Positions 1-47,506 of a DNA stretch of 47,506 bases are shown here, one piece after another. A program made the translations under genes and the position numbers. Each line of letters opens with the position of its first letter. Within the stretch, counting starts at the first letter, position 1. Source of the DNA: an uncultured Bacilli bacterium. GTDB lineage: Bacteria > Bacillota_I > Bacilli_A > RF39 > UBA660. The notes below the pieces were generated by a model that saw only the letters and a program-made list of their open reading frames with translations, was not told where the DNA came from and ran no database searches. The stretch is from positions 1 through 47,506 of the forward strand of contig CANRJW010000008.1 in NCBI GenBank assembly GCA_947631035.1. Reading direction: 5' to 3'.

Positions 1-27
1 CCTTAATTTTCTTACTTTATTCACACT

Positions 28-61
28 AAAAAAGATAGATTTTTCTTTTTTCTATCTTTTT
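28..61 (+). terminator. Intrinsic terminator of an upstream gene
   Basis: An 11-bp inverted repeat (AAAAAGATAGA and TCTATCTTTTT) ends in T residues. It lies before the rpsU promoter, so it probably ends the gene left of the window. The A/T-rich stem could work in both directions. Confidence 0.6.
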
Positions 62-106
62 GGGTCTGAATTGTTACTTTTTTTTTAATCTTTTTAAAGT
101 TATTAG

Positions 107-136
107 TTGTCAAATGAAAGAGAGTAGTGCTATAAT
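107..136 (+). promoter_or_regulatory. Sigma-A-type promoter of the rpsU operon
   Basis: TTGTCA at 107-112 and TATAAT at 131-136 are separated by 18 bp. Transcription would start near 143, with an AAAGGAGGG ribosome-binding site at 152-159 in front of rpsU. Confidence 0.75.
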
Positions 137-165
137 AGGGTTAACTTATTGAAAGGAGGGATAGT

Positions 166-348
166 ATGACGAAAGTAGTGGTAAATGGTAACTTAGAAAA
201 AGCAATGAAAACTTGGAAAATGAAAGTTGCTAAAAGTGGTGTCCCTTCTGAACTAAAGAAAAAGAAACACTATACAAAACCGGGCGTTAAAAAAAGAGAA
301 GAGAAAAAAGAAATGATTCGTAATGCTCGTAAACATAGAAATTATTAA
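166..348 (+). CDS. rpsU: 30S ribosomal protein bS21
   Basis: A 60-residue, very basic protein of the bS21 family, a small-subunit component near the anti-Shine-Dalgarno region of 16S rRNA that helps initiation. The Lys/Arg-rich C-terminal half (KPGVKKREEKKEMIRNARKH) is typical and the length is normal. The start is supported by AAAGGAGGG seven bases upstream. It is the first gene of an operon with yqeY, as in Bacillus subtilis, which supports both identities. Confidence 0.95.
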   Translation: MTKVVVNGNLEKAMKTWKMKVAKSGVPSELKKKKHYTKPGVKKREEKKEMIRNARKHRNY

Positions 349-360
349 TGGGTGATAAAC

Positions 361-804
361 ATGTTAGAACAAATCAATGACGATTTAAAAAAGAGTATGA
401 AAGAACAAGATAAATTCACTTTAGGAGTTCTTCGTATGCTTAAAAGTGCTTTACAATTGGAAAGTATTAATAAAAAAGGTGAACTTACGGATGACGAAGT
501 CATTTCAGTGGTTAAAAAGCAAGTTAAAATGCGTAATGATTCTATAGTAGAGTTTCAAAAATATGCAAAACAAGAAGAAGTTGATAAGTTAAATCAAGAA
601 ATCGAAGTTCTAAAAAAATATTTACCTGAAAGTTTGAGTGAAGAAGAAATTGAACATGCTATTCTAGAGGCTTTTGATAAAATAAAACCTACTAGTATGA
701 AAGATATGGGACAAATCATGAAGGAATTACAAACGATTTCTTCTCGCTGTGATATGAGTGAAGTATCCAAAAAAGTTAAAGAAAAATTAATGTCGAATGA
801 ATAA
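361..804 (+). CDS. yqeY: GatB/YqeY domain protein
   Basis: A 147-residue protein of the YqeY family, related to the tail domain of the amidotransferase subunit GatB. Its exact role is not settled; a tRNA-linked function is assumed from the GatB relationship. Typical features are the N-terminal LKKSMKEQDKFTLGVLRMLKSA and the later YLPESLSEEEIE. The ATG at 361 is preferred over the in-frame GTG at 352 because GGGTGAT lies at a suitable distance before it. It follows rpsU by 12 bases, so the two are probably cotranscribed, and a terminator overlaps its stop codon. Confidence 0.9.
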   Translation: MLEQINDDLKKSMKEQDKFTLGVLRMLKSALQLESINKKGELTDDEVISVVKKQVKMRNDSIVEFQKYAKQEEVDKLNQEIEVLKKYLPESLSEEEIEHAILEAFDKIKPTSMKDMGQIMKELQTISSRCDMSEVSKKVKEKLMSNE

Positions 805-823
805 AGCCAATTTGGCTTTTTTT
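803..823 (+). terminator. Intrinsic terminator after rpsU-yqeY
   Basis: A 7-bp stem (AAAGCCA and TGGCTTT) with a 3-base loop runs into seven T residues and overlaps the yqeY stop codon. It separates rpsU-yqeY from the sporulation-family genes downstream. Confidence 0.8.
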
Positions 824-880
824 CTTTTGGGGTTGGTCGTTTTTTTCTAATGTTTTACATATAGTTTTATAGGTGGTTTT

Positions 881-1123
881 ATGCATTTATATAAAACAAT
901 GAAAAACTTTCTCATGGATTTTGATTATTATATTGATCTTTATGAAAACAAAATCCATGTTTTTAATTATACGGATATTCTAAAACTAACCGATGAAGAA
1001 GTTCTTCTAGCCATGCCTCTTTTTACGCTTCATTTAAAAGGAAATCAATTAAGGGTAAAACAACTAGAAAAAAGAGAAATCTTATTAGAAGGAATGATAG
1101 AACAGGTGAATTTTAAAAGATGA
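881..1123 (+). CDS. yqfC: YabP/YqfC-family sporulation protein
   Basis: An 80-residue protein of the YabP/YqfC family, found in endospore formers and expressed in the mother cell in Bacillus. The centre (YENKIHVFNYTDILKLTDEE, then LKGNQLRV) matches the family layout of a short beta-rich domain. AGGTGG precedes the ATG. The stop overlaps the next start by four bases (ATGA), so yqfC and yqfD are translationally coupled. The pairing with yqfD in the same place as in B. subtilis makes the assignment strong despite the small size. Confidence 0.85.
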   Translation: MHLYKTMKNFLMDFDYYIDLYENKIHVFNYTDILKLTDEEVLLAMPLFTLHLKGNQLRVKQLEKREILLEGMIEQVNFKR

Positions 1124-2271
1124 AACTGAATCATTTTATTTATGCGAAATGCAAAACCATTCATCCCAATCGTCTTTTGTTAAAATTATATAAAAACAAA
1201 ATCAATGTGTATGATAGTGTCTATCAAAAAGAAGAACTTTATTTAAAAATAAAAAAGGAGGATTATGAAAGACTAAAAAAAGAAATTGTTACCCAAAAAT
1301 TTGTATACGTCTCCGAAACAGGTTTTTTTAAAATTAAACAAAATCTAACGCCATTAAGAATACTTATCCTAGTTTGTTTTTTACTTTTTACCAATTTTTT
1401 TAGTCAAGTCATTGTAAAAGTAGAAGTCATTCATTCCAATAAAGAAATTCGTGCGCTCGTCAGTAAAGCTTTGGAAAGCGAAGGGATTCATATATGGAGT
1501 TTCAAAAAGGACTATAATACGTTACAAGAAAGCAAACAAAAAATTCTTGCCATGCATAAAAATGAACTGGAATGGATTGAAATTGAAAATGTGGGTATGA
1601 AATATATTGTGCGCATAGAAGAACGAATCCTAAAAGAATTTCCAGAAGAAAAGAATTATTGCCATATTGTTGCTTCTAAAAGTGGCATTATTGAAAGCAT
1701 TATGAGTACCAAAGGAGAGATTTTAGTGCATGAAGGACAATATGTAGCAGAAGGAGAACCTTTAATCAGTGGAGAAATAAAATGGAACGAAGAAGTAAAA
1801 GACAATGTTTGTGCTTCAGGAAGTGTCTATGCAGAAGTGTGGTACGAAACCAACGTTTCTTTACCAAAAGACTACGAAGTGATTGATAAAACCGGCAAGA
1901 AAAGATGGAATTTTAGTGTGGAAACGGAGAGTGGCAAATATAAAATATTTAAAAGTCGTTTAAAAAACTATGAAACAGAAAGTAAAATGCTTTTTCATTT
2001 CTTTAACTTTACCTTTTACTGGGATACAGAATATGAAACAACTAAAACAAGTGGGACCTATACTTTAGAAAGTGGTACCCAAAAAGCTTTAGAATTAGCG
2101 GATGAAAAAATAAAAGCCAAATTTTTAGAAAATGAACAAATAAAGTTACGAAAAGTTTTGAAAAATACTATAAATGATAGTACAATAGATGTAGAAATAT
2201 TTTATTCCGTTATAGAAAATATTGGTATTTCCAAAGAATACACTATAGCGATAGAAAAAGAGGGAAGTTAG
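1120..2271 (+). CDS. yqfD: Sporulation protein YqfD
   Basis: A 383-residue protein matching the YqfD family. There is an N-terminal cytoplasmic domain of about 80 residues, one membrane segment (about residues 85-100, ILILVCFLLFTNFFSQVIV), then a large extracytoplasmic domain. That domain begins with a POTRA-like stretch and contains the motif KSGIIESIMSTKGEILVHEG near the middle, a biotinyl-lipoyl-like region typical of YqfD. The family is needed for efficient sporulation in Bacillus, but its biochemical role is not firmly known. It overlaps yqfC by four bases. Confidence 0.88.
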   Translation: MKLNHFIYAKCKTIHPNRLLLKLYKNKINVYDSVYQKEELYLKIKKEDYERLKKEIVTQKFVYVSETGFFKIKQNLTPLRILILVCFLLFTNFFSQVIVKVEVIHSNKEIRALVSKALESEGIHIWSFKKDYNTLQESKQKILAMHKNELEWIEIENVGMKYIVRIEERILKEFPEEKNYCHIVASKSGIIESIMSTKGEILVHEGQYVAEGEPLISGEIKWNEEVKDNVCASGSVYAEVWYETNVSLPKDYEVIDKTGKKRWNFSVETESGKYKIFKSRLKNYETESKMLFHFFNFTFYWDTEYETTKTSGTYTLESGTQKALELADEKIKAKFLENEQIKLRKVLKNTINDSTIDVEIFYSVIENIGISKEYTIAIEKEGS

Positions 2272-2889
2272 ATGATTGTAGATACTTTATCCAGTGCTTT
2301 AGCAAGTATTTGGCCAATGCTCATTATATTTTTAGTGGTGATTGTTGCTATAAGAGTTTCTTATATTTTAATTAATCATGAACGATTTGTTTTTTATAAA
2401 GAGTTTTTAAATTTTATTTTTATTGTTTATGCTTTACTTTTATATAAACTTTTAACAAGTACCGAAATGAATACCAATAGTGGGTTTAATTTAGTCCCTT
2501 TTATGGAAATTTTTCGCTATGATATTGGGAGTAAATTATTCTTTTATAATGTTATTGGTAATATTTTAATTTTTATTCCTTTTGGCTATTTTGTCTCTGA
2601 TTATGTGAAAGCAAATAAAGTATCTCATATTTTATTTATTAGTGTTTTAACCAGTTTAACGGTTGAACTTGTGCAATTAAGAATTGATCGTTCTTTTGAT
2701 ATTGACGATATCATTTTAAATGTGGCAGGAAGTATTATTGGTTTTTTACTTTATATTGGTCTTACGGCGATTAAAAAACATTTACCAAGAATCTTCCAAA
2801 GTGATATGTTTTATAATATTTTATGTGTTTTCTTCTTTATAATTGTGTTATACTATTTTTCAAAAGTAATTGGACTCGGGTGGTTTTAG
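2272..2889 (+). CDS. VanZ-family membrane protein
   Basis: A 205-residue integral membrane protein with about five hydrophobic segments. The VanZ signature is clear: NLVPFMEIFRYD, then NVIGNILIFIPFGYF, then the acidic FDIDDIILNVAGSIIGFLLY. VanZ proteins are linked to glycopeptide resistance, but most chromosomal members have no proven function. It starts directly after the yqfD stop codon. In the otherwise conserved Bacillus order this position holds phoH and pgpH (yqfF), so it looks like a lineage-specific replacement or insertion. Confidence 0.8.
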   Translation: MIVDTLSSALASIWPMLIIFLVVIVAIRVSYILINHERFVFYKEFLNFIFIVYALLLYKLLTSTEMNTNSGFNLVPFMEIFRYDIGSKLFFYNVIGNILIFIPFGYFVSDYVKANKVSHILFISVLTSLTVELVQLRIDRSFDIDDIILNVAGSIIGFLLYIGLTAIKKHLPRIFQSDMFYNILCVFFFIIVLYYFSKVIGLGWF

Positions 2890-3327
2890 ATGGAATACAC
2901 AATTAATAATGTATATGGATATCAAGAAGAGTATTCTTATTTAGATAAAGTGATTAAAAAGACACTAAAAATGGAGAAAGTGCGTCATGCGATTTTTTCC
3001 ATTACTTTTGTTGGAGAAGAAGAAATTCAAACCTTAAATCGTGAATATCGTGGTAAGGATAGTGTAACGGATGTGATTTCTTTTGCTTTTGAAGATGCAA
3101 GTATTCCTGAAAATAAAGTAAGGGTTTTAGGAGATATTTATATTTGTATTCCGAAAATGATAGAACAAGCCAAAAACTATGGACATTCATGTGTTCGAGA
3201 ACTTTCTTTTTTAACGGTCCATGGACTATTACATTTACTTGGGTATGACCATGGAACAAAAGAAGAAGAAAAAGTTATGTTTGCTAAGCAGGAGTTGATT
3301 TTAAATGCCACAAATATCAAGAGATGA
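2890..3327 (+). CDS. ybeY: Endoribonuclease YbeY
   Basis: A 145-residue YbeY-family zinc-dependent endoribonuclease involved in 16S rRNA 3'-end maturation and ribosome quality control. The metal-binding motif is intact (HGLLHLLGYDH, about residues 101-111), and the upstream TLNREYRGKDSVTDVISFAF is the usual family segment. Length is normal. It starts immediately after the VanZ gene stop and its end overlaps dgkA by 23 bases, so it sits inside a tightly packed operon. Confidence 0.95.
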   Translation: MEYTINNVYGYQEEYSYLDKVIKKTLKMEKVRHAIFSITFVGEEEIQTLNREYRGKDSVTDVISFAFEDASIPENKVRVLGDIYICIPKMIEQAKNYGHSCVRELSFLTVHGLLHLLGYDHGTKEEEKVMFAKQELILNATNIKR

Positions 3328-3706
3328 CATAAAGAAAAAAGGAATCAAACGCCTTTTTAATAGCGTTAAAAATTCATTGGATGGTTTATTTTATGCTTAT
3401 CGTTATGAGCAAAGTTTATGGTTGCATGGTATTGCCACCCTTTTTGCTGTTTCTTTAGGTATTATTTTTCGTATTAAATTATCCGAATGGGCGATTGTCT
3501 TTATTGCTCTTGGGGTTATTTTAGGTATGGAACTTATTAATACAGCGATAGAAGCAACCGTTGATTTGGTTACACTCGAAATACATCCTTTAGCTAAAAT
3601 TGCCAAGGATTGTGGAAGTGCAGCAAGTTTTATCATGACTCTAGTTGCCTTTGTCATTTGTTTATTTGTGTTTGCTCCTTATTTTATGAAAGCATTAGGA
3701 ATGTAG
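3305..3706 (+). CDS. dgkA: Diacylglycerol/undecaprenol kinase DgkA
   Basis: A 133-residue small membrane kinase of the DgkA family. In Gram-positives it phosphorylates undecaprenol, feeding the lipid carrier pool for cell-wall synthesis. Three membrane helices are visible. The catalytic signature GMELINTAIEATVDL and the downstream AKDCGSAA are intact. AGGAG ten bases before the ATG supports this start within the end of ybeY. The order ybeY-dgkA-era is as in Bacillus, which usually has cdd between dgkA and era; it is absent here. Confidence 0.92.
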   Translation: MPQISRDDIKKKGIKRLFNSVKNSLDGLFYAYRYEQSLWLHGIATLFAVSLGIIFRIKLSEWAIVFIALGVILGMELINTAIEATVDLVTLEIHPLAKIAKDCGSAASFIMTLVAFVICLFVFAPYFMKALGM

Positions 3707-4600
3707 GTGAATATAGTGAAAAGTGGATTTGTAAGTATTATAGGTCGACCAAATGTGGGAAAAAGTACCCTTTTAAATTCTTTAGTGAATGCCAAAGTGG
3801 CGATTACGAGTGATAAAGCCCAAACAACGCGCAATATTATTCAAGGTATTTATAACGAAGAAAATACGCAAATTGTTTTTGTTGATACGCCAGGAATTCA
3901 TAAACCTCAAAATCGTTTAGGTAAGATTTTAAATAAACAAGCCCTTTCTTTAATTCATGATGTCGATACCATTCTTTTTTTGGTCGATGCTTCTACGGAT
4001 ATTGGTAAAGGAGATTTATTTATTATTGAGAATTTAAAAAATTCCAATGTTCCTGTTATTTTAGTCTTAAATAAAATTGATAAAATGAAATCAGAAGAAA
4101 TCTTAAAAGTAATTGACCATTATAAAGATTTATATCCTTTTGCAGATATTATTCCCGTAAGTGCTCTTACCAAAGATAATATTGATTTACTAGTGAAATT
4201 AATAAAAAAATATTTAAAAGACGATGTCAAATATTTTGAAGATGATGTTTTTACTAGCAATAGTACCTCTTTTATGGTTAGTGAGATTGTGAGAGAAAAA
4301 TTATTTTCTTTAACGGTTGAAGAAGTTCCTCATTGCATTACTTGTGTTACAACGTCTTTTGAAGAAAAAGAAAATGTTATTCTAATTGATGTCGATATCA
4401 TTGTGGAACGAGATAGCATTAAAAAAATTGTGATTGGTAAAAACGGAGAACGTTTAAAAATGGTGGGAATGTTAGCAAGGAAAGACATTGAAGAAATGCT
4501 TGGCAAAAAGGTTTATCTAGAACTTTATGTCAAAACGATTAAAAGATGGCGTGATAAAGAAAAAATCCTTCATGAACTAGGATTTAACGAAAATGAATAA
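3707..4600 (+). CDS. era: GTPase Era
   Basis: A 297-residue GTPase that binds the 3' end of 16S rRNA and helps 30S assembly. The G domain shows GRPNVGKST (G1), DTPGIH (G3), NKID (G4) and SAL (G5). A C-terminal KH domain follows (VIGKNGERLKMVGMLARKD). The GTG at 3707 directly follows the dgkA stop. A second GTG at 3716 is better placed relative to AGGTGA (3705-3710) and could be the true start. Length is normal either way. Confidence 0.96.
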   Translation: MNIVKSGFVSIIGRPNVGKSTLLNSLVNAKVAITSDKAQTTRNIIQGIYNEENTQIVFVDTPGIHKPQNRLGKILNKQALSLIHDVDTILFLVDASTDIGKGDLFIIENLKNSNVPVILVLNKIDKMKSEEILKVIDHYKDLYPFADIIPVSALTKDNIDLLVKLIKKYLKDDVKYFEDDVFTSNSTSFMVSEIVREKLFSLTVEEVPHCITCVTTSFEEKENVILIDVDIIVERDSIKKIVIGKNGERLKMVGMLARKDIEEMLGKKVYLELYVKTIKRWRDKEKILHELGFNENE

Positions 4601-4652
4601 AATTTAGCAAAAATCCTCATTATAGAGATAGATAGAAAAGAGGATTTTAAAA

Positions 4653-4775
4653 ATGAATAAAAAAGAAGCTTGGAATAAGTTTAAAAATAGTGGCAAAGTA
4701 GAGGATTACTTAGAGTATGCCAAAACAAAAAGAAGTGAAGAAAATGATAACAAAAGTAGAAGGGATTATCGTTAG
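4653..4775 (+). CDS. yqzL: YqzL-like small protein
   Basis: A 40-residue protein beginning MNKKEAWNKFKNSGKVEDYL. The pattern W-x2-F-x2-(S/T)G-x-(V/I)-x2-YL is what YqzL-family proteins show, and it lies between era and recO, exactly where yqzL lies in Bacillus. Its function is unknown. Its last 32 bases overlap the start of recO. An inverted repeat AAAATCCTC (4610-4618) and GAGGATTTT (4640-4648) covers its ribosome-binding region and might lower translation. The charged C-terminal tail is longer than the core motif requires. Confidence 0.7.
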   Translation: MNKKEAWNKFKNSGKVEDYLEYAKTKRSEENDNKSRRDYR

Positions 4776-5475
4776 TGAAACTCCCTTTGGAGATACATCC
4801 AAAATTATTCATATTTTAACCAAAGAATATGGCCTTATCGGCGTCATGTGTAAAGGTGTAAAATCCATGAAAAGTCCGTTAAGAGCCTTAACCATAAAAT
4901 TTACTTATGGGTTTTTTTATTTGTATTATAAAGAAGATAAATTATCGATTTTAAAAGATGTTGATGTCATTGAAGATTTTAAAGTGATTAAAAGTGATAT
5001 TCTATTAATTAGTTATTTGAATTATTTAACGGAATTAACGACCCAAGTTTATAAGCAAAGTGAAGAACCTCTTCTTTATGATTTTTTTATCGCAGGGATA
5101 AAAAAAATAAATGAAGGGTTAAATCCTTTAGTCATAACGAATATTTTAGAGTTAAAGTATTTGCCTTTTTTAGGAGTAGGTTTGGAACTTGATTCTTGTA
5201 TTTTATGTGGCAATAAAACCGACATTGTGACACTTGATGCTGATGCAGGAGGGTATATTTGTAAGAATTGTTACACGAATGAAATTATTGTCAGTAAGAA
5301 AACTGTGCAATTGATTCGCATGTATTATTATATTGAAATCAATTCCATTAGCGATTTAAAAATTAGTGATACAGTGGTAAGAGAGATTAATTTCTTTATC
5401 AATCGATATTATGAGCGTTATACAGGTTTATATTTAAACAGTAAGAAATTTTTAAATAAGATGCTTCAATTATAG
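4744..5475 (+). CDS. recO: DNA repair protein RecO
   Basis: A 243-residue RecO, the recombination mediator that works with RecF/RecR to load RecA on SSB-coated gaps. The N-terminal OB-fold begins MITKVEGIIVSETPFGDTSK, as expected for the family. The C-terminal domain has the zinc-binding cysteine pairs (CILCG near residue 149 and CKNC near residue 173). An in-frame ATG at 4717 would add nine residues, but the family start pattern favours 4744. It is the last gene of the rpsU-to-recO cluster. Confidence 0.93.
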   Translation: MITKVEGIIVSETPFGDTSKIIHILTKEYGLIGVMCKGVKSMKSPLRALTIKFTYGFFYLYYKEDKLSILKDVDVIEDFKVIKSDILLISYLNYLTELTTQVYKQSEEPLLYDFFIAGIKKINEGLNPLVITNILELKYLPFLGVGLELDSCILCGNKTDIVTLDADAGGYICKNCYTNEIIVSKKTVQLIRMYYYIEINSISDLKISDTVVREINFFINRYYERYTGLYLNSKKFLNKMLQL

Positions 5476-5504
5476 CTTCTTTTTAAATGAAGTGAATTCA
5501 AATG

Positions 5505-5558
5505 TTTTTGTACAATCATACGGACAAAATAGAAAACGTCCGTATGATTGTACAAAAA
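5505..5558. repeat. Perfect 21-bp inverted repeat
   Basis: The arms at 5505-5525 and 5538-5558 are exact reverse complements (core TACAATCATACGGAC) around a 12-base loop. Neither strand has a T-run after the stem, so it is not a normal intrinsic terminator. It lies between recO and the first phase-variable locus. It could be a protein-binding or cruciform site, a remnant of a mobile element, or an RNA-processing hairpin for the recO transcript. Confidence 0.8.
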
Positions 5559-5654
5559 ATATAAGTATGAATTTTATGAGTATGATATGTAGTTGGAATA
5601 TTTGATGGAGTAGATTATAAAAAACATTTTACATTTCAATGGATTCGATAAGTG

Positions 5655-5683
5655 TTGTCAAAACACGAAAAAAAGAGTAGAAT
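5655..5683 (+). promoter_or_regulatory. Promoter of phase-variable locus 1
   Basis: TTGTCA (5655-5660), a 17-bp spacer and TAGAAT (5678-5683). Transcription would begin near 5690, giving a leader of about 22 bases with GGAGGAG (5697-5703) in front of the ATG at 5712. Locus 2 has the same TAGAAT box and a matching surrounding sequence. Confidence 0.65.
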
Positions 5684-5711
5684 AAAATTAAGATATGGAG
5701 GAGAAAGAGAA

Positions 5712-7392
5712 ATGAAAAGTTTCAAAAAGAACCTCCCAACCGAGGCAAATAGTCGTCTGGGGGGGGGGTTATTATTTAGATAATAATAGGAAACCAGAGG
5801 ACTTAAAACGATTTAATAAAAATAAGAAGCAAAAAAACATTTTAATAGGAAGCATAATAGCAATAGTTTCTATAATAGGAGGTATAAGTTTATACCGAAG
5901 TTTTGCTATGTATGAAGAAAAACAAACTTTTGATGTATTAAAAGGGACAGTACCTGATTTTAGTACCAAAGATATAAACTTAGCTTTTACCATAGATGGA
6001 AAAACCGACACCAATGCTAAATTTCCAAATAAAGGTGAAGGATATGTAGTAGAAAAAGTAGATTGTGAAGATAATGTAACAGCAGATTGGAATAATGGCA
6101 GTTGGAGTTTAGAAAATGTAAAAAATAATGGAGAAGCCAAAAAAGTAAAATGTACAGTAAAATTTAAAACAATAGATAAAACAAGTGGCTTAAATGGAGC
6201 AGAACCGGTATTAGGAGATGGAATGATACCCGTTATTATAAAAGAAAATGGAAAAGTGTATAAAACAACAGAAGATAATAAAGACTGGTATGACTATGAG
6301 AAACATATATGGGCAAATGCAGTTATCTTAACAGAAAATGCTCCAAGTTATGAGGATAATGCTGAAATATCCGAAACAGATATTGAAAGTTATTTTGTAT
6401 GGATACCCAAGTTTAGTTATCAACTCTTTGATATAGGAAAATATGCAACAGCAATGGGAGTCGAAAGCAAAAATAATATGGTTATAAATATAAGATTTGG
6501 CGTAATAAATACAGAAGATGGAGAAGGAGAATGCAAAACACCAATGTTAGATAATGGAGTGCAAGGAGCGAGTGGAGAAAGTTGGCATTGTAAAGTTGGT
6601 GACTACATGACGCATCCCGCATTCCTAGCTTTTGATACCCCAGGATTTTGGGTTGGTAAGTTTGAAACAAGTTATAATAATGGTATTCAAGTTAAGCCTA
6701 ATGTAATAAGTTGGATTAGGACGGATTTTGGAACAGCATATCCAAAATTACTAGCATATCAACCAGACTTACAAAGTCATTTAGTCAAAAATACGGAATG
6801 GGGAGCAGTTGCTTATTTAACGCAAAGTATTTATGGTAGATGCGACAAGAGTACAAACGATTGTGAGGATGTATCAGTAAATAGCATGGGCACTTATAAC
6901 AATAATTCTTATTATACAGGATATACTGGCAATACGGCTTATGGTGGAAGTAATGAACAATTAGCAAGTACGACTGGAAATTATAGTGGAATCTATGATA
7001 TGAGTGGTGGAGCTTGGGAATATACAGCAGTAATTATTTTGGATGGAAATAATAAAACTCCTATAAGTACAAGCCAATTAACTGCTGATTATTTGAAAAA
7101 TCCTAGATATTATGATATTTATAATTATGGAATAGATTATACTCATTGGGAGAGAAGAATCCTTGGAGATGCTACTAGTGAAATAGGACCGTTTGCATCT
7201 ATATCAGGTTCTGCATTTGTTAGTTCTATAAATAATGCTTATGCACGATTTATATGTTTTTCTTATCCTTATATGGTGCGTGGTGCAGAGTGTGGGGATG
7301 GAGTCCCAGCAAGTCTTTTTTCTTTTTGTACTGCCGCTGGAAATGGAGATTACAATTCATCTTTCCGTATTGTCCTAGCTCCAAAAGTTTAA
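5712..7392 (+). CDS. Phase-variable surface protein with FGE/C-type-lectin-like fold (OFF as sequenced)
   Basis: The ATG at 5712 follows GGAGGAG and encodes MKSFKKNLPTEANSRLGGG, then stops at 5781-5783 in the sequenced 10-G state. Removing one G (or adding two) joins it to the long downstream frame and gives a 559-residue protein. The ON product has a charged cytoplasmic tail, one membrane helix (encoded about 5840-5890, ILIGSIIAIVSIIGGISLY), an extracellular domain and a C-terminal domain like formylglycine-generating-enzyme/C-type-lectin folds (NTEWGAVAYLTQSIYG, GIYDMSGGAWEY, final FRIVL). No sortase motif is seen, so the helix should be the anchor. The core is very similar to the gene at 30795, but the last roughly 60 residues differ strongly. 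Function is unknown; ligand binding at the cell surface is inferred from the fold. Confidence 0.8.
5759..5768 (+). repeat. Poly-G tract (10 G), phase switch of locus 1
   Basis: Ten consecutive G lie within codons 16-19 after the ATG at 5712. With 10 G the reading frame runs into TAA at 5781; with 11 G it meets TAG; with 9 or 12 G it continues through the body. Such a long G run stands out in this AT-rich sequence. Confidence 0.9.
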
Positions 7393-7422
7393 ATAAAAAT
7401 CTTGCATTTCCTTTAACTTTTG

Positions 7423-7563
7423 CATATAATTTAGATAGACAAACGTTGATGAGTGATGGGAAAGCTCGGAGTTATATGAAAAAAGAGATTCTACTAAAGA
7501 ATAAGTAGGGTGGAACCGCGGGTTTTGCTCGTCCCTACAGTGTTCTTTAGTATTTTTATTTTT
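7423..7563 (+). promoter_or_regulatory. Glycine T-box riboswitch upstream of glyS
   Basis: The conserved T-box AGGGTGGAACCGCG is at 7507-7520. A terminator can form from ACTAAAGAA (7493-7501) and TTCTTTAGT (7543-7551), extended by GTAGGG with CCCTAC and followed by a T-rich tract to 7563. Stem I appears to be closed by CATATAA (7423-7429) and TTATATG (7472-7478), making it only about 56 bases, short for this class. A candidate glycine specifier GGA lies at 7468-7470 near the base of stem I. Uncharged tRNA-Gly would stabilise the antiterminator and allow glyS expression. Motif and gene agree; the stem I fold and the specifier are tentative. Confidence 0.9.
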
Positions 7564-7578
7564 AAGGAGGAAATAAGA

Positions 7579-8958
7579 ATGGAAAAAATAAAAATGGAAG
7601 ATTTAGTCAATTATTGTAAGCAATATGGATTTATCTTTCAAGGTAGTGAAATTTATGGAGGACTATCCAATACTTGGGATTATGGACCACTTGGTAGAGA
7701 ATTAAAAAACAATATTAAAAATGCTTGGTGGAAACGTTTTATTCAAGAGAATTTATATAATTATGGACTTGATTCGGCAATACTCATGAATCCAGAGGTA
7801 TGGGTGGCTAGTGGTCATGTTGCTTCATTTGCTGATCCTTTAATTGATTGTAAGAAATGTAAAAGTCGTGAGAGAGCTGATAAATTAATTGAAGATTTTA
7901 CTAATGGCGCTGAAACTGCTGATGGTTGGGACAATGAAAAATTAGAAAGTTATATTCGTGAGAATCATATTCCATGTCCAAAATGTGGAACGAGTGATTT
8001 TACACCAATTCGTAAATTTAATTTACTATTTGAAACGCACCAAGGTGTTACGGAAGATTCTAAAAGCAAAGTCTACTTACGTGGGGAAACTGCGCAAGGA
8101 ATATTCGTGAATTTCTTAAACGTACAAAGAAGTATGCGTGCAAAAGTCCCTTTTGGAATTGGTCAAATTGGTAAGAGTTTTCGTAATGAAATTACGCCAG
8201 GAAACTTTATTTTTAGAACCCGTGAATTTGAACAAATGGAATTGGAATTCTTTTGTAAGCCGAATACGGATTTGGAATGGTTTGGTTACTGGAAAAATTA
8301 TTGTATCGACTTTTTAAAAGATTTAGGTTTAGATAATGACAATTTACGTTTTAGAGATCATAGTAAGGAAGAACTATCTTTCTATAGTAAAGCAACCACC
8401 GATATTGAGTTTTTATTCCCAATGGGATGGGGAGAGTTATGGGGAATCGCTGATCGAACCGATTATGACTTAGGGGTTCATATGGAACACTCTAAAACCG
8501 ATTTAAGATATTTAGATCCGGAAACGAATGAAAAATACTTACCATTTGTCATTGAACCATCTGTGGGAGTAGACCGCTTGTTCTTAGCAATTCTAACAAA
8601 TGCTTATCATAAAGAAATTTTAGAAAATGGAGAAGAAAGAGAAGTCTTAAAAATCCATCCTTTCCTAGCTCCTAATAAAGTTACGATTTTGCCTCTTATT
8701 AAAAAAGTACATGGAGAGACGGCTGAAAGTTTATATGCTTCTTTAGTTTCTCATTTTCCTTGTAGTTATGATGAATCTGGTTCTATTGGAAAACGTTATC
8801 GAAGAAGTGATGCGGTTGGTACACCATTTTGTATTACCATCGATGATGATACATTAGAAAATAATATTGTTACTATAAGAGACCGTGATACGATGGAACA
8901 AATTAAATTAAATATAAATGAGGTTCAAGAGTACATAGAAGCTAAGATTCATTTCTAA
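7579..8958 (+). CDS. glyS: Glycyl-tRNA synthetase (single-chain type)
   Basis: A 459-residue class II glycyl-tRNA synthetase of the homodimeric single-chain type, not the two-subunit GlyQ/GlyS type of B. subtilis. It charges tRNA-Gly in the cytoplasm. Visible are [19 protein letters not shown] near the N terminus, cysteine pairs CKKC and CPKC suggesting a zinc site, motif 2 ([21 protein letters not shown]), motif 3 ([10 protein letters not shown]) and the C-terminal anticodon-binding domain. The ATG at 7579 is chosen because AAGGAGG (7564-7570) precedes it; an upstream open frame is part of the T-box leader. Like glyQS in Bacillus, it follows recO, here after an accessory insertion. Confidence 0.96.
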
Positions 8959-8974
8959 TTTAGAAAGGCAAAAT

Positions 8975-9919
8975 ATGAAGCAAAACAAAAAAGAAATTTT
9001 AAATAAAATCTGTCATTATTATTCAGAAGAAAAATTAAAAACAATAGGGGAAGAATATCAAAAATTTCCTATAGAAAAACAAAAAGTGCTAGAAGAAAGT
9101 GCTATTTGTAGTTATTTTCTTCTTTTAAAAAACAAGTTACAGGAAGAGGATACTTTACAACTTTACCTGGTTTTAAAACCTTTTGTTTTTCATTATTTGA
9201 ATCAAATGGAACTATCAATAAAGATGCTATTATCCTTTTTAGATTGGTATGTTGAGGCTTTTTCGAACTTTTATAGTGATAAAAAGAATTTTACCCTTTA
9301 TTTAAAAGAAACTAGAAATCTAAATAATCAAATGCTTCTTTTCCTTGATACTTATTTTGAACAAAATGGTTTTTTGGAACTAAAAGAGAACTTAAAAGAA
9401 TATGCGATACAATTAAAGGAAGAAGAAATAAAGGCTCGAACTTTACTAACTGGTTATTATTTAATGGCTTGTAAAATGCAATATGAGAACAGAAAAGGAA
9501 TTCCTTATCGTGAACAATATGACTTTTTAAAGCATTTTCTAAATGAAATGATTATGGTTAAAGTTTGTTTTGGCAATCGTCTTCTTCAAAAAAAGGAAGA
9601 AAATATACCTACCGAACAAGTAGAAATGGTTCTTTTTCAAGAAAAACGAAAAGACTTAAAACAAATTTTGATATCTAAAGAGGATTTAGATTATATAGAA
9701 GATTTAAAAACTAAATTACAAGAAGATTCTTTTTATCCACGAATTTTAATTGAAAAGACTTTAATGGAAATTGAAAATATTGTAGAAGAATATAATTTCT
9801 TAAAAAGAAGTGAGCAAGTTTTATTAAAGAGAGAATGCCAAGAACAAATTGCACTTCTTTTGGATAATGTGAAACAAAATTTAAAAGAAACGATGCAATT
9901 GGTACGAAAACCCTCATAA
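8975..9919 (+). CDS. Hypothetical alpha-helical protein
   Basis: A 314-residue protein not recognised as a known family. It is rich in Lys, Glu, Leu and Phe, predicted largely helical, with no signal peptide and no clear membrane segment, so it is probably cytoplasmic. It starts 16 bases after glyS behind GAAAGG, so it may be read through from the T-box promoter. It lies upstream of sepF-divIVA, which have their own promoter. No catalytic motif was seen. Confidence 0.7.
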   Translation: MKQNKKEILNKICHYYSEEKLKTIGEEYQKFPIEKQKVLEESAICSYFLLLKNKLQEEDTLQLYLVLKPFVFHYLNQMELSIKMLLSFLDWYVEAFSNFYSDKKNFTLYLKETRNLNNQMLLFLDTYFEQNGFLELKENLKEYAIQLKEEEIKARTLLTGYYLMACKMQYENRKGIPYREQYDFLKHFLNEMIMVKVCFGNRLLQKKEENIPTEQVEMVLFQEKRKDLKQILISKEDLDYIEDLKTKLQEDSFYPRILIEKTLMEIENIVEEYNFLKRSEQVLLKRECQEQIALLLDNVKQNLKETMQLVRKPS

Positions 9920-9940
9920 GAACTTAAGTTTTTCTCTTGA

Positions 9941-9995
9941 AAACGTAACAAAAACGTAACTTATAATTGAAAAAATAAGAATTCTTTGTTATGAT
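9941..9995 (+). promoter_or_regulatory. sepF promoter with upstream direct repeats
   Basis: TTGAAA (9967-9972), a 17-bp spacer and TATGAT (9990-9995) form a good promoter. Just upstream AAACGTAAC occurs twice (9941-9949 and 9952-9960), spaced 11 bp start to start, about one helical turn. This is a plausible regulator-binding site. Confidence 0.6.
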
Positions 9996-10030
9996 TAAAG
10001 AGTAAGATAAAAAATAGGAAGAGTGATATT

Positions 10031-10438
10031 ATGGCATTAAGTAAATTAAAAAAATTATTCTCCGATGAAGAAGATAATTTAATAGGTACTGAAGATGAAT
10101 ATTATAATGTAAGTGAAGATGATGCTTTAAAAGAAGCGGATAAAACTGGCAATAAAATGATTTTAATGGAACCTCGTGCTTATTCTGAAAGCCAACAAAT
10201 CGCTGATCATTTAAAAAATAGAAATAGTGTAGTTGTGAATTTAAAAAGGGTAACTTCTGCTCAAGCCAAAAGAATTATTGACTTTTTAAGCGGATGCATT
10301 TATTCTATTGGTGGAAAGATGCAAAAAATAGGTGTAGGGATTTATTTGTGTACACCAAAAAATGTTAATATCCAAGGCAAAATTTCTGATGATGCCGAAA
10401 AAAGTAAAAATAATGAAGAAACTGAAATTGAATGGTAA
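10031..10438 (+). CDS. sepF: Cell division protein SepF
   Basis: A 135-residue SepF, which binds FtsZ and the membrane and organises the division septum. The N terminus (MALSKLKKLFSDEED) fits a short membrane-targeting helix followed by an acidic linker. The conserved domain covers about residues 45-120, with MEPRAYSESQQIADHLKNR, VVVNLKRVTSAQAKRIIDFL and GGKMQKIGVGIYLCTP. Length is normal. It is followed by divIVA, as in many Firmicutes where the two lie in the ylm cluster. Confidence 0.95.
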   Translation: MALSKLKKLFSDEEDNLIGTEDEYYNVSEDDALKEADKTGNKMILMEPRAYSESQQIADHLKNRNSVVVNLKRVTSAQAKRIIDFLSGCIYSIGGKMQKIGVGIYLCTPKNVNIQGKISDDAEKSKNNEETEIEW

Positions 10439-10470
10439 TTAAAAAAGAAAAAGAAGAATTGAGGTGAGGT

Positions 10471-10896
10471 ATGAAGAAATTTAGTACGAGTTTGATGGGA
10501 TTTGATAAAGAAGAAGTCAAGGCGTTTGTTCGTGAATATACCATTGAATATGAAAATTTAGTTAATAAATTAAAAAATCAAGATTTGGAAATTGAAAATT
10601 TAAAAACGAATTTAGCCAAATACCAAAGTTTAGAAGAAACACTAAATAAAACCATCTTAATTGCTGAAGATACCTCAAATCAAATTAAAAGGGTGGCTCG
10701 TGAAGAAGGCAAAACCATTGTCGAAGAAGCCAAAAGAAATGGTTCTCGTATTATTAATGATGCTTTAATGAAAGCCAATGAAATTGAACGAGATGCTGAA
10801 GAATTACAAAGAAGAGTGATTGCTTTTAAAAGAAAATTTAGACAAGCCATTGAAAATGAAATGGAAGTTATTGATGAAATTGCAGACAAATACTAG
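10471..10896 (+). CDS. divIVA: DivIVA-family protein
   Basis: A 141-residue DivIVA-like protein. The N-terminal membrane-binding part (KKFSTSLMGFDKEEVKAFV, residues 2-20) is followed by a coiled coil over most of the remainder. DivIVA recognises negatively curved membrane at septa and poles and recruits division, wall-synthesis or sporulation partners. Start is behind GAGGTGAGGT. It sits 32 bases after sepF and is probably cotranscribed. It is somewhat shorter than Bacillus DivIVA. Confidence 0.88.
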   Translation: MKKFSTSLMGFDKEEVKAFVREYTIEYENLVNKLKNQDLEIENLKTNLAKYQSLEETLNKTILIAEDTSNQIKRVAREEGKTIVEEAKRNGSRIINDALMKANEIERDAEELQRRVIAFKRKFRQAIENEMEVIDEIADKY

Positions 10897-10907
10897 TCTG
10901 TTTTTTT
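10883..10907 (+). terminator. Weak intrinsic terminator after divIVA
   Basis: CAGAC (10883-10887) and GTCTG (10896-10900) form a short stem followed by seven T; the stem overlaps the divIVA stop codon. The stem is only 5 bp, so strength is uncertain. Confidence 0.55.
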
Positions 10908-10945
10908 AATAGATGGTATAATTTTTAGTAGAAAGGGTGAGTATT

Positions 10946-11374
10946 ATGAATAAAGAAATTGTAAAATATCCTACATTTTCTGAGATAGATTTTATTAAAG
11001 TATATTGTGCTTTAAATTTTAAAAATGGGTTTTCTCCTATTTTAAAACATCATGAATTAGAAAAGCAGTTGTATCCTTTTTATTACTTTCCAGAGTTTAG
11101 AGAACTATTTCAAGATATAGTGCCTAAAGTAGATTATGCAAATCCTGAAAATAGTTATTTAGATTTAGAACTTGCTTTTAAAACCGCTATGATTTTTGGT
11201 ATACTTTCTCCAATTTATGAAAGTGGAGAAATGAAATCAATTATTCAATGCAATGAAGAGATGGCAAACGAAATACTTGCTCATACTACCGACGAAATAT
11301 TAAATGGTATGACAAATTTATTTTCAGAAATGCATAAAACAGATGGTCCAAAATTAGTAAGACAAAACTTATAA
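10946..11374 (+). CDS. Hypothetical protein
   Basis: A 142-residue protein not recognised. It begins MNKEIVKYPTFSEIDFIKVY and is mainly helical with several aromatic residues and no membrane segment. AAAGGG before the ATG at 10946 and a TATAAT box at 10917-10922 support an independent transcript. It converges with sigK, and the two stop codons overlap by a few bases. A loose resemblance in size and character to small structural proteins gives no functional hint. Confidence 0.65.
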   Translation: MNKEIVKYPTFSEIDFIKVYCALNFKNGFSPILKHHELEKQLYPFYYFPEFRELFQDIVPKVDYANPENSYLDLELAFKTAMIFGILSPIYESGEMKSIIQCNEEMANEILAHTTDEILNGMTNLFSEMHKTDGPKLVRQNL

Positions 11375-12064
11375 GTCTTTCTTATTTTTAATAAATTCTT
11401 TGAGCATTTTGGTAAGTGCTCTTTTTTCAATACGAGAGACATAACTTCTTGAAATATGAAGTTCGCTGGCAATTTCTTTTTGGGTCTTTTCTTTTTGATT
11501 TAATAAACCATAACGTTTTACAATAATTTCTTTTTCACGAGCATTTAGCAAATTTAAGTAAGCACTTAAATCTTTGATATTGTCTTTAGTATGAATGACA
11601 TCAGCAAAATCACTGGTATTATCTTTTAGAACATCGATTAAACTAATTTCATTGCCATCTTTATCATAACCAATCGAATCATTTAGAGAAACATCGCTTT
11701 CTCTTTTTTTATTACTGCGAAAGTACATCAAAATTTCGTTTTCAATACAGCGAGCAGCGTAAGTGGTAATTTTGGTTTTTTTCGAATCGTTATACGAATC
11801 AATTCCTTTAATTAAACCAATGGTACCAATACTAATTAAATCATCTTGACTCATGGATTTACTTTCAAACTTTTTGACGATATGAGCAACCAAACGAAGA
11901 TTTCTTTCAATTAAAGTATTACGGGCGTTTTTATCTCCCTTTTGCATAGCAAGAATGGCTTCTTTTTCTTCTTCCTCACTTAGTGGTTCTGGAAAAACAT
12001 TATTGGAATAACTTCCTGTAAAAAAAAGCATATCTTTAATTAAATTTAGAATACTTAAAAACAT
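11369..12064 (-). CDS. sigK: Sporulation sigma factor SigK (pro-sigma-K)
   Basis: A 231-residue sigma-70-family factor closest to sigma-K, the late mother-cell sigma factor of endospore formation. The first 20 or so residues form a hydrophobic pro-sequence (MFLSILNLIKDMLFFTGSYS), expected to be cut by a SpoIVFB-type protease. Region 2 has RNLRLVAHIVKKFE and DLISIGTIGLIKGI, then TYAARCIENEILMYFR; GNEISLIDVLKDN is sigma-K-like rather than sigma-E-like. Region 4 ends with HISRSYVSRIEKRALTKM. The ATG at 12064 is preferred over 12073 because AAGG lies about 9 bases before it. The gene is uninterrupted, with no skin element. Confidence 0.9.
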   Translation of the reverse strand: MFLSILNLIKDMLFFTGSYSNNVFPEPLSEEEEKEAILAMQKGDKNARNTLIERNLRLVAHIVKKFESKSMSQDDLISIGTIGLIKGIDSYNDSKKTKITTYAARCIENEILMYFRSNKKRESDVSLNDSIGYDKDGNEISLIDVLKDNTSDFADVIHTKDNIKDLSAYLNLLNAREKEIIVKRYGLLNQKEKTQKEIASELHISRSYVSRIEKRALTKMLKEFIKNKKDL

Positions 12065-12192
12065 AGAACACATCCTTATTACATTGTATTTTTCTTTAGG
12101 ATATTTTAGAATATTATTGTATTAAATAAGAAATAGATGGCTTTTTTAAAAGAAATGTGTTAAAATCTTGAGTAAGAAAGCGAGGATTTAAT

Positions 12193-12810
12193 ATGAATAA
12201 TATATTAAAATTTTACGTACAAGCAAATAAATTAAAAGAAGTATTACGTACAGGATGGATAGAAGTAAATATAGAAGGAAGAACAGAATCTGTTGCAGAT
12301 GCAGTATTTGGTAGTATGGTTCTTGCAATGGCTATTAAAGAAGAAAAGAATGTGGATGTTGATTTAATAAAAGTATTTAAAATGCTTATTGTTAAAAATT
12401 TAGAAAAAGTAACACTAAAAGAAGTAACTACTAGAGAATATCCTACTTACGAAGAAAGAAAAGCTTCTGCTTTTGAAACCGTTTCTGCTATAACAAAAGA
12501 TTTAGCAATGCATCAAGAAATTATGGATTTATTAGAAGAAATTTATGCAAAAGAAACGAAAGAAGCCAAATTTGTAAGTCAAGTTACTACAATTGAATCT
12601 GATATTCAAGCAAAAATTTATGATTTAGAAGGAAAATTTAAAGTAGAAAATGCTTTAGAAGATGCCAAATATTATGGAGAAGAATTATCGAATGAAATTA
12701 TTCCTCAAATTAAAAATGCCAGTGATGGATGGATTCTATATGATAGAAAACATTATGAAGATGAATACTTTAAAGAATTATCAGAAGAAATACAAAAATT
12801 TAGCTTGTAA
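12193..12810 (+). CDS. HD-domain-like protein with degenerate metal site
   Basis: A 205-residue protein with the architecture of the YfbR-like HD hydrolase group (nucleotidases): an N-terminal GWIEVNIEGRTESVAD, a central helix pair, then EYPTYEERKASAFETVSAI. In active members the first histidine follows ESVAD or ESVAE, and the HD pair sits in the next helix (IHDLGE-like). Here these positions read ESVADAV and IVKNLEK, so both the first His and the His-Asp pair appear lost. It is probably a catalytically inactive relative. A TTAAAAT box lies upstream and an intrinsic terminator follows. Confidence 0.65.
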   Translation: MNNILKFYVQANKLKEVLRTGWIEVNIEGRTESVADAVFGSMVLAMAIKEEKNVDVDLIKVFKMLIVKNLEKVTLKEVTTREYPTYEERKASAFETVSAITKDLAMHQEIMDLLEEIYAKETKEAKFVSQVTTIESDIQAKIYDLEGKFKVENALEDAKYYGEELSNEIIPQIKNASDGWILYDRKHYEDEYFKELSEEIQKFSL

Positions 12811-12816
12811 TTTAAA

Positions 12817-12848
12817 AAAACAATCGTATAAAAAGGATTGTTTTTTTT
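12817..12848 (+). terminator. Intrinsic terminator
   Basis: A 9-bp stem (AAAACAATC at 12817-12825, GATTGTTTT at 12836-12844) leads into eight T. It ends the HD-like gene and isolates the yqeG operon. Confidence 0.8.
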
Positions 12849-12896
12849 AATATTTAGACTTTTTTATGCTATACTTATTATACGAGGTGATGCATC

Positions 12897-13418
12897 ATGG
12901 ATAAGTTTATCCCCGATATTTATCAAAAAAGTATTTTTGCTATTGATTATGAAAAATTAAAGAATAGGGGAATTAAGTGTATTTTGTTTGATTTAGATAA
13001 TACGATTGCTCCTATTAATGTCGCAACTCCTGATAAAGAAATGAAAGATTTAGTCGCTGATATCGAACTTTTAGGAATCAAAGTGATTATTTTATCCAAT
13101 TCCAGTAAAAATCGAGTAAGACCTTTTAAAGAAGGATTAAATGTCGATTCTAGTTTTAGTAGTCATAAACCTTTTAAGAAAAAATATAAAAAAGTGATGC
13201 ATATCTATAACTTTACGGATAATGAAATTGCTTGCATCGGAGATCAACTTTTAACGGATATTTATGGTGCCAATCGTATGGGATTTTTAAGTATCTTGGT
13301 GCATCCAATTAGCAATGTCGATTTGTTTGTTACCAAAATCAATCGTTTCTTTGAAAGAAGAATTTTTAAAAAGTTAGAACGTCAAGGTTTATTTAAAGTT
13401 GGTGAGTATTATGAATAG
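12897..13418 (+). CDS. yqeG: YqeG-family HAD phosphatase
   Basis: A 173-residue HAD-superfamily (subfamily IIIA) protein. Motif I is FDLDNT (about residues 34-39), motif II is ILSNSS, and the last motif is GDQLLTDIYGANRMG, all intact. The physiological substrate is not known; related proteins are phosphatidylglycerophosphate phosphatases. It is first in yqeG-yqeH-mutL, and its stop overlaps the yqeH start by 8 bases. The yqeG-yqeH pairing is conserved in Firmicutes. Confidence 0.9.
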   Translation: MDKFIPDIYQKSIFAIDYEKLKNRGIKCILFDLDNTIAPINVATPDKEMKDLVADIELLGIKVIILSNSSKNRVRPFKEGLNVDSSFSSHKPFKKKYKKVMHIYNFTDNEIACIGDQLLTDIYGANRMGFLSILVHPISNVDLFVTKINRFFERRIFKKLERQGLFKVGEYYE

Positions 13419-14391
13419 ATGTATGGGATGTGGAGCGGTATTACAAAGCGAAGATGAAGCCAAAATCGGCTATATTCCCAAAGAAAAAAAGGGAGAAGCC
13501 AAACTTTGTCTTCGTTGTTTTCGCATTCTTCATTATAACGATTTAAAAATGGTTCATTTACCTATTGAAAACATTATGGAGACAGTCAATCGAAAAGGGA
13601 AGTATGCATTTTTTTTAATGGATTTATTAAATATCAATGAAGAAGTGGTAAGTACTTATAAAAAAATAACTATACCCAAAACGTTAATCGTAAGTAAAAT
13701 GGATTATATACCCAAATATATGAAAAAGGAAAAAATTAAAACTTGGTTAAGAGAAGAATATGGGATTCAAGAAGAAATTTTGTTTGCCAGTGCTGTTAAA
13801 AATCGTAATCTTTCTTCTATTGAAAAAACGATGGAACAAGAAAATGTTAAAAGTGCTTATCTATTAGGGTATACCAATAGTGGTAAATCAACCCTTTTAA
13901 ACCATTTACAAGAAAAAAGTAGTATTACGACAAGTCCTGTTCCCAATACAACTTTAAATTACATCAAGATTCCTATTGCAGAGGGAAAAGAATTAATCGA
14001 TAGTCCTGGATTTCAATATCAGCATCCTTTATACAAAGAAGATAATCTTCTGCTAATTAAGAAAATGCACCCTAAATCTTTTTTAAAACCTTTAACTTAT
14101 CAATTAAAAAAGAATATAGGATTAAAAATTGAAGACGTCGTCCAAATTGTAAATGAAAGCCCAAAATGCAACATGACGCTTTATATTAGCAATTTATTGG
14201 ATGTTGAAAAAGTATATCCAGATAATCAAAAATTAAAGGAATATCCGAAAAGAACCATTGAAATGAAAAAAAATCAAGATTTGGTGATTCTAGGTTTAGG
14301 GTTTATCAATGTGAAAAGTGATTGTGTGCTAACGGTTTCGATAGAAAATCTTGAAAACATTGAAATAAGAAATTCATTTTTTGAAAGGTAG
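13411..14391 (+). CDS. yqeH: Ribosome biogenesis GTPase YqeH
   Basis: A 326-residue circularly permuted GTPase needed for 30S subunit assembly. An N-terminal zinc finger (CMGCG and CLRCF) is followed by the permuted order of G motifs: SKMD (G4) comes before GYTNSGKSTL (G1) and DSPGFQ (G3). A C-terminal RNA-binding-type domain follows. The ATG at 13411 is chosen because GGTGAG precedes it. Compared with Bacillus, aroE, yqeI, nadD and yqeK do not follow; mutL does. Confidence 0.93.
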   Translation: MNRCMGCGAVLQSEDEAKIGYIPKEKKGEAKLCLRCFRILHYNDLKMVHLPIENIMETVNRKGKYAFFLMDLLNINEEVVSTYKKITIPKTLIVSKMDYIPKYMKKEKIKTWLREEYGIQEEILFASAVKNRNLSSIEKTMEQENVKSAYLLGYTNSGKSTLLNHLQEKSSITTSPVPNTTLNYIKIPIAEGKELIDSPGFQYQHPLYKEDNLLLIKKMHPKSFLKPLTYQLKKNIGLKIEDVVQIVNESPKCNMTLYISNLLDVEKVYPDNQKLKEYPKRTIEMKKNQDLVILGLGFINVKSDCVLTVSIENLENIEIRNSFFER

Positions 14392-14399
14392 TCGTTGTT

Positions 14400-16157
14400 A
14401 TGAGTAAAATTAAAGTAATGAATGAATCGCTCGCGAATAAAATCGCGGCAGGGGAAGTGGTGGAAAAAATTTCTTCTGTCGTAAAAGAATTGTGTGAAAA
14501 TAGTATTGATGCCCATGCCAGTACCATTGAAGTTTCTCTAATCGATGGGGGACTTAAAAGTATCCAAGTCGTCGATAATGGAGAAGGAATGGACCGAGGG
14601 GATGCTGAAGCATGCTTCCAAAGACATGCAACGAGTAAGTTAATTCGTGAAGATGATTTGTTTTTTATTGATACTTTAGGGTTTCGAGGTGAAGCCTTAC
14701 CTTCGATAGCCAGTGTCAGTAAAGTGGAACTTAAAACTTGCAGTAATGATATTGGAAGTCGCATTATCATAAAAGGTGGCAAAATAGAGGAAATCTCTGA
14801 TGCAGATGCTAGAAAGGGTACAAGTATCACGGTAAGTGATTTATTTTACAATACACCTGCTAGATTAAAATATTTAAAAACCGAAGCGTCAGAACTTGCG
14901 GGTTGCGTTTCTTTAATCGAACATTTAGCCTTATCTCATGAGAAAATTGCCTTTACTTTAAAAAATAACGATCGCGTGTTAGTAAGTACCAGTGGAAGTG
15001 GCAATTTACACAAATGTATTCATGAAATTTATGGATTAAATGTTTCTTCAAAAATGTTAGAAGTAAGAGCAAGTAATGACGATTTTGATCTTTACGGATA
15101 TGTTTGTAAACCAGAAATTTTAAAATCCAATCGCAATCACTTTATTACTATGATTAACGATCGTGTCATTAAAAATTATGAAATCAATCGAGCCATTAAT
15201 GATGCGTATTACACCTATAAACCCGATATTAAATACCCAATCGTCGTTTTAAAAATCAATACCGATCCTACTTTGATTGATGTCAATATTCACCCCACCA
15301 AACAAGATATGAAAATTTCCAAAATGAATGAACTTTACGAGTTAATCGTGAATACCATTAAAGAGGCTTTGTATAAAAACTTATTGATTCCTGATGCCAT
15401 AAAAAAACCAGAATACAATGAAATAAAGGATCAGTATGTCGAACATTTTGTAAAAGAAAGTGAAACAAAATTCGAAGAATACAATGGTTCCAAAGAGCAA
15501 GGACAAGTGGCTTTAGATTTGAGTTATGAAGAAGAAAAAGAAAGTCCAACTATCCTTAATGAAGAATTAAAAAAATTAGTTTTATATCCGGTTGGGGTGG
15601 CCCTTGGCACTTATATCATTGCACAAAACGAAGAAGGGGTGTATTTAATCGACCAACACGCCGCGCAAGAAAGAGTGAACTACGAGCGTTACTTAAAAGC
15701 CTTAAAAGAAAGTAAACAAGCGAGTACGGGTTTATTACTTCCCATTACTATTGAACTATCCAGTAGCGAATTTCTAATTGTCAAAAACAATCTTGAAGTC
15801 TTAGAAAATTTAGGATTTAAAATCGAAGAATTCGGTTTAAATACCTTTGTCTTTAAAGAACATCCGACTTGGCTTAAAACGGGCTATGAAGAAGAATCCA
15901 TTCGTAAAATCTTAGATATATTAATTTCCAATCAAGGAAAGTTTGACCGCGTAAAATTTAATGAACATATTGCTATTACGTTAGCATGTAAAATGAGTAT
16001 AAAAGCCAATATGCATATTAGTAATGAAGCAGTAGAAGAGTTACTAAATGAACTTACTGCTTGCGATAATCCTTACAATTGCCCACATGGAAGACCAACG
16101 ATTATTAAGTTTTCTATCTATGACTTAGAGCGTATGTTTAAAAGGGTTATGAATTAA
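14400..16157 (+). CDS. mutL: DNA mismatch repair protein MutL
   Basis: A 585-residue MutL. The N-terminal GHKL ATPase shows NKIAAGEVVEKISSVVKEL, DNGEGM and GFRGEALPSIASVS. The C-terminal half carries the endonuclease motif DQHAAQERVNYE and the CPHGRPT motif, so this is a nicking-type MutL as in Gram-positives lacking MutH. mutS is not in this window. MutL status matters here because mismatch-repair activity affects slippage rates at mono-nucleotide tracts such as the three poly-G switches. Confidence 0.96.
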   Translation: MSKIKVMNESLANKIAAGEVVEKISSVVKELCENSIDAHASTIEVSLIDGGLKSIQVVDNGEGMDRGDAEACFQRHATSKLIREDDLFFIDTLGFRGEALPSIASVSKVELKTCSNDIGSRIIIKGGKIEEISDADARKGTSITVSDLFYNTPARLKYLKTEASELAGCVSLIEHLALSHEKIAFTLKNNDRVLVSTSGSGNLHKCIHEIYGLNVSSKMLEVRASNDDFDLYGYVCKPEILKSNRNHFITMINDRVIKNYEINRAINDAYYTYKPDIKYPIVVLKINTDPTLIDVNIHPTKQDMKISKMNELYELIVNTIKEALYKNLLIPDAIKKPEYNEIKDQYVEHFVKESETKFEEYNGSKEQGQVALDLSYEEEKESPTILNEELKKLVLYPVGVALGTYIIAQNEEGVYLIDQHAAQERVNYERYLKALKESKQASTGLLLPITIELSSSEFLIVKNNLEVLENLGFKIEEFGLNTFVFKEHPTWLKTGYEEESIRKILDILISNQGKFDRVKFNEHIAITLACKMSIKANMHISNEAVEELLNELTACDNPYNCPHGRPTIIKFSIYDLERMFKRVMN

Positions 16158-16169
16158 CAAACAATGGCG

Positions 16170-16197
16170 AAAAATAATGCGTAATTCGCTTATTTTT
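16170..16197 (+). terminator. Intrinsic terminator after mutL
   Basis: AAAAATAA (16170-16177) pairs with TTATTTTT (16190-16197), with an inner GCG/CGC pair and a single bulged T; the 3' arm is itself the T-tract. Confidence 0.65.
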
Positions 16198-16223
16198 TGT
16201 TATACTATATAGTGTGATGTAAA

Positions 16224-17420
16224 ATGAAGAAAATCGATTGTAAGATTCTATCAATTTTAGTATTAGTTCTCTTGATTCCTTATTTATCTTATTTATCTGG
16301 TTTAGAAAGCAATCAAGAGATTATAGAAAATAATTCTGTTACAGTATTTGATGAAAATAGAGCCAAAAATAAAGTCAATACTCTCTTAGAAGAGAATAAA
16401 GATAAAGAATTACTTATCAATGCTTCTTATGATAAATTTTTTTATCTAGCTTTTAAAAATGAAGGGGGCAACACCCATTTTGTTATTGATGCCAAAACCG
16501 GAGAAGAAACCACGATTTTAAATTATATTAAAGAGGGTCAAAGACAAGCCTTTTTTAATAAAATAAAAGAACTTTTGTATTTAAAATATCCGAAGTTTAT
16601 TGCAAGTTTTCTAGAAGGGGAAGAAAGAATCCGTGATGTCGAACTTTTAGAAAATGAACTCATTATTTATTATAATAAAGAGGGTATTGAACCTGCTTTA
16701 GAGGAGGAATTATTTTTACACGTCAATTATAATGAAGTAAAAGATTATTTGGATTTTACGCTTGTTTTGGATAGTACATATGAAAATGAAAATGGTTACC
16801 AATATGATAAGAATAAAAAGACGATTGCCTTTACTTTTGATGATGGCCCCAATGGAGAAAAAACCAATCAACTTGTCAATATTTTGGAAGAAAATAAAGC
16901 CCATGCTACTTTTTTCATGGTTGGAAATCGTATGGAATATGGTCGTGAAACCATTTTAAACGTTTTAAATAAAGGAAATGAAATTGGAAGTCATTCTTAT
17001 GCCCATCAAAATTTAAAACGTATGAGTTTAGCAACTGTTTTAGAAGGTGAAAAAAGAACTCGTGAAATTTATAAGAGTATCACGGGAAAAGAACTTTTGT
17101 ATACAAGACCTCCTTATGGAAATATTACGTCTCAAATTAAAAAGAATTTGGATACGATTTTTATCAATTGGAGTCTTGATACAGAAGATTGGTTGCATCG
17201 CGATAAAGATAAAGTTGTGGAAGCCGTTTTAAAGGATGTCGAAGATGGCGATATTATTTTAATGCATGATTTATATGATTCTACGATTGAAGCTGTAGAG
17301 GAATTACTCCCTATTTTGTATGCTGATGGTTACCAAGTCGTAAGTATTTCAGAACTTGCTAATTTAAAGGGTGTTACTTTAGAAGAGCATCAACTTTATT
17401 ATAATCTAAAAGAAGTCTAA
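16224..17420 (+). CDS. Polysaccharide deacetylase (NodB domain), membrane-anchored
   Basis: A 398-residue protein with an N-terminal membrane segment (residues 9-27), an intermediate domain (30-190) and a C-terminal NodB deacetylase domain. The catalytic motifs are TFDDGP, the HSYAH pair (HxxxH), RPPYG, and the late ILMHD; all are present. It should remove acetyl groups from peptidoglycan or another surface glycan outside the membrane, which often gives lysozyme resistance or acts in spore cortex formation. The specific substrate cannot be read from the sequence. A TATACT box lies just upstream. It converges with a small membrane-protein gene and their ends overlap. Confidence 0.9.
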   Translation: MKKIDCKILSILVLVLLIPYLSYLSGLESNQEIIENNSVTVFDENRAKNKVNTLLEENKDKELLINASYDKFFYLAFKNEGGNTHFVIDAKTGEETTILNYIKEGQRQAFFNKIKELLYLKYPKFIASFLEGEERIRDVELLENELIIYYNKEGIEPALEEELFLHVNYNEVKDYLDFTLVLDSTYENENGYQYDKNKKTIAFTFDDGPNGEKTNQLVNILEENKAHATFFMVGNRMEYGRETILNVLNKGNEIGSHSYAHQNLKRMSLATVLEGEKRTREIYKSITGKELLYTRPPYGNITSQIKKNLDTIFINWSLDTEDWLHRDKDKVVEAVLKDVEDGDIILMHDLYDSTIEAVEELLPILYADGYQVVSISELANLKGVTLEEHQLYYNLKEV

Positions 17421-17795
17421 AGAAGCAGCGTCTTCATCGCTTCCTTGTAAACTAATATATAAGGATATTGCTCCTCCAATTAAGAAAAAGATGGAAGCAA
17501 TTAACCCTAAATAACCAAATTGAACTTGTTTTGGACTCGCATCCCAAGCAAGTTCTTTTAAATGCTTGTAATTAAGATATACAAAGTATAAATAAATGAA
17601 AAAAGAAATAATGAAGATTTCGGAATTGATAGTTCTAAATAGGTTTTCGTCTTGTTTTTGATGTTTTTTTAAATAATTTCGTTCATAATGATTGGAGACA
17701 ATAGCAAATATGGCTAAAAAAATATAAATAATCCATATATAATCTTCAATGCGTAGTTCTTCTAATGTTTCACTATCTCGACTATTATTTCCCAT
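17406..17795 (-). CDS. Small membrane protein, unknown function
   Basis: A 129-residue protein with three predicted membrane helices (around residues 20-37, 58-75 and 93-112), starting MGNNSRDSETLEELRIEDY. The ATG at 17795 is chosen because anything upstream would run into the tRNA-Glu gene. No known domain was recognised. It lies downstream of two tRNA genes on the same strand, separated from them by a terminator. Confidence 0.65.
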   Translation of the reverse strand: MGNNSRDSETLEELRIEDYIWIIYIFLAIFAIVSNHYERNYLKKHQKQDENLFRTINSEIFIISFFIYLYFVYLNYKHLKELAWDASPKQVQFGYLGLIASIFFLIGGAISLYISLQGSDEDAASLDFF

Positions 17796-17827
17796 ACTAA
17801 TTCTTATGCAGAAAGTTATGTAAATAG

Positions 17828-17858
17828 AAAAAAACTCAAACAATTTCTGTTTAAGTTT
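17828..17858 (-). terminator. Intrinsic terminator of the tRNA-Ile/tRNA-Glu transcript
   Basis: On the minus strand AAACTTAAAC pairs with GTTTGAGTTT (one G-T pair) around a 7-base loop, followed by a T-run. It lies just downstream of tRNA-Glu. Confidence 0.7.
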
Positions 17859-17868
17859 AATTACTAAA

Positions 17869-17945
17869 TGGTGACGAGTACGGGATTCGGACCCGTGAAT
17901 GCTGCCGTGAAAGGGCAGTGTGTTAAGCCGCTTCACCAACTCGCC
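17869..17945 (-). tRNA. tRNA-Glu (TTC)
   Basis: A complete cloverleaf on the minus strand: acceptor GGCGAGT with ACTCGTC, anticodon loop CTTTCAC with anticodon TTC, T-arm GGGTCCGAATCCC, and an encoded CCA end. Confidence 0.95.
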
Positions 17946-17954
17946 AAAACAAAA

Positions 17955-18031
<77 letters not shown>

Positions 18032-18116
18032 ATCTCGCAATGACTCTTTAATTTTATCTTATTTTAGGACATAATGCAAGTCTTTTTTACTATATTCTAT
18101 GCAAAAATTGTAAATT

Positions 18117-18551
18117 TTAGTCTTCTAATTTTCTTTTTATCTCAATTGGTAAATTTTTTAGTTCTTCATAAATTTTTTCGGTTTCCTTTTTAATTTCATT
18201 CGTATCATAATTGATTTTACTTAAAACTTCGTCGACGGCTTTTTCGTAATCTCTTTTATATTTTAAATTTAGTTCGTGCCAATTAATATGAGAAAATAAA
18301 GAAATTATTTCTTCTTTAAAGGGAAGCCTTTTTTGTAGCATTAAAACGGCAAGAATGGGATAACCTGGATATCCTTGCCAAAAGGAAGCATTATCATTGG
18401 AAACATAACAATTTCCTTGCCATTTTACTGTATAGTTTTTCTTTCCATCTGAAGAACTAACTAAAGCTCGATTTTCTTCCAGTTTTATTCTTTTATCAGC
18501 AATACAAGTATAGGCTTCATAAATTTTGGCAAGAGGGGGCATTTTTAACAT
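18117..18551 (-). CDS. Hypothetical protein
   Basis: A 144-residue soluble protein of unknown function, beginning MLKMPPLAKIYEAYTCIAD. A Trp/Tyr-rich middle (NASFWQGYPGYPILAVLML) precedes a helical, charged C-terminal third. The ATG at 18551 is chosen because AGGTG lies seven bases before it. It follows the methyltransferase-like gene by about 25 bases on the same strand, suggesting an operon. Confidence 0.7.
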   Translation of the reverse strand: MLKMPPLAKIYEAYTCIADKRIKLEENRALVSSSDGKKNYTVKWQGNCYVSNDNASFWQGYPGYPILAVLMLQKRLPFKEEIISLFSHINWHELNLKYKRDYEKAVDEVLSKINYDTNEIKKETEKIYEELKNLPIEIKRKLED

Positions 18552-18574
18552 ATCAATCACCTAACTTTAGTATA

Positions 18575-19507
18575 TCATTTTTTAGTAAGTGTCAAAATAG
18601 AATCTTTTGTTTGATTATGAAATTGAATACTATAAGTACCTTGAAACGAAAAAAGTTGCGGATGGAATTCTTGAAAATAAGCTAAGGTTTCTTCTAAATT
18701 ATAAAGAAAAGAAGAGTGGGCATGATATTTTTGATTGGCTTCGGTATCATAAAGATAACATAAAAGCATTTTACCATTTTCATGCAAACATGGTTTCATT
18801 TTTAAAATAAGTTTTTTTATTTTTTCATAACTTTCTATATAAGTAGCTAGATTGGATAACCAGATAGTATCAAATTTTTTCTTTAACGTAACCGTAAATA
18901 AATCCGCATTGATAAATTCTATTTTTGCTTTTTTTAATTTTTCTTTTGTCTCTTGATAGAGAAGAGTATTCCTTAAATAGGGATTATACATTTCTAGGGC
19001 TGACTGTTTATCTTCTTCTAGATTAAAAAAGAGACTATTACGTATCACTTCAGGGGAAAATGTATTAAAAAGTTCATCCCAAAATAAATAGGCTTCATCA
19101 TTTAAAAGACGTAAAGTTTTCCAAATTTTGTTGTAGTCCCTTTTATTATAAAGTAAGGGATTATCTATAAAAGGCTTCGGATAGTTTTTATATCGTAAAA
19201 ATTGACAAAATTCTTCTCGTTCAAGTTCTAATAAACAGGCCATTTTTAAATAAGCATATACTTTTGCATTCGGACAAATATCCAGAAAAGTAATCTTTTT
19301 GCATTGATATAGAATGGCATTTAAGGCTTGATCAAAGGAAGAACCTATCGTTAACAAAGATTTGTTTTTTAAAGGAAATTTTTGAATATAACCACCAATA
19401 TTTTCATTGGTAAAAGGATAGAGCATATAAAATTTTTTAGTAAGTTCTTCTGTATATTTACCATTACATTTATCTTTTGCTAATTGTAAATTATGTTCAA
19501 AATTCAA
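18575..19507 (-). CDS. SAM-dependent methyltransferase-like protein
   Basis: A 310-residue protein with a Rossmann-like SAM-binding pattern: KSLLTIGSSFDQALNAIL resembles motif I, followed by ITFLDICPNA (acidic end of strand 2), and later FDTIWLSNLATYI and ENGKMLLCYLY. The long helical N-terminal and insert regions resemble the DUF3419/BtaA-type transferase group more than classic methyltransferases, but this is tentative. The TTG start at 19507 is favoured by AGGAG at a good distance; a GTG at 19516 would directly abut it. Substrate unknown. Confidence 0.6.
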   Translation of the reverse strand: MNFEHNLQLAKDKCNGKYTEELTKKFYMLYPFTNENIGGYIQKFPLKNKSLLTIGSSFDQALNAILYQCKKITFLDICPNAKVYAYLKMACLLELEREEFCQFLRYKNYPKPFIDNPLLYNKRDYNKIWKTLRLLNDEAYLFWDELFNTFSPEVIRNSLFFNLEEDKQSALEMYNPYLRNTLLYQETKEKLKKAKIEFINADLFTVTLKKKFDTIWLSNLATYIESYEKIKKLILKMKPCLHENGKMLLCYLYDTEANQKYHAHSSFLYNLEETLAYFQEFHPQLFSFQGTYSIQFHNQTKDSILTLTKK

Positions 19508-19764
19508 TAGAAACACTCCTAACTATCCTAATCATTTTTAATTGCTGTTTACTATAACAAAAATGAATAATCATGTCAATTTTATAAGTTTGTTTCTATT
19601 ATATGATATGTTATATTGATCTATTGATTATATAACTTATGCATTAGCCCAAAGAATTAAAGCAAATCAATATACGAGGTGTTTAGATAGGAACAGTTTA
19701 AAAGTGCCGTAGTTAGTGCCAAACTATAATAATTTGTGTTATTTGTAATAATTTTAAAAAAATA

Positions 19765-19802
19765 AAAATTCCTAGCAAACTCTTATAATTGCTAGGAATT
19801 TT
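19765..19802 (-). terminator. Intrinsic terminator of tRNA-Lys
   Basis: A perfect 14-bp stem (core ATTCCTAGCAA with TTGCTAGGAAT) with a 10-base loop. On the minus strand it is followed by a long T-rich tract. The roughly 250 bases between it and the methyltransferase-like gene hold no gene that can be supported. Confidence 0.85.
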
Positions 19803-19814
19803 ACTTAACAAACT

Positions 19815-19890
19815 TGGTGTCCCCTTAGGGATTCGAACCCTAGACCCACTGATTAAGAGTCAGTTGCTCTACCAACTGAGCTAAGGAGAC
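19815..19890 (-). tRNA. tRNA-Lys (CTT)
   Basis: A complete cloverleaf on the minus strand: acceptor GTCTCCT with AGGGGAC, anticodon loop CTCTTAA with anticodon CTT, T-arm GGGTTCGAATCCC, and an encoded CCA end. Confidence 0.95.
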
Positions 19891-19951
19891 ATTTACACTT
19901 GCTAATTCATTATAACATAAATTTTAGAAAAGTGTAAAAAATTTTTATTTC

Positions 19952-21331
19952 CTAATCTTCTTTTATTAAAGAATAACCGACTTGATTAATCGTGCCTGCT
20001 CCAATTGTGACAATAATATCTTGTGGTTGGACATTTTCTTTTAAATATTCCTCTATTTCTTCATAACTTTCTAAAAAGCAAACATTTTCGTTTTCTTTTT
20101 TTATTAAGTTTTCTAAGTCTTTAGAAGAAATTTCATAAGTATTCGTTTCTCTTGCAGCGTAAATAGGAGCAAGAAGAATGTGGTCAAATTGTTTTAAAAC
20201 CATGGCAAATTCTTTTAAGTGCTCCTTGGTTCTAGAAAAAGTATGCGGTTCAAATATCGCCCAAGTTTCATGATGGGGAATTTCTTTGGTACAAAGATAG
20301 GTTGTTTCAATCTCGGTAGGGTGATGGGCATAATCGTCATAAACAGGAATTCCTTTAAAAGTTCCAATAAGTTCGAAACGACGATTGGCTCCAGTAAAAT
20401 TTTCTAAGGCTTTCTTTATGGATACTTTATCGAGAGCATATAAATCGGCGGTGGCTATAGAGGCAAGGGCATTTAAAATGTTATGTTGGCCATGTACTTT
20501 TAAAGTGTATGTATCATAGTAAACTTGATTTTTATAGCAATTAAAAGTAGGGTAACCAGAGGAATCCATGGTGATATTTTGGGCTCTAAAATTAGCTTCG
20601 GTTAAAATACCATAGGTGATGACGGGATGGTGGACATTGGTTAAAATTTCTTTGGTATTTATATCATCTATGTTTGCAATAACAACGCCATCTTCATCTA
20701 AATTTTCTGTAAATTTTAGGAAAGAGTGTTTAATATTTTCAATTGTTTTAAAATAATCTAAATGGTCATTGTCGATATTTAAAATGATTTCAGTATGGGG
20801 ATGGAATTTTAAAAATGAATCAACGTATTCGCAAGCTTCTAAAATAAAGTAGTCGCTTTTTCCTGTTTTGTTGTTTCCTTGAATAGGTTTTAAGTAAGCA
20901 CCTACTTCGATAGTCGGGTCTTTTTGGGCTTCTAAAAAAATCATGGAAATCATAGAAGTCGTTGTCGTTTTGCCATGGGTTCCACTAATACAAATACATT
21001 TCGAAAAACATTTGGTAATTTCTCCTAGAAATTCGCTACGTTCCATGAGTTTCTTTCCTAACTTTTCTGCATATGTGTATTCGGCATCCGTTTTTGGAAT
21101 AGCGGCGGTATAGACAACTACGTCGGCTTGTTTTACCAACTCTAAATTAGATCCAATCGTAATTTCTAATCCTAGTTCTTTTAAATGTTTGGTATTATCA
21201 CTTTCATGGGCATCACTTCCTGTTACGAAAATGTGGTGATCCATTAATAATTCTGCTAGACCACTCATAGAAACACCACCAATGCCAATCATATGAATTT
21301 TACCCATATTTTGAATATTATCCCATGTCAT
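19952..21331 (-). CDS. murC: UDP-N-acetylmuramate--L-alanine ligase MurC
   Basis: A 459-residue cytoplasmic Mur ligase that adds L-alanine to UDP-MurNAc, the first step of the peptidoglycan stem peptide. The N-terminal UDP-binding domain has HMIGIGGVSMSGLAELL, the ATP-binding loop is SGTHGKTTTTSMI, and the central ligase part has NIDNDHLDYF. The C-terminal domain has YDDYAHHPTEI and EPHTFSRT. The ATG at 21331 is chosen because AGAGG lies before it on the minus strand; the open frame extends upstream without support. Confidence 0.96.
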   Translation of the reverse strand: MTWDNIQNMGKIHMIGIGGVSMSGLAELLMDHHIFVTGSDAHESDNTKHLKELGLEITIGSNLELVKQADVVVYTAAIPKTDAEYTYAEKLGKKLMERSEFLGEITKCFSKCICISGTHGKTTTTSMISMIFLEAQKDPTIEVGAYLKPIQGNNKTGKSDYFILEACEYVDSFLKFHPHTEIILNIDNDHLDYFKTIENIKHSFLKFTENLDEDGVVIANIDDINTKEILTNVHHPVITYGILTEANFRAQNITMDSSGYPTFNCYKNQVYYDTYTLKVHGQHNILNALASIATADLYALDKVSIKKALENFTGANRRFELIGTFKGIPVYDDYAHHPTEIETTYLCTKEIPHHETWAIFEPHTFSRTKEHLKEFAMVLKQFDHILLAPIYAARETNTYEISSKDLENLIKKENENVCFLESYEEIEEYLKENVQPQDIIVTIGAGTINQVGYSLIKED

Positions 21332-21431
21332 ATTTTTTATCCTCTTTTCTCTTTTTATTATAACGTATGATAGAAAAAAAGAAAATAAGTTTAAAAAAGA
21401 AGAAGGACGTGCTATAATTTTTTCAAAGGTT

Positions 21432-21746
21432 GTGGTAAATTTGAAAACAAAATACGAAAGAATGAGTAAAGAAGAAAAAAAAGCCATCAAAGAAAAATAT
21501 CAAAAAACGGAAAAAGGTATGGAAATGCTCAAACGTTTATTTCGTTTGAACGTTGCGGGAATCCTTTTAGTTTTGTATGCCATCTATTTATTTTTTAGTC
21601 ATTTTAATCGTCTAAAATGGAGTGATTATGTAACGAGTATTCCTATAGCACTTATTGGTATTTTCTTTCTGTTTATGTCTTATCGTTTGAAGAAGAAAGT
21701 TTTAAATCAATTTGCAATTAAAAATGAAAAGAAAAAGAATAAATAA
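21432..21746 (+). CDS. Small membrane protein, unknown function
   Basis: A 104-residue protein with a charged N-terminal helix (residues 8-34, many Lys/Glu) and two membrane helices (about 40-58 and 67-83), ending in a Lys-rich tail. No family was recognised. It is divergent from murC, with a TATAAT box at 21413-21418. The start codon is uncertain: GTG at 21432, TTG at 21441 or ATG at 21462 are possible. Confidence 0.55.
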   Translation: MVNLKTKYERMSKEEKKAIKEKYQKTEKGMEMLKRLFRLNVAGILLVLYAIYLFFSHFNRLKWSDYVTSIPIALIGIFFLFMSYRLKKKVLNQFAIKNEKKKNK

Positions 21747-21749
21747 AGA

Positions 21750-21781
21750 AAAAAGATTTTGAAAAACCTCAAAATCTTTTT
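21750..21781. terminator. Bidirectional intrinsic terminator
   Basis: A 12-bp stem (AAAAAGATTTTG and CAAAATCTTTTT) with an 8-base loop lies between the small membrane-protein gene (plus) and tRNA-Ser (minus). Because the arms are A- and T-rich it can serve both. Confidence 0.8.
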
Positions 21782-21792
21782 AAATTCTTAAA

Positions 21793-21883
21793 TGGCGGAG
21801 TAGGAGAGATTTGAACTCTCGCGCCAGTTACCCGACCTATACCCTTAGCAGGGGCACCTCTTCAGCCTCTTGAGTACTACTCC
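21793..21883 (-). tRNA. tRNA-Ser (GCT)
   Basis: A class II tRNA on the minus strand with a long variable arm. The acceptor is GGAGTAG with CTACTCC, the anticodon loop is CTGCTAA with anticodon GCT, and a CCA end is encoded. Confidence 0.94.
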
Positions 21884-21956
21884 ATAAAGACCATAAATTT
21901 ATTTTAGTATATATTTTTATTATAGTCAATAACTAATTTTTGTATTGTATACTAAA

Positions 21957-23774
21957 TTAAAACCATGATCGAATAAGTCGAATGTATTCTTGAACAATCG
22001 AACTTGTTTTACTTTTTGCAATAGTCTCTTTGGCTAAAGTAATATTATCGGTGATAATATTGTCGACGTTTAATGAAATCATTTTTTGCATGTTTTCTTC
22101 GGTATTGATTGTCCAAGCATAGATTTCTTTGCCTTCGTTATGAATTTTTTTCACTAATGTTTTCGTAATGCTAGAAGCTTCAATACTAAAGTGGTCGGCA
22201 TAAGTAAGTTTAGTAATATCTCCATAAGCAAGACTCATAACATAAACGGTTTGAATTGTCGGATCATATTCTTTAACATGGAACAAAACATCATAATTTT
22301 GGGAAGTGACTACACAATTATCTTGATAATCGTATTGGTGAATTAAATCAATAACGGACGATTCAAAATCGGTTTCATGGCCTGTTGGTTTTAATTCAAT
22401 ATTTAATTTTAAATTATTTTCTTTGGCGTATAAAATAACTTCTTCTAGTAAAGGTATTTTTTCTCCTTGAAAGGCATCGCTAAAGAAACTACCGGCATCT
22501 AATTCTTTAATCTCGTCATAATTTGTTTCCCAAGTGTTTTGATTGACTCCAGTCGTTCTTTTTAAATTGGTATCATGTAAAACAATCAATTTTTTATCTT
22601 TCGTTTGTTGAACATCTAACTCAACCCAATCTGCTCCTAGTTCTTTTGCTCCTTGAAAAGCCACTAGGGTATTTTCAGGATACAAAGCGGAAGCTCCACG
22701 ATGGGCAGTGACTTCAATGGTTCTTATATACTCAATATTAAAGTGAAACTTACCATTATAAATTGCATAGGTAAGCATCGTTCCACCAAGAAGAGTAAGA
22801 AGTGTAGCACCTACCTTAAGAAAACGATAATTTCTTTTTTCTTTTTCGGCTATTTTTACGATAGGAACGGCTTTTATTTTTTCTTTTCTTTCGTTTTTAT
22901 GAACGTAGTATAAACCACTTATCGAAGCATAACTAATAGGAGTTGCAAGTAGTGTAAACACCAGAAAAGATAAAGCGATAAAAATCCAAATGATGGTAAT
23001 CGTAAAATTGCGAATGAATTCAATCGAATAGAAAACTTTGTGAATCAAAAGAATTAAGAAAATTCCTAAAAAGACAAAGAGAACATAGAGTAGCGTTGTC
23101 AAAATCTCTGTGCAGGCAATGACTAAAAAATCTTTAATTTTATTCTTTTTACTTAATTTGCTACTTCTTTTTCGGGCATTTTTAAAGTTTTCGTTTTCTA
23201 AAATAAAGTAATGCATCGCATAAATCCAACGAAGGAGCAAAATTGCTAAGAAAAGTAAAGCAAGAAGATAAAGAATAAAGAGTGTTTTGTTTTGAACAAT
23301 AAAATCCATAATAAATTCTGGTACTTTTATCGTGGAAATAAAACTAGAAGAAATACCTAAGTTTAAAAAAGGAATTAAAAAGAGAATTAAAAAAGCCATA
23401 AAAATATTTTTGGGAGAAAAGACATGTTTTATTTTAGATAGAGAAGTAAAAATGGCTTCTTTCATCGTGATTTTCTTTTTATGATACGAGCAATCTAAAA
23501 TTAAAATTAGAGCACTAATATCAAATAAAGCATACAAAGTCATGAGTAAAATCAGTAAAAAAAGCATCAAAAGAGAAAAAGGATTGCTTAAAAAAGCCAA
23601 AACATTTTCTAAAGTTAAGTACGAATAGCCGGCGATTTTCATAGTAAGTCGAAACATTCCTAAAAATAAAGGAATAAAAAATATCGCCGAAATCACTTTA
23701 TAAAAGAATTCGAATTGGACGAGCGTTTTTTGATTATAGCGAATCATTTCCCATGTTTTTTTTAAATTTTTCAT
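21957..23774 (-). CDS. Membrane glycerophosphodiester phosphodiesterase
   Basis: A 605-residue protein. The first 330 or so residues contain about seven or eight membrane helices, matching the membrane domain found ahead of GDPD in Firmicutes. The C-terminal GDPD TIM barrel (about 350-590) has the catalytic set: AHRGAS, the acidic ELDVQ and VLHD, with ENTLVAF between. It should hydrolyse glycerophosphodiesters, perhaps polyglycerolphosphate from lipoteichoic acid or membrane lipids, on the outer face. It is transcribed after the yidD/ZnuA-like pair on the same strand. Confidence 0.9.
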   Translation of the reverse strand: MKNLKKTWEMIRYNQKTLVQFEFFYKVISAIFFIPLFLGMFRLTMKIAGYSYLTLENVLAFLSNPFSLLMLFLLILLMTLYALFDISALILILDCSYHKKKITMKEAIFTSLSKIKHVFSPKNIFMAFLILFLIPFLNLGISSSFISTIKVPEFIMDFIVQNKTLFILYLLALLFLAILLLRWIYAMHYFILENENFKNARKRSSKLSKKNKIKDFLVIACTEILTTLLYVLFVFLGIFLILLIHKVFYSIEFIRNFTITIIWIFIALSFLVFTLLATPISYASISGLYYVHKNERKEKIKAVPIVKIAEKEKRNYRFLKVGATLLTLLGGTMLTYAIYNGKFHFNIEYIRTIEVTAHRGASALYPENTLVAFQGAKELGADWVELDVQQTKDKKLIVLHDTNLKRTTGVNQNTWETNYDEIKELDAGSFFSDAFQGEKIPLLEEVILYAKENNLKLNIELKPTGHETDFESSVIDLIHQYDYQDNCVVTSQNYDVLFHVKEYDPTIQTVYVMSLAYGDITKLTYADHFSIEASSITKTLVKKIHNEGKEIYAWTINTEENMQKMISLNVDNIITDNITLAKETIAKSKTSSIVQEYIRLIRSWF

Positions 23775-23820
23775 TTTTCCACCTCAAATTTTCTAACTAT
23801 TTTTAAAAAGAAAAAGAGAT

Positions 23821-24672
23821 TTAATCTCCTAAAGTCGCATTTTTAATATTTTCCATATATTCATTCATAATGGTAAAATACGTATCATTGTTTTCTTTTT
23901 CTTCACTGGTTAATGTTTCCATTGTATTTACCGTTACCACTTTGGCTCCTTCTTGTACTAATTCTTGAATTGCACTATTTTTTTCTTCAGTATCTTTCAT
24001 GAAAAGGGTTGTATATTTCTTTTCTTTAAAATTATTTTTAAGAGAATTTAGATTGGCTTCTTCTAAAGAAATTACGGTAAATCCATAGTTTTCTAAGTAT
24101 TTAAACATATTCGAAGAGGCGATAATTGTTCCCTTATTGATTTCGTTTGCACTTTTCGCAACATTTCGTAATTCGGCATCCATCACCGATAACTTGTCTG
24201 CTAAATCCTCATATTTTTTCTCTAGTTCTTCTTTGGCATATTTACTACTTACAAAATCCTTTAAGTTGTCTTTAATGGTTTTAGCAAGCATCAAATAGTA
24301 ATTGGGACTTAACCATAATTCTTCAATGCCATTTTCATATTTAAGTCCATAAGCTACATCGATAATATATAATTTATGATTATTATTAATTAAATTTTTG
24401 GCAACTTCTTGTTCATTTGATAAACCATTGTAAATAAAAATATCATTTTTACTATATTGTTTAATTTGTTTGTTGGTTAGAGTATAATTTGCTACCTCAG
24501 CACCATTGGGATAAATACTTAATATAGAACCATCTTGATAGATTTGCTCGGCGATAAATTCAATTGGATAGAGTGTCGTTAAAACGTTTAACCCATCACT
24601 TTTGTTATTTCCACAACCAGTGGTTAAAAATAGTAAACCGATTATAATGATTCCTAAAATTCTTTTTTTCAT
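23821..24672 (-). CDS. ZnuA-family lipoprotein lacking metal ligands
   Basis: A 283-residue lipoprotein (lipobox LTTGC near residues 17-21) with the fold pattern of metal ABC transporter substrate-binding proteins: VLTTLYPIEFIAEQI at the start, a long central helix, and a second lobe. The usual metal ligands are missing. The first-His region reads GAEVANYTLT instead of a PH-x-YEPT type. The second reads ELWLSPN where HxWLDP is expected, the third ASSNMFKYLENYGF where HxAFxY is expected, and the acidic ligand region reads TVNTMETLT. No permease or ATPase gene is adjacent. It probably no longer binds zinc or manganese in the normal way. It overlaps yidD by four bases. Confidence 0.75.
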   Translation of the reverse strand: MKKRILGIIIIGLLFLTTGCGNNKSDGLNVLTTLYPIEFIAEQIYQDGSILSIYPNGAEVANYTLTNKQIKQYSKNDIFIYNGLSNEQEVAKNLINNNHKLYIIDVAYGLKYENGIEELWLSPNYYLMLAKTIKDNLKDFVSSKYAKEELEKKYEDLADKLSVMDAELRNVAKSANEINKGTIIASSNMFKYLENYGFTVISLEEANLNSLKNNFKEKKYTTLFMKDTEEKNSAIQELVQEGAKVVTVNTMETLTSEEKENNDTYFTIMNEYMENIKNATLGD

Positions 24673-24890
24673 ACTTTCTCCTTTTCGGGGACTTCATCAA
24701 TACCAAATGGTCCATTTGGACGACACTTGGCTATTCTTTTTATCCCTAATTTTATTCCTTTTAAAACACCAAATCGTTCAATAGCAATTTTTGTGTATTC
24801 ACTACAAGTTGGTGTAAAACGACAAAAATGATGCGAAGTAAATGGTAAGACTTGGTAACAATTGATGAGAAAAATACAAAGTTTTTTCAT
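24669..24890 (-). CDS. yidD: Membrane protein insertion efficiency factor YidD
   Basis: A 73-residue YidD, which assists YidC-dependent membrane-protein insertion. The conserved Cys-rich pattern is intact: YQVLPFTSHHFCRFTPTCSEY, then later CRPNGPFGIDEVP. The start at 24890 is favoured by GGTGAG four bases upstream; an ATG at 24908 is also in frame. The stop overlaps the start of the ZnuA-like lipoprotein gene, so the two are coupled. Confidence 0.92.
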   Translation of the reverse strand: MKKLCIFLINCYQVLPFTSHHFCRFTPTCSEYTKIAIERFGVLKGIKLGIKRIAKCRPNGPFGIDEVPEKEKV

Positions 24891-24979
24891 TTGACTCACC
24901 ACGTTCATTTTACTACAAAATTTGATTAAAGTAAAAGAAAATTTATGTTATACTAAAGAGAAAAAGAGAGGAAATAAAT

Positions 24980-25507
24980 ATGAAATACTATGAATATGCA
25001 CTTTCACACGTTAAAGAAGAAAGTGAAATTATTATCATGCATCAAAATCAAGATAAAATTCTTCGAGAATCTTTATATACATATCTTCATAATTTACAAG
25101 ATAGCTCTTACTTAGTGAATCATGTTTCAGAAGAAGAATTTTCTATCATGAAAGAACAAATCAACCAAAAGGGCTATTTGAGTGAAAGAAATCGTCCGTT
25201 TGATTTTTCTTATCATCGTGAATATTACTTACTATTTAAATACCAAAAGAGCAAAAAAACTTATGTCAACGACTATAACTCCTTTAAAACGACCGGTACT
25301 TATCTTCTCGAAGAAAATCATTTAACTTATTATGAGGCTTTAATTCCTTTTCCCAATCAAGGAATCTTTTATACTATCGAGCCAGATTTTAAAATTTATA
25401 CGACAGAAAGCTTTCAAGATATTTTAAATCATTATCAAAAGACGGATACTTTTTTCTTAGAGACAGAAGAATTAAAAAGAGTTAAAAAGAACAAGTTCAA
25501 CAAATAA
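24980..25507 (+). CDS. Hypothetical protein
   Basis: A 175-residue soluble protein, not recognised. It starts MKYYEYALSHVKEESEIIIM behind AGAGGAAA and is rich in Tyr, Glu and Lys. No membrane segment and no catalytic motif are visible. It precedes rnc-smc with about 85 bases between, and is divergent from yidD. Confidence 0.65.
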   Translation: MKYYEYALSHVKEESEIIIMHQNQDKILRESLYTYLHNLQDSSYLVNHVSEEEFSIMKEQINQKGYLSERNRPFDFSYHREYYLLFKYQKSKKTYVNDYNSFKTTGTYLLEENHLTYYEALIPFPNQGIFYTIEPDFKIYTTESFQDILNHYQKTDTFFLETEELKRVKKNKFNK

Positions 25508-25592
25508 GCATAAACTTGTTTTTTTCTTTCTATACCAAAATAAGACGGGTCGTGTTATAATAGTTTAAGAAACTTGAAGGATGTGTTTTTCG

Positions 25593-26243
25593 ATGATAGA
25601 AAATCTTAAAAAATATGGAATCCATATTCAAAATGAAGAATTATTAAAAATGGCTTTAACGCATAGTTCTTTTTCGAATGAACATCACTCTAAAAATTAT
25701 GAACGCTTAGAGTTTTTAGGAGATGCTGTTTTAGAACTCGTTATAAGTGAATACTTATTTTTAAATACGCCTTATAAAGAAGGAGATATGAGTAAAATAA
25801 GAGCAAGTTATGTCTGTGAAGAAGCCTTGGATGCTTATGCCAAAGATATCGATTTAGAAAATTATATTTTAGTCGGACATGGACAAGAAAAAGATATCAA
25901 TAAGACGATTGTTGCTGATGTCTTTGAAAGTGTTTTAGCGGTTATTTATTTAGAATGTGGTTTAGAAGTTGTTAAAAAATTTATCTTGGATTTAATTGTT
26001 CCTTATATTGAAAAGCATATTCAATTTAAATACGATTATAAATCTCTTTTACAAGAAATGGTACAAACCGATAAAAAAAGTTTAGAATACGTTGTTACTA
26101 ATGAAAAAGGTCCTGCTCATAAAAAAACATTTACCGTTGAAGTTCAAATTGATGGCATGATTTATGGAAGAGGTATCGGAGGTAGTAAAAAAGAAGCTGA
26201 ACAAAGAGCGGCTAAAGATGCCTATTTAAAATCTTCAAAGTAG
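25593..26243 (+). CDS. rnc: Ribonuclease III
   Basis: A 216-residue RNase III that cleaves double-stranded RNA, including rRNA precursors. The catalytic signature ERLEFLGDAVLELV and the acidic DVFESVLAVIYLE are intact. The C-terminal double-stranded RNA-binding domain ends with GIGGSKKEAEQRAAKDAYL. The ATG at 25593 is preferred to one at 25581, which abuts the AAGG site. It is followed 12 bases later by smc, the usual Gram-positive order. Confidence 0.96.
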   Translation: MIENLKKYGIHIQNEELLKMALTHSSFSNEHHSKNYERLEFLGDAVLELVISEYLFLNTPYKEGDMSKIRASYVCEEALDAYAKDIDLENYILVGHGQEKDINKTIVADVFESVLAVIYLECGLEVVKKFILDLIVPYIEKHIQFKYDYKSLLQEMVQTDKKSLEYVVTNEKGPAHKKTFTVEVQIDGMIYGRGIGGSKKEAEQRAAKDAYLKSSK

Positions 26244-26255
26244 GAGGCAAATTTT

Positions 26256-29201
26256 ATGTATCTTAAAAGTATTAAAGCAAATGGGTTTAAATCGTTTGCA
26301 GACAAAACGGATATTCTTTTAGATGATAATATTACTTGTGTCGTTGGACCCAATGGTAGTGGTAAATCCAATATTGTTGATGCCATCCGTTGGGTTTTAG
26401 GAGAACAATCTATTAAAAATCTACGTGGTTCTAATGGTATGAGTGATATTATTTTTTCCGGTTCTAAAAGTCGTAATGCAGCTAATCGTGCAGAAGTTTC
26501 TTTAACATTTGATAATAAAGACCATTATTTAAAAAGCGAGTTAGAAGAAATAGAAGTAAAAAGAGTATTGTATCGCAGTGGAGAAAGTGAATATTTTATT
26601 AATGGAGCCAAGGTGCGTTTACAAGACATCACGGATTTATTTTTAGATACGGGTTCAGGGATTGATTCTTTTAATATTATCAGTCAAGGAAGTATTGAAT
26701 CGGTTGTCAATAGTAAACCTTTAGAGCGTCGTGTTATTTTTGAAGAAGCCGCTGGGGTATTAAAATACAAAAAGCGTAAAGAAAAAAGTTTAAAAAAATT
26801 AGAAAAAACCAAAGAAAATATTGAAAAAGTCGATTTAATTATCAAAGAGTTACAAGTCAATTTAGATCCGTTAAGAGAACAAAGTGAAAATGCGCAAAAA
26901 TACTTAAATTTAAAAGAAGAATTAAAAAATATTGAAATTGCTACTATTACGGAAGAAATTACCAATCTAAATACGGAATATCAAAAAATAAAAGAAGAAA
27001 TAGCGACGATTAATGAAGAACTTTTAGAAGAAAATACATTATCGAGTCAAGAAGCAAGTCATTTGGAAACTTTAAAGTTAAAAAATATTCGTTTGGAAGA
27101 AGAAATTAGTAAGACCAATCAATCTCTTTTGGAAATTACGAGTCAATTTGTCAATCTACAAAATGAAAAAGTAATGTATACTGAACGTAAAAAATTTAGT
27201 GGCAATATGAGTGATGTCGAGCAAAACTTGATTCACCTAAAAGAAGAAATTTTAGAGTTAAATAAAGCTATTCATCGTTTAGAAGAAGATTGCCAAAAAG
27301 AAACAACTCTTCTAGAAAGTAGCAAAAGACAATTAGAAGAAAATAATGAAAAAGAAAGTTTACTGAAAGTAAAAAGAAATTCTTTACAACAAAAAATGCA
27401 AGAATATACCTATCAATTGTATTCTTTAGAAAGTAAAAGGGATGTTTTAGAAACAAGTCTTTTAAATGATAGCAAGATGCCTAATGCGGTTCGAAATGTT
27501 TTAAACAATGTGCGTTTAAAAGGGGTCTATAATACCATTGGCAAATTAATTGAAATTCCAAAACTTTATGGAACAGCAATTGAGGTCGCTTTAGGAGCGA
27601 GTGCTCAGTTTGTAGTGGTAGAAAATGAACGGGTAGCAAAAGAATGTATTACTTTTTTAAAAGAAAATAAATTAGGGAGAGCTACTTTTTTTCCTTTAAA
27701 TATTATTAAAGAGAAAACCATCTTTGAAAGTGTTTTAAAAGACATAAAAGGCTTAGAGGGGTTTATTGGTGTTGCGGCGGATTTAATTTCTTTTGATTCG
27801 AAATTTGCTCCTATTATTAAAAATCAATTGGGAAATGTTTTAGTGGTCAAAGATATTGATACTTTAAATATTCTAGGTAAAAAATTAGAATACAAGTATC
27901 GTATTGTTAGTTTAGATGGAGAAATCATGCATACAGGAGGATCTTTAACAGGAGGAACTTTTAAAAATGATACCAGTTTTTTAAAAGATAAAATGGAACT
28001 TGAAAATATCAAAAAAGAAATCGATAAAACAATCACTTCTAAAAAGAATGCTGAAGTCGAACTAAAGAAAATGGAAGAAGAACTAAACCAATTAAAAACA
28101 ACGGAAGAACAATTGAATCGAGAAAGAATTGTTCAACAAGAAAGTTTAAATGAAAAGAGGGTCAATTTAGAAGCCAAACAAAGTAAAGAAATGGAACTAC
28201 AAAAAGAATTGGATGGTTCTAAAACTCTTAAAAATGGTGAACTGGATAAAAAATTGCTTTCTTTAATGGAAGAAACAACCAAAGTAGAAAATGAAAAAAA
28301 TGGTCTTGTCAACCACTTAGAAGAATTAAAAAATGACAAAGAAAACTTAGGAATAGAAATTGATACTTTAGAAAAAGAATATCGTGAAAAAAATAGCCAT
28401 TACAATAAATTACAAACGGAACTTAAAAATAAAGAAGTAGCCATTGGTAAGATGGATATTCGTTTGGATACGTTACTTTTAAATTTGAGTGAAAGTTATA
28501 ATTTAACCTATGAGCAAGCCAAACTTTCTTATGTATTAGAACTTGATGCTACCATTGCTAAAAATAAAGTAGCTAGTTTAAAAGAAGAAATTGCTCGTTT
28601 AGGAGAAGTCAATGTTTTTTCTATTGAAGAATATGAACGTGTTCATACGCGTTATGATTTTTTAACTCATCAAAAAGAAGATTTGGAAAGTGCAAGTGAA
28701 AATTTATTAAATATTATTAATGAAATGGATACGATTATGGTCGAACGCTTTAGTAAAACCTTTGCTCTTATTAATGAAGAATTTAAAAAAGTCTTTAAAA
28801 AACTGTTTAAAGGCGGAGAAGGTTTACTAAAACTTACGGAGCCAGAAAATATTTTGGAAACGGGAATTGAGATTATCGCTGAGCCTCCAGGGAAAAAATT
28901 AAATTCCATTGGTTTATTAAGTGGAGGAGAAAAAACTTTGACAGCTATTTCTTTACTATTTGCGGTTTTAAATGTGAAAACAGTACCATTCTGTGTTTTA
29001 GATGAAGTAGAAGCAGCTCTTGATGAAGCCAATGTCGATGCTTTTGGCAAATATTTGCAAGAATATAAAGACAATAGTCAATTCATTTTAATTACCCATA
29101 AAAAAAGAACGATGGAATATGCCGACAATTTGTATGGAATTACGATGCAAGAATCTGGAGTAAGCAAAATTGTCAGTGTTAAACTTGAAAATGTTTCTTA
29201 G
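26256..29201 (+). CDS. smc: Chromosome segregation protein SMC (short arms)
   Basis: A 981-residue SMC ATPase. Walker A is GPNGSGKSN (residues 31-39), the hinge spans roughly residues 415-570, the ABC signature is LLSGGEKT near residue 887, and Walker B is CVLDEVEAALD near residue 913. Two long coiled coils join heads and hinge. Typical bacterial SMCs have about 1150-1200 residues, so here each arm is shorter by roughly 80-100 residues while heads and hinge are intact. It should condense DNA with ScpA/ScpB, which are not in this window. ftsY, which often follows smc, is absent. Confidence 0.95.
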   Translation: MYLKSIKANGFKSFADKTDILLDDNITCVVGPNGSGKSNIVDAIRWVLGEQSIKNLRGSNGMSDIIFSGSKSRNAANRAEVSLTFDNKDHYLKSELEEIEVKRVLYRSGESEYFINGAKVRLQDITDLFLDTGSGIDSFNIISQGSIESVVNSKPLERRVIFEEAAGVLKYKKRKEKSLKKLEKTKENIEKVDLIIKELQVNLDPLREQSENAQKYLNLKEELKNIEIATITEEITNLNTEYQKIKEEIATINEELLEENTLSSQEASHLETLKLKNIRLEEEISKTNQSLLEITSQFVNLQNEKVMYTERKKFSGNMSDVEQNLIHLKEEILELNKAIHRLEEDCQKETTLLESSKRQLEENNEKESLLKVKRNSLQQKMQEYTYQLYSLESKRDVLETSLLNDSKMPNAVRNVLNNVRLKGVYNTIGKLIEIPKLYGTAIEVALGASAQFVVVENERVAKECITFLKENKLGRATFFPLNIIKEKTIFESVLKDIKGLEGFIGVAADLISFDSKFAPIIKNQLGNVLVVKDIDTLNILGKKLEYKYRIVSLDGEIMHTGGSLTGGTFKNDTSFLKDKMELENIKKEIDKTITSKKNAEVELKKMEEELNQLKTTEEQLNRERIVQQESLNEKRVNLEAKQSKEMELQKELDGSKTLKNGELDKKLLSLMEETTKVENEKNGLVNHLEELKNDKENLGIEIDTLEKEYREKNSHYNKLQTELKNKEVAIGKMDIRLDTLLLNLSESYNLTYEQAKLSYVLELDATIAKNKVASLKEEIARLGEVNVFSIEEYERVHTRYDFLTHQKEDLESASENLLNIINEMDTIMVERFSKTFALINEEFKKVFKKLFKGGEGLLKLTEPENILETGIEIIAEPPGKKLNSIGLLSGGEKTLTAISLLFAVLNVKTVPFCVLDEVEAALDEANVDAFGKYLQEYKDNSQFILITHKKRTMEYADNLYGITMQESGVSKIVSVKLENVS

Positions 29202-29304
29202 TAGTTTAACTTTTTGTGAAAATAAAAACTTGTTATTTATAAAAAAATCTAATATAATCAAAATGTAAGTGTTACCGAAAAGGTAACGCCTACTAGTGTG
29301 TTGA

Positions 29305-29346
29305 CGTTATATCAAAAGAAAAGTCTTTTGATATGGCGCCTTTTTT
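29305..29346 (+). terminator. Intrinsic terminator after smc
   Basis: A 15-bp stem (left arm 29305-29319, right arm 29324-29338, two G-T pairs) with loop AAAG is followed by CC and six T. Confidence 0.8.
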
Positions 29347-29434
29347 AAATTGATTGAAGTATAATAACAACAATTAATAAAATTATAATGAGTAAAAGGA
29401 TTCGTACAAGAAAATGTAAAAATTCTTTGTTCAA
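29345..29434 (-). CDS. Possible small hydrophobic peptide
   Basis: On the minus strand a TTG at 29434 (or GTG at 29443) opens a 29- or 32-residue frame starting LNKEFLHFLVRI, followed by an almost unbroken run of Leu, Ile and Val and ending QSI. It would form one membrane helix. Such peptides can be type I toxins, but no known family was recognised and the ribosome-binding site is weak (GAAAG/GGTGG). It could be a chance frame in AT-rich DNA. Confidence 0.25.
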   Translation of the reverse strand: MNKEFLHFLVRILLLIIILLIVVIILQSI

Positions 29435-29546
29435 AACTACCACCGCTTTCTACTTTCAAAGAAGTCCAAAACCCCCTGAAAATAAAAATAAGTTAATAGT
29501 AGACGCCCCTTTTCGGTAACGGTGAGTTATTATAAAGAAAACATAA

Positions 29547-29581
29547 TACATTTCAATAGAATCGACAAAAGATGCCAAAAC
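29547..29581 (+). repeat. Diverged copy of the locus 1 upstream segment
   Basis: This 35-bp stretch (TACATTTCAATAGAATCGAC through GCCAAAAC) matches 5630-5664 directly upstream of the phase-variable locus 1 promoter, differing at a handful of positions. Here it lies upstream of the transposase-family gene and 1.2 kb from locus 2. Confidence 0.6.
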
Positions 29582-29638
29582 TTTCTCTAAAGGCGATTCT
29601 CAAAAGAATAAAAAGGGTTAAATTAAAATTGACAACAG

Positions 29639-29677
29639 AAAAGTGTAAAGAAGTGTCTACTTTTTTGCACTTTTTTT
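29639..29677 (+). terminator. Intrinsic terminator-like hairpin upstream of the PD-(D/E)XK gene
   Basis: A 15-bp stem (arms 29639-29653 and 29660-29674, with G-T pairs) with a 6-base loop runs into a T-tract. No gene directly upstream requires it, so it may stop read-through into the accessory region. Confidence 0.6.
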
Positions 29678-29734
29678 AAAAAATTTGCTTGAAAAAAAGG
29701 AAATCACAAATTTGCCTTGTATATATATAAGTAG
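29678..29734 (+). repeat. 57-bp upstream repeat, copy A
   Basis: This segment, ending TTGCCTTGTATATATATAAG, recurs almost unchanged at 38013-38070 ahead of the bacteriocin exporter. It is probably a promoter region because both copies directly precede genes and contain TATATA-rich boxes. Here a small hairpin (GAAGTAT at 29737, ATACTTC at 29750, then TTTT) follows, which could act as an attenuator. Confidence 0.65.
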
Positions 29735-29781
29735 AGGAAGTATTTTTAGATACTTCTTTTATAAGAACGGAGGTGAAAAAA

Positions 29782-30630
29782 TTGTTTACTCAAGAAGAAC
29801 CAAAAACAATCAACTTAAAAAATGATTGGATGTTTAAAGCTTTCATGACTAAACCACAAAGTAGAAATATGGTGGCAGGTTTGATTAGTGAAATCACAGG
29901 TATAGATAGAAATCTTTTGTATCATGCCACTTATATAGGTGGTGAAGAAATAGCTAAAAGACAAGAAATACAAAAGAAACAATCCACCGATATGACCATT
30001 AAGATTACTGACCACATGCAAATAATTGTGGAAATGAATCAAGCATATCAAAAACATGTTTTTGAGAAAAGCAGTTTGTATGCCATGAGTCGTATTGTGG
30101 AAACTACCACATCCAAGAAAGACTATACTTCTATTATACTGATTAATTTTGATAATTTTAATCAGTATGAAACAAGTGACCCTATCTTGATTTTTCAAAT
30201 ACAAGATAAAAAGGGACACATAGAAGTAAACAATTATATTTCTTATCATGTAATACTTGAAAATTGTTCTGATAAAAACTATAATGTAGGTAAAGAAATA
30301 AAGAAGTTTGCTAATTTCATAAAAGAAAAAAGAACAATCAAGCAATTAGAGGAAAAGTATGAGGGGGATGAGGAATATATGTCAGTAATAAGAACAGTAG
30401 AAGAGTTAAGTAAAGATCCAGAGTTTGCGGGGTATTATGATATTGAAGAGAAGCATCGTCAACAACTAGAGGATGCCAAAGAAACTGGAATGGACGAAGG
30501 AAAAGCGGAAGCAAACCTTTCTACTGCAAAGAAGATGTTGGAAGATAACATGGATATCGACATAATTTCAAAATATACCGGCTTATCTATTGAACAAGTT
30601 GAGAAGTTAAAGAAAGAACAAACAAAATAG
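29782..30630 (+). CDS. PD-(D/E)XK nuclease family transposase (Rpn-like)
   Basis: About 282 residues, matching the PD-(D/E)XK transposase-like family (PDDEXK_2, Rpn-related). Features are the N-terminal LKNDWMFKAFMTKPQSRNMV, the nuclease core STDMTIKITDHMQIIVEMNQAY (D and E-x-N/Q positions), and YAMSRIVE. The C-terminal part has a Glu/Lys helix and SKYTGLSIEQVEKLKKE. Family members are spread by transfer and are linked to recombination-promoting endonuclease activity, though many are orphan. The TTG at 29782 is eight bases after GGAGG; a GTG at 29773 overlaps that site. It lies between repeats of the surface-protein loci. Confidence 0.85.
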   Translation: MFTQEEPKTINLKNDWMFKAFMTKPQSRNMVAGLISEITGIDRNLLYHATYIGGEEIAKRQEIQKKQSTDMTIKITDHMQIIVEMNQAYQKHVFEKSSLYAMSRIVETTTSKKDYTSIILINFDNFNQYETSDPILIFQIQDKKGHIEVNNYISYHVILENCSDKNYNVGKEIKKFANFIKEKRTIKQLEEKYEGDEEYMSVIRTVEELSKDPEFAGYYDIEEKHRQQLEDAKETGMDEGKAEANLSTAKKMLEDNMDIDIISKYTGLSIEQVEKLKKEQTK

Positions 30631-30639
30631 TTCTTTTTT
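30613..30639 (+). terminator. Intrinsic terminator after the PD-(D/E)XK gene
   Basis: AAAGAAC (30613-30619) and GTTCTTT (30630-30636) with a 10-base loop are followed by T residues; the stem overlaps the stop codon. A further hairpin with TGCATT/AATGCA arms lies at 30678-30703. Confidence 0.6.
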
Positions 30640-30739
30640 AGTGTCTTTTAAAATACTTATAGTAATATGGTAATATGATATCTTGCATTCATAATGCAGA
30701 TATTCAAGTTATATTATATCAAATAAAGTAAAATTTTTC

Positions 30740-30768
30740 TTGATGTAAATTCAAAAAAAGAGTAGAAT
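30740..30768 (+). promoter_or_regulatory. Promoter of phase-variable locus 2
   Basis: TTGATG (30740-30745), a 17-bp spacer and TAGAAT (30763-30768), with the same AAAAAAAGAGTAGAAT context as locus 1. GGAGGAG (30782-30788) precedes the ATG at 30795. Confidence 0.6.
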
Positions 30769-30794
30769 TAGATTAAGATATGGAGGAGAAACAA

Positions 30795-32487
30795 ATGAAA
30801 GAATTCGAAAGAAACCTCCCAACCGAGCGAAATAGTCGTCTGGGGGGGGGGTTATTATTTAGATAATAAGAAACCAGAGGACTTAAAACGATTTAATAAA
30901 CATAAAAAGAAAAAAGAAATACTATTTGGATTCATAATACTATTAATAGGAGTCATAGGAGGTATAAGTCTATACCGAAGTTTTGCTATGTATGAAGAAA
31001 GAAAAACATTTGATGTCTTAAAAGGAACTGTACCAGATTTTTCTGGTGCAGATATAACCTTAGCTTTTACAGTAGATAAAGAAAAAGTAAGTGGAAGTTT
31101 TCCGAATCGAAATAGTGGTTATCTTGTACAAGAAGTACAATGCGAAAATGAAGTAACAGCCGAATGGAATAATTATGAATGGAATTTAGAGCATATAAAA
31201 AATCCAAAAAACGCAACTAAAATAAAATGTAATATAGATTTTACAAAATTATATACTGAAGATATATTACATGGAGCCTATCCTGTATTCGATGAAAATG
31301 AAGAATTAGTTCCAGTAGAAATAGAAGAGAATGGAGTTGTAACGAAAGCCAATTTGTATAACGAATGGTATAGTTATGCAGAAAAAAAATGGGCCAATGC
31401 AGTCATATTAAATGCAACAGGAAAAGCTCAAACTATTGAACCAGGTAATCAAATCAAAGAAGAATGGATAGAAAGTTATTTTGTGTGGATACCAAAATAT
31501 AGTTATAAGTTGTTTGATCAAAATTTAGGAAACTATACAGAAGTAACTCAAATAGAAAGCAAAGATAATTTAGCAATCGAGATAAAATTTGGACTAGACA
31601 ATACGACAGATAATGGAACAATAGATGGGGAACCAACTTGTAAAACGCCGATGTTAGATAATAAAGTCCAAGGTGCATCAGGAAGCGATGGGAATTGTGC
31701 TTATGGGAATTATATGACACACTCAGCATTTTTAGCCTTTGATACATCTGGAATATGGGTAGGCAAATTTGAAACAAGCAACAATAATGGGATTCAAGTA
31801 AAGCCGAATGTAATAAGTTGGAGAAGCATTACAGTAGGGAATTCATTTAAAAATTCAAGAAGTTATCAACCAGACTTACAAAGTCACTTAATGAAAAATA
31901 CGGAATGGGGAGCGGTAGCTTATTTAACCCAAAGTATTTATGGAAGATGTGATAAAGAAACAGGTACATGTAAAGAAGTAGAAATAAATAGCAATAGCTC
32001 TTATTATACAGGATACACAGGGAATACAGCTTATGGAGGATTAGATAATGCTCAATCAGCAAGTACAACCGGAAATTATAGTGGAATCTACGATATGAGT
32101 GGTGGAGCACAGGAACAAATGGCCAGTGTTATGTTAGATATTCAAAATAAAAATCCATTATATTATTCTTCGAATGGATGGTCAGTTACTGATTTCGATG
32201 ATAGAAGATATTATGATGTATATTCTTATTATGCAAATCAAACGCATTGGGATAGAAGAATACTAGGGGATGCGACTGGGGAGATAGGCCCATTTACGAC
32301 ATCATCAAGTGATTATATAGGTTCGATGTGGAGTGATTATGCTAATTTTATTAACCCAACGGCCTCTTGGTTTCATCGTGGTGCTCATTACTTCTCTCAA
32401 ATGAATGCAGGTGTGTTCAGTTATACAGGTGGTAGTGATGGTGTAGGTAGTGGGAATGGTTTCCGTATTGTCCTAGCAGTTAGTTGA
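30795..32487 (+). CDS. Phase-variable surface protein with FGE/C-type-lectin-like fold, paralogue 2 (OFF as sequenced)
   Basis: The ATG at 30795 encodes MKEFERNLPTERNSRLGGG and then stops in the 10-G state, exactly as at locus 1. With one G fewer it gives a 563-residue protein: cytoplasmic tail, one membrane helix (ILFGFIILLIGVIGGISLY), extracellular domain, then a C-terminal FGE/C-type-lectin-like domain (NTEWGAVAYLTQSIYG, GIYDMSGGA, GFRIVL). The middle of the protein is closely similar to that of locus 1, but the N-terminal extracellular part and the last 60 residues differ, including the key GGAQEQ versus GGAWEY stretch. No sortase or lipobox signal is seen. It is followed directly by a pilin-like gene. 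Confidence 0.8.
30842..30851 (+). repeat. Poly-G tract (10 G), phase switch of locus 2
   Basis: Ten G after CGTCT, at the same codon position as in locus 1. The sequenced count gives TAA after LGGGLLFR; nine or twelve G restores the long frame. Confidence 0.9.
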
Positions 32488-32554
32488 CAACATACGAAAA
32501 AAACAACTATTAGACCCTTGAAATTCGTGTTATACTAAAAATAGGGTGAAACGT

Positions 32555-32962
32555 ATGAAAAATAATAAAGGATTTACTTTAGTTGAATTACTGGCTGTTA
32601 TTGTTATTTTGGCTATTTTAATTGCTGTTGCGGTACCAAGTACCATTTCTATCTCTAACAAATTAAAAACAAACATGTATTGTAAGAAAATTGATTCTAT
32701 TGAAACAGCTGCCAAATTATATGGAGAAGATCGAAAAGAAAGTTTTACAGAGGATTTTAATGGAAATCCAAGTGCTACCATAAAAGTATCTGATTTAATC
32801 ACGAGTGGAGATTTAAAAAAAGATAGTACCACTTCTCCTTATATTTTAGATCCACGTGATAATTCTGGAATGGATGAAATAGAATTAGTAGTTTATCAAA
32901 AATATAATCGTATTTATGTTCATTTTAATGACGAAATAAAATTAACTTGTGATGCAGAATAA
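32555..32962 (+). CDS. Type IV pilin-like (prepilin N-methylation) protein
   Basis: A 135-residue protein with a type III (prepilin) signal: MKNNKGFTLVELLAVIVIL, cut expected after Gly6, with the conserved Glu at mature position +5 and a hydrophobic helix. The globular part (KIDSIETAAKLYGEDRKE and later IYVHFNDEIKLTC) is like ComGC/minor pilin type proteins, with two Cys. The ATG at 32555 is favoured by AGGGTG. No pilus ATPase, platform protein or prepilin peptidase is nearby, so its machinery must lie elsewhere. Confidence 0.8.
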   Translation: MKNNKGFTLVELLAVIVILAILIAVAVPSTISISNKLKTNMYCKKIDSIETAAKLYGEDRKESFTEDFNGNPSATIKVSDLITSGDLKKDSTTSPYILDPRDNSGMDEIELVVYQKYNRIYVHFNDEIKLTCDAE

Positions 32963-33005
32963 AGTATGATAAAATAACCTAATCTTTAAGAAAGGGGTGT
33001 TTTTG

Positions 33006-34313
33006 ATGAAAAGAACCGTTTGTTTAATAGGAAAACCTAATGTTGGGAAGTCAACGATTTTTAATCGTCTTATTAAAGAAAACAAATCTATTGTACTTGA
33101 TACACCAGGTGTTACAAGAGATCGTATTTATGGAGATGTTCATTATCAAAATAAAACATTTTTATTAATCGATACAGGTGGTATTGAGGATGGCAATGAT
33201 AATTGGAATAAAGATATTTTAATGCAAGCTACTTTGGCTATTGAGGAAGCAGATGCAATTGTCTTTGTTGTCGATGGAAAAGAAGAGATTAGTAGTAGTG
33301 ATTTCAAAATAAGAGATTTGTTATTAAAAACGAATAAAAAAGTCATTGTCGCCGTAAATAAAATAGACAATGAAAAGAGAAATGAAAACATTTATAGTTA
33401 TTATGAACTTGGTTTTTCGAAGGTATTTGCAATTAGCGCCACCCATAATTTAGGAATGGATGCTTTATTAGAAGAGATTTGCCGTGATTTTCCAGAGAAT
33501 GAAGAAACAGAAGATAATCGCGTAAAATTTTGTTTTATTGGACGACCTAATGTGGGAAAAAGTAGTTTAATTAATGCCCTTTTAAATGAAGAAAGAGTTT
33601 TAGTAAGTGATGTTGCTGGAACAACACGAGATGCAACGGATACACCTTTCTTGTACCAAGGAGAAGAAGTCATTGCGATTGATACTGCTGGAATGCGCAA
33701 GAAAGGACGTATTTACGAAGAGATTGAAAAATACAGTTTGGTTCGTAGTTTAAAAGCCATTGATCGTAGTGATGTCTGTGTTTTAGTAATTGATGCATCC
33801 GAGGGTATTATTGAACAAGATAAACATATTTTGTCCTATGCGATTGATGCAGGGAAGGGAATTGTGATTGCCGTCAATAAATGGGATACCATTGAAAACC
33901 CTAATGAAGAGTTAAAACTATGGAAAAAGAATATTGAATCGCATTTTCAATTTGCTTCCTATGCGTTTGTGGTCTTTTTATCGGCGAAAACTAAAAAAAG
34001 AATGCATACTTTAATGCCTGCTATTTTTGCTTCTTATGAAAACAATCATAAAGAAATTAAGACAAGTGATTTAAACAATGTCATTTTAGATGCTACTATT
34101 ATGCATGAACCTCCTTCTTATAAAGGAAAAAGACTAAAAATTTATTTTGCCAGTCAAACAGATAGTAAACCTCCGAAATTTACGTTAAGAGTCAATAATA
34201 AAAATTTAGTCCATTTTAGTTACGAACGTTATTTAGAAAATAAAATTAGAGAAAATTTTGATTTAATGGGAACCCCAATTCTTTTACAATTTAAAAATAA
34301 AAAGGAAGACTAG
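33006..34313 (+). CDS. der: GTPase Der (EngA)
   Basis: A 435-residue double GTPase required for 50S subunit assembly. Domain 1 shows GKPNVGKST, DTGG and NKID; domain 2 shows GRPNVGKSS, DTAGM and NKWD; a C-terminal KH-like domain follows (KGKRLKIYFASQTDSKPPKF). Start at 33006 follows AAAGGGGTG. An essential gene here, flanked by accessory genes on both sides, shows that the accessory loci are inserted in the core chromosome. Confidence 0.96.
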   Translation: MKRTVCLIGKPNVGKSTIFNRLIKENKSIVLDTPGVTRDRIYGDVHYQNKTFLLIDTGGIEDGNDNWNKDILMQATLAIEEADAIVFVVDGKEEISSSDFKIRDLLLKTNKKVIVAVNKIDNEKRNENIYSYYELGFSKVFAISATHNLGMDALLEEICRDFPENEETEDNRVKFCFIGRPNVGKSSLINALLNEERVLVSDVAGTTRDATDTPFLYQGEEVIAIDTAGMRKKGRIYEEIEKYSLVRSLKAIDRSDVCVLVIDASEGIIEQDKHILSYAIDAGKGIVIAVNKWDTIENPNEELKLWKKNIESHFQFASYAFVVFLSAKTKKRMHTLMPAIFASYENNHKEIKTSDLNNVILDATIMHEPPSYKGKRLKIYFASQTDSKPPKFTLRVNNKNLVHFSYERYLENKIRENFDLMGTPILLQFKNKKED

Positions 34314-34332
34314 TGAACTAATCTTCTTTTTT
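34305..34332 (+). terminator. Intrinsic terminator after der
   Basis: GAAGA/TCTTC and TAG/CTA pairs (one mismatch) with loop TGAA, followed by six T. It overlaps the der stop codon. Confidence 0.75.
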
Positions 34333-34447
34333 GGTTTTTAAAAAGTTTTTTCCATCGACCAATCGAGCAACCATTAGGGAAGATACGCTTTCTTTAAGGT
34401 TTCAAAGACCATGATTAGATAAAAATAAAGAAAAAAGGAATAAAAAT

Positions 34448-34705
34448 TTATTTATCCTCTTTTCCATCAATTCTTTTTTTAAACACCCATCTTTTCTTAT
34501 CAGGATTAAAAAACTCTCGAATATCTATTTTTAATACTTTGGCTAAATGGTCTAGAAATTCTACCGATACATTGATTTTCCCACGTTCCACACTTGCTAA
34601 ATAACGATAATTTAAACCAAATTGACCATAAAATTTTTCTTGAGATAAATTGGCTTTGTATCTGTAATATTTCAAGTTATTGCCGATAATTGTTTCGATT
34701 CTCAT
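34448..34705 (-). CDS. XRE-family HTH regulator
   Basis: An 85-residue DNA-binding protein with one Cro/CI-type helix-turn-helix (about residues 10-64: NLSQEKFYGQFGLNYRYLASVERG). A short basic tail follows and there is no effector domain. It is likely a repressor of nearby promoters. It is the first of four XRE proteins within 1.6 kb, divergent from the next. Confidence 0.85.
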   Translation of the reverse strand: MRIETIIGNNLKYYRYKANLSQEKFYGQFGLNYRYLASVERGKINVSVEFLDHLAKVLKIDIREFFNPDKKRWVFKKRIDGKEDK

Positions 34706-34776
34706 ACTTCACATCCTTAATTATAAATATAGGTTTTTGCCCTTTACAAGTCCACTACACGAGAACTGCACAAAAA

Positions 34777-34805
34777 TTGACATTTCTATAAATATAAGGT
34801 ATGAT
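34777..34805 (+). promoter_or_regulatory. Consensus sigma-A promoter
   Basis: TTGACA (34777-34782), 17-bp spacer, TATGAT (34800-34805). It drives the XRE gene at 34831 and rules out a start at 34801. Confidence 0.8.
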
Positions 34806-34830
34806 TAATATCAAACTCGGAGGAAGTAAA

Positions 34831-35040
34831 ATGGAAAAATTAAAAAATTTACGTGAACAAAGGAAATTAAGTTATGAGGATATGGCAAAAATTCTAAAAA
34901 TTAGTAAATCTTACTATTGGCAATTAGAACATAAAAATAGACGTTTGTCTTATGATATGGCCAAAGATATCGCCCATATTTTTCAACTAAAACCCGATGA
35001 TCTTTTTTATGAAGAATTTCAAAAAGAAGAAACCCTATAG
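34831..35040 (+). CDS. Small XRE-family HTH regulator
   Basis: A 69-residue single-domain helix-turn-helix protein, close paralogue of the one at 35877. Shared stretches include LSYEDMA, YWQLEHK and YDMA. GGAGG eight bases before the ATG fixes the start. Probable repressor; the target is unknown. It leads into the SpoVIF-like gene. Confidence 0.85.
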   Translation: MEKLKNLREQRKLSYEDMAKILKISKSYYWQLEHKNRRLSYDMAKDIAHIFQLKPDDLFYEEFQKEETL

Positions 35041-35065
35041 GATTTTGTCATATACTACTTAGTAG

Positions 35066-35317
35066 GTGATGAAGTTGGAATTGAAAGACGATTTTTTTAA
35101 AAAAGTCGAGAAAAAAACAAAAGTCGATAAAAATACGATTGTTGATTTAGCTAAGAAACTTCAAGCAGGAAATATGAAAGATGAAACCACATTAAAAGAA
35201 GTGATTGAAACATTAAGTCTTATGACAGGAAAGAAAGTTAGTAAAGAACAAGAAGAAAAAATTATTTGTACCATTGTTGAAGATAAGGTTCCTAAAAATA
35301 TAGATAAAATGTTTTAA
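35066..35317 (+). CDS. SpoVIF-like stage VI sporulation protein
   Basis: About 80 residues with the pattern of the SpoVIF/YjcC family: FFKKVEKKTKVDKNTIVDLA, then KDETTLKEVIETLSLMTGK and VSKEQEEKI. In Bacillus this family acts in late spore coat assembly. It is the right length. The start is uncertain; TTG at 35075 or 35081 lies better behind AGGTG than the GTG at 35066. It is 25 bases after the XRE gene, probably cotranscribed. Confidence 0.75.
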   Translation: MMKLELKDDFFKKVEKKTKVDKNTIVDLAKKLQAGNMKDETTLKEVIETLSLMTGKKVSKEQEEKIICTIVEDKVPKNIDKMF

Positions 35318-35352
35318 AAAAAGAGATTCTTATTTTTGAGAATCCTTTTTTC
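35316..35352. terminator. Bidirectional intrinsic terminator
   Basis: GATTCT and AGAATC flank an 8-base loop, with A-run and T-run outside. It serves the SpoVIF-like gene (plus) and the tandem-XRE gene (minus), whose last codons it overlaps. Confidence 0.7.
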
Positions 35353-35773
35353 TACCTAAAAGTTTATCAAGAGAATACTGATATTGTTTACTAAATTCTA
35401 AAGCATAAGTTGTTGTAATTAAACTTTTATTGGTTTCATATTTATGAATATTTGCTTGACTGGTCTTTAGTTTTTCAGCCAATTTTTCTTGTGTTAGATG
35501 TTTTTCTTTACGAAAGTTTTTGAGGTTTTGGGAAAATTCTACACGATTGATTTTTTGTATTTCTAAAACTTGTTCTTTGGTTGGAGAATTTCCTATTAAA
35601 TAATCTAAACTGGTATGGTAAAGATTTGCAAGTTCATTTAATCTTTCTAGAGGAATAATATCTTTACCATTTTCCCATCCTGCATAGGTACTTCGTTTTA
35701 CTTGTAATTTTTCTGCTACTTCTTGTTGTGTTAGACCTTCATATTCTCTAATTTCTTTTAATTTATCTAACAT
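35330..35773 (-). CDS. Tandem XRE-domain regulator
   Basis: A 147-residue protein made of two Cro/CI-type helix-turn-helix domains (about residues 5-62, GLTQQEVAEKLQVKRSTYAG, and 85-140, HLTQEKLAEKLKTSQANIHK) joined by a short linker. There is no other domain. It may bind two half-sites as one chain. The ATG at 35773 is chosen because AGGTGG precedes it. It is divergent from the XRE gene at 35877. Confidence 0.85.
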   Translation of the reverse strand: MLDKLKEIREYEGLTQQEVAEKLQVKRSTYAGWENGKDIIPLERLNELANLYHTSLDYLIGNSPTKEQVLEIQKINRVEFSQNLKNFRKEKHLTQEKLAEKLKTSQANIHKYETNKSLITTTYALEFSKQYQYSLDKLLGRKKDSQK

Positions 35774-35876
35774 AGAAACCACCTAGTACTAATTTTCTCT
35801 AAAAAATTTAAAAAAACCGGGAAATGGTGGGTTATTGTAATAAAAATGTGTTATAATGATAAAAATGAGGGATAGA

Positions 35877-36074
35877 ATGAAGGAATATCGTAAATTAAAA
35901 AAATTAAGAGAAAAAAAGAATTTAAGTTATGAAGATATGGCAGTTCTTTTAGGAATTAGTAAGTGTTTTTATTGGCAATTGGAACATAAGACAAGAAAAC
36001 TTTATTATGATATGGCATTAAAAATAGCAGACATTTTTGAATGTACGCCAGATTATATTTTTTATGAAAAGTAA
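35877..36074 (+). CDS. Small XRE-family HTH regulator, paralogue
   Basis: A 65-residue single-domain helix-turn-helix protein, paralogous to that at 34831 (shared LSYEDMA, YWQLEHK and YDMA). The start at 35877 fits GAGGG at the right distance and the upstream TATAAT at 35852-35857. It lies directly upstream of phase-variable locus 3 and could regulate it. Confidence 0.85.
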   Translation: MKEYRKLKKLREKKNLSYEDMAVLLGISKCFYWQLEHKTRKLYYDMALKIADIFECTPDYIFYEK

Positions 36075-36144
36075 TATTTAGAATACATCGTATTAAAGTT
36101 TAGTTAAAGGCATGGATAGTAGGAGGAATTTTTTAAATTCCATC

Positions 36145-36173
36145 TTGCAAGTCTAACTTATTCGTAATAAAAT
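36145..36173 (+). promoter_or_regulatory. Promoter of phase-variable locus 3
   Basis: TTGCAA (36145-36150), 17-bp spacer, TAAAAT (36168-36173). GGAGG at 36186-36190 precedes the ATG at 36199. A 7-bp hairpin (GGAATTT/AAATTCC) at 36125-36141 lies just upstream. Confidence 0.55.
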
Positions 36174-36198
36174 AGAAGTATAGTAGGAGGATAAAGAA

Positions 36199-37903
36199 AT
36201 GAATAGTTTCAAAAAGAACCTCCCAACCAGCGAAAATAGCCGTCTGGGGGGGGGGTTATTGTTTAGATAATAATAAAAAGGAACCCAGACGACGAATAAA
36301 ATATATAGTGTTCGGAATTATAGCAACAATATTAATAGCAATAGGGACAAGTTATGCTTTATGGACAACAACAGAACATCAAACAGGGGTAAATATTGTA
36401 CAAAGCACTTGCTTAAAATTAACTTTAACAAATGAAAAAAATGAAATAGGATTAGATAATGCTTTTCCACTAACAGATGAACAAGGAAGAAATTTAGAAC
36501 CTTATACATTTACAATAACAAATGTTTGCGAAACCCCCATCGATTATACGCTTGCTCTTGAAATGCTAAACGAAACTACATTAAATAGTGAATTTGTAAA
36601 ATATCAATTAACAGAAGATAGTGATAAAACAATTTCTTATTTAAATACTTTAGATAATGAACCAACAGAAGAAAGCACTCAAATAGACGGTGCTACAGAA
36701 GGAAGAGTATTACTAGAAGATACAATTGAAAAAAATAAATCTAAAATTTTTAATTTAAGATTATGGATAGACGAAGGCGTTACCTTAGCTGATAGTATAA
36801 CTGGTCAAACATTTAAAAGTAAAGTAGCCATCCAAGGAGTTATAGCCAAACCAGGAATGATAAGAACGATTGCCGAGGATGATATAAATGGCATGTGGCA
36901 ATATAAAGATAAAATAACGAAACTTATTATTGAGGATAAAATAAAAAAACCAGATGGTTCTGAAGTATTAGGACCTTTTGATGAGAGTAGATATAAAGAT
37001 GAAAGTGTCATAAGTTATTTAGTAAAAAATGGTGAAGAAGATGCTTATACCGCTTATTTACAAGGTGATGGTGGGTTTACCTTAAATTATAATAGCGTAA
37101 ATTTATTTTATAAGTTTAACAAAGTAACCTCAATAGAAGGAATAGAAAACTTAAATACTAGTAAAACTCGAAATATGGAGAGTATGTTTTCCTATATGCA
37201 AGCCTTAGTTCAATTAGATTTAAGAGACAAATTTGATACGAGAAATGTTACGGATATGAAGAGTATGTTTTATAGAACAGAATCTTTAACTTCATTAGAT
37301 TTAGGAGACAAATTTGATACTAGTCAAGTAACCAATATGAGTTGGATGTTTTACTATATGTCTACTTTAGAAGCATTAGATTTAAAAGATAAATTTGATA
37401 CGAGTAAAGTAACCGATATGAGTAAAATGTTTGCTTTTACGAAAGCAACTCAATTAGATTTAAGTAAATGTAATTTTGATACAAGTAATGTGACAAATAT
37501 GAGTGGTATGTTTTATATGTCCAAATTAACCTCCTTAAATTTGGGAGATAAATTTAATACAAGTAAAGTAACGAATATGAGTGAGATGTTTTCCGATATG
37601 AATGAATTAACTCAATTAAATTTAGGAGATAAATTTAATACGAGTCAAGTAACCAATATGGAGAGAATGTTTTACTATATGCGAGCCTTAGTTCAATTAG
37701 ATTTAAAAGACAAGTTTGATACAAGTAATGTTACGAATATGAAGAGAATGTTTTTTAATTCAAATCAATTAAAAACAATAGAGTATGGAAATAAATTTAT
37801 TCATAATGAAGAAGCAGATATTAGAGACATGTTTTATAGCTGTCCAGCACCAAAGCCTACAAAAGAAACACATCCATCATGGGATGGAGTTGGATTTGAT
37901 TAA
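36199..37903 (+). CDS. Phase-variable BspA-like (DUF285) surface protein (OFF as sequenced)
   Basis: The ATG at 36199 encodes MNSFKKNLPTSENSRLGGG and stops in the 10-G state; nine G gives a 567-residue protein. The ON form has a membrane segment (FGIIATILIAIGTSYALW), a beta-rich domain resembling SipW-linked TasA-type proteins (about 45 to 300), and then eight or so DUF285 repeats. Each repeat is about 24 residues and reads like LDLGDKFDTSQVTNMSWMF. The repeats should form an extracellular solenoid; in other bacteria BspA-type repeats bind host or bacterial surfaces. The start of the body is paralogous to the gene at 45239, but the leader matches loci 1 and 2 instead. Confidence 0.82.
36246..36255 (+). 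repeat. Poly-G tract (10 G), phase switch of locus 3
   Basis: Ten G after CGTCT, at the same codon position as in loci 1 and 2, and again one base out of frame with the long body. Confidence 0.9.
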
Positions 37904-37927
37904 TAGTGTAGCAATACACTATTTTTT
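37902..37927 (+). terminator. Intrinsic terminator after BspA-like locus 3
   Basis: AATAGTGTA and TACACTATT with loop GCAA, followed by T residues. The same hairpin follows the paralogue at 47409-47433. Confidence 0.85.
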
Positions 37928-38012
37928 CTTGCCATAAATTTGTATAAGTCTAAAAAAGTGTAAAGTATTTGACAAAAATAACATAAAAATCGTAATTTTT
38001 TTTAATTTTTTG

Positions 38013-38070
38013 AAAAAATTTGCTTCAAAAAAAAGGAAATCACGAATTTGCCTTGTATATATATAAGTAG
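38013..38070 (+). repeat. 58-bp upstream repeat, copy B
   Basis: Nearly identical to 29678-29734: two substitutions and one extra A. It directly precedes the GGAGG of the bacteriocin exporter gene. Probably the promoter region of the cassette. Confidence 0.65.
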
Positions 38071-38080
38071 GAGGTAAAAA

Positions 38081-40147
38081 ATGAAAAAGAATGTTGTTGT
38101 TCGACAACAAGATTTAAAAGACTGCGGAGCATGTTCATTACTCTCTATTATTAAATACTATGGCGGATATATTCCTCTGGAAAAAGTAAGAATGGATACG
38201 CAAACGTCTATGGAGGGGACAACGGCTTACCATCTTATTAAAACAGCCAGGAATTACGGATTTGATGCTTATGGTATGAAATTGGAAAGTTTGAAGGAAT
38301 TAAAAGATGCCATTTTGCCGGTGATTGCCCATGTTGAAATTAACCATTACACCCATTTTCTCGTAATTTACAAACTCAATCCTATTGATATCGAAGTCAT
38401 GGATCCGGCAAAAGGAAAAATAAAGATGTCCAAAGAAGATTTTGAAGCCATTTGGACAGGGAATATCCTTTTCTTTTATCCCAAACGATTGATTCCCAAA
38501 ATAGTGAAAGAAAACCATCTTCTTACTATGTTAAAAACCTTTACAAAACAAGAATTTCATTCAATTCTAAAAATTCTATTTTTAACGGCGTTTTTAACTA
38601 TTATTACAATCTTAACTGGTTTTTATTTCAAAGTAGGAATGAACTTTGTCACCGATAGCGAAGATAAAAACGTTCTTTTAACTCTAGTATTTGTCTTTTT
38701 TTGCTTATACATTTTAAAGTACTTATTTTTGTATTTGCGGAATCATTTTAAGATGTATTTGAATAAAAATTTAGACGGAGAACTCTATTACAACTTCTTA
38801 CAACATTTCTTTTTACTTCCTCATTATTTTATGAAAGATAGAACAACAGGTGAAATTATGGTTCGTATGAAAGAACTGGAAAATATGAAAGAGGTATTTT
38901 CGGAAATTTTGGTCACAATACTGTTAGATTCTATTCTTTCCATTAGTGTTGGAATTATTCTATGGCACATTCACCAAAAACTCTTTTTCCTTCTTTGTTT
39001 TTTTGTTTTGGGTTATATGGTTTTTGGAATAATTTCAGGAAAAGTGATGTATCGCCATGCTTTAAAAACAAGTGAATCGGAGGTAGAGTTTCAATCGACA
39101 ATGATTGAAAATGTCGATTCGATTCTTTCTCTTAAAAATCTTAATGTTCTTCCTTTGTTCTTACAAAAACTAGAAATGCGCTTGACGAAATTCTTAAATC
39201 AATCTTATGATTTGAATAAAAAAGTTATAACAACAACGACTTTTTCTAGTTTATTAGAAGAGCTCTTTGAATTCTTTCTTATTTCTTACGGATTGTATGA
39301 AATTCTACAAAATCGTTGGAACTTGATTAATTTGATTACATTTGAAAGTTTAATTTCTTTCTTCTTCACTCCTTTTAAATCGATTATCAATTTATTACCA
39401 AGTTACAATTATGTTAAAGTGAATATTGAAAAAATGAATGATTTTTATACCGTTGAAGAAGAAAGAGAAGAAATCGGTTTAAATGAGTTTAAAAATGGTA
39501 CTATCAAAATTGAACATTTGACTTTTTCTTACAATGATTTTATAAAACTTTTTGACGATTTTTCTTTAGAGATTCCCGAAAATTCTTGTGTTCTTTTTAA
39601 AGGAAATAGTGGCTGTGGGAAAAGTACGATTTGTCAAATCCTTTGTCGTTTAGTAGAAGTAAAAAATAATGCCATTAAAATAGGGGAAGTGAGCGTAAAC
39701 GACTATAGTTTAAAGACAATACGGAAAAATATTACCTATGTGGGTCAAAAAGAAAATCTATTGCAAGATACCATTAAGAACAATATTTTATTAAATCGAA
39801 TGATTGCGGAGGAAAAATATTTAGAGATTTTAAAAATTTGTGAAATAGAAACGATTGTTGCTAAGAAACCCCTTCGTTATGAAACTTTTTTAACGAAAGA
39901 TTCCACAAATATTTCAGGAGGAGAAAAACAAAGAATTATTTTAGCAAGAGCGTTACTGAATGATTTTCAAATTCTCATTTTAGATGAAGCACTTAGTGAA
40001 GTAAATAATGAATTAGAAATACGCATTATTAAAAATTTAAAGGAATATTTTAAAAACAAAACCATTATTTATGTCAGTCATAAAAAGCAAGACGAATATT
40101 TTGATCATGTTTATGATTTTGGAAAACTATTATGCAAGAATATATAA
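38081..40147 (+). CDS. Bacteriocin exporter: ABC transporter with C39 peptidase domain
   Basis: A 688-residue protein. Residues 1-130 form a C39 peptidase with the catalytic set Cys15 (in QQDLKDCGACSL), His92 (HYTHFLVI) and Asp108 (VMDPA). It should cut leader peptides after a double glycine. A membrane domain with about six helices (165-450) and an ATPase domain follow: Walker A GNSGCGKS near 510, signature SGGEKQR near 613, Walker B ILILDEAL near 632. It exports and matures the two small peptides encoded just downstream. The stop overlaps the next gene by 16 bases. Length is typical for the family. Confidence 0.93.
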   Translation: MKKNVVVRQQDLKDCGACSLLSIIKYYGGYIPLEKVRMDTQTSMEGTTAYHLIKTARNYGFDAYGMKLESLKELKDAILPVIAHVEINHYTHFLVIYKLNPIDIEVMDPAKGKIKMSKEDFEAIWTGNILFFYPKRLIPKIVKENHLLTMLKTFTKQEFHSILKILFLTAFLTIITILTGFYFKVGMNFVTDSEDKNVLLTLVFVFFCLYILKYLFLYLRNHFKMYLNKNLDGELYYNFLQHFFLLPHYFMKDRTTGEIMVRMKELENMKEVFSEILVTILLDSILSISVGIILWHIHQKLFFLLCFFVLGYMVFGIISGKVMYRHALKTSESEVEFQSTMIENVDSILSLKNLNVLPLFLQKLEMRLTKFLNQSYDLNKKVITTTTFSSLLEELFEFFLISYGLYEILQNRWNLINLITFESLISFFFTPFKSIINLLPSYNYVKVNIEKMNDFYTVEEEREEIGLNEFKNGTIKIEHLTFSYNDFIKLFDDFSLEIPENSCVLFKGNSGCGKSTICQILCRLVEVKNNAIKIGEVSVNDYSLKTIRKNITYVGQKENLLQDTIKNNILLNRMIAEEKYLEILKICEIETIVAKKPLRYETFLTKDSTNISGGEKQRIILARALLNDFQILILDEALSEVNNELEIRIIKNLKEYFKNKTIIYVSHKKQDEYFDHVYDFGKLLCKNI

Positions 40148-40557
40148 AGTGGAATATATATCGTTATCTTGCTATGGATAAAAATAAATATCGTGTTCTT
40201 TGGATTGTCCCTTTTTGCCTTTTTCTTTTATTACTTTTTTATGCTTATAAAAAAGATGCTTATGATGTTATAGAAATTACGGGACAAACCATTTGTCAAG
40301 AACAATGTACGATTGAATTTTTTTATCCAGCGACGGCTTTTTATGGTGATTTTGTTAAAATAAATCGGGAGAAATATGAAATAGAAACCATTTCTTTTTC
40401 AGAACCAATTTTAGATAGTAATAATCAAGCTATTCAAAATATTTCTTTAAAACTAAAAAAGTATTCTGGAACACCGAATGCTTTTGTAACAATGCAAGTT
40501 TATAAAAACAAAGAACGATTGCTTAAAAAGATAGCAAGAATTATGAAAGAAAGGTGA
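40132..40557 (+). CDS. Small membrane accessory protein of the bacteriocin exporter
   Basis: A 141-residue protein with one membrane helix (about residues 22-38, VLWIVPFCLFLLLLFYAY) and an extracytoplasmic beta-rich domain with two Cys (TICQEQCTIEF). It occupies the place where a HlyD-like accessory protein normally sits next to a C39 exporter, but lacks the coiled-coil hairpin and lipoyl halves, so it is only about one third of that size. It may be a minimal accessory protein or the immunity protein. It overlaps the exporter gene, and its stop leads directly into the first peptide gene. Confidence 0.65.
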   Translation: MQEYIKWNIYRYLAMDKNKYRVLWIVPFCLFLLLLFYAYKKDAYDVIEITGQTICQEQCTIEFFYPATAFYGDFVKINREKYEIETISFSEPILDSNNQAIQNISLKLKKYSGTPNAFVTMQVYKNKERLLKKIARIMKER

Positions 40558-40562
40558 TTTAG

Positions 40563-40700
40563 ATGTATTTAAAGGAACAAGAATTAACAGAAATTGCAGG
40601 AGGAGGAATTAGTTATGCGTTAGTTGGCATTTTAACAGCGGTTGGTGTTTTTATTGCTGGAGTCGTAGATGGAATTCTTCGTCCTTTAAAGTGCAATTAG
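40563..40700 (+). CDS. Bacteriocin precursor peptide 1 (double-glycine leader)
   Basis: A 45-residue peptide. The leader MYLKEQELTEIAGG ends in double glycine (residues 13-14) with the usual Leu and Glu positions. The predicted mature peptide (residues 15-45, 31 residues) is mostly hydrophobic, with net charge about +1. It has a GxxxG motif at Gly33-Gly37 and Cys44 next to the C terminus. GxxxG motifs are typical of two-peptide class IIb bacteriocins. AAAGGTGA, overlapping the previous stop, is the ribosome-binding site. It is the first of two adjacent peptides after a C39 exporter. Confidence 0.85.
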   Translation: MYLKEQELTEIAGGGISYALVGILTAVGVFIAGVVDGILRPLKCN

Positions 40701-40713
40701 AAAGGAGTAGCAA

Positions 40714-40869
40714 ATGACTTTAAAAGAAATAGAATTATACGAGGTAAAAGGAGGAGCTGTCACCTCAACTTTACTTAACTCGGTGGCAAGACTCATTAAC
40801 ACCGTCTTGGAATTAGGTCGTACGGTCGGTTCTTCGATTCGTCGTATCTATAATAAAAATTATTGCTAG
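40714..40869 (+). CDS. Bacteriocin precursor peptide 2 (double-glycine leader)
   Basis: A 51-residue peptide. The leader MTLKEIELYEVKGG ends in double glycine (13-14), closely like that of peptide 1. The predicted mature peptide (15-51, 37 residues) is amphipathic and cationic (five Arg/Lys against one Glu). It has a GxxxG motif at Gly35-Gly39 and ends in Cys51. AAAGGAG lies just before the ATG. With peptide 1 it fits a two-component pore-forming bacteriocin. No separate immunity gene is obvious. Confidence 0.85.
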   Translation: MTLKEIELYEVKGGAVTSTLLNSVARLINTVLELGRTVGSSIRRIYNKNYC

Positions 40870-40871
40870 AA

Positions 40872-40907
40872 TCCTTATTTTAGTATATAATAAAAAAAGA
40901 ATAAGGA
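40872..40907 (+). promoter_or_regulatory. Hairpin covering a ribosome-binding site, with embedded TATAAT
   Basis: TCCTTATT (40872-40879) pairs with AATAAGGA (40900-40907), which is part of the AAGGAGG site for the gene at 40917. TATAAT at 40886-40891 lies in the loop. The hairpin may reduce read-through translation from the bacteriocin transcript. Confidence 0.45.
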
Positions 40908-40916
40908 GGAATAGAA

Positions 40917-41735
40917 ATGAAGAATAACAATAAAGGTTTTATTGCCATTTCTTTAATCTATTCCTTTTTTTTAGTCTTTTTAGTTACTATTTTAATGGTA
41001 GTTATGAGTTATGCGAAAAATCGGATTCTTTTAAATCATGTTAAAAATGCAACGCAAGAGTATCTCAACGGTTTAGCAGAATTTAATCCTGTTTCTTTGG
41101 AAAATAAGAACTATACCACAGAAGATGTGGTAAAATTGGGTTCTGAGATGTGGCAAGTGGTTAGTGATGATGAAGGAATCGTTACCCTTGTTTTAAATCG
41201 TGATTTAACAAATGAAGAAATTACCACAATTATCACAGAACTCGCAATTCCACCGAAAGAAGAAAGTGAAGAACCACCTGCAGAAGTTCCAGAAGAAACC
41301 CCAAGTTTATATAATGAAGAGGGAACGCTTATGTGTCTACCTTATTATTCGCCAATTTATTGTAATTATGAAAGTAATACCGTTTATAATCCTTATACAT
41401 GGGATACCAGTTTGGTTAAACAGATTGTGGAAAATTGGTTTTTTAAGGATGCTCTATTACAAAAAGGCGTTAATCGAGGTACCATTGTTTTAATGGAATA
41501 TCAAGACCGAGAATCTACTGAAGCAGAAGAAACAGCAAAGACCTATAACACCTATGTACGTATTCCCTTGGCAAGTGAATACGAGGCAATCAAAAATGAC
41601 GATATTTGGTATTTAACCAGTAGTAAATTAGAGGCAGGAATGAGTTATTTAAAACAAAATACGACTGATGTTAGTGCTCATAATACAAATAAAAAAATAA
41701 GGCCTGTTATTCAAATTCAAAAACCTACTGCATAA
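40917..41735 (+). CDS. Pilin-like N-terminal surface protein with Pro/Glu-rich linker
   Basis: A 272-residue protein beginning MKNNNKGFIAISLIYSFFLV, a long hydrophobic segment after KGF like a prepilin, but without the conserved Glu at mature +5. A Pro/Glu-rich linker (around residues 118-138, IPPKEESEEPPAEVPEETP) follows. The C-terminal domain has several Cys (LMCLPYYSPIYCNYE), Trp and Tyr, and ends in IRPVIQIQ, like small ligand-binding domains in gut Firmicutes. GGAGG precedes the start. It ends tail to tail with popT. Role unknown; surface exposure is inferred. Confidence 0.7.
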   Translation: MKNNNKGFIAISLIYSFFLVFLVTILMVVMSYAKNRILLNHVKNATQEYLNGLAEFNPVSLENKNYTTEDVVKLGSEMWQVVSDDEGIVTLVLNRDLTNEEITTIITELAIPPKEESEEPPAEVPEETPSLYNEEGTLMCLPYYSPIYCNYESNTVYNPYTWDTSLVKQIVENWFFKDALLQKGVNRGTIVLMEYQDRESTEAEETAKTYNTYVRIPLASEYEAIKNDDIWYLTSSKLEAGMSYLKQNTTDVSAHNTNKKIRPVIQIQKPTA

Positions 41736-42525
41736 GATTTAAAAATTGATAAAGAATAAAACTTGTTAAAAGAAGAATTGCATAGGGAATAAGCGAATCG
41801 AAAGTAAAACTTGAAAAAGGAATTAAGACAAGAATACTCATGATAATCATGCCTAAAAGAAAACTCATAAAGCTTTTATGATGTTTTTTTATGCAATATA
41901 AAGAAAAGCGACTTCCTAAGAAAAAGCCTAAAAGATCCCCAATAAAATAGAAAAGTAGGGGAATAAGAAAGATAAGGGTTTTAAAACTTAAATTGGCTAA
42001 GTACGACTTATAAAGAAAATAGGGACCTAAAAGCATCATCATCATAGAGCCAGAAATTCCCGGTAGAATGGTAAAGAAGCCATCTAAAAGACCACAAAGC
42101 ATAAAAACAATCAAAAAGAAGAGAGTGATTTTAGGGTATTCTAAAATGACAACAGGAGTAGGAGTTGAAAAACAAGATAAAAAATAAATGAGTAAGGCTC
42201 CTAAGAAAAACCAACCAAAAGAGAGTTTTATGTTTTCGGATTTAATAAAATCAGGGATAGAAAAACAAAGAAAACCACAGAAGAAAAGAATGGTTTCTTT
42301 GGGAAAAAAGAAAAACAAAAACTCTATAATTCGAGCAAAAGAAAGGCAACCCATAAAAATCCCTAAAAGAAAGATAGCTAACGTAAGACGATTTTCTTTT
42401 TCTTTAAAATGGGTAATTGCATTTGCAATTAATTCATATTTTTTAGTAAGAACTAAAATGGTTCCACCACTAATTCCTGGGATTAAACTGACAACTCCCA
42501 CAAGAAAACCTGTAAAAAAAATCAT
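41725..42525 (-). CDS. popT: DUF368 undecaprenyl-phosphate translocase PopT
   Basis: A 266-residue integral membrane protein of the DUF368 family, recently shown to move undecaprenyl phosphate back across the membrane for cell-wall lipid recycling. The family repeats are visible: VSLIPGISGGTILVL near the N terminus and ILPGISGSMMMMLLGPYF in the second half. There are about eight helices. The ATG at 42525 is chosen because GGTGA precedes it; the open frame extends four codons further. It links with dgkA (undecaprenol kinase) in the same lipid cycle. Confidence 0.85.
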   Translation of the reverse strand: MIFFTGFLVGVVSLIPGISGGTILVLTKKYELIANAITHFKEKENRLTLAIFLLGIFMGCLSFARIIEFLFFFFPKETILFFCGFLCFSIPDFIKSENIKLSFGWFFLGALLIYFLSCFSTPTPVVILEYPKITLFFLIVFMLCGLLDGFFTILPGISGSMMMMLLGPYFLYKSYLANLSFKTLIFLIPLLFYFIGDLLGFFLGSRFSLYCIKKHHKSFMSFLLGMIIMSILVLIPFSSFTFDSLIPYAILLLTSFILYQFLNLMQ

Positions 42526-42553
42526 AAATTTCACCAATTTAATTTATGTTTTA

Positions 42554-42582
42554 TTGTTTAAATAAAGAACCTATGCTAAAAT
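42554..42582 (+). promoter_or_regulatory. Promoter of lemA
   Basis: TTGTTT (42554-42559), 17-bp spacer, TAAAAT (42577-42582), followed by AGGAGG before the start at 42606. Confidence 0.55.
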
Positions 42583-42605
42583 AAAATTATAGGAGGAAAG
42601 ATAAA

Positions 42606-43154
42606 ATGTTAAAATGGATACTACTTATTGTTGTGGTCGTTCTCGTTTTATATGTGATTTCTACGTATAATAAATTAGTCGTTTTAAGAAATCGAGTAAA
42701 AGATCAATGGGCACAAATTGATGTACAACTAAAAAGAAGATTTGATTTGATTCCCAATTTGATTGAAACCGTAAAAGGCTATACCAAACATGAAAGTGAA
42801 ACATTAGAAAATGTCATTAAAGCTAGAAATACCTTTTTAAGTGCTTCAACACCAGAAGAGGAAATGAAAGCGGATGGAGAACTTACCAAAGCGATTTCGA
42901 AATTATTTGCTTTAACAGAAAGTTATCCTGATTTAAAAGCGAATACTAACTTTTTAGAATTACAAGGAGAATTACAAGAAACAGAAGATAAAATTGCAAG
43001 TGCTCGTCAATTTTATAATGATACGGTTTTAACTTATAATAATAAAGTACAAATGGTACCAAGTAATTTTATTGCTTCATTATTTAAGTTTAAATTAGAA
43101 GCTTTCTTTGAAGCCAATGAAACAGAACGAGAAAATGTAAAAGTAGAATTTTAA
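42606..43154 (+). CDS. lemA: LemA family protein
   Basis: A 182-residue LemA protein: one N-terminal membrane helix (residues 3-20), then the conserved [32 protein letters not shown] and ARNTFL, and later the helical bundle to [20 protein letters not shown]. LemA proteins are membrane-anchored helical bundles of unknown exact function, often encoded with DUF2207 or TPM-type partners. It is followed by DUF2207 36 bases later. Confidence 0.92.
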
Positions 43155-43190
43155 GCGGTTCGCTTAAAATTTTTTTTAGGAGGAAGTAGA

Positions 43191-45077
43191 ATGAAAAAAA
43201 GAATTGTAGCAATATTCGTTGTTTTGGTATTTCTTTTGATGCCTGTTTTGGTTTTGGCAGACCGCGTTAGTTATACCATTCCTCATTACTATATAGATGC
43301 ATCTCTTTTACCAGATGGAGATGTTTCTATCACGGAACTCATTGTTTTAGAGGGTAGTTTTAATGGATATGTAAGAGAGATTACGTATCAAAATGCTTCT
43401 TTAGGTTCTAATGGGTATGAAAGTAATCAAATTTATAATCCATCAGGGATACTTATGGAAGAGATTTCGGCGAAAAAAGTTGATGCGGTTTCTTTTGCTA
43501 CGTTAAACGATTCGGACTTTAAAATCTTAAGAAGTGGATATGGAGCCAATCTAGGTTATGTCGAAAGTAATATCAATAATGGAATCAGTTATAAAATGTA
43601 TTTTAAAAGTGAGGAAGAGCAAGTAGCTTTTCGTTTAAAATATAGAATAAAAGATGTGGCAGTGTTACATCAAGATGTCGGAGAACTTTATTATACTTTT
43701 ATTGGAAGTGATTATAGCGATTCGATTCATGATTTACAAATTCGGGTTCATTTACCAAAAAAAGACGATAGTGGTCTTTTTAAAGTATGGGCACATGGTG
43801 ATTTAGCAGGAGAAATCCATCCGTATGAAAATTCCTATTTAATTGCAACGATTAAAGATTTAGAGCCTCATAGTTCGATTGATATTCGTACAACTTTTAG
43901 TGCAAGTTTATTAAACGAGAATCTTGTTGTTAAACAAACGAAAGAGAAAGCTTTAGAAGGCATTTTAGAAGTCGAACAAAAAAGAGCCAATCAAGCTAAT
44001 CTAGAACGAAAAAGAATGAAAATCCTTTATTATGGAATCCTTATCAGTTCTATTCTTTATACGATTGGTTGTCTTGTTGCTTGGATTATTGTTTATTTAA
44101 AATACGATAAAGAATATAAAACGGAATTTAAAAATAAATACAATCGTGATTTTATTAATGATTATAATGTCGAAGTTGTCGATTACTTAATGAATAAAAA
44201 AATTACTCCAAATGCTTTATCGGCATCGGTGATGAATTTGATTTACAAAAAGAATATAAAAGTTGAAGAAATGCCTACGAATAAAAAGCAAAAAGAATAC
44301 CAATTTACCTTGTTAAATGAAGACAATTTGAATGAAACAGAAAAGTTTTTGACGGATTTTTTATTTACAAAAGTCGGAAAGGAAAATGTTTTTACTTCTA
44401 AAGAGTTACAAGATTATGCCAAGAGTACGAAAACTTGTGAGAAATTTTCTACCAGTTATACCACTTGGAAACAAAGAGTTATTCGTGATGGAAAAGACAA
44501 TCAATTTTTTGAAAGTAAAACAACCGCTAGAAGTCTTGGCGTTACGTTTTTAGTTTTGGCCATCTTACAGGCTTGGATAGCCAGTGCTTTTGCAGTTCAA
44601 ATAATTTTACCAGCCTTAGATTTTTGTTTGGGCATTGGTTTCTTTATTTATACGTTACTCTTTTTCAAACGTACCAAAAAAGGAAATGAAGACTATGCAA
44701 GATGGATGGCTTTTAAAAATTTCTTAAATGATTTTGGCACCTTTGAAATTAAAGAATTACCGGAAATTAAATTATGGGAACGTTATATGGTTTATGCAAC
44801 TGTATTTGGTCTTGCAGAAAAAGTTTCCAAAGTCATGAACGTTAAAATAAAAGAAATTGAAACCAATGGAGATATGATGGATTATTATCCAACTTTCACC
44901 GATTACTATTTTTATAATTCTTTAAATCAATTGTTCCATCATACACTTGATGTAAATACTAGAGCGGTTACTGCTGAAAGAGCAGCGTCTTCTTATTCCA
45001 GTGGAAGTGGAGGTGGAGGAGGTTTCTCTAGTGGCGGTGGCTTCGGTGGAGGCGGTGGCGGTGGCCATGGCTTTTAA
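43191..45077 (+). CDS. DUF2207 membrane protein with Gly-rich tail
   Basis: A 628-residue protein: signal peptide (residues 1-23, ending VLA), extracellular N-terminal DUF2207 domain (VSYTIPHYYIDASLLPDGD), one helix near 280-300, a cytoplasmic middle domain, two more helices near 450-490, and a C-terminal tail of Gly and Ser with a final GHGF. The pairing with lemA is conserved in many Gram-positives and suggests a joint membrane complex, function unknown. The flexible Gly-rich tail is typical of this family. Confidence 0.85.
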   Translation: MKKRIVAIFVVLVFLLMPVLVLADRVSYTIPHYYIDASLLPDGDVSITELIVLEGSFNGYVREITYQNASLGSNGYESNQIYNPSGILMEEISAKKVDAVSFATLNDSDFKILRSGYGANLGYVESNINNGISYKMYFKSEEEQVAFRLKYRIKDVAVLHQDVGELYYTFIGSDYSDSIHDLQIRVHLPKKDDSGLFKVWAHGDLAGEIHPYENSYLIATIKDLEPHSSIDIRTTFSASLLNENLVVKQTKEKALEGILEVEQKRANQANLERKRMKILYYGILISSILYTIGCLVAWIIVYLKYDKEYKTEFKNKYNRDFINDYNVEVVDYLMNKKITPNALSASVMNLIYKKNIKVEEMPTNKKQKEYQFTLLNEDNLNETEKFLTDFLFTKVGKENVFTSKELQDYAKSTKTCEKFSTSYTTWKQRVIRDGKDNQFFESKTTARSLGVTFLVLAILQAWIASAFAVQIILPALDFCLGIGFFIYTLLFFKRTKKGNEDYARWMAFKNFLNDFGTFEIKELPEIKLWERYMVYATVFGLAEKVSKVMNVKIKEIETNGDMMDYYPTFTDYYFYNSLNQLFHHTLDVNTRAVTAERAASSYSSGSGGGGGFSSGGGFGGGGGGGHGF

Positions 45078-45084
45078 CACTTAA

Positions 45085-45110
45085 GAAAGAGGATTTCCTT
45101 TTTTTTTTAT
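45085..45110 (+). terminator. Intrinsic terminator after DUF2207
   Basis: AAAGAGG pairs with CCTTTTT (one G-T pair) and leads into a long T-run. Confidence 0.55.
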
Positions 45111-45126
45111 TTTTTGAAAAACAAAA

Positions 45127-45172
45127 TAGGTAAAATACGCATATTGACTTTTAGGTATATTTTACCTATAAT
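45127..45172 (+). promoter_or_regulatory. Promoter and palindromic operator of the large BspA-like gene
   Basis: TTGACT (45144-45149), 17-bp spacer and TATAAT (45167-45172). An exact 11-bp inverted repeat, TAGGTAAAATA (45127-45137) and TATTTTACCTA (45158-45168), flanks the -35 box and overlaps the -10. An extra half-site TAGGTA lies at 45152. This is a good candidate repressor site. Confidence 0.7.
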
Positions 45173-45238
45173 GAATTATAGAGACTAAGATGTAAATACT
45201 AATACTGAAGAAAATAAATTTGTGAGAGGATATTTTTT

Positions 45239-47410
45239 ATGAAAAAATTTATAGAAGAAAAAAAGACAATTCTAATTATTTTAGGAATTTTACTGGTACT
45301 AGCAATAATAGGCACTAGTTATGCTTGGTGGACAACATCAGCCTTTCAAACAGGAGAAAATGCTATTATCAGTAATTGTTTAAAATTGCATATAGTAGAT
45401 GAAACACATGCAATTCATTTAAAAAATGCATTTCCGATATCAGATGAAGAAGGTGAAAGGTTAGAACCATACACATTTACTGTTGAAAACGAATGTGATA
45501 TTCCAGCAGATTATTCTATTGCTTTAGAAATGTTAAATGCTACGGAGTTAAATAGTAATTACTTAAAATATGAGTTAAACGACGTTGTAGATGAGTATGT
45601 TATCGCAATTGAAGATTCTTATACCGAGGAATATCCTACATTAGAAGAATGTCAAGATGAATTACAATGGTATGTTGATGATGATTATTATACGGTAACC
45701 AAATCGTGCGAACTTGAAAGCATTGATGATGAGAATAAATATATACTTGATTATAGTTCTTTCGATTATTTTTTTTATCAAACAAATGAAGAATGCCAAA
45801 ATGGAATAATAGAACTTCTTGAAGAAGGGGCACCATCGTCAATTCAGTGCGAAGTACAACCTGTTGAAAAAGAGGAAATGGCACACAATTTAGGTCAAGA
45901 AAGAGAAGAAGAAAAAGTTTTATTAACTGATGCTAAAGAAGGAAGATTGCTTCGCCAAGATACAGTAGCAGCAAAGGCTAGTAAAAGTTACAATTTAAGA
46001 TTATGGATGGATTATGATACTCCCTTAACGGAAGAGGCTATGAATAAAATATTTCAAAGTAAAATTGTTTTACAAGCAGTAGTGGCAGAATCTGGTATGT
46101 TAAAAAAAATAAGATATGATGAAAACTATATTCAACCTGATTCAACAGGAATGTGGGAATATTACCTGGACATTGATAAAATAATAATAGAGGATACGAT
46201 TTATAAACCAGAAGGTATAGATGTATTAGGCCCATTTGATGAGAGTAGTGCCCAAGATGGTAGCATTGTAAGTTATTTAGTACCTGATGAATCGGGGGAC
46301 GGAACTTATGTTGCCCATTTACAGGGAAATGATGGAATTAAATTAAATTCGGATAGTTCTTATTTATTTGCTGATTTTAGAAATGTAAAAGCAATAGAAG
46401 GTATTGAATATTTAGATACAAGTGAAGCAACAAATATGAGAGGTATGTTTATGAATATGGCTTCTTTAACTCAATTAAATCTAGAAAAACAATTTGATAC
46501 AAGCAATGTAGTTAATATGAGTTTTATGTTTGGAGATTCAAACGGATATCTTTCTGTTCTAAGTAATTTGGATTTAAGTAAATGTAATTTTGATACAAGC
46601 AATGTAACGGATATGAATAATATGTTTTCTGGTTTACAATTAGATACATTGAATTTAGGAGATAAATTTAATACAAGTCAAGTAACAAATATGGCTGGTA
46701 TGTTTAGATCTACACTCATATTTGACCAAAATATAGATTTAGGAGAGTTATTTGATACTAGTAGTGTTACAAATATGACTGGGATGTTTCAAAGTTTCGG
46801 TGGTAATAAAGAACTGAACTTGGGGAATAAATTTAACACAAGTAATGTAAGAAATATGGATAGTATGTTTAAAAATTCGTTAGTTCGTACTTTAAATTTG
46901 GGAGAACAATTTGATACAAGTAATGTAACTAATATGAGTAATATGTTTTCCGGCATGCGCAACTTAACTCAATTAAGTTTAGGTGATAAATTTAATACAA
47001 GTAAGGTAAGAAATATGTCTAGTATGTTTAACACTGTGAGTTCTTTGGAAAATTTAGATTTAAGAGATAAATTTGACACAAGCCAAGTCACTGATATGAG
47101 TTGGATGTTTAACAATATGTCTTCTTTAATTCAGTTAGATCTAGGAAATCAATTCGATACAAGTAAAGTAACGGATATGAGTTATATGTTTGCGTGGATG
47201 ATTGACTTATATACTTTGAATTTAGGAGATAATTTTAATACAAGCAATGTAGTTAATATGAGTTTTATGTTTTATTATTCATCCAGATTAAAAACAATAA
47301 ATTATGGTGATAATTTTGTTCGCAAGGATGGTTCAGATATAACAAATATGTTCCAAAGTTGTCCAGCAGAGAAACCAGAACATTCCTCATGGGCTGGAGC
47401 TTTTGATTAA
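45239..47410 (+). CDS. Large BspA-like (DUF285) surface protein, no phase switch
   Basis: A 723-residue protein: membrane segment (about residues 12-30, ILIILGILLVLAIIGTSYAWW), a TasA-like beta-rich domain, then about twelve DUF285 repeats of some 24 residues (pattern LNLGDKFNTSKVRNMSSMF). The start of the body (TSYAWWTTSAFQTGENAI, then NAFPISDEEGERLEPYTF) is paralogous to locus 3, as is the end. A stretch between about 45590 and 45890 has no counterpart in locus 3 and contains two similar Cys units. There is no poly-G leader; the gene starts directly at MKKFIEEKK behind GAGAGGA. Expression is probably controlled by the palindromic operator instead. Confidence 0.88.
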   Translation: MKKFIEEKKTILIILGILLVLAIIGTSYAWWTTSAFQTGENAIISNCLKLHIVDETHAIHLKNAFPISDEEGERLEPYTFTVENECDIPADYSIALEMLNATELNSNYLKYELNDVVDEYVIAIEDSYTEEYPTLEECQDELQWYVDDDYYTVTKSCELESIDDENKYILDYSSFDYFFYQTNEECQNGIIELLEEGAPSSIQCEVQPVEKEEMAHNLGQEREEEKVLLTDAKEGRLLRQDTVAAKASKSYNLRLWMDYDTPLTEEAMNKIFQSKIVLQAVVAESGMLKKIRYDENYIQPDSTGMWEYYLDIDKIIIEDTIYKPEGIDVLGPFDESSAQDGSIVSYLVPDESGDGTYVAHLQGNDGIKLNSDSSYLFADFRNVKAIEGIEYLDTSEATNMRGMFMNMASLTQLNLEKQFDTSNVVNMSFMFGDSNGYLSVLSNLDLSKCNFDTSNVTDMNNMFSGLQLDTLNLGDKFNTSQVTNMAGMFRSTLIFDQNIDLGELFDTSSVTNMTGMFQSFGGNKELNLGNKFNTSNVRNMDSMFKNSLVRTLNLGEQFDTSNVTNMSNMFSGMRNLTQLSLGDKFNTSKVRNMSSMFNTVSSLENLDLRDKFDTSQVTDMSWMFNNMSSLIQLDLGNQFDTSKVTDMSYMFAWMIDLYTLNLGDNFNTSNVVNMSFMFYYSSRLKTINYGDNFVRKDGSDITNMFQSCPAEKPEHSSWAGAFD

Positions 47411-47433
47411 TAGTGTAGCAATACACTATTTTT
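47409..47433 (+). terminator. Intrinsic terminator after the large BspA-like gene
   Basis: AATAGTGTA and TACACTATT with loop GCAA then T residues; identical hairpin to 37902-37927. No gene is seen in the remaining 70 bases. Confidence 0.85.
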
Positions 47434-47506
47434 GCTCAAATGAAAAGTTAAATTTCAGAAAAAAGGATTAAGTAGAATTTGTAAGACTAAATTGGTAGAA
47501 ATAGTA

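Follow-up and report, generated by a model that had tools for sequence, protein, structure and literature searches.

A repeated poly-G leader cassette as a candidate default-off switch of surface-protein genes in an uncultured gut Bacilli lineage

Three poly-G loci and the proteins behind them

The window, by which we mean the whole stretch of DNA analysed (47.5 kb, GC 30%), carries on its forward strand three genes of the same design, in which a short leader reading frame preceded by a Shine-Dalgarno sequence runs into a tract of ten G, beyond which a long frame encodes a membrane-anchored protein. In copy 1, the Shine-Dalgarno GGAGG, which covaries with the leader CCTCC across 147 copies, occupies positions 5697..5701, and it is followed by the leader ORF in its G10, off state (5712..5783; MKSFKKNLPTEANSRLGGGLLFR and then a stop), a CCTCCC complementary to both the Shine-Dalgarno and the G-run (5732..5737), the G10 tract (5759..5768), and the downstream frame (5770..7392). 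The same five elements are found in copy 2 at 30782..30786, 30795..30866, 30815..30820, 30842..30851 and 30853..32487, and in copy 3 at 36186..36190, 36199..36270, 36219..36224, 36246..36255 and 36257..37903, respectively. These tracts are the window's only runs of G or C of at least eight, and the chance expectation for runs of at least ten G is about 0.014 per whole genome.

The frame relations are identical in the three copies. In each, the ATG (5712, 30795, and 36199) has GGAGG upstream and is followed 45 nt later by a CTG codon, the G of which is the first of the tract; with ten G, the frame closes at a TAA eight codons on from where this CTG begins (5781-5783, 30864-30866, and 36268-36270). 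With nine or twelve G, the leader is in frame with downstream frames of 540, 544, and 548 codons in copies 1, 2, and 3, the nine-G version being read as CTG GGG GGG GGT and then on into the downstream frame. The initial annotation had described these G10 positions, the out-of-frame ORF and stop at ten G, and the join at nine or twelve; the sequence agrees, and the frame arithmetic is correct at all three loci. None of the three downstream frames has an ATG, GTG, or TTG start ahead of its membrane segment, the earliest starts (5908, 30988, and 36308) lying within or past it; therefore, the full protein is not obtainable from an independent start, and downstream re-initiation was ruled out on these grounds.

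The encoded proteins combine a lysine-rich N-terminal tail with a single hydrophobic segment and a large outer portion, and this anchor suggests a surface location. Behind the anchor, copy 1 has a variable ectodomain with a weak FGE/C-type-lectin-like C-terminus, copy 2 a variable ectodomain ending in GFRIVLA, and copy 3 a PARCEL/DUF285 repeat ectodomain (PF03382, 5.2e-46; TIGR02167, 8.5e-50). Among 40 copies in the genome, domain matches were to FGE-sulfatase in six (weak), to the ALK/LTK glycine-rich domain in five (best 5.7e-43), and to DUF285 in one. Most of the long copies share the C-terminal pattern W..RGG....G..G.F.F......FRIVLA, in which fixed positions are separated by very variable ones, an arrangement that we take to resemble the C-type-lectin-like fold of retroelement-diversified proteins. 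A diversity-generating retroelement acting on these hypervariable lectin-like C-termini was considered and rejected: the reverse transcriptase profile PF00078 had no match in the organism's genome assembly (92.7% complete), while positive controls did match. Structural searches with the ectodomain gave an unusable AlphaFold model (pLDDT 35), nothing with its profile against the PDB, and a sole phmmer match, 5vf4_A, at E=0.028. A second PARCEL-repeat protein, located at 45239-47410 (+) (TIGR02167, 1.4e-40), has no G-tract at its start and no switch, and an Rpn-family recombination-promoting nuclease/putative transposase lies just upstream of copy 2 (29773-30630, +).

Directly after copy 3, the window contains a C39-type peptide cleavage/export ABC transporter (38081-40147, +; TIGR01193, 1.5e-107, below cut-off). 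This neighbour, together with a leader that ends in GGG, would fit an explanation in which the G10 product is itself the point, namely a peptide of 23-24 residues with a GG motif that the transporter exports. We consider this barely credible, since any poly-G run encodes glycine, the off-frame tail is variable and only 3-5 residues long, and the spacing between the leader motif and GGG varies between species, so that no classic double-glycine leader is kept; a role of the leader in export through a double-glycine signal was accordingly ruled out.

One cassette in many loci and species

The genome to which the window belongs (1.43 Mb in 82 contigs) contains the same cassette about 50 times. The string GTCTG8 has 47 matches, against 0 for its reversed control, and the leader motif CCTCCCAACC-N5-AAATNGNCG, searched with three mismatches allowed, has 49 perfect matches and one additional three-mismatch match that is apparently unrelated. 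Consequently, the three loci originally pointed out are all real but were an undercount, and the suggestion of a family-wide switch was right and understated, as 13 more species of the genus also carry the cassette. Contig breaks are frequent at or near it (C16, C33, C37, C44, C47, C48, C58, C60, C65, C68, and C78), so that the true number in this genome is probably higher. In one broken cassette, at an end of contig C65, the leader is followed by G6 and, past it, by unrelated sequence rich in A and T. The one candidate for a length difference at a single locus, formed by the end of C37 (G10) and the start of C48 (G9), was ruled out because the downstream sequences of the two differ, so that no change of length at one locus was seen with one assembly per species.

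We could read 46 distinct tracts in this genome, which comprise 38 of G10, four of G9, three of G11, and one of G8; as the in-frame length is divisible by three for all copies, four of them are on. It is important to consider that all the tract lengths reported here are the consensus of a single assembly, with one assembly per species. In the leaders of this genome, two codons (LPTxxN) are variable and most other positions are fixed, and leader variants, post-tract variants and protein classes occur in many free combinations, as would be expected if cassettes were exchanged between loci; gene conversion may homogenise the tracts among them. The cassette pattern was found on no viral contig when phage carriage was considered.

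When the leader pattern of this genome was searched in 99 relatives, matches appeared in two, both of the same genus. The shorter motif CTCCCAAC-N6-30-G6 was found in 13 other genomes of the genus (G001, G003-G007, G010, G015, and G017-G021) and its reversed control in none. In the 14 species, including the organism under study, 141 copies could be scored, with lengths of ten (105), nine (15), eight (10), eleven (6), six (3), and seven (2). Only 19 of these (13.5%) are in frame, where random frames would give 33% (binomial p=6e-8, an indication given that the copies are related). To be in frame, 130 of the 141 copies require a tract length divisible by three, and the other 11 need another frame; in G007 the required length differs between copies and the tracts are still mostly ten, with one copy on at ten. 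In addition, G003 has a second, unrelated gene family with a leader of the form ..LPILGTIVVLGGG, whose tract lies within the hydrophobic segment. A set of 13 further G003 copies includes 11 off at G10 (one of which encodes the first protein type), one on at G9, and one off at G8.

A sample, not a survey, of other genera of the same family revealed different leaders ending in G8-10, such as ..QYWGGG with a type IV pilin-like protein (G196) and MKKINNCSNGGG with a TasA-like N-terminus (G277). In the sampled genomes, G10 is off and G9 is on wherever a long frame follows; the tracts of G175 and G292 have no such frame behind them. A different arrangement was observed in another member of the family (G042, L256-L261), where many TGCAACT-G8-10-TGCAATACAATAG-like elements stand upstream of a possible ribosome site and outside any leader ORF; their tract could sit in a promoter spacer and switch transcription.

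The genes that are off as assembled are not pseudogenes. Of 97 off copies with enough sequence, 92 stay open for at least 200 codons beyond the tract, all the G8 and G11 copies among them, and dN/dS over the 55 codons just past the tract is 0.137 (23 paralogues; mean dN 0.067, mean dS 0.488). Together, these two observations argue that translation of the downstream frame, and selection on it, take place for at least some of the time. The phase switch originally proposed thus finds support in paralogous tracts of 8, 9, 10, and 11 G, some of them in frame, in off ORFs that are intact and under purifying selection, and in the lack of an alternative start; in the comparison of tract lengths over related genomes, on and off lengths are both present among the copies (G8-G11 among paralogues).

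Because Illumina sequencing has difficulty with G runs (PMC9187656) and the named relatives come from metagenome assemblies, a sequencing or assembly artefact, with true tracts of G9 and all genes on, had to be weighed. We find it highly improbable: the same well-sampled assemblies resolve each of the lengths 8, 9, 10, and 11, independent projects (rabbit Lapin bins, SRR15604582, and SRR15510228) agree on the same mode, and in G007 the mode is still ten although the in-frame length varies between copies.

The leader as a possible RNA element

Throughout the genus, the synonymous positions of the motif CTCCCAAC are conserved, although most relatives were found by CTCCCAAC itself; in the genome under study, the search of the leader tolerated mismatches, yet it returned no mismatched copies of the cassette. 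The CTC codon of the leader represents 3.6% of the leucine codons in the genes of the window, and it is preceded mostly by a C-ending codon (AAC or ATC, which make up 15% and 13% of their synonyms). The GGAGG Shine-Dalgarno is paired with a CCTCC leader in 132 of 132 cases, while all six TCTCC leaders, from two species, have GGAGA (Fisher 7e-9, with relatedness ignored). In G020, the base change before CTC is synonymous (AAC to AAT, ATC to ATT). This covariation suggests that the ribosome site lies in a GGAGR:YCUCC helix, and with it a hairpin that may control initiation.

In free folding of copies 1 and 3, CCUCCC pairs with the G-run instead (z of -3.6 and -2.7), so that the two pairings compete: the leader RNA would hide the Shine-Dalgarno by pairing it with CCUCC, and the G-run could compete for that same segment. 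The motif is dispensable for the switch, since most G003 leaders do not have it. A more elaborate proposal, which we put forward tentatively and regard as possible but rather doubtful, is a two-layer switch in which the Shine-Dalgarno and the G-run compete for the leader CCUCC(C), so that the tract would act on initiation as well as on frame. In this proposal, gene conversion would move the cassette among about 50 loci and selection would keep the off length, giving a default-silent surface repertoire to this uncultured gut Bacilli lineage.

Probable slipped-strand switching and the excess of ten

The explanation that we favour, with a probability of roughly three in four (0.77), is slipped-strand phase variation, in which these genes would be default-off contingency loci serving a surface-protein repertoire. 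It accounts for the mixed tract lengths, the shared frame design, the intact off genes, and the precedents in other bacteria. Each gene would then be a contingency locus whose short leader, with its strong ribosome site, runs into the poly-G tract, and a tract of 9 (or 6, or 12) G would put the surface protein in frame. A tract of ten G, which is the usual length, would lead the ribosome to a stop codon no more than five codons away, and the surface protein would not be produced. Slipped-strand mispairing during replication would add or remove one G, and the loss of a single G from ten would turn the gene on, so that the switching itself would take place in the DNA by slippage. With some 50 loci that share one cassette and differ in their ectodomains (lectin-like, glycine-rich, and PARCEL repeats), each cell would display few proteins, and different lineages different sets; the benefit may be evasion of host immunity, phage, or competitors, or varied adhesion. 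The cell would then hold many surface proteins, most of them silent and apparently switched on one by one via single-base slips.

Unlike the genes described here, the Opa genes of Neisseria have five-base repeats, number up to 11, and encode one protein type. They are similar in being surface-protein paralogues, each with its own frame-setting repeat in the leader region (PMC11287997). The Campylobacter jejuni phasome has 5' intragenic tracts of G7-G13 in which one G more or less alters the frame, and 9G/12G are treated as on in its model (PMC8224891); it differs in its 12-29 genes per strain and modelled equilibrium lengths of 8-10, compared with about 50 genes here, all built on a single leader cassette and most of them off, at ten G. 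In the gut commensal Bifidobacterium breve, two ORFs of the sortase-dependent pilus, a surface structure, are joined through a G-tract inside the gene, with enrichment of the on-length in mice (PMC9187656), but there are two loci per genome in this member of the Actinobacteria, with neither a repertoire nor a described leader RNA motif. Candidatus Mycoplasma girerdii, with a small Mycoplasmatales genome, has a BspA-like surface-protein family and repeat-length variants in reads (PMC5476646), although its repeats are mostly dinucleotides, eight BspA genes are affected, and no poly-G leader is shared. Gardnerella has many G/C tracts near surface-protein genes, with demonstrated length variation (PMC11287997), but they lie mostly upstream of ORFs (median of 20 G/C tracts per genome), and no common cassette is reported. 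Poly-G switching is therefore already known (Campylobacter, Bifidobacterium, and Gardnerella), and what is new here is the scale, the uniform cassette and the default-off bias. A limited literature search found no paper joining RF39 with phase variation, which is weak evidence.

If slipped-strand phase variation is correct, an uncultured lineage of gut Bacilli with a small genome (1.4 Mb) uses about 50 genes for a switchable surface repertoire, and these loci, with one cassette throughout, outnumber the 12-29 tracts cited for Campylobacter strains. The switching rate, default state, and selection of poly-G tracts would be measurable in parallel on about 50 near-identical tracts per genome from gut metagenome reads. 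Ordinary gene calling must then mis-annotate nearly all such genes, losing the leaders and shifting the starts into the membrane segment.

The off state at G10 was recognised from the beginning, but the near-uniform off length of the copies was passed over, and it needs an explanation of its own. A model with the insertion and deletion rates of C. jejuni (PMC8224891, table 2) predicts 47% G9 and 26% G10 over lengths 8-13, with a mode of nine, whereas G10 makes up 77% of the observed tracts of at least eight, a sharper distribution. The excess implies either that slippage in this organism balances at ten or that the on state is costly and G10 is selected. Of the six copies in which ten would be on, two have that length, whereas among the other 135 copies it is found in 103 (p=0.04); this hints weakly at selection for the off length.

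This sharpness also bears on the main rival, and a serious one, which is programmed recoding: G10 would be productive, RNA polymerase slippage or +1 ribosomal frameshifting would let every copy make full-length protein in a fixed proportion, and length ten would be under selection. A mode of ten that holds for practically all species and for two protein families, the same requirement of -1 nt in 130 of 141 copies, and purifying selection on off ORFs would all be compatible with it, and both the CCUCCC/G-run helix and the Shine-Dalgarno-like G-run could stimulate shifting. Nevertheless, about a quarter of the tracts are not ten, G8 and G11 copies that need other shifts have intact ORFs, copies within G007, G005, G001, and G015 need shifts that differ from each other, and programmed transcriptional slippage has been described mainly on A/T runs (PMC3711429). 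On balance, we judge recoding, whether in transcription or translation, to be unlikely.

Returning to slipped-strand phase variation, MutS and MutL are present across most of the genus, and slippage should thus be restrained. MutL is encoded in the window (14400-16157, +). MutS was not found in the 92.7% complete assembly of this genome and is present in 20 of 22 genomes of the genus, so that it has either been lost or lies within the missing 7%; its loss, if real, would raise slippage. Finally, two tracts are interrupted, GGGAGGGGGGG in G015 and GAGGGGGGGG in G005; both are out of frame as assembled, and they are expected to slip less.
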